Source of the DNA: Onchocerca volvulus
Lineage: Eukaryota; Nematoda; Chromadorea; Rhabditida; Onchocercidae
Assembly: GCA_000499405.2 (NCBI GenBank)
Contig: HG738138.1
Span: forward strand, 10,476,888 to 10,540,887
DNA length: 64,000 bases
Direction: 5' to 3'
Part shown: piece after piece, positions 1 to 64,000 of the stretch
Numbering within the stretch: the first letter of the stretch is position 1
Layout: every line of letters begins with the position of its first letter
The notes under the pieces: model-generated
Databases searched by the model: none
The model's input: the letters and a program-made list of their open reading frames with translations, nothing else
Told to the model about the DNA's origin: nothing
Made by a program: the position numbers and the translations under genes

Positions 1-1067
1 TTTATAAAAAGTTTTGGCAATAATCCATAAACGCAATATAATTTAATTAGTTCCTATTGATCTAAACCAATGAAGTTATACAAATGAGAAAAGGAGAAAT
101 TGACTTCGATAGGAGCAATATTTGCTGATCATAAATTGTTATTGCTGTGAATTCAAATCACCGAATAGAAAAGTTCATTGCAATTCACTGAAAATGCAAC
201 ATCACAAAATCCAGAAGTTTTTTCGCAGGAGCTAATTAAATTATATTGTTTTAATCTTATAAAAACAAAAAAGGATCCATTTTTACAAACCATGAAAAGC
301 ATCAATACTTTTGATTATATCTCTTAACCTTCGTCCTTTTTCATTTCCATCGCCCAAGCGCCACTCAAAATTTCATTTGCTTCTCTGATAAATAGCCAAA
401 CGTAACGCATTACTTGATCGTCCAAGTTTGTTTTCTTTTTCTCATTTTCTTTTCTTTTGCATATCACATTTGTTTTCCTTAATTTTCAATTTCACCTTTT
501 CCTTATTTTCTTAATTATCTCCTGTTACATTTCATTTGTCTCTTGCCTGATTATTCTTTCAAGTGTGGTCACTTTTATTTTACATTACTTTTATTTTATT
601 GCACTATTACTGCAAGTCTTCTATTAATCCGCTATCATCAATATCACCTTGGTGATACAAAAAAACAAAAAGGTATTTGTCATGTTATCATTAGCACCAG
701 CAATTTATCAGTTTCAGTTTGAATGACAGGGAAGTAATCTAGAAATTATTGACCTTATTGGAACAAACAATAATCCAAGCTTATCGGATTAATTATTTTA
801 AGGTCAGGTGGACGAGATGACATATGGTGACAGACATTGAAGAGTTTGGGTGTGGCAATGAAGGGGTGTGGTGCATGAAAATGAATGGATGGATGAAATG
901 GGACGATTGGAAATAATTGGACTTACTTAGTCAGTAAAAGACTCTGATAAGCCATTCCTCATGGCAAGGCCAAATGGTCAGTGAGCCCTAAATCATACGT
1001 TGTTTATTAATTTTTAAGATCAAATGGATCAAAAGAGGAGCGCCTTTTTAACGAACGTAAATTCTGC

Positions 1068-1118
<51 letters not shown>

Positions 1119-1144
1119 CATCACTAACATCATTTTCCTTATCA
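1..1144. other. Non-coding 5' flank of the GPCR gene
   Basis: No ORF or exon-like segment was recognised here. The stretch is AT-rich with pyrimidine runs around 420-540, and ends in a pure ATT microsatellite just before the GPCR start codon. It probably holds the promoter and 5' UTR of the gene starting at 1145, but no specific promoter element could be identified. Confidence 0.5.
1069..1118. repeat. (ATT)n microsatellite
   Basis: An uninterrupted run of about 16 ATT units ends 26 bp upstream of the GPCR ATG at 1145. The position suggests it lies in the promoter or 5' UTR. Confidence 0.95.
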
Positions 1145-4100
1145 ATGGATGATAACCATCATTCAGGATGCCATATACCGCTTTCACATGATTCTCAAAG
1201 AACTGATAATTTGGTTGATTTCGCTCAATATATCATTTATACCACCGTACTACCACTTGTTTGTACGGCTGGTGTATTTGCTGCCACCATATGTGTTATC
1301 ATATTTACCCGTCCACAAATGCGTTCATCATTGAACATTTATTTAGCTGGCTTATCATTTTTCGATTTAATCCTGCTGCTTGTATCACTTCTTATCTATC
1401 CTCCTATGCAGATCTGCTTGCAAAATAATGTAAGTCTCTTTTTCTTTTTCAATTGGCTTTTTTCTTATCAAACATTAAAATGCCTATTTGGAAAAAAAAA
1501 ATTTCAGAAAAGCAGATAGAATATGCCATAAAAAAACTTCGTGCTATCAACAAATAGCACACAAATAATGCTTGAAAGCATTCAGGTTAATTTAATTTTT
1601 ACAGTAAATGAAGCAACAGCTTCATCTCGCATCAGTTTGCATGACTTATTGATGAGTACAGTGTGTGTTGCTAACTTCCATCAAACTTTTCTTTATTGTA
1701 TTCATTCGATGATGAATATGCATCCTTTTTAACGAACTATATTAGTTATTACACTTGGACGATGAAAACATGGTGTGCTAAGCTTTTTCATTGTCGCATG
1801 GTGAATTGTTGTTATAAGGCCTGGTGCAGAATTTAACTAGATTTGCCATAAAGCTTGCATGATTGTTACTCACTCAAAATTGAAATCTTTGTATAGAGTT
1901 GGAAAAAAAGACATTTCCTCTTGAAGTTAATTTTGAAAACAAATTTTGCACAAACATCTGGTTAGTCTTAAATTCGAAATATCAATTTTCACCATCGTTA
2001 AGAATCATTTGATATTGATACGACTGTTATTTGTTCTCGACCGAAAATAACATTTATTGTGCAAAGTGAATAAAGCTATCTTGAATAGGACACTTGAAAT
2101 AAAACTACTGCCAGATGTCATAAGTAACTTATTTGTCTTTTTTTCCTTTTTCTTTTTTTTTTTTTTTTAATAATTTTTAACAAATCATTAACTATTCGAT
2201 TTATAGTTTTGATTAACATTATCATTATTTCAAACTGTCTAAACAGAAATAATCAATGTTATTGCAAACAAGTGTTTATGGAGATGCAATAAAGATTGTC
2301 GTTTGCTGAAGAAGCATTTAAAGATTAGCAAACTATTCTAAACTTTTATTTAGAATTTGAAAAAAAAAAATTCTGTAATGTGAATATATTTTTGAAGAAA
2401 AAAAATTCTTTCTTCTGAAAATTATTTCCTCGAAAGTACATTCAGTATTCTTGGTTTGCTTGCAGTTCTGCTATTTATTTATTGATTATTCCTTTTCAAT
2501 AATGCTTAATGAGTTTATTAGAATGTTTCGAGATGGCTCAATAATCTATTCCTTTTTTCGAGCAATTTTCAAATTTTCAATTCATCATAAAATTATGATC
2601 ATTATTTTAATTAATAAAATATAGTATGAAGGCCATATTTATCAGTTTTGCTGTTGCGATAATCGAAATGCATTTTAATATAATTTGATAATTCTTGTAA
2701 TTTCATTCCGGTCTAATTACAAAGTACCATAAAAAGTATTCCAGTTTATTAATTATTAATTATTCTTCTTGACATTAATAAGATATAGTATATAACCTAT
2801 ATTCCTGACATGAGGAAGAAAAATGGATGAAAAAGAGAGATTCATCTATTTATCTTAATTAACATATATTTATATATATAGAATATATATTATTGTGTAT
2901 CAAATTAGCTATTTTTTATAGAATGGGAATCGCGCTATTTGGATATTTTATTTGGACGTTATTTTAGAATTAATAAGATTATATATTCTTCGATTCATTC
3001 ACATCATTCGTCTATCCGATAGAAAATCTTAAATGTGGATGACTAATTAAATCACCAATTGTAAATTAAATCATTAATTAAATAAATTGCTTATAAATGC
3101 TAGGTGCAAATGTATCAATGTGGAAAGGAAAAAAAAAGATTTAACATTAAATGGATTGTAAAAAAGGAATTCTCACTAAATGAGTATAAATATGAGAGAG
3201 ACTGCCAAAAAACTTTGATAATATAATATTCGACAAAGTCAAAAAAAGTTGCGACTGCCAGCTTCTTAATCAAATCAAATGAAATATATTATTCAATTTA
3301 TCGTTTTATGTTGGGCAAAGACTGTAACAAATTTTCAAACAAATGTTGGAAGGGTTGATCAGTTTTTTTTTTTTTTTGGTTTACTTATACTAACAAATTA
3401 TTTGTTTAAGTTGTGAAATATAAATGCAATATTGCTTTCTTTTTCCTTCCTTTATAATTCACTGTAAGAATTTATTCTTTGCACAAAAGAATTTGCTGCA
3501 GGAAATAAAGTAAAAAATCTCCAGAGCAAATAAGAAGAAAGTTTTTTTTTAGAAGAAATTTTATTATTTTGGCGACAACACACATAGCAATTTACATAGC
3601 AGGGATAAATCTATCTATTAGATAATTTAACAATTTGCCATTTTATTGCTTTTGGCTTTATTACTTTCTGATATGATCAGCAATGCTGTTTATAAAATCT
3701 ACTTGAAAAAAAAAGGATTAGCTAGGATATTAATCATATTGACTAAATGATCGAGGAACCAGTTTTCCATAATAACTTCGATAATTAATAGTACAACATT
3801 TTCACATTTCAGCCAAAAATGAAAATGAGAAATTAGCGTGAAAAGTGATTTCCGAATAATCTCTTCGACTTATTTCATTGTATATCAATGAGAAGGCAAT
3901 TTTAAAAAAGTACTGATTAGAGATTATAGCTGAGTATTTTATTAATGTTCTCGGAGAAAATATTTTCGAAATGAAACGAGAAATAGGAGGTTAATGGAGA
4001 TTAGTAGTTAGGATATGAATAAATATTGATAGTAGAAAATCAATAAAAGTGGAAATTTCATCACGCACTTCTTAAAATTTGATAAAAACCGAAATCATTC

Positions 4101-6311
4101 TGAAATTTAGATCTATTGACTTGAGGCAAATAAACATAATTATCATTGATTGATGAGAAAATGCTTTTGTGTTGGAAGTATGTTACATGATCATAGTTTA
4201 ATAAAGTTTTTATAAAAAGGGATCACAGTCAATCCTTTCTTTATATTTTACTAGAAATTTTCTTGGCCTTTTTAACAAATATCAAAAAGCTTCAATAGTT
4301 ATCAAATTTCCAATAAGCATGATGTGAAGAGCTGCGATTTCTCGCTCAAAATTTTTTGCATAAAATTTGAAATAATATTTTTGAATTTTACTATTTATTT
4401 GAGCACTAATTATTTTCTTATCTTAATAGTAAAATAATCCATCCATCTTATCACTGTCATTTGTTGCCGTTATTCCATCAATCAGCCAAGATTAATATTT
4501 TATATTTAGGCATGTATGTCTTGGTTGAAGTAAGTCTTTTTTAGTTAAGCTTAACAATAGCTATGTAATTACGCTAACAGCATATGTAAAATCGCATTAA
4601 GAATTTACCAAAGCTGAAATTAATGCATTATACAAATTGATATTTATGATCAAAATTTGAAATACAATTTTCTCAGCTTTACTGATAAACAATCGTTGGG
4701 CATGTATGATTCTTTTTTCTGAAATATTTTAAATTTAAATAAATTTGACCGACAAAATTCTGAATTCTAGCAACAAGGTGCAGTATGTGAATTCTTCTGG
4801 AAAACAACACTTGTCAGTTATCCAATATCACTTGCTGCACAAACTTCATCAGTATGGACCTGCGTAGCTATTACTGTTGATCGGTAAATTTTGTTAAGCA
4901 TATTCATGAATTGTTTTTAATTATTTTATTTGCAATAATAAATGACAATTTTGTATATTTGAATATATAATAATTGAAAATTTTTCAATTATTGGTATTT
5001 TGTTTTCTACGGAAACCGTTATTAGTAATATTAAACATTTTTCACTTAAAGATAAGAATTTAAAAATCGGTAATTTAATCCAAATGCTGAGAATTTATTA
5101 TATGCGAAAAACTATGAAAGTTTTTCATTATGAATATCTTAATCAGTGCAGTTAAATTATGCAAATCGAAAAATTAGCGCAAAATGTGAGAAAAGTATGA
5201 GCAACTTTCAGATTTTTAGCTGTAAAATATCCATTACAAACTCGAGTATGGTGTTCTACATCACGTGCTAAATTGGTTTTATCAGTAATAGCAACGGTAT
5301 CATTCGTTTACAAATTACCATCACTGTTCGAATTGACTCTGGATGAGTGTGGCCGTTTGTCACCAACGCCATTACGTACCAACGGTCTTTATATCGTTCT
5401 ATATAATACCTACGGTTATTTGTTACTATTGATTATCATTCCCTGGACAACCATGATTGTCCTAAATGTTATTGTTATCCGATCGGTGCAACATGCTTAC
5501 CGCATTCGTCGCTCTCTGATAAGTCATACCGGAAATTTGGATGAAAAAGAACGGCACTGTACAGTTATGGCTTTTGTTATGATTTTAACATTTATTGCTT
5601 GCAATTTAATGGCTGGTATTAATCAGATCATCGAAGCATTCTTTGCCGAATATTCTCAATTCTTTCGCTTACGTTTACCTATTGGAAATTTATTGGTGTG
5701 CGTTAACAGGTTTACAACTTTCTTCTGCATTAGCATATTTTAGCACCTGAGAATAAATTCAAATTGATCATATTTAAATTGGTATCCGAAAGATGACTGT
5801 TTGATGAATCCTTCTTCTTAATTAGCTTTTCTGGATAAAAAAATTGAAAATAATTAAAATTAAATGTTCTTTAATACACAGTCTTTTTACTCAATTGATT
5901 TTTTTCAAAAAAAAAAAAAAAGAGAAAAATTGCAATATTCTTCTTAATTTCAGTGCTTCAAATATTTTAATTTATTCAATATTTGGTCGTAAATTTCGAC
6001 GGATTTGTGCAGCACTTTTGTGTCCATGTATTATTAACCGTAATTACAAACGGATGAAAGCACTTGGACTCAATGAATTAACAAATCATTTATGGAATAA
6101 GCTTTCGAATCAAGCCGGACAGGTTACTTTTTTGACGATTATAATGACTGGTAATAAATATCCAATATTTTCAGAAATGATGGCAGGCATTCATCACATT
6201 TTAATATCTTTCATCGAAATTAACATTTGTACTACTTTAATAAAATCCAATAATACTATTTCATTAAAAGCCAATAATACTATTTCAGTAAAATACAAAT
6301 TCAAATTATGA
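1145..6311 (+). CDS. FMRFamide-receptor-like class A GPCR
   Basis: Rhodopsin-type seven-transmembrane receptor, most like the nematode/insect FMRFamide (FRPR) receptors, so probably a neuronal plasma-membrane peptide receptor. Exons: 1145-1429, 4771-4883, 5212-5709, 5954-6311; phases agree at every junction and give 417 aa. TM1-TM2 are in exon 1, including the segment NIYLAGLSFFDLILLL. Exon 2 carries the TM3 cysteine and FFWKTTLVSYPISL, ending in the DRF version of the DRY motif (residues 132-134), followed by LAVKYPLQTR. Exon 3 has TM4-TM6. TM7 ends with NSASNILIYS (298-307, NPxxY equivalent), then GRKFRRIC. Intron 1 is unusually long (3.3 kb). The tail after residue ~358 is simple and holds a duplicated SNNTIS/ANNTIS unit; a possible donor (CAG|GTTACT near 6122) could give another C-terminus. 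The ligand cannot be read from sequence. Confidence 0.85.
6251..6294 (+). repeat. Short tandem duplication in the GPCR tail
   Basis: Two copies of a ~24 bp unit (core CAATAATACTATTTCA) encode the repeated NNTIS peptide at the end of the receptor ORF. It keeps frame, as a 24 bp period must. Confidence 0.8.
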
Positions 6312-7226
6312 ATGATGAATGAAATTATACATGCAGTTTTAAAACCGTTTTCTTAATATTCAGTGAAATAGTTCATAACTCTGTAATTGATCCTGTCGAT
6401 AAGGATTTTCAAAGTGAAACAAATCGAATTAATTGAGCATAACTTTTAGTACAATTTTACTTCGATAGCTAAAATTCTAAAGGCAAATTAGTAAAAATAG
6501 ATTTGTGGCTGTGAGCTAAATTTGAAATACCAAAAAGTACATTAATACGAAAATCCGATTGAAAGTTTAATTCACATATTTGAATCTTTTACTCAGAGTT
6601 AAATTTAGAAAACGGAAGCCAATATCTTTATCATCATTTCTAAGTCAAAATAAGTCATATAGTAAATTTAGAAAAAAGAACTAATCGATCGAGTCACTAT
6701 CGATTATTGCATAAAGGTAGTGTTTCATTAAAACAAATAATTTTGTTTTAGGAAGTATACCTTTTAAATACATCAATTATCACAGTTCAGCTGTAAAAAG
6801 CTTCATTGATTGTTATATCAATCAAATAAAATAAAATTTAAGAAGAATCGAACAATTTTCAAAGAAAGTTTTCTTTTTTAAATGTAACAGGATGTATTTG
6901 AAAATTAAATTTACGTTTTTGTTGATCTTTGATGTATGCCAGTACTTCGTCACAGGAATCTTTGGTTGCACAAAAGAATCAACGTTCAATTTCAAAAGCC
7001 GCAGGAAGCTACCCGGAAGAAGAAACTGCTCGACCTATAAGCATTACGGAAACTTTGGTTGAAAATATTACTCTTGTGAAAAGTTCACCACAATGATTGA
7101 AGTGCCTCAGGCATGGAAAGTTCACGCTTTGTTTTATAAAAGAATGAATATAATGATTTCCGTTCGGTATAATCCATTTGATAGTATTTTTTATTACTAT
7201 CATCATTATTATTGCTATTATTATTA

Positions 7227-7291
<65 letters not shown>

Positions 7292-7694
7292 GTTGCTGTT
7301 GTTATTATTATGATTACGCAAAACATGTTGGCAGCGTAAGATAAGTGCCTACGACATAATATCCTAAATATTTGAATTACTTGTGGACAAAAGCTTTCAA
7401 AATTGAATTGATGATTCGTTCTTTACATAGAATTCATTTTCTTTTTTCTTTTCTTTTTTTGAATGAGAAAAGTGGAGCTTAATTTGGCATTTAAGAAACA
7501 GGTATGATAGCAAAGTAAATAGTCATTCCATATTACTGAGTTAGACATACCCATACCTAAAAACAAGCCTATCGATTGATTTTCAAGCTCTTGGATACTT
7601 TTCCAAAAAGATTTGTGGATCGATGAAAACCATTACAAAAATGACGTTGGCAGTACTTTTGTCGTGTTTTCAGCGCCTAGCTGAAGCATAAGCT
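6312..7694. other. Intergenic, microsatellite-bearing spacer
   Basis: Lies between the 3' end of the + strand GPCR and the 3' end of the - strand CHH-like gene (convergent pair). Apart from the ATT/TTA microsatellite near 7190-7312, nothing was recognised. ORFs on both strands here are products of the microsatellite. Confidence 0.6.
7190..7312. repeat. Imperfect (TTA/ATT)n microsatellite
   Basis: About 120 bp of ATT triplets with interrupting CAT, GCT and GTT units. It reads as poly-Ile, poly-Asn or poly-Tyr in different frames, which explains the spurious ORFs around it. Confidence 0.95.
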
Positions 7695-8156
7695 TTAACC
7701 ATGTGGAATCATAGGTCGAAAATGCTCCAAACATGACTGAAAATGTTTGCTTCGAAAACAGTCTGACCTGAAAATATTATTTCAAATTTCGGTCTTGTTT
7801 GTATATTATTTTAATTGAAATCGATCATTTCTAAATATTCACTTTTGACAAATGCTTCAAAACATTTCTCTAACTCTTTTTTTTTCTTAATTAAAAAAAA
7901 GTGTAAAAGAGGCAAAAATCTTTTGCATTCCAAACCTGCAATCAGCCCTTGTATTCGGATATTGATGTGAATACATTTCATGACAAATTTCACAAACACG
8001 ATCCATGATAATATGCAACTGCTCGTCGTTGTAAATTGAACACTCTGGTTTCGAAGTTGTGGAAGTTGTAAACAGCCAAGCGTTATGAAGAAATGAAAAA
8101 CATTCCATAACTAATGCGGCATCCAAAAGAACTATCAACAATTTCGGATTTCGCAT
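7695..8156 (-). CDS. CHH/ITP/MIH-family neuropeptide precursor
   Basis: Secreted peptide hormone of the crustacean hyperglycaemic hormone / ion transport peptide superfamily. Exon 1 is 8156-7936, exon 2 is 7767-7695; the junction completes an Arg codon and gives 97 aa. A hydrophobic leader (KLLIVLLDAALVM) is followed by a domain with cysteines at 39, 55, 58, 73, 77 and 86. Spacing is 15-2-14-3-8; the arthropod family has 15-2-12-3-8, so only the third gap differs, by two residues. Family-like pieces include MDRVCEICHEMY and ADCRSDCF. The protein ends in a Gly, which would normally be converted to a C-terminal amide. An AG lies two bases upstream of the ATG, so a trans-splice site is possible. 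Remote CHH-like genes are known in C. elegans. The start and leader could change if another 5' exon exists. Confidence 0.78.
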
Positions 8157-8889
8157 ATTCTGTTGCTATTCCGGTTGTTGAAAAATGATTACCATAAACA
8201 GTAATGTTGATACCGCGGTTGTCGGTCGATTAGGAGCTAGTCCCTCTCAAAAAATGGGGACGGGATGATGCCACTGAATAACCCTCCCCTTCCAAAATGC
8301 CAACGCTGACCGAGCTATTTCGGGAATGTATGGAATGTTTTACAATGCAAACGGTTTGAGAAGTTTTAATTCTCAAACACAGCAATAATCATTTCGCATC
8401 TCTTTTAGTCATCCTTCTGTCCCTCATCGAATCACCCCTTTCTCCTTTCCTTCTTCCTCCTACTCCTTCGTTGTTACCCTTGTTAAAATTCATTTACATC
8501 AGTTCATTTAAGAGCAACTTTCATCTAAATGTCATCATCTTGGTTCATACCTTCAAATTATTCTCGAGACATCTCATCCCCTCGCCTATTCTATATGAAA
8601 TTAAAAAATTTAATGAAAAGTTTAACAGGAACAATAATACTTAACTGAATTATGACGTAGTCACTCTTATCAAGAAAATTAAGAAGCATGAGATTGATAC
8701 TGTCAAAAGTAAATGTAAAGGCAAAAATACTAAAAATTGAACATATCAATTGATAAATGATTATTCGTGTCAAATTATCCATTTCGGATTAGAATCAATG
8801 CCATTCCGAAACTTTAACTTCAATTATATGATAATCAAAGATTCCAATAAGACTGATGAATCCAAAATCGATCAATAAAAATTCTGGAA
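8157..8889. other. Intergenic; presumed upstream region of the CHH-like gene
   Basis: Pyrimidine-rich between about 8400 and 8580, otherwise featureless. No supported coding segment. Confidence 0.5.
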
Positions 8890-8940
8890 ATGTTAATCTG
8901 TAGTATTTTACTGATCGTACAACTTGTGGTTGCTATTATG
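8890..8940 (+). other. Candidate signal-peptide exon of the Ig/FN3 gene
   Basis: An ATG opens MLICSILLIVQLVVAIM, a typical signal-peptide core, followed by a GTAATA donor. The Ig-protein exon at 11095 lacks an N-terminal leader and needs one base from a preceding exon. This donor leaves phase 0, so a direct join would shift the frame. A donor further on (near 8963, AAAT|GTGATC) would leave the needed single base, or an unseen exon lies between. Treat as a candidate only. Confidence 0.3.
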
Positions 8941-9551
8941 GTAATAAATTTGTATTTCAAATGTGATCGATATCATTCTATGTATAGCAGCTTCTCTTTA
9001 ACTTTTTTTTTCCGTTTAAACTTTTCTTTTTTTTTTTTTTTTTATCTTCGGTAATTTTTTTCGAAATATTTTTCTTTTTTGTTAAATTTGATAGCACATT
9101 GATTATTGCTATTTTGTTGGGATCGATTTGGAGCAGTTGACAGCCAACAACGAAACAACAACAATAACGGAAGGAAATATTGCATGTTTAGCCAAGAATA
9201 GAGCAGAGCATAGATTTCAAGGCTCGTTAAAAGAGACCAAGCTGATCCCGCTGAGATGTATGAATGGTTGAATTCAATGGTATTTTAAGGCAGACTAGGG
9301 AAAAGGCGTGACGCTTGGCTAAGCCTTTTTCAGTCCTTTTCACTCCTTCTGTGTGTGTCATTTTCTTTTTTAGTCAATATGCTATGATTCAAGTTGCTTT
9401 CAATCATTCGTGTCATTCAGTTCGTCCTTGTCAATCACAGAAATTAGCTTTAGCGCTTTCATTGATATCATATTATCATTACCAGCACACTGATTGCTTT
9501 TACTCTTCTTGCTGGTATGTTAACTTTTTAATTTTTTCTCCTTTTAACTTC

Positions 9552-9582
<31 letters not shown>

Positions 9583-10083
9583 TAAAAGAGTTATAACTTG
9601 AGCAGTTTTTTCTTTTTTTTTTTCGTTACAAATTTTTGAAAATTTTTTTGTAAGCATAAAGTTTTTTCAAAAAAAAAGAAAATCAAATATGAACAAACTT
9701 CAAGTTAATAATTAGTAACCTAAATGAGATAAGCATGAATAAATGATGCAAGTTATTCAAAATAAATATACATATAAATAATATTTTCCCGATTACTACT
9801 AATATCCTTTAATCTTTATCTTCCAGATTTTTTGCTTTTTTATTTCCTTGTTTTTCTTTTCTTTAAATTTGTTATCATTCTTTTTTTTTTACAAATATTC
9901 TTACATTTTCATCTATTGCATTTTACTTTTATAAAATCATTCTTCTTTACAATTCATTTTGAAATGATGCAATAATTTTCAGTTAAACATTCATTTTGTA
10001 TCTTTGCAAGATACAATCACTCATTTTAATTCTCTTTTTTTTTCCTTTAAACTAAATTACTTATTACTACAGACTAGTCTTTC

Positions 10084-10126
<43 letters not shown>

Positions 10127-11094
10127 AGAAACGATCATATCTAATGATTAAAATAAATGAAATATTTAATTACAATTTAATCAGGCCATATGCTAAAATA
10201 TAGAATCAAATACTTCCTCTATTTTCAAGGAAATAAAAAAGTGCAAAAGATAAAATTTTAATTCAGATTTCACCAAACTTTGCTTATTCTTCTATAAAAA
10301 TCCGTGTATTTCTTGGTCCCTTTAGGATTGCTTTAATAAATGCGTCTATTTATCTTTCAAACATCTACCCTTCTTTTTCTTAACTCTCCTCTCTCACAAT
10401 TGCTATTTTCCATTTGAGATATCTAAAATAATAATATCTAAAAAGAATCTTTTCTTCAAAAAAAAAAGAAAAGAAAAAAATTGAGCTTATGAGCATAGAA
10501 ACACAAATAAGAGCAAAGCATTTTTGTTAGCTTTTTGTATAAAAAATTCCTGAAAACTGAATTCCTTCACTTAAGAGCCAAAAAGTTGTGAATTACATAG
10601 CTGTCATGTTATATTCTTTTTTTAAGGCGAAAAAAAAATTTTTGAAGTCCAAATGGAAATGAATGCTTGTGACAAAGTTAAATTTCATTAAAAAAAAAAA
10701 AAAGAAAAAAAATCATTTCGTCATCTTTCAGCTATGAAGTAAATAATTCATCAATACAATGCGTATAAAATTTTTACAAGAAATACCAAAAGAAAAAACA
10801 AAAAAAAAAGAAACTTAGAATTCAAAAATTGAATTAGAGTCGAAAATTACGAAAATTATGTGGAATGAATACGCTTTTTACGATCAATTATTCGGGAGCT
10901 TATTTGTTTAAATTTAGCATATCTTTTGAGTAATAACACTATTATTATCATTAATATTATCATTCTAGTAAAAGTTGAGATTCAATTTTAAAAAATTCCT
11001 TGAATGCAAATATGAAAGCGGTATGAAAAAAAATTTTTTAAGATTATAACTGCGATTTAGATTTCAAATTCTAATTCCTTCATAATTAATTAAG
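8941..11094. other. Probable 5' region/intron of the Ig/FN3 gene
   Basis: Low-complexity AT-rich DNA with long T and A runs (9551-9580, 10681-10700) and an AT dinucleotide run. No exon was recognised. The 88-codon ORF at 9315 has no ATG start and ends in poly-Phe from a T tract. Confidence 0.5.
10092..10121. repeat. (AT)n microsatellite
   Basis: Uninterrupted AT dinucleotides, about 15 units. Confidence 0.95.
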
Positions 11095-14000
11095 GTTTGG
11101 TAACGGGGGTTAAATGTTCAAATTTATTACGTCTTGAGCCACCACCACTTAATAATAGTCGATATGTGGTTCGAGTTGATCGCAAATTTCGCATTTCTTG
11201 CATATGCCAGCAGACTTCTATAAATTGCATGCATCTTACATGGAGGAATGAATTCGGTCGTAAAATAGACGGCGAATCTTCTAACAGGTAGTAACATCGT
11301 TTTAACTGTAAAGCATTTTCGCAAATTCAGTAATAAATTGTGATGCACCTTGATAAGATATTAAATTACTTCAACAATTCAAAGCATTACTTAATCAATA
11401 AACATAATTTAACGCACTGATATGAGGTGAAATTTTATTATTTTGCTTCGATTCATATCTTTCTGTTATCTGATAAGTTTGGGCTGAACTGTTTCATTAC
11501 ACTCGTCGGCAAAATATTGCTTAAAAGTACTGGGTAAGAAATTACTGCTAACGTTTTAATTTATAAATTAGATAATTATTCACCTTATTTTATGTTTAAC
11601 TTGAGCTATAGATTCTTAATTTCTTATATTTTTCTAGCTTATTTACTGTAAAATTACGAGAGCATGATTCAATGTACAAAAAATTATCATTGGTATTCAC
11701 CCAAATTGCAAAACGTGATACCGGATTCTACAGATGTGTTGCCAGGAATTCCAAAAGGATGTCGGCCGACTGGAAAGTGGAACTCATTGTCGTTGGTATT
11801 AAATTTCCAATTTGAAATGCAAAGAAAAAGAAGATCGAATTAATTGTATTAAACAATATCAAAAGGATGGAAAATGTTCTGTCTGTAAAATAAAAGATAA
11901 ATGTTTCCAGATGAAATTCGTTGGAAAGAAAGTAATGATATTGTTGGAGGAATGCTTGGCGAATCATTAACCATTGATTGTGGATCCACTGGAAATCCAC
12001 AACCTGAAACACATATTACGAATCACAAAGGATTGCCGCTTGATGGTTTACTTTGACTTCATCCTATTATAATTTTTGCTAGTACGAAGTGAATCTTGGC
12101 ATTAAATTAAATCAAGTAATATTCGAAAATTTTTGTGTTCATGAAGTAGGGTGATTAATTCAGATTCTTTTTGCACAAATGTCTTGAACTTATGACAAGC
12201 ATTTGGCCATGCCGGCGAATTTTATAATCAGAGACAAGATCTCAAAATTTTGGCAGAAAGATGATGCAAGTAGAAAACAAAAATTACTCAGATTTATTTC
12301 AAAGTTGCTTCGCAACTCGTTGTACTATCATTCCATGAATTATGATAATAGAACATTCCTGAAGAGTGCAAAAGATTTGGAAGAAATTTAATATTGAACG
12401 ATTATACTCTAAAAGTGATGTAATCAATGATTAGTGAGACTCGTTAATGAAAGAGTTATAATTTTTATATGATTAAAATCAAATAAAAAATAGTGACTGG
12501 TCAATTTTTATTATTGCATCGCATATTTCAAACTGTTATATATTGTTTTCTAAATTGAAAGTATTAACATCAGTTAATTCAGGTAATTTAAAATGAAGCA
12601 GAATAAGTTTGAATGTAATTCTAATTTCTTCGATATTCATATTTGTAGAGACTTTATTCGTCACGGCTGGATCAGAAGTAACTGTTAAAAAGCTTACGAA
12701 TGAATACCAAGAGACAATCATCAAATGCTTATCAGTTCAGGAATTCGAGCAATACAGTGCAACAGTTGTTGAAGAACACGAAATTCGATTGGATGTTTGG
12801 TGTATCTGTTTGATACTTTTTCTCAATTATTTTTGAAATCAGAAAGAATGAAAGAAACGCCTCCTACGTCATAATTATTTTTCGTCTTATAAAGGTAGAA
12901 CACAAAAGAAAAATGACGCCGCTCTCTAAGAATGATAGCATTTTAGCTTTGAAATTATATTTGAAACAAAACTTTGATCAGAAAAAGGTTTTAAATATTT
13001 TCTTTTAACCATCAGGTCAAAAGAAATGCAACTATCTCAGTATAAAATACAAAAAAAAGTTCAATAATTTTATGAATAATTTTAGCGTCACCGAAATTCA
13101 GCAAATCGTTTGTGGAACGTTTTATTGTTTTGGATCATTTAGCTCAAATTTGTTGTAATGTGACCCGGTCGAATCCACCTGCTACGCATTTTCGATATTT
13201 GAGAGGTAGTAATGAACTCTGCAACGATAGCAATCATGTTATTTTGATTGATGCTTTAAATCAAAGTAGTTGTCTCAAGGTAACTTCATTTCTAGATTTT
13301 CTAAATTATTTTAATTTAACTTTTATAACAATACACCGATTGTTGTACTTTTCTGCGACATCTAATGCTCTTTTAAATATTTCCAAAGCAATTTTTTGTA
13401 AAATTGAAGGGTCATTCTTTATTTCTCGACATATCGATTTTCTTGCCCTTTTGTTATGATACTAATTATTTAACTCGAAGATTCTCCACTTTTTATTAAT
13501 TTATTAATTTACATCAAATGAAGATTTTATCGCCAACGGAATATGATTTGGGGGAATACCGATGCGAAGTAAGTAATGGAAAGTCCAAATCGCAACAAAC
13601 AATCGCAGTTAAAGAAGCAAGTATGGAATTTTTTGTTTTGTTGACGCATTTCAGTTGGAGAAATTTCATTGTAATTTCTAGAAAAAAATTTTACGTCACA
13701 TCTTCACCTAATGAAATTCACGTTTTGCTACAGAATGTTCGGATGACTTATGTAATTTGGAAAGTGTTAATTTCTGAGCAAAATCTTCTTTTATAGCTCC
13801 ACCTGGTGAAGTTCACGTTTCACTGCAAAATGTTGGGATGACTTATGTGATATGGAAAATTGAAGAAGGATTTGGCGAACAATTACCAATACGACGTTAT
13901 ATTATAGAATATATTAAGAAATCCATTCTGGATCAAGTATGTAATTTGTTTCTTCGGTCAATTGAATTTTATGAATTTTTAATTCTTGCTTTTCTGTTTC

Positions 14001-14589
14001 CGTCGAATGATGTGTGAATATCTGCAACATTTCGTCAATTTTTATTGTTTCCTTAAAAAAAAAAAAAAAAAGATTAGGAAAATTTTTCAGACCGTGAACC
14101 AGTGACTAATTTCAGAGTCGTGATCAAACTAGAGGAAATAATCGTGTCTGGTTTACCTATGCTATCAAAATGGATGTACATTTAAGTAAGTTAATTGTTT
14201 TTCTTTTTTTGCTGCAAAAGTTTTTCTCATCAATGCAAAAATGTTGTCTCATTAAAGTTATATTTTTATTAAAATAACAGAAAAAATATAATTAATCCAA
14301 ATAAATGGTACAACATAATGTGTGTTATACGTGATACCATAGTTCATCTATTGAAATTTCATAATTTGTAGGTAAAGATGGATTATATGAAGTTGGTGGA
14401 TTACGTCAAGGAACAACTTATATATTCAGATTTGCGGCGGAGAATGAAGCTGGAATTGGTGATACTGTTACTATAGCGGTAAAAACAACCTCGAAAATCA
14501 AATTATCCAAGCTTACACGATCTTCTTCGTCATCTTTCCAGCAATTCACATTTATCGCTTTTTTTCTTTACTTTTTTCCTGTATGGTAA
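11095..14589 (+). CDS. Ig-superfamily cell-surface protein, 3 Ig + FN3, GPI-like tail
   Basis: Neural-type adhesion/signalling protein. Exons: 11095-11287, 11638-11795, 11911-12045, 12649-12801, 13086-13279, 13524-13620, 13797-13936, 14116-14185, 14372-14589; all phases agree and give about 451 aa after the missing leader. Ig1 has cysteines in FRISCICQQ and GFYRCVARN with the core Trp in LTWRNE. Ig2 has LTIDCGSTGNP and IIKCLSV. Ig3 has AQICCNVTRSNPPA and GEYRCEVSNGKS. An FN3 domain follows (VIWKIEEGFG, RYIIEYI, GTTYIFRFAAENEAGIG). The end is a Ser-rich linker and a short hydrophobic tail FTFIAFFLYFFPVW with no cytoplasmic part, as in GPI-anchored proteins. The layout resembles C. elegans RIG-3/NCAM-like proteins; orthology is not established. 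The N-terminal exon is unresolved. Confidence 0.85.
13703..13791 (+). pseudogene. Decayed duplicate of the FN3 exon start
   Basis: This intronic segment matches the start of the FN3 exon (13798 onward) at a 95 bp offset. It reads EIHVLLQNVRMTYVIWKV against EVHVSLQNVGMTYVIWKI in the real exon. It runs into a stop just before the real exon's acceptor. The whole intron 13621-13796 is open in frame with the upstream Ig3 exon, so intron retention would give a truncated product lacking FN3 and the anchor. Confidence 0.85.
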
Positions 14590-15635
14590 TTTTGAGAAGT
14601 TCAAAGTTCGCCAATTTTATTTTAAAGATTTCTCCGAAATGTATCAAAATTACACGCTCTATACGACTATATCATTTCCATGCAACCCACGTGTTGCAAG
14701 TTCCGATTTCTTAAATCATTGATACGTGGCAGTGTCATCCTAATTACTTGAAGTTCTTGAAACATATAAATTACTGTGAACAGTTTTCAATCGCTAATTG
14801 AATGTATTCAAGTTGATTTTTTTAAGAATTGTCAGCAAAAGAAATGTTATTTACGATTTTTCATCGATCGATTTAATTCATACTAGTTTGAAAATCTTAA
14901 AAACTTTTCAAATAAGTTATTTTAAAAAAGAAATAACGAACAACTTTTTCCTTAAACTATTTCTTTTATTTGTATGTTTTTTTTTGCCATAAAACGAAGT
15001 GAAATTCAATTTTCTTTTTTTTATTTTTATTTTTTTTTTAGCAGCACAGTATACCAAATAACAGCTATTACTCTCTGTGAACGAGTTTTTGCTTACATTT
15101 TATGTTTACCTGAAAATTTTCATCTTGAATTAGCATGTAAAAAAAAAAGGAAATCTTATCACTAATATTATGCTTCTTGGTTTTTTTACAGATTCATAAT
15201 TATAAATATAATACGATAATATGTCTCATTTGCTTATTTTGATTATTCCGTAAATTACTCATTTATCATCAATCAAACATCTTTTTGATGCAAATAGCTT
15301 AAACTTTTTATAATCAGAGAGAGAGTTTATTGTTGGCTGGTACTACTTTGCTAAACGAAATAATACTGATAGAAGAATCAGTTAAAAGTCTCTCCTATTT
15401 ATTCTTGACGATGATCTGTTTGAGAACTTAGATAAAGCAGTAACCAATACTTATTGTGAGTTAAAAAATACGCTGTGTTATTTTGCCCATTTTATTGTTT
15501 GACGAATTTAACATTATATCAAACAAGTTTTTATTCAAATAATGTTGTCCAAGATATTCATTCGATCCATCAGAAATAAATTACGTATTTTAATAAAAGT
15601 TCAGTGCAAACAGATTGAATTTTCATGTCATTTTA
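14590..15635. other. Intergenic spacer
   Basis: Lies between the ends of the Ig gene (+) and the collagen relic (-). Short AT-rich ORFs here show no recognisable protein features. Confidence 0.5.
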
Positions 15636-16341
15636 TTAATATCTTGGAGCTGCACTTGGAACTGGACAACGGTCACATACTTCACTTGGTCCACGTTCGC
15701 CGAGAATACTTTGCTCTCCAGAGAGTCCAGGACGATCTTCGGTGCCTGGAATACCAGGATCTCCTGGTGGATCGTGCTTACCTATAAATTGAACCAATAG
15801 ACAATCTGTTTCCGTAAATTCTAATCGGTTATTGCATTATGAATACAATTATAGTCTAAAATGCTTAGTAAAAAATTTAACAGATATGAAAAATAGTTTA
15901 ACCTGTTATGTAGGGCAGACCTTAGACTCCTAGAACACCCGCTGGACCTTATGATCCTGATAGTGCCATGTCATACCGTAGTATTCCATTCTTCACAGTT
16001 AGACTGAAGTCAAAATAAGTCATTTTTCAGTAATTTTGAATTGTATTTGAAGAAATTTTCAAAATTGTTTCAACAAGAATAAATAAACTGAAAACATGGG
16101 TTGTATTCGTTATTTCAAACTTGTCTTGATTCTCAGCATAAGATATGACAAAAAGGATTACAAGATATGTAAAGATTGTAGTTTTACCCAGTATTCTGAG
16201 AAGTTCTGATAGTCCAAGTTGCCTAACAATTTGTCCAGCAGCACCTAGTTGTCCTTTCGGTCTTCTTCTGGCGGATTCTGAAATTATTAGTTTGAACAGA
16301 AAGAATGATTTTCGTTTTTCTGAAAAATGATTCATTCATAG

Positions 16342-16414
<73 letters not shown>

Positions 16415-16783
16415 CATATTTAGAACTCGATAGAGGTCCAGGGGATCAGGGAATTCCCAGCAAATCTCCTCTACCACCATACCATTGGTATACCAAATAT
16501 ACCAGTGGACCTTTGGTACCTGCAGATCCTGGAGGTCCAGCAACTAAATATATTATATGAGCAATAAATGCGGAAGAAGGCAATTTGTTCAAAAGTGTTA
16601 CAAAATGCTTTCAAATACCAAGCTTTCTGGGCACTCAAAGCAGAAATTAGTTTCTTTGACCACAGTCAAATCACCATCAATTCCCGGCACTCCATTCTTT
16701 CCTGGTAATCTATCCTCATCATTTTACCCGTCGTGACCTTTTGACCCAGCTGGATCCGGTGATCCACGTCCACATTCAAACCT
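15636..16783 (-). pseudogene. Degenerate cuticle collagen
   Basis: Pieces of a nematode cuticle collagen on the minus strand, N- to C-terminal: 16783 to ~16620 (ECGRGSPDPAGSKGHDG, an in-frame TAA, then LPGKNGVPGIDGDL and a Cys-flanked spacer ETNFCFECPE); 16545-16435 (AGPPGSAGTKG, then a stop); 16290-16190 (KGQLGAAGQI); 15970-15905 (Gly-X-Y with two stops); and 15785-15636 (PPGDPGIPG, ending CDRCPVPSAAPRY and stop). The CxxC-P-P-x-Y ending is typical of cuticle collagens. Several in-frame stops, broken Gly-X-Y register and a long double poly-A tract in the middle indicate a dead gene. No N-terminal membrane/homology block was found upstream. Assembly error cannot explain all the stops, but homopolymer errors could explain some. 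Confidence 0.75.
16342..16412. repeat. Double poly-A tract with T6 centre
   Basis: Thirty-two A, six T, then thirty-three A, lying within the collagen relic. It could be a genuine homopolymer expansion or an assembly/gap-filling artefact. Confidence 0.9.
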
Positions 16784-19700
16784 GATAAAAAATAGCACAA
16801 CCATAATTTTTCCCGGGTATGATAAAATAACTTTGCTCTCGTTTAAATCATCGTTTCAAATTTTACTTTTCATCAAATATTCAAATCAACTTGTACACTG
16901 CAACACCATCACTTCTATTGAGTGCTTCTTCAGCAAAATTTCCGTCTCGCTTTTGCTTTCAACTCCTTTCAGAAAAACGTTCAAAAAGCTCCAATAATCG
17001 ATTCTAAAGCCAAAATTTTTATTTTTCATTACTGTAATATGAATATAAATAAGTGATATTCTTTGAGAGTAAATGATATTTTTGAAAGTTTAATTCACTG
17101 CCGAATTTTACATTAAGAAATATGTTAGACGTGGGTGAGTGATCAAAAAGACAAAAATGAAAAAGAAGAGTTATTTTTCATACAAATTTAAAAATGCTTG
17201 GAGTATGTATTTTATTTTATTAAATTCAGTATTAAAATTGAATTAAGCTAGGTAAAATGAACAAAAAAAATATCGACTTCTTTTTTACTTCTTAAAATAA
17301 TCTAGCTTTGGTTACTGTAGAATTCCTTCTTTCAATAAGCAATTGATCTTAATGATAATTCATTAGTTCAAATATGTGCTTTCCACTGATGTTACTATCT
17401 TCATGCATTTTTATTACGAGCAACCAATCATGCACTATCTATGAAAAAAAACCGCAGAAGTTCTACATAATAAATTAACAGCAATATTATCAAAAAATAT
17501 TATCAATTATAATATCAACTAATATTGAATTAAGATATTATAAACTGAAAAAAACGGAAAAAAAGTTAATGATAATGATTTCCTCAATACACGATTCAAC
17601 ATATGCTATGCTTGTCAGCACTAATTATTGTAGATCCAGAATAATGAAGATACGGTAGTTCAATTGAGAACACGATCGCCTATCGTACTGACAACCAATG
17701 AATAATTATTTATGACTTACTTTACAATACTAATGTTCAGTTTGCAGCTGCATGTGAACGAATTGTATGTAAGCAAAAGCGCTTGCTGCAATACCAAAAA
17801 ATGTCAAACACCTAAGTTTTGCATTATATATAGTAGAGTTTTCGATTAACATAAATAATAATCACTGAAATTTGATAATCTAATCGCTTGGATTCATAAA
17901 AAGTTTAGTTTATACTTTAAAGTGATCTTTTCATTAAATAATAGATGAATGAAGATTCACAATGCACAGTGCCTATTAAAATTAATCCTTAAAAAAAGAA
18001 AATTAAATGAAATTAGGCGATAAATAGCGTAATGAAATTATTGGAACACATTTATTTCTCGTCTCTCCGGAAATTGAAAATTTAAAATTGCCGAATTTGA
18101 TTCTTCTCCGTTTTCGTCTTCGAGCAGTACAGAAAATTCGAACATGGACTTCATGAGAAGTTCGAATGGAATTGAATCTAATGGATCTGTGTAAGAATGA
18201 GTTCTTGTTATTTTATTAAAAAGCTAGAAATGATCCTTATCAATTTAAATCGAGCGAATTTTTGATTTCAAAAATTCAACGAAATAGCATAACATTTCAC
18301 TTTATTTTTTCTTCATTATCAATCAATCCTGGCAAAGTTTAGTTTCCGAAACTATCAAACATCTAACCAACAGATAGATAAAAACAAATGGTTATCATCA
18401 TAAATTTCCTTCCAGAAGCATATTTGACTATCTTGATTTTGCAAATGCAATATTAGCAATCAATGCATTGGATAGAATATCCGGTGATGTCGTTTCGATT
18501 GCCGAAAGACAATCAATAATACAACGAATAAAAATTTAAAGAAAAATGACAAATAATTTTTGCACCATGCAATGATCAACAGTGTATCAGAATCATTTTT
18601 ATAGGTTAGCTTTCTTTCTTTTTTTTTTTTTTTTTTTTCTCTTGTTTTTCTTATATTGCTATAATGAGAGGAGAATAGACGGAAATGATAAATTGTGGAT
18701 GGAAGAAAGCGGGGAAAAATGGAAAAGATAAGATTAGCAATACCTTTTGGGATCCATCAAATGAACAAAATAGCAAATGGGCAAATTGTTAAAATGATAT
18801 AATTCTAACAAAAAATTCGTTGCAGCTAAACCTTTCGTTTTACTCAGTATCACGAAATTTTCTTACATAAATTAATTCACTTTTTTGTAAGTTTTTCATT
18901 TCCAATATTTACATTTTCATAATCTAATGCTTTTCCAATCTAATTAAATTATCTTGCAACATAATTAGCATAATTCATAATTCTACTTATCATTTGGAAA
19001 TAAAAGCACATTTCACATCACATTACGAATTTGAAGCAATAAGTTAAAAAATATGAGATCATTACAAGAATCATTGATATGATGAGAAAAAATAGCTGTT
19101 AATTAGAACACTTTTTTTTTCGCTTTTTTTTCCGTTCTTTTGTCTGATGTTTTTTGTAAACAACTGATGCCAAGACGTAGGTGGCATTGATTTAATCAGT
19201 TGATAGCATTTTTTTTTTCACTTTTTTCTTCCAGGTAGCAGGAAATTTAACATCTTAATCATATAAATGATTTTAATTTCTTAAATGCTTCATTCCTCTC
19301 GAGATTCTATAGATAATTATACTCTTTTTGTTCGCCAAAAGATCAGATAATGTAAAAAAATTATTAGAATTATGGGACATCGTTTGGATGGAAAAGCCTG
19401 GCGTAAATGGTTATAGTAGAAATATTAAATTAATTTAAACTGCATGTTATTATAAATACAAATCTGCATTCTCTAAGGAATTCCCTAAAAGATGAGCTAA
19501 AATTCATAAAACTAATCATACAAATTGCTTAATTTAATTTACAATAAGTAAAGCAAGATTAATTTTTGAACGAAACATGTGATTTGCAAAGCATACATAT
19601 TGAATCTTTGAAAAGCAATGATACTACTGTATATCAAATCACAGACCACCAAAGATTTAGAATTTGACTTTTTCAGGATTAATTATCTGTGTGTATTAGT

Positions 19701-20053
19701 AAAGATTGGAGATAATCATTTTTTTTTATTGTAATAAAAATTATGTGTAAGTAATCCGAAAAAGTAATTACAAAAAGACCAAAATTTGCTATTTTAATTC
19801 CAATAATTTCTTTTTTTTACTGCAAGTTTCCATAGCTTTTCTCCTAAACTAAAATTTCAATAAATTAGTAATTTTTCTTCGATTAGATTGAGAGTAATTA
19901 CTGGTCTGTTTCAATTATAAGGCACAATTTCAAAAAAAAAAAAAAAAAATATGTCGGATGCTGGTAAAACGCGTGTACATATTTGAGCTATGAAATAGTA
20001 CATTTTTTGATCTACTGAAAAAAAAAAAAAGAAAAAAAAGAGAAAAAAATTAG
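16784..20053. other. Intergenic, no gene recognised
   Basis: About 3.3 kb of AT-rich DNA with homopolymer runs (18620-18640 T, 19931-19950 A). It would contain the 5' part of the collagen relic if that survived, but no Gly-X-Y or N-terminal collagen block is visible. Confidence 0.5.
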
Positions 20054-22090
20054 CTAATATCCTTGATAACTTTTTGTAATGTCCACTGGGGATTCCGCTG
20101 TATTGATTGCTGTAAATGGAGCATTTTGATATGTGCCTCTGTCACTATGTCCTGAAATATTCTAAATTTTATATTTTTCAAGATAAAATAGAGTTTATCT
20201 CATTTTAACATCAATTATTTATGAGAACATATCAAACAATTATTCAAGACGGTTGAATGACCATAACTTGAAATGTTTGAGAAAATAGTAATAAATGCCA
20301 GTTTCTCGACTACACATCATATTTTTTTCATAATACAATTTCAAATTTTCCTTTTCTATTATCCTTCCTAACTTTTATTTTAATTTTAATATTGTGCTTC
20401 GAATAATCCATTTATTAAAATAAACTAGCCAGTAGCGCCGATTTCGCTTTCTCCTCCATAGCTGTAATCTGGTCCAGTTTGTATACCACTTGCGAAATTC
20501 TGTTCGTAAGATGGTACGAAATTTGTTATCGTACCTTCTTCATATCGTCGCCATGCCAAAAACGCAGATGCTCCCTAGAATCAATGAAATTTTAATAACA
20601 ATTTTCCTAGTAAAAAAAATCAACTATTTACGGTATTGAATAATGAAAAAAAAAAAAATTTGCTAACATACCGGAAAGTTTGCAAGAAATAAAAATAAAA
20701 TTCAAATTGGTATTTTCTTCAACCCACTGAAGTCCGATTTCACATTAAACCAAAAATCCTCTATATTTTTAATAATGCGATAAAACCAATGACTACAAGC
20801 TACTGTTCAGTGAAACAAAATTAGAAAAATTACCCAAGTAACGAATGACAGAAGCGCGAATAAGATGGCGCTTTTGGCCATACCACCGCTATACGGTTCA
20901 CTTATATCCACTTCACCATACTTTGACCATAATGAAAAAAACGCTGTCAGAAATAAGAATGCCAACAATGCTGAAAATTATGACTCATTCTTTTTGATTA
21001 GTATTTTCCAGATCAATCTGAAATTTGAGAAAAAAAAAAGTATTTTGAAATATTAAACTGTTTTAAACTTTAGGCCTTAAAAATACTAAAATTTTTAGAA
21101 ATTTTTAATTCATTTGTTGTTTAGATATCTAAGGCTTTTCATGGATTTCTGTTTATTATTACGAATAGAAAAGGCCTTCAATATCCAGTCAAAAACTGAT
21201 CAGAAGAGTGAATTACCGAACCAATAGTTACTGTTAAAGAATTAATATTTCACATCAAAAGTTTTAGGGCATTGAAAATGAAGGAATTGAATCTCGTTCA
21301 CCCGGTTGGTTTTGAATGAAGAACTATCAAATTCGAGTTTATTCGAGAAATAAATCTTCATGATCGCATCTAATATTTTTTTTAAGCTAAATTTTATTCA
21401 TCAAAAAAAAATGATCCAGTAGTTTGCGACCGAGGAAACAACAAAGCTGCAAGATTAACAAACCCGAAAGTATCATATCGGTAGTTACAGCCCGTTTTCT
21501 GGTTGGAATTGAACTAATCTTCTCGAATTTAGCTTCTAGAAACAGTAGACCCAATGAACTCAGGACAGCAAAGAAACCCATCGCTGAACCAAAGGAACAG
21601 ATCGATGAATTATTGGCATAAAGGCAAATTTGTTCGACACCATTTTCTGGTTTATACCAACCACCGCGTGATATGGCGATCCATTGTGCAAGTCCAACTA
21701 CCTTAAATAACTCTCGTGATATGCGCATTTTTCTAGATCTCTTCAATGTTCCAGATCTCGAAATGTACGATTTCAGAATCCATTAATCGCAGAAATCTAT
21801 GACAATTACGATAACAGAACAGAAGTTAGCATCCTTCACTGGAGTTTCATCCTTCATTCGAACAAGTACCATCGGCTAATCAAAAAATTTCGCTAATATT
21901 TCCATTTCTGACTTAATTAGATAAATATTCTTCAAAAAAAAAAGAAAAAAAAAAAAAGAAAAAAAGAAAATTTATGTATTCTACGAACCAAAGCAAAGAT
22001 TCGCAAGATAACAGCTGGTTTTCTCAGGAAAACATCCGGTTGAAATTGTCCACCAGCCATGCCAGCACCATATGCTCGAATATTCTCCAT
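20054..22090 (-). CDS. sng-1: Synaptogyrin
   Basis: Tetraspan synaptic-vesicle membrane protein (MARVEL family). Exons: 22090-21989, 21701-21431, 20970-20834, 20574-20430, 20151-20054, giving 250 aa. The N-terminus MENIRAYGAGMAGG and the PAVILRIFAL entry to TM1 match the family. Loop 1 carries paired cysteines (QICLYANNSSICSFGSAMGF). TM3 is ALLAFLFLTAFFSLW across the exon 2/3 junction; exon 3 then has the lumenal loop and TM4, and the tail begins GASAFLAWRRYEEG. The last junction uses a GC donor (ACTG|GCTAGT) and a TTTCAG acceptor. It is exactly in phase and adds a Tyr-containing tail (GTYQNAPF ... SYQGY) typical of the family. If that intron is retained, translation stops at the TAG ending at 20425. 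Donors of exons 1 and 2 (GTTCGT, GTCGCA) are also weak. Confidence 0.9.
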
Positions 22091-23881
22091 CGTTTAGATT
22101 ATATCTGAATTCGGAGAAAATTAATTTCTGCAATAATTTTAATTGCTACACTCAACAACGAATTTTATTTTATTTCGACTTTATTTAAATAATATCAGCA
22201 AACTTTTATTCATATAAACATAACTTTTAAAAAAGGAAAAAAGAAGAGATACTTCAGATGGAATATCAAAATATCGCATGAAATATGTGCAAGTTTATTG
22301 TGGAAAATTGCGTTTGGAAGTAAAAGATTTTCAGAAAAAGCTGAGCAACTGAAAAACAAAAAATACTTGTCCATAATAAAATATAGCTAAATGAGGATTT
22401 GAGAAGTAATGGAAGAGAATTAGACTAAATTGATAAAGAAAAAGTCTCACATTCACAAAATACCACTTGCAGTCTTTCCCTTATTTGCCGTTTCCATTGT
22501 TTTAAGCGGTTTCTTGTGCTTCTTTCCCCTTTTTCAGATAAAATCATTTTAAAAAGAAATGTATGCAGTAGTTTCTAAAATGAATTTCAACAATAAAATA
22601 AAACTGTAAACATAAGTGTGAAATGGCTAAAGCAATAATAATAATCTGAAGCCATGAAACTGATTCATCTCTACATTTGGATTCAGTTCAACTCATTTAA
22701 AGCTCATCAAATTACTTCTCATTTAATCCATTCGCTAATTAGCCATATGGATGAATAGATCAGTAACTAAGTCACATTACGGTTGAAATATCGTCCGATC
22801 TAGATAGTTTAACGGTGATTAAACTAAACATTCTTATTTTGATAAAATTGAAAAAAGACACTAAGATACTAGTAAAGCGTTATAATGCATACACTTTGAA
22901 AGAGAATTGGGAATGACTTGCGTGCCATGAAAGACTTCTTCAATCTGCTCCAAGCATGAGAAGTATATATTCGCATAAATTGATCAAAAGAACCTCAAAG
23001 CAACTCACTCACATTGTCAGAACTTTGAAGCTAATGGCCTAGGACCTTCCCTTTCCTTTCTCTCAGCCTAGGCTTATCCATCAAAGCAATTCTAGCCTAG
23101 CTACTCCTACTTCTGATTACAAGTCAATGTTTCGATTTTCTCCCATATATAGATGCAAACACGGCCATACCAAAATATCCCATGAATTTTTGTTTTCTTT
23201 TCATAATGTATTCGCATGTTATTCAGAAATAATCAACGTCAAATCATTTATTAGCATTTATGACAAGAAAATATTGCAAAATTTCTATTCGAAATCCATT
23301 AAATGATGAGAATTTCGCAAAAATAAAATACAACAATGAAGAAGAAGGAATAAATCAATTTGTAATATAAAATATCGAAATTATTTCTACCAATTCCTGA
23401 TAATTTAGAATAGAAGTACTATTGTAGAGGAGAAAAAATAAATAAAGTATAACTTTGATGAACAGTTCTATAAAAAAACAAAGCAAAATAAAATATAGCT
23501 ATCTTGGAAGTAATGTCTTTTGTTTATTGACAAAATTCATTCCTGAAGAGATCAATCCCTTCTTATATCTCATAAAATTTCCCAATAATTTATTATCGAA
23601 AACTCCAAACGCATTCTATTTTTTATTCATATTACGTATGACCATTTCACACTCTAATTTGTTCTTTCAATGGTCGTTGAGAAGAAATCGCAGTGGACAG
23701 ATATCGATTGATGCTTTGTGGGAAATTCCGGAGCACATCAGCAATAAGGGAATTTAGTAATCCGGTAAAGAATAATCACGAAATTTTCTCTTCGGAAAAC
23801 TTACGAAGCACTATTAATATTCGAGTTATGTTTTCCCTTAAAAAAACCGGTAAAAGACAAGTTCATTGAGAGTATTTTATG
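22091..23881. other. Intergenic upstream of synaptogyrin
   Basis: Presumed promoter region of the minus-strand synaptogyrin. AT-rich, with a GC-richer stretch around 23030-23170. No supported exon; the 100-codon ORF at 23455 is not recognisable. Confidence 0.45.
22104..22112 (-). promoter_or_regulatory. Possible trans-splice acceptor of synaptogyrin
   Basis: A GAATTCAG acceptor lies 14 bases upstream of the synaptogyrin ATG, the usual short distance for nematode SL addition. No spliced-leader evidence is available. Confidence 0.4.
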
Positions 23882-24244
23882 TCATTTAATGAAGTATAAT
23901 TCCCGCAAGTATCGTTCTACCGCGAATATCCCGGATACATGAATTGGAAATCCGAATCCATTCATTCCGTTTAGATTATCTAACGGCTCCGGTAATGGCC
24001 GGCGACATTGTCTTTCCGATTTTGGCATGTGTTTATCGTCACCGTCTTTACGACTGAGAAAGATTCGCTTAGAACGGCTGACGTTCTTTCTCAGTTCATA
24101 GAAATAGATATTGCATAGCAGCATTATCCGCAAATTACCGATGGAACGGCTCGGATCTTCTCCATCCATCTTGAATCCTGCTAATGTCTTTTCGCAGTTT
24201 GTCTTAATGCTATTCCGCGGTATCTGATTTATTCGGGATTTCAT
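23882..24244 (-). CDS. Unassigned basic ORF, possible peptide precursor
   Basis: A 120-codon minus-strand ORF that stays open upstream to about 24320. It sits in a block of higher GC content than its surroundings (about 23690-24540). It is hydrophilic and basic with dibasic sites (SRSKR, CRR). After CRR comes PLPEPLDNLNGMNGFGFP, whose LDxLxGxxGFGF pattern recalls nematode orcokinin-type NLP peptides (LDGLDGxGFGF). Only one such unit is present and no signal peptide was found. An upstream minus segment (24540-24455) ends at a good donor (AGT|GTAAGT) but does not join in phase by any acceptor I tried. The opposite strand is also open in places. Function unknown. Confidence 0.3.
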   Translation of the reverse strand: MKSRINQIPRNSIKTNCEKTLAGFKMDGEDPSRSIGNLRIMLLCNIYFYELRKNVSRSKRIFLSRKDGDDKHMPKSERQCRRPLPEPLDNLNGMNGFGFPIHVSGIFAVERYLRELYFIK

Positions 24245-25523
24245 ACGGTTGGTATAGTCTTTACGAGAATTTCTTTCATTGTTTTCCGTCTTGGGAGAAT
24301 GACGTTCAATTCGATTTGTTCACTTTACTTCTCTGTATTTTTAGATTATTTTATCGACTTCACCGGAAAATTGGTGAGGTCGCTGATTGCAAGCAAATGC
24401 TGCAGCTGATTATTCAGGATTTATTTTGAGGGTCAAATTCGGCAATACCGATACTTACACTGGCTTCCAACAAGATCAATAGCCGGCTTGACCGGCTTCT
24501 TCCTGATTATCTTCGTGATACAGTCGAATGGATAACTAAGTAAGTCTTGATGAGAAATTATTCGATAAACAATTCTATGTTAAGGTTATTTGTGACATAC
24601 TGTGAAGAATTGGATATCATCTTCAGCTTATTAACACATCCGCTGTTTATTTCTCTAACACTGTTTTTTTTTTTAAACATTTTTTGTTCGTATCTTTAAT
24701 GGATATCAACAACTTATTGCAATAAGCAGGTTATTTGTGACGTTTTTTTTTTTTTTTTTTTTAAATTGTAGCCAATGACTCGCAACATTTTCAGTTAGGA
24801 TGCTTAACGGTTTACTTCTTTGAAGGACGATGTTAAATTTCATTCGTGCTTATTGCAATAAGTTGTTTGCATTAATAACATTAGTTGCTTACAATCCTGC
24901 ATTTATCGGTCTTGTAAATTAGCCCATTTATAATTTGACCTTTGTTTTGGATTCATGTCAAACTTTTGACGGGGATGGACATTCGTAAAAAAATATTGAT
25001 TATTTAAATTTATGGGTACTTTATTTATAGATCAAACATATTGGCTGGATGCTTTCTTCCACTTCTCTATAATTTCATTAATTAGATTTACTTTTTTCCT
25101 CATTTATCCTTTGTCTTTTCTTTTCCAGTACCGCAATTTTCATTTCTTGCCTTCTTCATTCTTGCTTTCAAGAAAGAACTCTAAGTACTGACATTCATCC
25201 AAAGATTTTTAGGATTCTCCAGCAAAAAATGTCGCATGTTTCCTTAGCTTAATATTTCTGTTTAGCTGGATTTCCCATCAACCTGATATCCTTAGAGCTG
25301 ATAAATTTGTTTCTAATGGGATCAAAAAAATACGATCAATAATATTATTCGCTATGAGTTTCAACTAGGACTAACTATGTAATGGGTAAAAATTACACCG
25401 ACTTAAACCAAGTTGAAAATTTTCGAGAGTTTTTAAAATAAAATGATATAGATAACATGCGAAAAAGACTTTTGAATGAAACTGAGAATTGTATAACTTA
25501 TCAAGAACTTCCTGTATTTTAAT

Positions 25524-25564
25524 AAAGTTTGGGTATATTTAGTGAAAGTTTGGGTATATTTAGT
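25524..25564. repeat. 20-21 bp tandem direct repeat
   Basis: Two adjacent copies of AAAGTTTGGGTATATTTAGT. Confidence 0.9.
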
Positions 25565-26009
25565 ATTTGGCGTTTGTTAGATGGATAATAATAATGAAGC
25601 TGAATAACTTCGCTTTCTCATGTCGATGGGCTCAGTGCGGAATATTGTTTTGTTCACTTTGTAATCGCAATAGACAAGGTTAAATATTATTTAGGTTTAC
25701 TGTCAAATTTCCAGACATAACAAGAACAAGAATTGCTCAATTCGTTATCTTACAAAGCAGATAAGGAATAATAGTGCATGATAGCTAGACAAAACTTCCA
25801 TCTTTTTAGACACACTGCACCTCTTTTGAATCATTGTATTTAAGACAGCATCAAAAGTACGAAATCAACGTCCCATTTTTTACCATGTAGATGCCGTGCG
25901 TGTCGTGGTTGATGTGGCAAATACCGGATGTGTGTTGCAAATGTGACAATTTGACAATTCACATTTCACTGTTCCCAGTTGAGAGTGACAAAGGATTGGT
26001 TTGCTGGGT

Positions 26010-26013
<4 letters not shown>

Positions 26014-26044
<31 letters not shown>
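26014..26044. repeat. (AT)n microsatellite
   Basis: Uninterrupted AT dinucleotides, about 15 units. Confidence 0.95.
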
Positions 26045-26047
<3 letters not shown>

Positions 26048-26936
26048 TGTGCTTGTGTTTGTGAAGTGTATTCTCCGGTGAACGATCGTTGATGACAGTC
26101 CCCTCCTTCCATTCTCATTCAACTATTAAGGTCAGTGTTGGTATAGAGACGATAGTATTACTATTAGTCGTTAGTTTTGGATGAAATGTATTTGATAATT
26201 TCCTCTCATTACGGGCAAAATTTTTTTTGATTCTTGCTAATTCCCTTTTATAAGAATGATTAATAAGAATCTAGAGAGAAAGGCGATTGGAATATTTCTT
26301 TTTCATTATTAGAAACGACCATTTCACTTCATTCTCGCTAACTATACAATTATTCGCTATGGAACATATCGGTGTACCCATTAATTTTAGTTTTTTCATA
26401 TTTGACTTGTGTTAGCTTTGTTGACATACTTATTCAACAAATATTTATGTCATAGTATGTTGTACTAAAAGTCAACTTCACACTATTCATTTAACAATCT
26501 CTCACTGCTTTTATAAAAATAAGCTACATTAGTGACTGCTTGTTATTTCTCATCGCTTTTTGGCTAAAAAATTGGGAACAGGACTGATGCAACTTTATTT
26601 TTAATATAACTTCTTCGGGATAGTATTTTAAATTTTCCGTTGTTTGTTATTTTTCCATCTTTTTTAAAATGAAAATATAGGAAGTTATTCAATAACTGCA
26701 AGAAATTCTCGATTTTGTTCTGTGAAAGGGAAATCTAGAAGCTTTTAGGGAATGGTCGGACTATAGAAACAATCTGAAATATGGTGGAAGCCCGATCTAA
26801 ATCTTTACGAGCATTCAAAATTTTCCGTTTTCTTTGGTTTTCTTATTATTATCAATGTAGTTGATCATTTTATGTTTTCTCATCAATTATCCATAATTCT
26901 TTCTGAATCTTTATGATTAGAGTAACAGAATAATTA

Positions 26937-26959
26937 TAATTATATATATATATATATAT
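26937..26959. repeat. (AT)n microsatellite
   Basis: About ten AT units. Confidence 0.9.
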
Positions 26960-27458
26960 GATAAGTGACAATAATGTCGTGCTTTCATTATGCTTTGGAT
27001 ATAGGGATATGACAGTAGTATCTTGGTTTCACTACTGCATAATGAAATGCATTGTTGCTTTGTGATCAGAATGAGATATCGAATCTTGTGTCATTGGTTT
27101 ACACTGATTATTATTTTCCAGACAGATTGATTAATTGAAGGAAATAAAATTTCAACAAGAGGTAGAAAATCACAGAAGAGTTCTATTCAGTCTCTTATTA
27201 GTTTGTATTAGGCAGATTGTTTTGAAAATTAATTCCCTTTATATCTTGACTTATGGTTCCAACTAAGATAAATTTTTGTGATGTATTTTAAATTAGTATT
27301 TTAAAAAAAGTGTCGGAAAATTTGCATTTTCGATTGACGTCGGTATAAAAGTTTCGTAGTGTTTATCTTTTTCTCTGGTCATTTCTGATTGTTCGTAGTA
27401 ACGTTGTCCCAGAATTGGAAATTGCTGAATTTCATTTGGTTCACATTCAGATTCAGAT

Positions 27459-27797
27459 ATGAAGAAGATAAAGAGTATGACAATTGATAATTTTTATGTT
27501 TTTGAAAAAGTTTGCGATGTTGATGCTTATTCAAACAAAGGGTTAGAAAATATCAGGTGCGGACCTTCTGATTCTTCAGCTTTCCTTTTTCGCTGGAGCT
27601 TGTTTTCTCTTTATGCTTTCGCCATAAATTTGGTCAAATTTTTAAATTGGGAGGTTTTTATGTGGATATCGATTTTTTCTTACTGCAACTGGTTGTACCT
27701 CTTTTTCTGCTTGCATGATGGTGTAAAGCATGACTACATGGAAAGACGCCTACAAGGGATGTTTCTAGCTTTTTCGAAAGAACTGAACAAAATTTGA
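27459..27797 (+). CDS. Hypothetical 112-aa ORF
   Basis: Single-exon ORF with two aromatic-rich hydrophobic segments (LFRWSLFSLYAFAINL and WISIFSYCNWLYLFFC) and a charged end (MERRLQGMFLAFSKEL). An AATAAA lies about 25 bp after the stop. No family is recognised. Genes in this window normally contain introns, so this may be chance, a relic, or one exon of an unseen gene. Confidence 0.25.
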   Translation: MKKIKSMTIDNFYVFEKVCDVDAYSNKGLENIRCGPSDSSAFLFRWSLFSLYAFAINLVKFLNWEVFMWISIFSYCNWLYLFFCLHDGVKHDYMERRLQGMFLAFSKELNKI

Positions 27798-27888
27798 AAA
27801 ACGATACAATTAAGATGTGAAATAAATATGTCAGAATACACCTTTTTAAATATTCCCTTCAAAATTTATTTGACAAGGATGAAACTGC

Positions 27889-28086
27889 ATGAAAGTGATA
27901 CGGTTTTGCTTAATTGTATTAATTGGCGCTTTGCTGACGAAAAATTGTTGCACTTTCAAAAATATTGATACATCGCATTTTTCATTTAACATAGGTCAGG
28001 AAACCGAACAAGTTGTGCCTGTTACGAAAAAAAGGGGAGCATCAAATGCAATAATTAACACAGATCAATTATGCAGAAGTGGATGA
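27889..28086 (+). CDS. Hypothetical small secreted protein
   Basis: A 65-aa ORF beginning with a good signal-peptide core (MKVIRFCLIVLIGALL) followed by a hydrophilic remainder with three cysteines in total after residue 15. No family recognised and no intron. It lies 150 bp before the first MOB exon and could be independent, a chance ORF, or an upstream exon. Confidence 0.25.
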   Translation: MKVIRFCLIVLIGALLTKNCCTFKNIDTSHFSFNIGQETEQVVPVTKKRGASNAIINTDQLCRSG

Positions 28087-28238
28087 TAAATTGATATAAA
28101 GACGATATCATACCAGCTGAGAACGACGGGAATTTTTGTGGGACAAAATGTCATTGAATGTGCAGTACCATATTATGGGAAAGCTAATTTGTGGTAGTCA
28201 AGTGCTGTTAATGAATGTCCTGTTAATTAGGTATAGCT

Positions 28239-31200
28239 ATGGATGTAACGTCGATACTGACTGAAAAATATTCGAATACGGAAAGAGCTGGTGGAAGTGG
28301 GTCCGGTGGAGTATCAGCTGAAAATGTGAAATTGGCACAAGCACATGCAGAACGAAGCACCTTATCAAGACATTCATCTAAAGATGTTAGCGAGGATGGT
28401 TGTTGCCTTGCTAAAATATTCCTCTCTAATATCGTGTCATTTGCAACGTGAGTTCATTTTTGTTTATTTTATTCCATCATTTGTTGGCTCATATACAGAG
28501 TATGAATGCATGCATAAAATTATACGTTCACTTTTCTTTGTTATTGTTTTCTGAGTTTAACTTAGTGTGTTACTAAGATTGTACATCACAAGATGACAAC
28601 TTAGTAGTGTTATTATACAGAGCGCAAAAATTGCATATGACAACTTTTTTATTGATATCCAGAAATACATTACTCGAATGATGTCAATAATTTTTATCAT
28701 TTAGTATTTGTTATTTAATCTTATGATCTTATCACACCTAATCAATCTTTCTTTACTTGTTTTCTGAATCACTCCTACACAGTTTGGAGCTAATTTTTGC
28801 AGAATTTGTTGTTCAATAGTTTGGGAATCAAATAAATCTTAACTGGTCCGGATATAATTTTTGTCTTAATATATTATCAGTCTTGTTGTTCAATCATTCA
28901 ACTCATAAATCCCGTAAAATATATGACAGAAGTATTTGTTTGATTGCACAAATCAAATGTTTTTATTCTGAGAGTAAATCAAATTCTTTAGTTTGAAGTA
29001 TGTGTATTTTGAAAGCTATATTGTTTTTCGGTTACATATTTTATGAAAGGATATTATTATTTTGAATAATCTTTCGGAAAATTCAATACAGAATCAGATT
29101 AGTGCAAATCATTTTCAGGAGATCGCGGCGGAAAGGTGTGAATGAGAGATGCCGTTCAACACGACGTATGTCATCAAATGGAGGGAAGAATGCGAACATA
29201 TGCATCCATGCTCCAAATTGTAAACGTAAAGCACTCTCTGAAATGGGAGTGTGCGATTCTTTCGATGATGAAGTAAAAATATTGTTTTGTTGCACTATTT
29301 TGATATTATTTTAGCCATCAGTTCTCTAAGTTTAATCATAAGTATTTTGGATGAACATGTAGTACATATGCTTAACTAAGTGCAAGATACGGCATAGTAA
29401 AGTGGAATTTATTTAAATAGAAACAATGAGCACAGCATTGCCAAACAGAATTAGTTTGCAAAAAGCAGGCAAATAATTCATTCTTTTTTTTTTTTTTCAG
29501 ATGATTAGGCGACTTTCCAAACTACCTCAAGGAATGGACAAAAATGAATGGTTGGCTACACACAGTAGGTTATGCGCTTATTATTTTCGTAAGCTTGGAT
29601 GGCTGTAGCTTATAAACACATTTAAAGCCTAAGAAATTATAACGTTAATGCTAAAATTCACTAAACAAGAACATATTTCAGCATTATCTCTTTTCGAGAA
29701 TGTAAATGCTTTATGTGGAACAATATCGGAAGTATGCACTCCAGTCTCTTGCCCTATTATGTCCTATCCAGGTGTTCCGTAAGTTTCGCTCTATTTCTTA
29801 TACTTTTTTGTCAGTCTTCGATATAATTAACTGAGAAAGCCATTCTTCGATAATGTGACAAATTGCATTTGCTTAGATCCAGCACCGTGTTTTTAAGTTT
29901 GAAATTGTTTCTTAGTACTTTCTATTTTCTTAGTACTTTCTATTGTTTCTGATTTACTTTTGGTAACATTGCTCTGCTTGCAAATCACTTTTGCTAATGT
30001 TTACTTTTTATTATTTTTAGTCTGTAGGATATAATTCTCGATCAGAAAGCTGTTAGAGATATGACACCATATTTAAGTTTTATGAAATCTATTATCAAAA
30101 AAGTTCAAAAAGAGAATATCGAAATATTAGTTCAAGAAGAGAATGTTGAGATGTCTAGTGATAAATATCTTCAAAACAACATTTCAGATTTTGTTTTCTG
30201 CAGTTTGAAAAATATACGGAGAGTAAATTTTTAATAAATTCATATAATAATTGCTGCAAAAAAAAAAAAAAAAAAATGCAGGAAAGCACACTGGATTGAT
30301 GAAAGAAGGAAACATCATCCATATTCTGCTATGCAATACATCGATTGTGTATTATCATTCTGCGAAAAAAGCGCAAAAGATGAGCGACTTTATCCAACTA
30401 AATATGGTAAAATTTCGAGATTATTAAATTTTTTTAACGTAGCAGAGGTCATATGCCAAAATCATAACATCTGTAAAGGAGGTAAAAAAAAAATTGTAAA
30501 AGAGGGATGAAATAATGGGTTTCATTTTCGGTCGCTTATAATTTTTAAGCTTCTCGCTTTTCCATTCTGTCCACTAGTATATTATTGTAAAAAATATCTG
30601 ATAGTAGAACACTGCTATATATTTACAAATACAGGACGTTTTAATGAACATCCTGTACTTGTAAATAATAAAAGAAAGCAGTATTTTTTGACCTGATATT
30701 AATTTGAAAGTTGTTTTCAGTTTTACTAATTCTTGTAATATTTATGGTTATGTTCTTTCAGGATCTGCTTTCTCGAATAATTTTGAGAATCACTGTCGTC
30801 GTCTAATACGGCTACTCTGGCACAGTTGTGGACACCTATACACGAATCATTGGGAACAGCTAGCCACTTTGAATCTGCGGTCTCAGTATGGCTTAGTTGT
30901 GGCACATATGTACTCTATTGCTAAAATGTATGATCTTCTGGAGAGTAAGGAACTGTCCGCTCTTTCACATACTTTGCAGGTAAAAAGTTTGTTCTGAATG
31001 TCATCTATTTGAGTATATTGTTAACATTCTTAATGTTTATTCCAAATCATTTTTCTGACTACCCACATTCCTATCATGTAGTGCATTATTAAAATTGATA
31101 TTATTACAGTTGGTACGTCCAGCAATGGTGTACCATGGATGTGGTCATCAGATGATACAACTTAGCGATGGATCCAACGGTTCTCAGCAATTCCCATCAT

Positions 31201-31274
31201 CAAAAAGTGGTAGCTGGGGTGGTTATTCGACGACCACTGCACTAATGTGCAAATCTTACTCACAAACATGCTGA
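28239..31274 (+). CDS. MOB kinase activator (MOB2-like)
   Basis: Co-activator of NDR/LATS-type kinases. Exons: 28239-28447, 29119-29272, 29501-29564, 29682-29778, 30282-30406, 30762-30979, 31110-31274; every phase agrees and gives 343 aa. The first two exons encode a low-complexity Gly/Ser/Arg-rich N-terminal extension of 121 residues. The MOB fold starts near LSKLPQGMDKNEWLATH. It has the C-x4-C of CGTISEVCTPVSC and the HLYTNH histidines, which together form the family zinc site, plus QYIDCVLSFCEK and YPTKYG. The WLATHTLSLFENVN start resembles MOB2 more than MOB1 or MOB3. The C-terminus (after LVRPAMVYHGC) is divergent and Ser/Gly-rich. Exon 3 begins exactly with an ATG at 29501 (residue 122), so a short 222-aa isoform is possible. 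Confidence 0.9.
30594..30700. repeat. Long imperfect inverted repeat (hairpin or MITE relic)
   Basis: Inside a MOB intron. Arms 30591-30640 and 30647-30700 pair around a six-base loop; the best-matching part is ATTTACAAATACAGGACGTT against its near-complement. Outer parts pair with gaps. Confidence 0.8.
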
Positions 31275-32331
31275 TATTTTAAAAGTTTCTTTTCTCCTTT
31301 TCGATATTTTTGCGTTTATATGTCGTGTTTGTAATGTCTCATATGTTAAAATAATACGTAATAGAAACTAGGATTATTGGCTAATACGTAATAGAAACTA
31401 GTATTATTGGTGGATTAAAAAAAAAAAAAAGACTCCGCAGATGAAAATGATGAGACTTTCCATAGTATAATTCCGAATTAAGATATTCCTGAAAATTTTT
31501 ATTAGCATTTCATGCAAATAATATTTACGAAATATTAATCTTGAAATTTTGGAAGACCTCATTTGGGAGATCAAAAAATTTGTGATTCAAGATTTGGATA
31601 TCATGTATAATTGACTTTTCTGCTGCGTTTGAAATTACGAAATCGTTCATTTTATTAGATTACAGTATATGATAGTAGTTGTTCTGTTGCACTGATATAA
31701 TTTCGGAGGCAGCGATATGCGTGCGAATGTGATATGATCTTATTGATATTTTTGTTCCAAATACTTTCATGTACATATTGTTTCTATTTTGGAAAGATGT
31801 AGCAGATTCATTTGAACCGGCAGAAAATATTACATCTCTTCCCAGTCTTTGGTTTTTCTTCCCGGTTTCGGGTTCTCTGCTTCTACATGAGAGAATGCAT
31901 GTTATAATCAAATTTTAATTCACTTTGACATGACAAGCTAGATTATCATATAATAAATTGAATTTATTACGTAATATCAAAATATAGAAGTCTAAAAACA
32001 GCAGCATTCGTTTAAACTGAAAAACAAAGTATCAAATAGCTCAAACTGAGTAACAAAACAGCAAGCAAAGAGTATTATGAACACTACGATGAAAATTGAC
32101 CAGATGTTTATAATTTTTCCACTCGTAATTCTTTTGGTTTCGAGAAGCCTTATATAAATGTATTTCGATACATTTTATTAGCTTATTATAAGTCACTGCA
32201 GTGTATATAGAATTGAATTTTCACACTTAAGTTAAGCAGAAGAGCACTGTAGCAAATAACATCAGTCACACAGTTATTTAAACTTGAAAAAACGTGGACG
32301 TCCCGGACTGATCGTTATATTCATTACCTAT
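31275..32331. other. Convergent spacer between MOB and calumenin
   Basis: Holds the 3' UTRs of both genes. A 29 bp unit (core TAATACGTAATAGAAACTAG) is tandemly duplicated at 31352-31410. No coding segment supported; the minus ORF 31660-31911 shows no features. Confidence 0.55.
31352..31410. repeat. 29-30 bp tandem duplication in the MOB 3' region
   Basis: Two near-identical copies separated by one base, differing at one position in the matched core. Confidence 0.9.
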
Positions 32332-34611
32332 TTAAAGTTCCGCAGGATCATGTTTATTTAGTTGCTCACCGTAATCAGTTGCTTGCGACCCAACGAATGT
32401 ATCATAATGATCCAGAATCTCCTTTAGAGATAGCTTTCCATCCTGCAAAAATGACAGACTCAAAGACTGCGTTCTTCGAAATGAGGATTCCGACACTTGT
32501 AAAGTTAATGAGCCATTTCAAGCATTCACGAACTCTAAAACTTTCATCTTCTTCATATATCTAATCTGGTCAAGTGATAAGTTATTTCATTTGAAAGATG
32601 AGTAGAACTACAATCTTATTTCCACAATTCTCGAAACAGTGTTGAAATGGAAGGATGGTGTTCAAAGGAGAAAACATTATTAAATAAATGGGACATCTCA
32701 TATACTGCACTTACTCTGTCTTCATCAGCGATACCAATTAAGTGTTTTGCTTCTGCGTCGGCATGATCGAAACCTATAGGCATTATCCAGTCTCTCATTT
32801 CATCCTAAAATGTAGGTAGCAAAACAATGTCTAACTGATTATGCGAAGAGAAAATGAATGCAAAGCTCCTAATTTAAGAGAATAGTTTTTAATAATACTT
32901 GATCTAGTTTGCCGTCACCGTTTTTGTCCCTATGCTCTTTGAACATTTCCCGTTCACTTGCAACCCATTCCGGTTCTTTGCCATTTAATTCTGGGTAGTC
33001 TTCCGGCCTGTACATGTCACCTGTAAGGATAAAAATTAACATTTTACTCTATTTACAACGTTAAGCAAATGCGATGCAGAGATAATTTGTTAACTCTAAG
33101 CTGTGAAAACAGTTGTCCCTCACTCAAAAATTAGCTTTGTATGAAAAAAAATTATAAGAAGCTTTGTATGAAAAAAAGTTGTAAGAAGAAATCACTTTTT
33201 CATATTCCGCTATTTCTATGAACATTACGCATGATTGGTGATGGACTTACCGATATATTCATCAAGATCTACATATCCATCTTTGTTTTTATCAATGTCT
33301 TCGAGTGTCTCCTAAAAATAACAAAATTTAAAATACCTCAACATATTTTTGGGTTAATAAAGCATTCCAAGAATGATATAATCTGAATAACTTTCATACT
33401 GATATGATTTGTACATTTCATCATTTGCAAAAAATATTTAATCTTACATTCTGTTTTGTTACTCTCTAATCACCTGGACAACAATATCACGCATGTGATC
33501 GCAATCCTCAGGATGCATAAAACAACCATATTCAGTTCGATCCATCATTTCATCCAAATCATAATCAGCCTTTTTCCACCTTTTTTCATCACGTGCCATC
33601 ATCTTTTGATATTCAGGACTCAGCTCTTGTCCTTCACCCACTGTTCCATAAACCATTTCTCTGAAATCTCAACATTTTATTCTATTTAGCACTAACTAAC
33701 AAATAAGAGAAGGCATTCTGAAAACGACTAGCATCAACTCACACGTAATCTTTCCATGAGATTTTCCCATCCTTAATTTTTTCCGCATTATAATTTTTCC
33801 ATGTTCGATCAACATCATTATTAACATATCGTTTTTGCATAAAATCAATGTGATCCTTTAGTTCAGTTTCCTCCAAGAAGCCATCACCATTTACGTCCAT
33901 TTTCGCAACTAACTTTCTGAAAACTTCAGCTTGATTCAAACTCATCATCACCACTTGCTAAAGTTTGTAAAACTTGGTGTTAAACATAAATTTGCTGCAA
34001 TAATTTAAGAAAAACATATTTCAAGAACTGGACTTTCATTTGCTACATGAATCTGTTAGTAGCTTTAGACACTGCTTAATATGCTATTTGATGTCTACAA
34101 CATGTTATAAATACGCAATTACATATAAACTAAGGAATTCCTACACAAACAAATTATTGGCAGTCTGACCAGATCAAAGTAAATGTCATATAAATAGCGT
34201 CGTATTCCGCTAGAAAATGTTCAGCGAACATTTGCACTTTGCGGTACATTACACGAAATCTTTAAGAAAACTTAATTTCTGGGATAATAATGGCCACCAA
34301 ACACTTACGCAAGGCGTTCTTTGCTTACGACGTCTTTTGATTCTGCAGTATCTTTACCGAGAAAGGCTTCATGGTCAAATCTGCTGTCATGTCCGCCAGC
34401 CTTAAAATTATAATGTCTTCGAAGATCAAATCAAAAAAAAAAAAAAAATGAAATGATACCAGCTCAGGTGTAACTTAAATTTCGCAAACTGCGAGTATAC
34501 AAACAACATAACCGGAAGAAAAACCTTGAAATGATCCTTATCAGTGAGCGGATCGACTTGCTCCGCTTTTGCAAATACAAAAAGCGCACCAAACGCAAAC
34601 CATACATACAT
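32332..34611 (-). CDS. calu-1: Calumenin (CREC family EF-hand protein)
   Basis: Low-affinity calcium-binding protein of the secretory pathway. Exons: 34611-34525, 34400-34309, 33916-33743, 33660-33474, 33311-33251, 33020-32899, 32804-32715, 32442-32332; all phases agree and give 307 aa, the usual calumenin size. Signal peptide [16 protein letters not shown] is followed by [12 protein letters not shown]. Clear EF-hand loops are at residues 67-78 ([12 protein letters not shown]), 187-198 ([12 protein letters not shown]), 232-243 ([12 protein letters not shown]) and 268-279 ([12 protein letters not shown], split across the last intron). Two degenerate loops lie between the first and second of these. 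The protein ends HDPAEL, close to but not a standard HDEL retrieval signal. A TTTTCAG about 95 bp upstream of the ATG may be a trans-splice site. Some donors are weak (first: AAG|GTTTTT). Confidence 0.93.
33134..33185. repeat. 26 bp tandem duplication in a calumenin intron
   Basis: Two copies of a unit beginning GCTTTGTATGAAAAAAA lie within the intron 33021-33250. Confidence 0.85.
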
Positions 34612-36210
34612 GTTGAGCGATTAAAATAAAGTAGAGGGACGAAAAATCAATAAATTCAATTTTCTTCGACGAGTAAACTATTAGTGATAAACCGGTAATG
34701 TTCTGAAAATAAAGTGACGATAATATGCCGAAAATGACTACATTGACAATGTAGTCACATTTCATTGAAAATGAATAGAGCTTTAGTTCGACCACTTGCA
34801 GAAAACTATGTCACTCGCTCCACTGCACACTCATGATAATATCAAACCAACATTAACATTTACATAGAGTCATTAATTTCTGAAAGCAACTTGAAATAAC
34901 CTTTTTCGAAAAAGACGGTTCTGCAGTGAACGATTTCTCTACGTAGTAATGATAAATCAAGTGAGCAAATAATACTTATATAAACATTAATGGATATTAA
35001 ATTGAATCTGAAAATAAACGTAGTTAAAATAGTCTAATAACTCACCGGAAACTGTGCATATACATATTACAACTGTAAGCACATTCTATGTGCAACATAA
35101 TATAGTAACTACTTAATGAATACCGACGACTTTTTGTTTATTACGATAATGCATAATCAGGCTAACGTAAGAGTCAAATAATGCAATATCATCAATTCCG
35201 CACAGTGCATATCATCAGTTAACTTTGGCATATAAGCACACATTCAATCTCTACGCTTTATTCAAGCAAGCGATACGGCATACTCATTCAAAGTTTGAGA
35301 ATATCTTGACGACATTTTGTCTCACAATTCCTCTAGTCATTCACTTTATTGAATATAACTGCTTAATTACGATTGCAACATCAATAACTTATAACTAAAT
35401 ACGATGCGATGTTATACGGTGTCAATCAATCACACGTTTACGAACGTTACCACACGTTCATTTTCTGCGTAGCTCACGTGTTACTCTATTCACGTCTGCT
35501 AGCGTTTAAATGATAATGAAAAACTGGAAGATGATGGAACAAAGATATATATCTAAAGGCAAAATTCATCGATATAATGACCTCTATAAACATTTCAAAC
35601 ATCAGTGATGAACGAGTGTGAAAGGGTTCATAAGGAAGTGTCACCAGTGTCACCTGAGAGAAGGGGAAGGGAGAAAGGTCATCGTACAATCATGAAAGAT
35701 GCAAGGTGGACCCGAATTCACTGTTATCGAGCAATATTACATTCAATAGACTAGCTTGTCTAGAGGTATGCTAGATGTAGGGACTGTGAAGGTTCCAGCT
35801 CATCCACTACAAAGATGCCACATACCGCATAGTGCCGATATGAAAAAACTAAGCATCTCAAATAAGCAGTTGAAATGAGGTCAGAAATTATTGGTTGAAT
35901 TTTGCATTTCCGGATAACATTTCCGGATTGCAGTGTCAACAGTTATTTCCTGGATATTTGAATTTTTGCATTTCAGATTTAGAATTTTTGCTTATTCCAA
36001 ATTTATCCCATCCAATATTATGAAGAAAAGTGATAAAAATCTAGCATTGAAGGAATATTACGATAATTTTTCATTCAGAATAAATTGGAATGAGAACATT
36101 TAATGGTTGAAATAAATTGAGATCTATTTTTGTAATCTTCTTATTTAGCTTTTAAAATTTTGATAGATATGATTTTATCATTAATAATTACTAATGTGAC
36201 ATAACTAACA

Positions 36211-36302
36211 GACAGACAGACGCACACATACATACAGACATACACATACACGTACATAACATACACATATACATACGTACATACACATGCATACGTACAT
36301 GC
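36211..36302. repeat. Imperfect CATA/CA-rich microsatellite
   Basis: Compound repeat of CACATA, CATACA and CGTACATA units. Confidence 0.9.
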
Positions 36303-37291
36303 AATAAATTCGAGGTTTTGTTTTGTCGCACATAAATATATGAATATTTGTAGTGGCAGAGGTAAAAACTTATTGTTGTATACAATTATAAAATCAAAAA
36401 ACAATACCAGTTAGATATTTAAAAAAATTTTAATTCATTGAGAAAATTTTGTTCACTTTTGTTTACTTTTATTTAATTGTTCATCAGTCATTCATCAGCC
36501 GTTCAGTTGTTTACATTTGAATCTAAAAATTAATTTTTTGCAAACTGAAACAAAATTTTGTCAAAACATGAAAATCAATAAGGTCCAATTTTCCGAAAAA
36601 AATCAGAAAGAGTAGTGGAATTCGATGATTGCTAAAGCGATAACAAAAAAGCGAAACATTCGGTAGCATTTTACTGAAAATTCAAAAGTCGAAAAATAAT
36701 AATTGAGCAATACTTGACTGTGATATTATTACCTAGACAGAGTGAAAATTTGACGCATCTAATTATATCTTACCGTCCCATCTATCCTTACAGCAAATGT
36801 CTTCAAAAATGGGTTGATAGGAAGTTTTTTTGCATTTGTTCGAAAAAATTTTAGGAAGTAATCGATCAGCAATTAAATGATGAAATTTTTGTAGTATGTT
36901 GGTTGTATGAATTCATCGCAAAATTGCCGTGTCCGAATGAATTTACGAAATTTTGACCTTCCAAAAAGGTTATCTTCAATTAATAAAACATACCTTCATC
37001 ATTTGCTGAATATTTCATTATTTCAATTTTTAATGATGCAATTACTATTCTTTGAATAAGATAAATATTGCTTATTGACTTTTCATCTACTGATCTTACA
37101 CATACATGCAACAAAACCTGCATAATGAGAAATCTTGAAATGGTTGTTTTTTTCTTTGTCAATGATAAATTTAAGCTTCAGTTAAGAAAAGTAATTTTGA
37201 TTTTTTTCTCAATGATATGATATAAATAAATAGTTTTGTTTTTTGAGATTCATTTGTTATTTGAAAAAAAAAAAATGAAATTTATTTCTTC

Positions 37292-37328
37292 ATTTGCAAG
37301 TAATGGATTCCATCCATTACTTGCAAAT
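37292..37328. repeat. Perfect 17 bp inverted repeat, 3-base loop
   Basis: Arm ATTTGCAAGTAATGGAT, loop TCC, then the exact complement. AGTAATG recurs just after the right arm. Located about 1.05 kb upstream of the cyanase start. Confidence 0.97.
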
Positions 37329-38347
37329 CTCTAAGTAATGACTGTTTTGATCGCTTTTTTCATTACTTTTTTGAAATGAAAACAGAATAAGATTAACTGA
37401 TTAAAGCAGAACTATTTTTTTCATTATACTATTAAATGATTAATAATGTTCTTCCTCCTTTTTTTTCTTTTTTTTTTTAAAAAATAAAGTGTTTCTTTCC
37501 TTTAAAAAACTAAGTTAGTATAAAGTAATCGATTATAGCTTGTTGCTGCTGCCAGTTCGATCGCTAACAACAATAACATCAATAACTTCGCATTGTTTGC
37601 TGTCATTAATATTATCATTGTCAGTATCAATATATCAGTTGTTGCAGTATCATTAACTTCGTCGTTTCAAAATTTCCAATTAAAAAAAGTCTCATATGAA
37701 CATTTGTTTTCAATCAGCATAGCTTCTCGTCTTCATATTTCGCTTTTGCTTTACACAAAAATCCCTTTCTTTCAAATTTTTTCCAATCTACTTCATAAAT
37801 GACTCATTTGAAAAATTTTATTTACTCCCTCTCATCATCTTTACTTTGTTTATTAGTTTTTCTTAGAAAATCTCACATAAACGTTTGGTGGAAGAATGAG
37901 ACGAAGCATTGCAAATGTTCTCGAAGGATCCGGGTAACTTGTTTTGATTTCAGTACAGTTGTTTATTTACTAGATATTATTTCATATATCACTTTTCTGT
38001 ATTCCGTTTCTTGAATTAATTTTTTCGCCTTTTTTAATGATATTTATTTAAAAATAATAATTTATTCAAACATTCATGTTTATTACAATTGTGTAAAAGT
38101 ATTTATTTACTTTTTTTTTTGAAGCGATCATGTCAACATAAGTGACCTTTATCTAAAAATTCATTTTTCAAATCAATATCGAGAATTTCGAATCAAATAA
38201 CACAGAAATGGCAAAGTTTCAAGTAGTAGTAGAATTTAAAAATTTCAAAATAGTGATGCAATTTTTGATAAGCGTGATTCAAAATCGGTACAATCTTGAG
38301 CGTAAACTTCAGTTTAGAAATTTTTTTTCCTTGTTTTTTATAAGAGT

Positions 38348-38359
38348 CATATTTTTCAG
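38348..38359 (+). promoter_or_regulatory. Probable 3' splice site before the cyanase start
   Basis: A strong TTTTTCAG acceptor sits 19 bases upstream of the cyanase ATG, so the mRNA is likely trans-spliced here. The in-frame ORF extends upstream to 38208, but the leader is Phe/Ile-rich and unlike any cyanase, so I start the protein at 38379. Confidence 0.5.
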
Positions 38360-38378
38360 AATTTTACCTGTTGGAACA

Positions 38379-39126
38379 ATGAAATCTCGACAAGAAGTTA
38401 CAAATCACATTTTGTCTGCAAAAGTCCAAAATGGAATTACATGGAAATCAGTAGCGGCGAAAATTGGTAAAAGCAAAGAATGGACAACTGCAGCATGCTT
38501 AGGTCAAATGGCCATGTCAAAGCAACAGGCGGAAAAAATTGCTGAAATATTTGATTTACCAGAAAGTGCTCTCTCATGGCTTCAAACAGTACCTCAAAAA
38601 GGTGCACCAGGAATTCCCTCTGATCCAGTTCTTTATCGATTACATGAGGTTATTCATATCTTTGCTATCAAAATATACTTACTTATTTATCCATAAATTT
38701 ATTTCGAAAAAATTTTTTCCATCCATGTTTTTTACTGCTAGAAAAAATTGAGAGAGAAAATGTCAACTACACTGTTGTTGATTTGTGCGAAATTTAATCA
38801 TTGTTCTGAAGGCGTTTAACGGATCGTCTTTATACCAGAATTGTGGAAAACTTTGTACCGAAGTTTTCTGGATGCTAGCAGAAGTAAAAGAATTTTGTAA
38901 CATTAGAGAAATTAAATTATCATATGATAAAATTGAATTCTAATGACATATTAAGATCATGGCAGTATATGGACCAACGATTAAGGAGCTAATTGTGGAA
39001 GAATTTGGTGATGGTATAATGAGTGCAATTGATTTTAATTTAACCGTTGCGCGTGAAAAAAATGAAGGAGGTGACCGAGTGTCACTTGTATTATCGGGCA
39101 AGTTCTTGCCTTATAAAGATTTCTAA
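38379..39126 (+). CDS. cynS: Cyanate hydratase (cyanase)
   Basis: Catalyses bicarbonate-dependent breakdown of cyanate to ammonia and CO2. Exons 38379-38648 and 38956-39126 join in phase 0, giving 146 aa, within the family's usual 145-156. The N-terminal helical domain shows ITWKSVAAKIGKSKEWTTAA and LGQMAMSKQQAEKIAEIF. The catalytic domain shows PSDPVLYRLHE, IMAVYGPTIKELIVEEFGDG and IMSAIDF, and ends LSGKFLPYKDF. All three catalytic residues of the E. coli enzyme have counterparts: Arg and Glu of YRLHE (residues 87 and 90) and Ser of IMSAID (113). The intron falls directly after the catalytic Glu. Cyanase is mainly bacterial, fungal and plant, and patchy in animals, where lateral transfer has been proposed. 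The intron and AT-rich codon use suggest an established nuclear gene, not contamination. The adjoining decayed copy of its last 65 bp is listed separately. Confidence 0.95.
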
Positions 39127-39134
39127 ACAGAAAA

Positions 39135-39200
39135 GATGACCAAATGTCACCTATATCACTGGGCAATTTGTTGCTTTATTAAAATTTCTAAGCAAGAAAA
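39135..39200 (+). pseudogene. Decayed tandem copy of the cyanase 3' end
   Basis: Directly follows 39070-39134, which holds the last 19 cyanase codons, the stop and 8 bases beyond. Roughly 50 of 65 positions agree by eye, including GATGACC, ATGTCAC, GGGCAA and AAATTTCTAA. Most differences are transitions. It lies after the stop, so it would be part of the 3' UTR. Confidence 0.85.
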
Positions 39201-40796
39201 CATTGAAATATTATTAAATATGATTTTTGCATAATGTTCTGTGCAGACAATCTATATTGCGTATCATTTCAATGCTAACTTCATTTAGTAAGAGGGATAT
39301 GAATGACAGAATAATTTTATACATAAATTCGTCAAAAAAAAAAAAACACTTTTGGTACTCTAAAAAGCCGGTAATGAACTTGAAATAATTTTTATACCAA
39401 ATGTAATGAATTCATCAGCTACAATCCATCGAACGACTGTTTTATCATTAATTTTGTCTAGATATTGCTATATTTTGATCATCCAATTTTAACAATATAA
39501 TTGTTATGGATTATATATTTTAATGATTCAACATTTTTCATCAATTATATCATTATCATCTTAGTCTACCAATTACTTATCTAGCATTTAAAAATTTTTT
39601 TTTCATTATTTTTATCGGATTAACAGTAATTCGTGTTTTTTTTCTTTCTTTTTCTTTTTTTTTTCTTTTTTTTTTTTAAAGAATTATCTCTATACTACAA
39701 AATTTGGAGGGAATTTTGAAGAAATAAAAGGTTGAGAATTTAAAAAAATAGAGAAGAAATAGCAGAAGCATGAGAAAGTATAGAAGCAAGCATCGAATTA
39801 TGGATTTTATGCTTTGTCATATATATTTGTAATGATTTATATTGATAACAAGTTGATAATTGGAAACAGAGGTCGCTTGATAATTGATAACAGAGATCTT
39901 TATAATGATGAAGTAATCTGATTTATTTAGCTAGTGCCTTAAATCATGATTATTCTTTCATGTCATAATGATTTTTGCATTTGAATGCTCTTTTTAGTTA
40001 TATCCATGAAAATTTTCTTCAACTTAATCTCAATATATCTGCTAGATTTATGGTTTGACTTTAATGTATTTGCTAGATTTATGCCAAGAATCTGAATGCA
40101 CAAATTGAACCTATTGACTCTGCAATGTAAATTAGTGTTTCTGATAGCTATAAATAACAGCTTTGCAGAAATTAGCTTTTTTGCTAGCTATAATAATGTG
40201 AAAAAAGAATCAGATATAAGATAATAATGAGTGACTGGATGTGATAAACATGATGAAAAGCTATTTATACCAATATAACAAATATAAAAAACAAGCAGAA
40301 ATGAACAAATTATTAAATCTGTTAGATTGAAGTCATTAAGAAAAAAACTGCTATTCAATAATTCAAACGAAATATCAAAGAATGAAATAATCGGATGATA
40401 TTGATTACTAAGGAAATTATTTTAGCAAGCAGTTTTTTTCTTTTTTTTTTTTCCATATAATCACTACAGTATATTATGTGTTATGATAAGGAAATCCTCT
40501 TTAATCATCATTTTTGATCTAATATTTGCTTTTACTTTTTTTTTTTAAAGTGATATTAGCGAAGCAGGTGTCATCAAAGTAGCAGAAAAAGGATTTATTT
40601 CATCAAAGTGACAAAATTCTTATTTATAAGTTGTAGAAATTTCAACATCTGAAAAAAAAAAAAAAGAAAAAGAAAAAGAAAAAGAAAAAAAGGACTAAAA
40701 GGCAACCAGTCATAATTACTAATAAATAGTGCCCTATTTTGTAAAAAGGAGAAACAAAAAAAAAAGGCGCATTCAAGAAAGGTTAGGAGAATTGTT
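39201..40796. other. Convergent spacer between cyanase and the second GPCR
   Basis: AT-rich with poly-A/T runs and several short duplications: a GATAATTG(G/A)(A/T)AACAGAG(G/A)TC-type pair at 39851-39900 and a TGCTAGATTTATG pair at 40039-40083. No coding segment supported. Confidence 0.55.
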
Positions 40797-43495
40797 CTAT
40801 AAATGTGTATAGTTGCTTGGAAATGTGCTGGTATTGTTGTTGTTTACCAGTTTTACAGGGGAACTAATACCTTGTAGCTTATGTCGTGATACGGATGCTT
40901 TCTTCGTAAATCTTCGGGGTACGAAGTGAACTCGTATGAATACTAATGACATACGACGAAACTGCTCGTTGAATGCAAGAAATACGAAGAATGGCGTAGC
41001 AGCATTAATTACTGATAACAGGTTGTTACCATGTGCTAATATACAAATATTATTGCCATGATCTGAACTATCTGCACCTATAAGAAAAAAAAAAATCTTT
41101 TTTATATTTAAAATTTATTTTCGAATAACGCAAATCCTGTCATAAATTATTTCAAGTATTTTAAAAACATCAACTTTAGATTTAATTGGAAATACTAAAT
41201 TTCGCAATTTTACTTTTTAGATCAAATTGAATATCAGAAACATTAATTTTAATATCTTAAATTCAAAAACAAAGTATTCGCTTTTTGTTGTTAATTTATG
41301 CTAACTCATATATTGAATTGAATGATAACCTTTTCTTGCAACAGCAGCAAACGTTAGCAATGCAGGTCCTTCTAGTAAAAGATGTGATAGTGTTGTTGCA
41401 ACGGTCATTCTAATCACGCACTTTCGACGTTGACTAAATGATTCGCCATGTTGCTGAAATTTCGTCTAATAATTTTGCTTGCATCAAAATTACATGCATG
41501 CATGCAAACGATTTTATTTAAATTTAATTCAATTACTGCATGCATGCATCAATTTTATCTTAATTTCATCCAGATCATATTGGAGAAATGGAAATAGATG
41601 ATTAATTTGAAGTAGACGTAGTTTATGATATATTATTGCTGCTGTTAATAAATCAGATCAATTACCTTGAAACTAAATTGCATGACAATTAATACAGAGC
41701 ATGCAAGCATGGCGATAGTTGGGATAAGAATAGAGAGTGTTATTTGCAACCAATAATATGCTTTTTGTACATATTCATAAAATGGTCCCCTATATGTTTG
41801 CATAAAATACTGATTGGTGATCCAATAACATCTGATAAAAGTTTAAATTTCATTAAAATGATATATGAAATGGATAGGAATAAATTACTTATTTAATTAA
41901 AATATTAATTTATTTTTTGGAAAACCTATTATGTTGTCGACTATCCAGTTCCTTCAATATCGTGCTGCTGATAACTGTTTGAATGAATATAAATGGTATA
42001 TGCAAGAAAATGCTGCATAGCAAGAAGCCAAGTAGTATGATCAAACTTCTTCGTTTAGTGCAAATTTGACGAAAATGAAATGGTAATAATACACAGAGTA
42101 CTGTTTCAATTGTTATCACTAATGTCATCCTGAAATTAATTCGAATTGCTGATGTGCTATTTTCCACAGATATGTTGATAAAGCAGATGTTGCATAGTCG
42201 TAGTCGAGGAATTTTTGTCATATAATCAATAACTGAATTATAAAGTCGATACGATCAAATTCAAAATACTGAAATCATTTGGCTACTTAGCATTAATTTG
42301 AGATGATATGGTCGTTGCATAATAAAATGCAATCTGTCGTTACCTAAATTTAAATTTAAATTTAATTCTTCAAAAAAATAGACGTGAAATACTATGACGA
42401 ACCATGTCGATAATGTGCCGCTTATGCTAGCTGCCGCAATGACGTATGGTTTTGTGTACCAGTAAAATGATTCAAATGCTGGATCTGCATGCACAGTCCA
42501 CGCATGTATCACCTTGCAAAATTATTTTAAATTCATTTTTTTAAATATTAGTTTCAAATGTTTAAAAAAATTTGAAGAATTCGAAAACTGTAGAATTTTC
42601 CAAAATTTTATATGATTAAAGTTTGGAAAATTGAAATTCTAAAAGTTAGTTTTTTCTTTTTTTAACATTTCAATTACTGAAAATGTCATTTTATAAAACT
42701 TTAAGAACTAACCTCAAAAACTCTTGATTCAACAAAAACCAAATTTGCATAAGTCTTCACTTTAAGAAAATGAACCGATGTGCTACCTTGAAAGTAAGGT
42801 AATCGATATATGAGCAAATTTAGAATATTTCCAGAAAGACATAATAACTGTAGTATTGGCATCGCGAATTGATTAATTTGCCTTTCCACTTGACCGCAGG
42901 CACTATCATAACCACTGTTATGGATATATTGCGGCACTAAGATTTGAAATATTTAAATTATAATTAAAATTTCATTTCTTAATTTTTTTTCCTTTCCTGA
43001 GTGGAAAATATGCGATGAAGAGGAAATAAACAAACGCTACGTTAAAGTAATTGCAAAATAATAAAAATGATGAACTACCACATTTATTGATATATTTTGC
43101 AAATTTTTCATGAAAACATCATTTTTTTTTTCGATCCAAGCTTGATGAGAGAGATATTACTAAAAAAGGTCTCTAATAAAATAATATTTCAGGAATATTA
43201 ATATAATTTTAAGCCAGCCATCGTATAATAAAACTGCGTTTTTTTTAAATTTTCATTACAGAGAAAGTGCTTTTACTTGATAAATTATATAATTTCAATT
43301 TGAAATGTCTAATTTTTTACTAAACAAAAATGACAAACATGAAAGATTCGCCGGGCATTGCTGAATTCCTTTTTTCTCAAATGCTACCAATGCTGCTAAA
43401 TTACTCAAACAATCGGATAACTGCATTTTTTTGCCAAATGCGACCTCGCATCTGTGCAACAGACGCATTTCCAATGGCATTACAGTAGTATTCAT
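40797..43495 (-). CDS. Peptide-type class A GPCR lacking the DRY arginine
   Basis: Divergent rhodopsin-like nematode receptor. Exons: 43495-43405, 42936-42713, 42512-42403, 42129-41926, 41831-41666, 41453-41330, 41077-40797; all phases agree and give 399 aa. TM1 is MPILQLLCLSGNILNLLIYR (a GN motif). TM3 runs through ISGTLSTW joined to MTLVITIETVLCVLLPF. The family position for DRY/ERY reads E150-T151, so the arginine is replaced by threonine. ICL2 is FHFRQICTKRRS. TM5 is WLQITLSILIPTIAMLAC. Exon 6 carries FSQRRKCVIRMTVATT of TM6. TM7 is NNLLSVINAATPFFVFLAFN (324-343), then QFRRMS. The TM7 style recalls C. elegans AEX-2/AEXR-like and related peptide receptors. The first exon (MNTTVMPLEMRLL...) is the weakest part, supported only by phase. 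The exon 3 donor (GTTCGT) is weak but gives the correct TM3. Confidence 0.83.
41493..41550. repeat. Paired TGCATGCATGCA blocks in a GPCR intron
   Basis: Two self-complementary GCAT runs about 40 bp apart lie within the intron 41454-41665. They could fold as a stem or may simply be microsatellite. Confidence 0.7.
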
Positions 43496-45995
43496 TTATC
43501 ATTTCATTCCTGTAAATTAACGAACAATTTAAATGCATGAATATGAAATGAAATGAAATTTCATGATTGATTAGCTGGGCAACATTTTGATATTAATCTT
43601 TCCACCTAAAATTACCAGAATAATTGTTTTTTGACTGAGAAATAAGCCACAGTTATTTCTTTATGACTATTGAAAATGATTCAACTATTAGAAGCACAAT
43701 TATTTATTCGTTAAAGTTAGCTAATCAAGCATGTTATTCATTAAATGAGAAACAACTGAACGCATGGTAATGTGGAAGGCTTCAATGTAAGCAATTTGAA
43801 TTTTTCTATAGTCACTAATTAAAACACATTGACGTCAAACAATAACGGCGATATGATAAAACAATATTGATTGTTTTTGAAATTAAATAAGTTTTCAAGG
43901 CAGATAAAATAATTTCCGAAAAAAAAGCGTCCTGATTTAAAATATTTTACTCAGTTAAAGGAGGAATTTTTTCAGTTCGTGTCAAAATCAAACTTTAAAA
44001 CGTTGAATTAATTTAGTAATAGTTGTTACATAAATGTGATGAAAGAAAAAATGGAAAGATATATTATAATGAGCCATGGATTTTCATTTCAATGAAACAT
44101 TATCTATCTTTTTTAAGTTTAATAATCTCAAAATTACTGTCGAATTTCAGTAATATCAAAATTTCTTATTACACAAATCTTTTAACTAGTTTTTTTTCTT
44201 TTTTGAAAATTTTTACAAATTATGCAAAGTACCATACTTGAGAGAAAAAAGTTAGCGATATACGTTTCAAACCTATTCAGATTTTCATACACTCTCTGAA
44301 TAAGTGAAGTAGTAACTTGATGTAGTTAACTTCAATATTTCATGTTTCAACACATCCTGATATATAATTAGTTTTTTTACATTCACAATAATTAGTAAGT
44401 AGTTGCTGAGAATTATCTGACAGAATGATAGAAAAAACATTGACAGGTCAAACTTTTAGTAGAAGCTTTATCAATTAGTCCTTAATATATGTAAAGGTCC
44501 TATCCATCCTTCATACCTATTATTAGATAATTTCTACATTTTTTTAATGTTTAACTAGCAAAAAGTACCTTTCAACTTAATTCTCCCATTGAAAAAGAGG
44601 TTCTTTTTCTTGCAAAAATATTAATTGCTCTTAAAGTAGCCAAAAAATTATTTAAAACGATATAACGTATTTTTTTTTTTTTTTCGTATAACTTCTATTT
44701 CCAACCTGGAATTTCTTGCAGCAGAAACATGATTTGTTTAAGAGGATTAACAGAAACTTAATAAATATGAGGGATTTTTCTCATTTTATACATTTTTTTT
44801 TTGCTTTTTATTAATTAGTACTTTGCTTTTGTCAATTAACCATCACACTTGCAACTTATCTTTAATTATCATCTACATTTGTAACAGCATATAATAATTA
44901 CTTTTTACCAGCTTCTCCCATGCTTTAGTACATACAGTGCCATAAAACTTCGTATCACTGAATGTAAATTTGACAAATATATTTGAAAATATAATCCTCA
45001 TGAATTGTTTTACTCTTTGGCATTAATTTATTGATATTTCAATGAATTAATAAATAACTGAAATTATTATTTGTACTAAAATCCTAATATAATTGTGCAT
45101 TTATTCGTTAGATAATTTTTTGGGTTTATGAATATGAATAAATCAACTAAGACTATTAATCTTGTCTTATTTTTTATACGCTAAATAAAGTGATTGCAAA
45201 TGAACGAATAGAATTGAGAGAAACGGTCAGATTATTTCAAAGGATATGGCAATGAATCTATTAAGTTTTGTGAACTGATCAAATTATAAAATTTTCTAAT
45301 TTTATTCAAATAAGCAAATAGCAATGAACTGTGAAAGAATTTCATTTTAACAAGAATAACGATATTAATTTTAGAGAAAAAACGAAAGAAAAAAATGAGT
45401 AGAAATAATTTTAAACAGAAGAAAAACAAAACATCTAGCTTTTTCATCTTCTATGTTTCGTTTTCTAATGCCAAATCAAAGAAATTTTATTTTTTATGGT
45501 GAAGCTCTCATATTAAATTATGCATATTTATTGATAGATTATATGATTCATTTAATGAGAACTATTAGACTAAATTTATAAGCCAAATAATAAACATAAT
45601 TTTTTTTTCCTGCTGAACGTAGGACGAGTAAATTAAATGAAAAGCTTATAGTTTACCATTAAGCAAGCTCTTAAATTTTTGTTTTTTTTTTTTGTTAATC
45701 CAGCTAAAAATTTAATCATGTTTCTACTCTTCGACTTCCTCAAGAGTTCTTCTTGCTAGCACATACTTATATACATGCATACATTCATGCATGCATTCTC
45801 GAATTTCATTTATTACTTATTTTTTTCAGACAATAAAATAGCATTATACCAATATCATTTAACAATTTTATATTTTGTAAGAGAATAAGCAGTGATTGTA
45901 AGATTGGCCAAATAAACGATTTAATTGAAGAAATCAAATCAAATCATTCACATTATAAAGTATTATAATCTGTTACGAAAAATACACTCTATTGG
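43496..45995. other. Gene-poor; upstream of the minus-strand GPCR
   Basis: Presumed promoter region of the second GPCR. AT-rich with homopolymer runs; ORFs at 44023 and 45232 are low-complexity and unrecognisable. Confidence 0.5.
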
Positions 45996-46249
45996 ACTTT
46001 TGATTAGATGAATTATATTATTCTTTCAAATAAATCTGATCTTTCTAGCCTAACTTCATACTTTTACTCATATAAGTAGCTAATTAGGACAGCAGTATTT
46101 CTAGTTAATCTTACCAATCGAATGGTACAGAATCGAAATTTTAATAAGACGAATTGTATTAACTGTGCAAATTAGCCCGATCTTCCTAACCCAATTTAAA
46201 ACTTTTACACATACCTAATTAAGATAAGAATATTTTTAGTTAGTCATAC
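45996..46249. repeat. Diverged ~140 bp tandem duplication
   Basis: Unit 1 (45996-46114) and unit 2 (46138-46249) share ordered blocks: GATGAATT/GACGAATT, CTGATCTTTCTAGCCTAAC / CCGATCTTCCTAACCCAA, ACTTTTACTCATA / ACTTTTACACATA, CTAATTAGGA / CTAATTAAGA and TTAGTTAGTCAT-like ends. No coding sense. Confidence 0.75.
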
Positions 46250-48169
46250 TTACAACAAGTATCGATATCACTCAAAAATACACATGAAGCAAAGTTCTGA
46301 TCTCAGCGAAGAAAAAAGAAGTCGAAAGGTTGTATTAACCTACCAAACTGTGTCGATAAGAAAAGGAAACAAACAGTTATTAAGTACATTTGAATGGAAG
46401 GACAATTCTTAAATTGCTTAATCCATAACTAGGCTGTAGCAAATATTCAACTTATACAAATTAAGTTAGTTGTAGCCAATGGAAAATGAGCAACTTGGAC
46501 AAAAAAAAAAGTGTATTAATGTTGAAAAAGGGTTGGACAAGGGGTGAAAAGTTGGGGGACAAGGCTGGATAAGAATGAAATAAGAAAAGAAAAATGAGCC
46601 TAGGGAAAAGAAAGGGTTAAAAAAAAGAAAAAGACCAAAAAAACCAGGCTGGGAATTTCGTTTTACATTCTTCTAAAACTTAAAATTATTTTCCTGAACA
46701 TCTGCTACCATGTCGTCTAAACAGTGTCACTTCTTTATCTTCCATTCTTTTACTTATTCCCATTTTTATCCAAAAAAAAAAGAGTATAAATTTTTGTGAC
46801 TAATGTAAAACTAGTTAATAACATATGCACAAAGCAGTAAAATTAGTTAATATCACAGCTGTGTCCTCTACATTTTTGTTAATAAAATCAACAAGCATCC
46901 CTGAAATCAATAAATTATTAACAAATTGTAACGAGCCAGTTATTGATTTCGAATATTTTAAAATTATGTTTTTATATAGCATCAAGAATTATCAGGCTAG
47001 TAAAAAAATGACTTATTAGGCGAATAAAATAGAAAAACTAGCAAAAGTGTAATTCTTTAGGAGGAAGCGAGAGAAGAAACATGAAAATAAGGCTAATAGT
47101 TTCATCAAAAATATACAGCGATCAATTTTTCCATGTATTAAAATATGGATAAAGCTAGGTCAACAGATTTCGAGAAAAAAAGTTAAATTTTTAATGCAAT
47201 AAATACCGACAAAGATATACATACCTTAAAGTTAAATGAATTTTCATTTTTTCTAGATTTTTAGGTGAAATAAATTCATATTTGATTATATATCTTGAAG
47301 GTATTTAAAGAGAGTTGCTATGAACGACATAAAAATTTATTAAGAATATCAACGGAAATTTGTTTTCAAATTCACTTTATTTTCTAATTCTTTAAAATTT
47401 AAAATTAAATTAAATTAAAAGGAAAAATTTTTAAACAGAATTTTACACAAATTTATAACTAGCAAACAAATATTCAATATTATTCACAACTGCACTTGAA
47501 ACACATATATTATATACTGTAAACAAACAAAATTGAAAGTTTTGTTTGAAACTTCACATGCAGGTATCATGAAAATAAATAAAAATGATACGGAAATAAA
47601 AAATAGTTTCTACTACACCGTATATATAATATGCATATGTAAGCAAATGATATCGAAATAAAAAAAAAAAAAAGAAAAAAGGAACAATTTGAGTTTCATC
47701 GGATCGGGTGATGCTATTGCGGACGGGTGGAATGTCCGGAATCAGGCAGAAGATGAAATGCTTAATTTTGAATTAGATTATGTACTGTTCAAGACACTTT
47801 CATCTCGCAGATTTTTTTTATTTTTTTCAAGCAAACAACTTATCTAATCAAAATGTCGAAATAATGAAGATGATAGATTAAAAAATAAAAAAGAAGCAAA
47901 AAAATTGAAAGAGCAAAATTTTCATTTTCTATTCCAATTTCTGATTTTTATATATAGTAACGCACCGCGAAATATATTATTCAGTTCTATTATCTCGAGC
48001 CATTTTTATTATGTTTTATGTCAACAAATGCTAAATGCATTGTTTGTTAAACCAAATGATTGTTTTGAAACATTTTTGGAAGAAATGCAAATAAACAATC
48101 ATTATTTGCCTGATGAATATTTCAGAAGAAAAAAAAAAAGATAACATAATTAGTGATATCTAAGAATCA
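46250..48169. other. Gene-poor stretch
   Basis: AT-rich DNA with A-rich runs (46501, 46610-46640, 47661). The 64-codon ORF at 46825 and the 79-codon ORF at 47905 have no recognisable features. Confidence 0.5.
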
Positions 48170-48262
48170 ATCCAATAAGACGATATCAATTCATGGATCA
48201 TTAATATTATCAAATCAATATCAATAAGTATGATATCGATTCATAGAACATGATTTATCAAT
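48170..48262. repeat. Diverged ~46 bp tandem duplication
   Basis: Two units built around GATATC(A/G)ATTCAT(G/A)GA with matching flanks ATCAAT and AATAAG. Confidence 0.65.
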
Positions 48263-50587
48263 CTATGATGCTATCGAAGATTAACACCATCATCAGTTAA
48301 TATTATAAGGAGGAAATAAGATTTCCCCATATCATTGATTTTTTTATTTTATTTTGTCTTTTTTTTTCGTTTTTTTTTCTTTTTTTTTTTTTTTCGAACC
48401 TAATCGTTTCCAGTTATCAAATTTTTTTGTTATATGCAGTTTCTATGTTAGATAATCATTTGGGTCACAGTTCGCTCTTTTTAGATCAGCAAAATTTGCT
48501 GGCAAGTATTCGAATCAAAATTTATCGTTTTTAGCGACAAAATTTCCAGGCGACTATTTGGATAAATTGATAGCATAATAAAATTTCAATTTTCTTATAA
48601 TAAAATGAAATTTGTACATTCAAATAATTGGATTTAATACGAATACTTCGATCACTCAGCCGTTTTTTTTTTTTTTCTTTTCGTTACAGTTATTTAAATA
48701 GCAAGCGAATTAGTTTAATATTTTTCATCATTTTTAAATTGTAGCATATAATTTATGCTACTATATGGAAAAATCAATTTATCGTTAACTCTTTCTTTAA
48801 ACTTTCCATTTATTCTACTAACTTACATATGCAATATATTGTGAAGAAATATGATATTAAATTAATTTCAGGGACTTGAAAAATTTTTCATGAAATTGAA
48901 GTCATACAAATTAATGTCTCTTTGCGATTGAAATTGCTAATTACTGCGGTATAAGATATGGCACTGCTTAAGGCTAAATAATTTTAAATGACATATGGAT
49001 CATTGCTTCGATGAAATATAATCCTTGTTAATTAATTTTTGCTCAGAATAGATCAATGATTGCTTGGTTGTGCATATAAAATATGATCTTTGTACCTCTG
49101 AAATTGCTATTGAAATTGACAAAATCCAAATCTTATGATGTAACACTATTGCGATTAATAATTAGCAGAAAACGTGAATTTAAACTAAGAAATATGGAAT
49201 CTTCTTTAATATAATGGTTTATGAATCTTCCTTTATATAATCAAAATCAATGGCTTTTATAATTTCCTACTTGATAATATCACTGGTTTTGCCTCATTGG
49301 TTTGATATTCTAAATTAAATTTTGGACAACAAAAAAGTTTTGAAATCCAAACCTGAAGCATATTGCATGAGCAATGTTTATTGAAATAAGATCTGTCAAT
49401 GTTGTATGTCACTATTGTTGCTACTGCTATCGTTTGTTGTTGATGTTAATAGTGATATTTGTGATGTTGCTGTTGTTCGATCATTTCTGACGATCCAAAA
49501 GATGTTTGTTATATATTTATGGAAAGTGATATGATAGGTTGTAATAATGTTGGTAGCTTCGGATTTACTTCGATTAATGTTTATCGATATGGTTCAGCAA
49601 CTATTTCTGGAATAATCACTTCAGACATCTATCCATCTGTCAAGTGTGTATGCTATCATCTCAACTTACAACAATCGCTAAATGAATTATTCCAATTTCT
49701 TGAAGTGAGGATAAATTACCGTATTATATGGTGAATAATATAGCTATTTATACTTGTCATTTACTACATTTACATCTTGGGTGTTTTTTGCATAGATTTC
49801 AATTCATCATTAAATTTTTAAAGGAATTACAAATAATCAAAAAATTTGTGATTTGTTTCTCTTCAATATGAGAGAATTTAGCCACCAATAATGCTTTTCT
49901 GCTTCACCGGGAAGTTTTTATCGGTAGGCTTTTTTTTTTGTTATGAGTTATAACATTTATTCATTTTTTTATAATCCATAACCAAATTCTAAGAAAAAGG
50001 TAATTTTTAAATGATAAACATATACTTTTCAACTAAAATGATGATGATATCAGCAATGCTGATATCATTTGGTTTATATAATCGGTCTTATCATTTAGCT
50101 TATAAATATCAATTCCTTCTTCTATTCCCTTCTTTTTAAAATCATTTCCTTTTATTCCTTATATTATTAGTTGGTTTTTTAAATTTATTCATAACAAAAG
50201 AAAAATGTTGATAATTTCTATTATATGTGCTTTTAGTTAACTTTAAGCTATTACTTTTACTTTGTTTACTTTAATGTAAATAACCAAATATAGTAATCAA
50301 AGAGTCAATTATATTTCATGAAGTAATGGATCCAGGGGTTAATAATTGGATGCATGACCTTGATTTGCATGTAAATTATGTTACCGTCAGACATTTTGAT
50401 GACCAGCGATCCGATCTGATCCGATCCGATATGATTAGCTTTCATTTCTCTGAATTTTCATTTCATGATTTTATGAATGTTGGAATATTTTCATTCATCG
50501 AATAAGTGGCTCAACTATAATAAATACTATACAAAATACGAAAATAATAAATATATTGTATTAATAATTTGCTCCTATTCATTTGTT
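48263..50587. other. Gene-poor stretch
   Basis: AT-rich; T runs at 48361-48395 and 48661-48680, and a small perfect hairpin at 50044-50068. The 71-codon ORF at 49519 is not recognisable. Confidence 0.5.
50044..50068. repeat. Perfect 11 bp inverted repeat
   Basis: ATGATATCAGC, loop AAT, then the exact complement. Confidence 0.95.
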
Positions 50588-50798
50588 CCATATTCAAACA
50601 ACTCAACGTGAAATACGTCATATTATTCTACCATGAGCTAGAATATTTCTTTTTATTCCTACGTAACGTGAAATACGTCATATCATTGAGCTTACATTTT
50701 TTTTTCCTTTTTTTTTTCCATATTCAAACAATCTATTCAACGTGAAGTAACGTCTTATTATTTTGTCATGAGCTTATAATATTTTTTCTTTCTTTCCA
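50588..50798. repeat. Three-copy repeat with ACGTGAA(A)TACGTC cores
   Basis: Unit 1 (50588-50660) and unit 3 (50718-50798) both run CCATATTCAAACAA ... AACGTGAAxTA(A)CGTC ... ATGAGCT ... AATATTT. Unit 2 (50664-50695) is a short copy with an identical AACGTGAAATACGTCAT core to unit 1. The TACGTCA part resembles a cAMP-response element. Confidence 0.85.
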
Positions 50799-52430
50799 AG
50801 TCGAATTACTGATGAAAATAATGAACGAGCACTTTTTTTCTTTGTTTTCGCCGCCTTTTGGCAGCAATTCGAGATTTTTATTTTTGACAAATCTTACCTA
50901 TGTGACAAATAATAATTCACTCATAAAATATCGATTAAAAACAAAGTAAGGAAATAAACATATTTAAAAAGAGTAATTAGCATAGTCTTAATTTTTCATT
51001 CCCATCATTGAAAACTTTATTTAAACACTGATGGATGCTTATCTGTAAGAGATGGGAACAACAGAAAGCGCAAAAAAAAAAGAAATTATCAATGAGAAAA
51101 TGAAGGACATGATAGAGGGATACCATGGGACAAATTATTTTTCTGATGAGTTGAAAATGAGTCCCGAAATGATGATAACGGATTCAAGAAGGATAAAATA
51201 AGTAATCTTCCTTTTGCATCAGTAATTATTGCATAATTAATCACAAATAAACAAACAGTTTCTGATGAAATATTGATTGATCGATTGATTGTACAGAGAG
51301 ATGAAAGCAAATATTCGGTATTCCCTTTGTACTTGCATAAAAATTTTTGTGATCTCGGATTGATTAAGATTGACCTGGGATTATTCTAGGAAGGAAAACA
51401 GAGAGATAAAAGTGAGAAGGAAAGAGAGAGGAAAATCGGGACTGGTTAACAAAAATGATGGAAATAATATTTATTACTGTTGCTGTGAAATGCAATCCGG
51501 AACATGCTGAAGTCTAATCCGTCAACAGTACGGACAGGAGCAATTTAATGTCGTCATTTTCACCAGAACAACTTTCTCTCATCCCGTCGTAACATGTCCG
51601 TTGTCCGAGAGTTAAACGAAGTTTCTTTCGAACAGTCGGTTGAAATAGATTCAATTTTATTGTAGTCTTTCTTATCAAATGAAAAAACGTATGTTTGGAT
51701 TATAAACTTAATTAGCTAATCAATTTATCCTCATCTGAAATAATTATAAACCTCATGTCTGAAAATAACATCAAGCTTATCATTTTATTCCTTATCTGCC
51801 ATTTTCATAAGGAAATAAATCTCCATCCTTTTTTTTTGTTATCCTTTATTATTATTTTCTTCTTTTCATTGATAAAATTAACTTTTTAAAATTTATTACA
51901 TTCTTTTTTCTTCATACATGGTTTTTCTTAATTATGTTTTCCTTTTTTTTTATATATATATATCTCTTTCATTTGTTGTATTATTAACAAGAAAAAGAAA
52001 AAAGTCAGAAAAAATCATATAGCAAAATAATTTCGCATTTTTTCTTATTGTTGCAGCAAATAGCTTTTCAATTTTCCTTATTGTTGAAGCAAATAATTTC
52101 ATTTATATTTATCGTTACAGCTGAGCAATCTTTTGACTTTATTTTACTTTCATACAAACCAACAATGAAGGAAAGAAGAATTAAAATGAAGTAACCAACC
52201 ACAAATGGAAACAAAGATTGAATAATGAAGCTGAAATGGAAGGAGAGGAATGATTCAGGAGACAGGAAGTGGACAGGAAGCAAGGTAGGAGGAGGAGGAA
52301 GGGTTAATTGTCCCGTTTTAATGCCATTAAACTGGTCTGATCGCTCATCCTAATTGCAGTGGACAGAGAAGAAAAATCCAGTATTGCTTGATGTATACTT
52401 ATCAGTGGCGATATCATTAATTATATATAT

Positions 52431-52460
52431 GTCTCTCTCTCTCTCTCTCTCCCTCTCTCC
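52431..52460. repeat. (TC)n microsatellite
   Basis: About ten TC units followed by CCCTCTCTCC. Confidence 0.9.
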
Positions 52461-52839
52461 TATTCTATTAATTGCAAAAAAAATTCGTATTAAGAGAAAA
52501 AAATGATGATATAAAAAAGGGATGAATAAGGCCATGAAATTTATTTAACAATTCCTTTACTATTACTGTCAAATTACTGTTAAACTTATATTTTTTTCGA
52601 AAAATCAACCAAATTACTTATGTAATTAATATATTCCTCCTCAACGAACTTTTTTAAACAAATAATTCTAGTGCTTAAATTTTCTTTCCATTTTACAATG
52701 CTTTTCAGTCTATTTTTCATTCATTTTGGAAGAAATCTCTTAAATTTGCACAGTCTTTTATCTTTCGTCAGATCGTCCAATTCACATATCTCTAATGAAA
52801 AGCACCGTTGTGATTACCTCTATTTGTTATTTCTGTGAT

Positions 52840-52895
52840 ATATGTATGTGTATGTCTGCGTATGTCTGTGTATTTGTGTATGTGTGTGTATGTTT
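52840..52895. repeat. TATG/GT-rich microsatellite
   Basis: Imperfect TATGTGTATGTC-type repeats. Confidence 0.85.
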
Positions 52896-54224
52896 GAGTT
52901 ATAATAATGGAACACACAGCGAGAGGTCTGTGATTGTTGTCTTCGACAAGTTGAATAACATATTGTATATACTATATTAGTGGCAGATGACAAAATTTCC
53001 GGATTTGACTGTCACTCAGGAAATAGACTTCTTTTTTTTTCTCTGCTAATAGAGGTAGATAAGGTTACCTCTGTGTAGCCGCCCTTCATCCTTATTCAAT
53101 CCCCTTCAAGCATTTTCTCATTTCACCAGCGATCGATGAATTTTAGCTGTAAAAACTTTTATTCCCACTTCGACCATTTTAGTTTCCCATATTTGACTCT
53201 TTTTTTTTTGGAAGAAATATACTTTGATCCGATCACAAAGCTATGCATCTCTTGACCTGATACTATTGTTAAATTTACGCATCTGTTTCTTCGTTGATAT
53301 TCAAAATATGAATAATGCATAGTTTTCAAAATATCTGTCAACTTTATTGGCTAAAAATATGAATTCTTCGAATTTTTTTAGTCACCGACTGAAATTTAAT
53401 TTTATACGATTTAGTAAAGGAAAAGAATTTTTCTCCTGTCTCTAAAATAATATGATAAGTAATTTTTGAGGATCAATTCGTCTTCCTTCCTGTCCTCTTC
53501 CTCCACTCATCCTGTCATCCTTCATTGAGTCTCGATATCTCAGCCTTCCTTCTCCTCCTATATAAATGCTTTACGAGACTGGAACACATTTCATACTATT
53601 TCGTTCATTTTCTATCATTCCTTTTTCACTGTTCCACATATTTTTGTTTACTTCGAGACATTGTATAAATTTTAAAAAAAGAGAAGAAAAAAGAGCAAAT
53701 ATGAAACGGTTCTAATTTTGGACGATTGATAATGGATTCTTCCTTCCGAAAAAAAAAAAAAAAAAAAAAGAAAAAATTTTATGCTTGGATTTGTGTTGTT
53801 GTTGTTATTTGAAATAAATGCATCAAATTTAATAGCTTCTATTCTTAAATATCATTTTTGAAAGTTATATTTTATCAACAAAAATTCATTGAAAATTTAA
53901 TTTTTATTTCCTCATTTAAAAAAAAAATTAGATTTTAAATTAAAACTATGATGATTCAGAATTTCGAGATAAAACGAAGATGATACATCAGAAAATATTT
54001 TTAAGTATTGACAATCTGCGACGGTAATGATGACATACTGTATTTTGCAAGTATACTGGTCATCCTAATTCAAAGGAAAAAAAAGAAAAATGGATATTTA
54101 TTTCTCTCAAGTATTCTCTTATTTACTACAATTTGTAATAGCTTCTATCCAATCGTTCCTCTAATTTCGTCTAATTTGATGCACATTTAAAATCTTCTTT
54201 CCTTTTGAAAATTATTATATTAAT

Positions 54225-54352
54225 AATGATGATGGTAATAATATTATTATTATTGTTATTATTATTATCATTGTTATTATAATTATTATTACTGATATCA
54301 TTAATATTACTGTTATTGTTATTGTGATAATAATAATAATTATTATTATTTT
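54225..54352. repeat. Imperfect ATT/TTA microsatellite
   Basis: About 125 bp of ATT, GTT and AAT triplets, with the strand sense switching from ATT-rich to AAT-rich near 54330. Confidence 0.9.
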
Positions 54353-56225
54353 CTGATTTTTTGACAATGAAATCTTTGTTATATTATCATTACATTCACA
54401 ACCAATAAAAATGCCAATATTTGAAGGAAGTTACGTTATGGAAGATGTTCATGTTAGCTTTTAATTTTTCATTTTTAATAAATCGATCAATTTGTGGTTA
54501 CCATAAAAAGTTCCTATCAATGAGATAGACTTTCTCGGATGCAATTAACTTTTTTTTTTCTTTCCTTTTTTAAGGCCTTTTCAAAGGATTGATTTTCGTT
54601 GATTTTCGATTTTCGTTGATTTTTCGATTACCATTGATTTTCGCCTTTATTTGAACCATATTATATTTCGTAAATTTACTTTTTGTTCAACCTTTGTAGC
54701 TTACATAATATTTATTCTTTCAGTTTACCTTTTGATGAGATTTTTTTTTTCAATGCATTTAACTGGTTTTCAGAGATTAAAATTTTTTTCTATGTGTTGG
54801 GTTGATGCGACTACTTTTTTCTTCAGTAGAATTTCAATCCAGTGCCTCATTTTTTTGTGGGACAGTTTCCATTTTTCAAGTCATCAAATTTAATTATCTT
54901 TATCAAAATGTGAGATTACATAATTGCTTGCTTATGTATTTAACAAAAAACACTTAGAAAATCGACTGAATTTGCTGGAATAAGTTTCAAAATAAATCTA
55001 TATTTTTGAAATGAAAATTTGGCTGACAAATCGCATAGTTAGCCTTATATATATATAATTTGAAAATGATAAAATCAAATTATTGGGTTGATATCAGTTA
55101 GTTTCGTGTTTTAAACAACCCATTATTTGGAAAAAGAAAGCTTGAAATCAGAATTAGTCATTTTCCAAATTTCATTTTTTGTTCTGTTTTATTTTTTTTT
55201 CGTTATCTTTTGGAATCAATCACTAAGATTTTCTTGATGTATAATTGAATTTAGAACGTAAAAAAAAAAGAAAAACAGTTTCAGCAAGATATAATTTATA
55301 AGATTGCAGCAAATTTTTGAAATTTTATTATCTTTCTTGTATCGCATTTCATTCACTGATAATTCTCGCTTATAGGCTGTTAATGAAATTTAAGCAGGAA
55401 TTGTTAAATGATTTTAATCAATCAGGTTCTGTTGAATATAGGATTATTAACAAAGCTTATTTCAGATGTCATTCTTATATTAAATGTACTGAAGTGATTG
55501 TTAAATGAACAACTTCAATAATTATCATATATTGAATAGATTTTATCTCCTTTGTTAAATATCTTTATTTCTTTTAAGTAAAGATAACTTTCTTAGCTCT
55601 TATTTGTTTCAATAAATAAAAATTTAAAGCAGGAATAATTGCTTAACCAAACTAAATTTTATTTTATTTCTTCTTTTTTAAAGAAATCTGAGCAATTTGG
55701 GAAGAAAAATTACGAAATATTATGCGATAAATCAGAAAGCTAATGACACTATCAAGTGGTCAATTGGAGGAGATGATGATGATATCTATCAAAGATCATT
55801 TCTGATAAATCTTGAATATATATATATATGAAGGATGGAAGGATTGTTGAAAGACAGCTTGCTTTATCTTTTCATCGATCAATTTAATACTATTGCCATA
55901 ATAATTACTAGTGGTTATTACTGAATAGAAGTATGCGTAAAGCTAATTGTTGTTATGTAGAATTTACATCCTCGAGAGTCGAGACTGATCTGTCTCCGTA
56001 ATAACCCTTCATTTAGCCATCACCCAATGATTGTAATGAAAAGCGATTTTGGGATATTCGTCTTCACAGCACATGGCTTTTTCGATTATTCTGTTCTCGA
56101 ACGAACAATGCATTAATCTTCATTTTGCCATTTCTCTGATCATATTTTCAACTTTAAGCTTATCGTAAACAATAACGATAAGCAAATAGAGACTTAATTA
56201 TCGTTTTGCATTATTTCTCTTCTTA

Positions 56226-56385
56226 AATATGAATGACTATATTTATTTCATTCTTATCACTATTTCATATCATTGCTCAAGAATTCATGTGACAATTTTG
56301 ATATATCAATGACTATATTTATTTGATATCTAATCATAAAAATTCCTCAAGAATCATCCATCTGAACTTTTGATATTTCATTTTC
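56226..56385. repeat. Diverged ~80 bp tandem duplication
   Basis: Both units contain AATGACTATATTTATTT, then (T/C)CTCAAGAAT and end in TTTTGATAT(A/T)T. Confidence 0.75.
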
Positions 56386-56900
56386 AAATGCATTCATTTT
56401 TTTCCCAATATATTTCAGCTATCATTTATATTGGTCTATGGTCATTCTATCAGAATCCTTTGATAAGGCAGACAGTTGTCTTAACAATTGAACACAGCTG
56501 ACATGATATAGCGGTATCATTCCGAATTGCCTGAAATGTTCTACTGTGCTCGGTTTAAAATATTTTAGCTGTAATTTGTGTGTAATTCGAACCATCCACT
56601 TGTCCATAATTATTGTCTGCAAAGAATATATGATTGCAGTTTTGGCTACTTTTTAAGTAAATAGAATCGTCTAAAAAATGATGATAAGAAAAAAATAATG
56701 ATAAAGTTTTAGCATTCATAGCTATGGTATAGAAATTTTCCGATTCATAGATGAAAATGTCCTTTTACAATGCTTTCCGAACTTTTGTACAAGCAGACAG
56801 AAGCTTCTGCAAACATATCGTTCAAAATATTTTATTTTGCTAATTTTCATTTTTTGGAAAAAATATCGAAAATATATGGATGATTTGAGGATAAACATGC
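56386..56900. other. Spacer with two doubtful minus-strand ORFs
   Basis: Two 66-codon minus-strand ORFs (56622-56422 and 56922-56722). The first follows a TTTGCAG acceptor and reads MDKWMVRITHKLQL ... ALSKDSD, which looks somewhat protein-like. They share no family and do not join into a convincing gene. Confidence 0.3.
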
Positions 56901-57246
56901 AAATCTCAATCAGTTCGTCCATTTATTTTTGTCTGACCCATTTGACAATTCATCTGATTTTAATCTTTTTCGATTACTGTGTAAGCAAAGAATCAAGTTT
57001 CTAAATGAGACTTAGCAACATCTGATAGTAACCTGATACCAGCTGATGAAGTACCAGTGACACAGATGCTCATTTCAATGTAATCTTATATGAGTCGAGA
57101 ATCTCAATCCTTCCATTTCCTCTGACCTCTTTGATAGCTTACCAGATTTTAATCTTTTTCGATTGTTTCTAAATCAGTCTTGAAGTAGTATCTGAATAGT
57201 AACCTGAACCAGATGATCAAGTACCATAGCACAGATACGAATCATG
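56901..57246. repeat. Diverged ~200 bp tandem duplication
   Basis: Unit 1 (56901-57074) and unit 2 (57099-57246) share in order AATCTCAATC, GATTTTAATCTTTTTCGATT, GTTTCTAAAT, AGTAACCTGA, CAGATGATCAAGTACCA-type and CACAGAT(G/A)C blocks. Confidence 0.88.
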
Positions 57247-57360
57247 GGTTAATAGTTCAATACTGGAATGAATGAGCAGAGTGTGTAGCAAAGCATTTTC
57301 TCAAATTGTGGTTATATCGGAGAGGAGAAGTGAAGAAGAGTGGTTGTTGGTTGTTCACTT

Positions 57361-57380
57361 GGATGGATGGATGGATGGAT
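57361..57380. repeat. (GGAT)n microsatellite
   Basis: Five tetranucleotide units. Confidence 0.9.
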
Positions 57381-59035
57381 GAATGAATTGAAAAGGAGGG
57401 GACCAAAAGAGAAAGGCTCCATCAAACCAATATTACGAGTCCCTGTTAACACATCGACCTGTTTGTTCAATTCTGGGATGCTTCTCCATCCCTTTCTTCC
57501 CGCTTCATCTCATATCATCATCTTGCTATCAAACTATCTATCATTATAATTGATTATCACTTCTTCTGATATTCACCTAAAACTAAGAACAAAATCCTCG
57601 AGATAGTTGATTTTTACTGATATTCGGTCGATTTGTCATTGTTTTACGGCCGACATCGCTGACTATCCATTTACTTTCCACTGATTTGTCGAGGATTTTT
57701 CTTTTTTTTTTTTTTTTTTTGAATGATTATATGACGAATGAAACAAAAATCCTGATTGTAATTTGATCACTGATATTATTATACAGTATTTTGCTAACTC
57801 ATATTAATCTTTGATAAGAAATATTTTGCAAAATAATTGATAGATACGAGACAAAAAAGGTCATATCAATCGTAATTTTCAACTTTTATCACTTAAATGA
57901 AAAATATTGTTAAAGATTAGAATAAGGCATTTGTTGAAATAGAAATTAACTCATCAATATTAGCATCAATCACTGTGTCAAAATATTCCAGAATGTGTCA
58001 ACTAAAAGAGTTCGCACACTTTCCAACCAAGAAAATATTGTGGCTTCTGGCTTTCGCTTTCGCTAAAACAGTTCTTTCTGATTGAAATGAATTTGCCCTC
58101 TGGTATATATGGCTGTATTAAAATAATTCTCTGACTTTCAAGGTTAGAAATTTTCGAATGTTGCTGATCAGACATATCTAATAGTTCGATCTAGAAGTCA
58201 GCTGACGGACTGTTCGACTAATTCTATGCATAATTTACATTCAGGAATTACTAATTGCACAATTAGTAAGTGGACATCCATATGACATGTAACGTAACCC
58301 ATCGTATGACAACAGCTAATTCTAATAACCTTTCATTTTTCCCTACCTTAATTCAATTTTTTGTACTCTGTTCATTTGGATGATTTTGCAACATTATTAT
58401 TACTAATATAACTTCATGTGTTGAAGTTTTGTTTTGGTGAAAACAGAGGTCAATATTTAGAGGTCAGTTTGAATTACTAGAGTTGCTTAAAATCAATGAA
58501 ATGTGGTGGGAATGTCAAAGCTCTAGAAGTCCATTGTTTATGAGCCTAAATGATCTTTTCTCTGGAGTTACGACCACATCTATTATTCAATAAAATGAAA
58601 AAGTGTTTACCGTTTGCTCGGCAATAACGTGACTGCGTGCAATACGTGACCTCATCCAAATGTGCAAAATGATGCTGTTCCGTTTGATCTATTCAAAAAT
58701 ATATTCCTTGATATTTCGACCTGCTATCGATCGCTCACCTGTCCACTTCGGAAGCAATATGTTGAAAGGGTTTCGTGTAGGTTATTGGAATGACATGCAA
58801 TACTTGCATTGTTTATTATACAAAAATTTTGAGCCGCAATAAAGGTTACTACTGATGCATGTATGCAAATTGCATGATATATTAAGAAGGACGGATGTAA
58901 GCAGCTTGCTAGCAGTTTGCAAGTAATAGCAAGCTTTAATAACGATAGCATTCTCAAGACACGCTTTGTAAGGTAGGTGACGAGCATTGAAAAAGGGATA
59001 GTCGTCGTCGATAGGGACTCTTTCATTCGTTTCTC

Positions 59036-59078
59036 TCTCCCTCTCTCTCTCTCTCTTTCTCCCTCTTTTTCTCTCTCA
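59036..59078. repeat. CT-rich microsatellite
   Basis: Imperfect (CT)n with TTT and CCC interruptions. Confidence 0.85.
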
Positions 59079-60065
59079 GAGAGGATCGAAGAGGCGATGA
59101 GGTGACCGTCATCATCTTCTTTCCTTCGTCTTCTTCTTTACCAAATAACTACTATTCCTCTTTGTCGCACTTTTCCAATTCTTATCCTTTATTTATTTAT
59201 TGGTTTATTTATTTATTGATTCATTTTTTTGCTTTTTGCTAAAATGTAATTATCTGAACGAAATTATGTAATGTTTGTATTATTATTAGTTTTTTATCAA
59301 CATTTGCGAGAATTGTTTGTTGTTTATATCATCCAGAAATTAATCTCATTATTACATAATTTCCAGAAATTCCATCTTGCAATTTCGATTTCACATAAGA
59401 TTTTAATCAATATATAGCATTCGGATTATAAGAGAAACAAAATTTTAGTCTGGGCAAATTGATTTTTCGGGATAGTAAATTTCAGCAGTAGATCGCATCA
59501 ATGATTGCGATTCATAGCAATTTCACTGATTTGTTTACAGTGATTTTCTAATTTTTTTTCTTTTCTGTTTTATAAAAAAAAGGCAGGAATTGAAAAGAGT
59601 TAACGAAATTTAGAAATATTACGCCCGTGACATTTCGAGTGTATCCACTAGTGCACGTGATACTGAAGCATGCTGATTATTCCCTCGGGAGTAACTTAAT
59701 TGATTTGCCCGAAAATGTTTCGATGAAATAATATGATGATAACTTCATTTTTTGGTCGCCAAAAGAAAAAGATTTTTTTATGGCAGAAGTTTTTTTTCCT
59801 TTTTTTTTTCACATTTCCAAGTCATACAATTCTTCATTAATTTAAAGTTTTCTTAGAAAAAAATACTTACTGAAACAAGTAATTTAATACTTTTGTCAAA
59901 TTTAATCATAATGGATATCGAATAAACCAATTACGAGAAATAGGAGGAGGAGGAGGTGACAATAGTCATCATTGCATGATTTGAATTCCGATTTTGAATA
60001 TTTTTGTTGGGTTGGTTTTGGTGAAATTGCGTTTTCTGACCTTGTCGATTAAACATCAATGAAAG

Positions 60066-60215
60066 CAGCAGCGAGAATGCATTACCGATAGCTGCTGCTG
60101 CTGATTCATGTATGTATTGTTATGTTGCACAGGTGCTGCAGCCTCCTCCGGAGAGTGTCGTGTGGTGTCGTGTCGTACGGATCCTTCTTCCTCCCCCTTC
60201 GGCCCCATTTCGTTT
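60066..60215. other. GC-rich, CpG-bearing patch
   Basis: Stands out in the AT-rich right third: GCAGCAGCGAG, GCTGCTGCTGCTG, GGTGTCGTGTCGTACGG and CCTTCGGCCCC lie within 150 bp. The plus-strand ORF starting at 60108 reads GECRVVSCRTD but matches no family. It could be a conserved non-coding element, a promoter or an exon. Confidence 0.5.
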
Positions 60216-60280
60216 AACGTTTTTGACAACTTCTATTCCGTTACTAACTGGCTGGATTCAAAAAAGGAAGTCTTAATCTT

Positions 60281-60305
60281 CCATCCATCCATCCATCCAT
60301 CCATT
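60281..60305. repeat. (CCAT)n microsatellite
   Basis: About six tetranucleotide units. Confidence 0.95.
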
Positions 60306-63300
60306 CATAGGCCTCCACTGATGATTAATTCTATCTCTTTCGCTTCTAAAATTTACTGAAATTGAAGGAACAGTGTCTTCTTATGACATGAAAATTTCGA
60401 TGTAATTAGTAAGCATTTGGAGTTGAAGTTAATTGATTGTGATATAGGAGGAAAAGTTCGCTCCACTCCAAAATGAAAGGCAATAAAGATTATCAGCAAT
60501 ATGGTACATAAGCTATGAATGAGAAATTACAGAAAATAATATATGTTCTGTAGCTCTAAAGATGATGGAAAAGAAAAAATTAATGAAATAACAAAAGTTG
60601 AAAAAAGAAGATAGCTGCAGGAAATTATTTTATCCGTTAGAATAGTATTTTAAGCTTGTTATTTTTTTGGATGTATAACTAAAACTAAAATTTAAATTCT
60701 TCGTCATTAATTACTGATACGATAATCTCTTATTTATATGGATCACATATATTATGTGCTCCAATGAAAGTCAACATCATTGACGTGCTGTATCCATCAC
60801 TATTTACCCCAGTACGTCTAATACTGAATGTATTTTGATGAATTTCAGGTGACATTGCGCAAAGTATTAGTGGGATCCATCAACAATTATCGTCAACAAG
60901 AAGAGAGAGTATATTAGTGTCGCTGCTTGCGACAGGGTCACATATTTGACTGTTAACAGAGAGTACGATATCATATTACACATTTGCAGTCAGTCTGCAT
61001 TATTATTATTATTATTACTAGTATTATTATTACGATTATTATTATTATCATGCTACTATTGCCCAGACGTCAGGATTCGCCATTATTTTCACAAAAATTT
61101 CTTCATCTGTTGATTATTTATTTCAGAGAAAGTGAAAGGGAGAAGAGAGAGAAATTGGTATCGAATCGAAGATATCAGAATCAATGATAGTAATTGGTGC
61201 AGTCATGGAAACAGTTGGCGTTGTTGGTGAATGGTTGTACACAGTGTAACTTATTATTAGTTCTATTAAGTATTCTGCATGGTATTGGTGGTGGTGGATA
61301 GTTATAGGTCAAAAAATGACCCTTAGTAGCTCGAGAGTTGGTTTGTAACTCAGGCGAGGAGTTCAAGTTCAACTAAGCTGGACATCCACAACAATAGTTT
61401 ATTGCCTTTCTTTTTATCTCTCTTCTACTACTTCAATTTTCGCTTATTTTATCATCAACAACAATGCAATAAACAATCATTTCCAACGAATAGTTTTCTA
61501 AACGGAATATGTTTTGTCATACAGCAGCAACAGTTTATAACACTTCAAAGTATTCCACTGCTTCCATTATTATTTTATTATCATTGCTGTTATCAATGGG
61601 AATTAGTAATGCCGATGAAACGACTGGTTAGTTCTTTTATAATATTCCTACTGCTATTTTAAAGTAAAAATTAACTTTCGAGCTTTATGACATAAAAGAG
61701 GTATTATTGAAAAATTTTCAACGTTTGCTTCTTGCCTCTTTTTCCTCTTCACCAACTTTCTTAAAAAAGAAAAATTCATAATTTATAAAAAAGCAATAAA
61801 TGCATGAAGCTTTTGCTTTTTGCAAAATGTATGTAATGAATAAGTCTTTCAATAATTATATGAATAAGCTGATTTAAGCAAGCATATAACGATTTGTGGT
61901 TTTTTTTTTTTTTTTTTTAATAGATCTACTAAATATATTCTTGTGCAATTACTCACTTTATAGAATAATTTCTGATGAATAGATTAGAGAAAATTTGATA
62001 AAAGATGTATCTCTCCAGAAATAGATGAATGCAAAGTTGATGTGATTGTTGGAATAATTTATTATGAGGAAGTTATTGTTGTTAAAAGCTTTATCGAAAA
62101 TGCTATAAGCATGAAGTAAACATAGTAGAAGTAGGAAACTCTTCTGAAATATTATATAGATTGGATATTAATTTTTGAATTCTGGAAGCTTTTTTTATTT
62201 GTTTAGTACATTTGAGCCAACTGCTTTGTCTTTTCATCATTTACTTTCTTTCCATGTGAACATGTGTATGACATGCACATCTGGTTGAAATGATCGGAAA
62301 TATTGTGTGCAGTGATAAAGAAAAAAGAAATGAAAATGAAAAAGTCTTATTATTTTGTTAGTCTTATCGGTTTATCTGATGATGATAATTAGTCACATTC
62401 ATTGCTTATCTGATTTCGCCATCAATGATGATTGACCTCTATAAATCTATCTTGCCGTATTTTATATTTTTTGAAAGGATAATTTATGTGTTGTTTATCC
62501 ACGATTATATTAGAGATTTATTCTTTAGATTTCTCCTTATTTGCGCCTTAAAAAAAAAAAAAAGAATCCGTCAATTGTTTTTCTCCAACTTATAGCAAAA
62601 TGGCCAAAAAATATGATACGTTCGAAATTTTAGTTGGATTATTTCGGATATTTCTTCGATATTTGTAGTAATGTTGATGGAAGAAATGTAAGCTATTATG
62701 ATGAGAAATCGAACTAAACTGTGAAGTTTAAAATCAGTGGTAACCTTTTGCAAGAATGTGTCATCCTTGAGCAGTGAAGAAGACGCTGAAAATTTCAGAT
62801 TGCTAAGAACTGGTATAACGTAGTAACGGAAAGAAAGTTTCGTTTCAGTTCTTCGACTAATTCTGATATCCACGAAGATGCGGTGATAAATTTGTAAAAA
62901 TTTGAGGCGGAAAATATAATTCTTGTCATCTTGTAGCTGGTACTATTGTGAGAATGTGTAGAGTAAAATTATTTACAAAAGCAGAACGAAATGATTAAAA
63001 AACCGATCTGATGTTATTGTTTATCATATAATCATCATAGAAATTTTTTTTCCATATATTTCATTTGATTTGAAAGTTGCACCTGCTTTAGATAACCACT
63101 TTGGTATATCCGTTTCTAATTTGTTCTAATATGTGCATCAGTTTATTTTGCAAGATAATTTGTTAAAATATAATTGACATTTTTCAAATATTTGGAAAAT
63201 CATAAAAATTCAAAAATTCTTTTTTGATACTATCAGCTATTTAACTCATGAGACTGAGATTATAAATTTCAAATCAAATAAGAGATCCGATTTCTTAGTT

Positions 63301-64000
63301 CGACGTGTTTTATTATTAGAATAGATGTGCTAATTGAAGTTGACGTATAATGTCGTAAACGCTTTTAATATATGGAGAATTTGGTTCATTCGAAGTTAAT
63401 GCACACCGAATAGTATTATTGGATTCACTAAGTTAACTCTTAATATATATAATCATTGTTGTGTAAAAGTAATATTTAATATTGATAAGATGATGCGTTA
63501 GCATTTGTCACTTCAATTAAGAAATTTCCATTCCTAAAATTATTGCTATAAATAATTAAATTTTACACTGTTGCAGCAATTTAAATACTTCTGCAGCTCT
63601 CTCTCTTTCGTTATTCTTTTACACATTTGAAATAAATTTTATTTACTAATTTCATCTAAGCAAGAAAAATGCTTGGGGAAAAAAAGTTACTGTAATTAAA
63701 CAAATAATTTTCCATGATAATTCTTATACTTTAAGTGCTGAAATATGAAGGAAAGAAGTTATGCAGTGGTAGAATGTTGAAATTATTTCGAAAAGCTACA
63801 ACCGATACCTTTTTTGATAGAATTCAGTGTAGCTTTCTTTTTTTTTTTTTTTTTTTTCTCATTTACTGAATAAAATATGAAATTATTGATAAAATAAGTG
63901 TAAAGAAATACTGATTTTCTCTTTTTCTTGAAAAAGATGAAAAAATGGCTCAGTATTGACGAATAAGATAGAATAGTTTGGGAAAATATTATATTATATG
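60306..64000. other. Gene-poor right end
   Basis: AT-rich with an ATT microsatellite near 61000-61055 and T runs at 61901 and 63840. The minus ORF 62571-62873 has no ATG at its 5' end, but a part of it (about 62790-62748) lies between a TTTTCAG acceptor and a GTTACC donor; nothing else supports an exon. Confidence 0.5.

What the first reader, a model, noticed from the sequence alone, without database searches (positions are those of the whole stretch)
38379..39126. Intron-bearing cyanase in a nematode genome
The sequence directly shows a full-length cyanase with all three catalytic residues and a phase-0 intron directly after the catalytic Glu. From family knowledge, cyanases are bacterial, fungal and plant enzymes with scattered animal occurrences attributed to lateral transfer. 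I infer ancient acquisition followed by intron gain and AT-adjustment. A role in cyanate or carbamoyl-phosphate by-product detoxification is possible.
Basis: partly seen in the sequence, partly recalled or inferred. Interest (0 to 1): 0.75.

Follow-up and report, generated by a model that had tools for sequence, protein, structure and literature searches.

The report
Known bacterial-type cyanase in filarial worm

Summary
An intact cyanase (Pfam CYNS_N and Cyanate_lyase; Arg, Glu, Ser at the catalytic spacing) lies at 38379-39126 with a phase-0 intron after the catalytic Glu. The gene model was incomplete: an upstream exon (37896-37933) and a second intron give three exons and 165 aa, identical to a deposited Onchocerca protein. 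Each domain has one match in the genome, about 10.5 Mb into a contig, near eukaryotic exons: not contamination. The closest named non-nematode hits are Pseudomonadota (60-64% identity). In a 78-row tree the 17 clade III/IV nematode rows form one group among bacteria (93/97), weaker (69/66) in a trimmed tree; one transfer is favoured, not proved. The main story is in print: Zarlenga et al. 2022 (PMC9079694) reports O. volvulus, Brugia and Loa cyanases with two introns and a proteobacterial source. Ordinary, already known.

The parts
37857..37866 (+). TTTTTCTTAG, possible spliced-leader (trans-splice) acceptor, 29 nt before the first ATG
   Evidence: string position; function inferred, no RNA data
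   Evidence: the spliced product equals P0001 exactly; peptide conserved in P0001-P0004; codons for ANVLEGSG found once in the genome
37934..38359 (+). intron 1, 426 nt, GT...TTTTTCAG
38360..38648 (+). exon 2: rest of the leader, CYNS_N domain, start of the catalytic domain up to Glu109
38649..38955 (+). intron 2, 307 nt, phase 0, GTTATT...ATTAAG
38956..39126 (+). exon 3: catalytic C-terminal domain with Ser132 and stop
30692..30994 (+). neighbour: open frame with a Mob1/phocein exon, eukaryotic
   Evidence: E 2e-14, over the cut-off
33742..33957 (-). neighbour: open frame with an EF-hand exon (calumenin-like by eye)
   Evidence: E 1.4e-5, under the family cut-off (24.8 of 25.4 bits)

Best explanation
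A chromosomal, intron-bearing cyanase (cyanate hydratase, EC 4.2.1.104) of an Onchocerca worm. An ancestor of nematode clades III and IV acquired it from a gammaproteobacterium-like donor and passed it on vertically. The enzyme joins cyanate with bicarbonate to carbamate, which falls apart to ammonia and CO2. In this worm it most likely removes cyanate of outside origin (host urea breakdown, peroxidase oxidation of thiocyanate, possibly the Wolbachia symbiont) before it carbamylates proteins. Shown here: gene structure, catalytic residues, one match per domain in the genome, chromosomal setting, bacterial affinity. Inferred: activity, expression and physiological role.
For: Two Pfam domains over cut-off; 13 of 14 PDB sequences matched are named cyanate hydratase or lyase; catalytic residues kept; spliced product identical to a deposited Onchocerca cyanate hydratase; one match per domain; placed among Pseudomonadota; PMC9079694 reports cyanases with two introns in O. 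volvulus, Brugia and Loa and a proteobacterial source; no match to carbamoyl-phosphate synthetase or transcarbamoylase families, while multi-exon alpha-carbonic anhydrases were found by the same method.
Against: No expression, splicing or enzyme data seen for this species. The intron 2 acceptor is unusual. Single origin of the clade III/IV gene is not statistically secured: support falls to 69/66 in the trimmed tree, and alternatives were not rejected (p-AU 0.18-0.31). My trees hold no plant, fungal, mite or clade I nematode rows. The whole-genome search has limits: PF02560 rang in only 1 of 14 controls and PF21291 in 0 of 14, though E. coli, one of the controls, is known for cynS (recalled), so copy number and the absence of the carbamoyl-phosphate pathway are not proven.
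Confidence: 0.87

Rival explanations
1. Two or more separate bacterial transfers, one into clade III and one into clade IV nematodes.
For: Trees that group clade III or clade IV alone with the deletion-bearing bacteria were not rejected (p-AU 0.305 and 0.176; 0.236 and 0.246). PMC9079694 leaves one or more events open.
Against: All 17 nematode rows are one side of a branch at 93/97 and still group at 69/66 in the trimmed tree of 16; the alternatives cost 11-22 log-likelihood units.
Confidence: 0.25
2. Bacterial contamination of the assembly.
For: None found beyond the bacterial likeness of the protein.
Against: Two introns; about 10.5 Mb into contig C3; Mob1, GPCR and (weaker) EF-hand exons in the same window; orthologues with the same leader in three other filarial genera.
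Confidence: 0.01
3. Vertical animal gene kept from the metazoan ancestor and lost elsewhere.
For: Cyanases occur in scattered animals (PMC9079694, PMC8776842 passages). I built no tree with plant, fungal, mite or clade I nematode cyanases.
Against: The listed bacterial hits are 60-64% identical, about 200 bits, against 90.8 bits for PDB 5uk3 (spider mite by recall) and 77.8 for 6xgt (fungus by recall); the gene lies among Pseudomonadota; clade I nematode cyanases go with plants (as published).
Confidence: 0.04
4. Decaying or unexpressed relic.
For: Weak intron 2 acceptor; no RNA data available.
Against: Intact frame, catalytic residues kept, 84-90% identity over the body among four filarial genera.
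Confidence: 0.04

Closest known systems
Clade III and IV nematode cyanases (Zarlenga et al. 2022, PMC9079694, citing Zarlenga et al. 2016 and 2019)
   Same: Same genus reported (O. volvulus), two introns in clade IIIc members, grouped with proteobacterial cyanases.
   Different: I add exon coordinates, the leader peptide and the shared two-residue deletion; those authors' sequences and tree files were not seen, so they may hold the same.
Cyanases of marine Gammaproteobacteria (Spongiibacter P0013, Marinobacterium P0015)
   Same: 63-64% identity and the same two-residue deletion.
   Different: 147-aa bacterial proteins without the filarial leader.
E. coli CynS (PDB 1dw9)
   Same: Sequence family and catalytic residues.
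   Different: Lower score (100 bits), no deletion. No beta-carbonic anhydrase family (PF00484) match was found in this worm; the E. coli cynT partner is recalled.
Clade I nematode cyanase (Trichinella), tested enzyme
   Same: Nematode cyanase; the recombinant enzyme is active as reported in PMC9079694. That paper says Trichinella lacks functional CPS genes, as seems to hold here.
   Different: Plant/algal affinity and no intron, as published; separate acquisition.

Membership tests
Cyanase (CynS, EC 4.2.1.104) | N-terminal CYNS_N and C-terminal Cyanate_lyase domains over the curated cut-offs | tested here: met
   90.6 bits (cut-off 27.1) and 109.9 bits (cut-off 25)
Cyanase (CynS, EC 4.2.1.104) | Catalytic Arg, Glu, Ser with spacing 3 and 23 (motif recalled) | tested here: met
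   R106, E109, S132; invariant in the 15-row alignment
Cyanase (CynS, EC 4.2.1.104) | Bicarbonate-dependent breakdown of cyanate; decamer | not testable with these tools
   needs purified protein
Clade III/IV nematode cyanase acquired from bacteria | Groups with other clade III/IV nematodes among bacterial cyanases | tested here: met
   (93/97); weaker (69/66)
Clade III/IV nematode cyanase acquired from bacteria | Two introns in filarial members (PMC9079694) | tested here: met
Clade III/IV nematode cyanase acquired from bacteria | Single transfer event | tested here: inconclusive
   AU tests did not reject alternatives
Clade III/IV nematode cyanase acquired from bacteria | Intron positions shared with other nematodes | not tested
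   no other nematode genomic DNA was fetched

The most novel reading that the evidence does not exclude
One transfer from a deletion-bearing gammaproteobacterium into the ancestor of clades III and IV. Filariae then added a conserved leader exon that makes a second, relocated isoform (165 aa from exon 1, 146 aa if translation starts in exon 2), so that worms without their own carbamoyl-phosphate pathway handle cyanate made by the host or by Wolbachia.
Probability: 0.12. Interest if true: 0.45.

Novelty: already known. Interest (0 to 1): 0.2.

Why it matters
It is a clean example of an old bacterial gene fixed in parasitic nematodes, whose mammalian hosts lack the enzyme (PMC9079694, passage). 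The apparent absence of a worm carbamoyl-phosphate pathway points to host or symbiont as the cyanate source, which can be tested.

Tried and rejected
Contamination: rejected on contig position, introns and neighbours. Exon 1 copied from another gene in this genome: a degenerate pattern for ANVLEGSG found only this place (1 forward, 0 reverse, reversed-pattern control 0), so there is no sign of a donor exon. Leader as a mitochondrial presequence: a crude measure, hydrophobic moment 0.58, reached by 15% of 2000 shuffles, gives no support; no presequence predictor was available. Two-residue deletion as a single-origin marker: weakened, because one further bacterium (P0102, named Pseudomonas sp.) carries it away from the main group and the trimmed tree needs three changes. 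Carbamoyl-phosphate synthetase: PF02786 rang in this genome (4 matches), but Biotin_carb_C lies beside the three that sit together (C3:9051056-9051604), so I read that gene as a biotin-dependent carboxylase; the fourth, weak match on C2 is unexplained. Literature: Zarlenga 2019 (PMC6422719) is not held, so nothing of it was seen. The paper search for filarial carbamoyl phosphate gave one unrelated paper. Intron positions in other nematodes and RNA-seq could not be tested. No structure was predicted.

Rows dropped: of 372 cyanase sequences (292 proteins, 80 loci), 75 and three PDB rows went into tree 1 (11 clade III, 6 clade IV, 14 deletion-bearing bacteria, 44 others). P0222 (near copy) and P0136 (191 aa) were left out; the others were limited to 140-165 aa and thinned at 80% identity. 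Tree 2 dropped ten more rows: six long or divergent bacteria, P0007 and the three PDB rows. The deletion could be read in 359 of 372 sequences: 32 with it, 327 without, 13 unread. Each protein search scored about 8000 candidates and listed 120.

Full report
What is there. The product matches Pfam CYNS_N and Cyanate_lyase well above their cut-offs, and 14 PDB sequences at E up to 0.001, 13 of them named cyanate hydratase or lyase and one called uncharacterized. Arg106, Glu109 and Ser132 sit at the catalytic spacing (E. coli numbering R96/E99/S122 recalled).

What was missed. Those residues come from an upstream exon at 37896-37933 joined across a 426-base GT...TTTTTCAG intron, plus the start of exon 2; the three-exon translation equals P0001 exactly. 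Four of the nine spirurine records (P0001-P0004 of P0001-P0009) include the leader. Its first 13 residues are 92-100% identical in all six pairs of these four, whereas the next six are 17-50% identical and the body 84-90%. Of the other five records, P0005 and P0006 start at the internal Met and P0007-P0009 within three residues of it, so either predictions or real starts differ. The intron 2 acceptor is AAG, the only choice after the preceding in-frame stop.

Setting. The window lies at C3:10476888-10540887 of a 94.7-Mb, 115-contig assembly, and each cyanase domain has one match in it. The same search rang PF02560 in 1 of 14 control genomes and PF21291 in 0 of 14, although E. coli is among the controls and is known for cynS (recalled), so the tool can miss copies. 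Of 20 open frames that I chose from the window (445 have 45 aa or more), three matched Pfam at E 0.001: a GPCR exon (5201-5740 +) and a Mob1 exon (30692-30994 +), both over the cut-offs, and an EF-hand exon (33742-33957 -) just under it. This is nuclear animal DNA, not contamination. The species is not fixed beyond Onchocerca.

Ancestry. Protein searches returned nematode relatives from clade III (Wuchereria, Litomosoides, Elaeophora, Acanthocheilonema, Setaria, Gongylonema, Thelazia, Toxocara, Anisakis) and clade IV (Steinernema, Aphelenchoides, Ditylenchus), and bacteria at 60-64% identity to the window's protein. Only the best 120 hits of each search are listed, so absence of other animals from these lists is not evidence; Strongyloides and Meloidogyne were not seen. 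A genome-contig scan gave 80 bacterial loci; of the 28 drawn in the tree, 26 are Pseudomonadota and 2 Actinomycetota. In the 78-row tree the 17 nematode rows form one group at 93/97, with clade IV at 95/81 and clade III at 62/30. In a 68-row tree without long branches and PDB rows the nematode group of 16 falls to 69/66, seen in 62% of 200 bootstrap trees, and clades III and IV are then not each one group. In both, the bootstrap had not settled. AU tests did not reject grouping clade III alone, clade IV alone, or both with the deletion-bearing bacteria (p 0.18-0.49). The trees hold no plant, fungal, mite or clade I nematode rows; the distance to those rests on PDB scores and on PMC9079694. So bacterial affinity is firm, and a single transfer is likely but unproved.

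A shared gap. Between the WL and DP motifs all 18 nematode sequences lack two residues. Of 359 sequences in which the stretch could be read (of 372), 32 lack them: these 18 and 14 others, including Spongiibacter and Marinobacterium. Thirteen of the 14 group together at 100/95, one (P0102) stands apart, and the trait needs three changes on the trimmed tree. It hints at the donor type but is not proof.

How it works. By family knowledge, cyanase joins cyanate and bicarbonate to carbamate, giving ammonia and CO2. In this genome PF00988, PF02787, PF02729 and PF00185 gave no match, each ringing in 14 of 14 control genomes; those controls are prokaryotes without split genes. PF02786 gave four matches: three beside a biotin-carboxylase domain and one weak site elsewhere. 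Alpha-carbonic anhydrases, also multi-exon, were found by the same method (15 matches); the beta class was not (controls 9 of 14). So outside sources are more likely: host urea (opening of the abstract of PMC9010765), thiocyanate oxidation by peroxidases (recalled; PMC7503669 seen only as a listing with the opening of its abstract), or Wolbachia (inference). PMC9079694 argues for host-derived cyanate in Trichinella (section 8 part 1 of 2).

Already in print. PMC9079694 (abstract, first parts of sections 4, 5 and 8, and passages) states that clade III and IV cyanases group with proteobacterial ones and that B. malayi, O. volvulus and L. loa genes have two introns. It cites Zarlenga 2019, which I could not open. 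PMC8776842 (passages) reports cyanase transfer in metazoans in general; PMC3511272, PMC4413825 and PMC5664098 (passages) list cyanate lyase among transferred genes of root-knot or plant-parasitic nematodes. In the passages read I saw no mention of the leader peptide or of the shared deletion; I made no dedicated search for either (paper searches).

Verdict. A real, intact, already reported horizontally acquired cyanase; the small additions do not change its kind. Interest 0.2.

Noticed in passing
37896-37933: Exon 1 codes a 13-residue leader (with the split codon) 92-100% identical across four filarial genera, although the next six residues vary freely; its role is unknown.
   Followed up: partly
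38949-38955: Intron 2 ends in ATATTAAG, a non-consensus acceptor, but it holds the only AG after the preceding in-frame stop.
   Followed up: partly
whole genome G000: No match to carbamoyl-phosphate synthetase (PF00988, PF02787), aspartate/ornithine transcarbamoylase or beta-carbonic anhydrase families; several multi-exon alpha-carbonic anhydrase loci are present.
   Followed up: partly
P0007 (Gongylonema pulchrum protein): A roughly 23-residue stretch is repeated in tandem inside this cyanase, perhaps a gene-model or assembly error.
   Followed up: no
41910-43495, minus strand: Exons that look by eye like a seven-transmembrane receptor downstream of the cyanase; no Pfam match at E 0.001 for the four frames scanned.
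   Followed up: no
11612-14586, plus strand: Exons resembling Ig and fibronectin-III domains by eye; the two frames scanned had no Pfam match at E 0.001.
   Followed up: no
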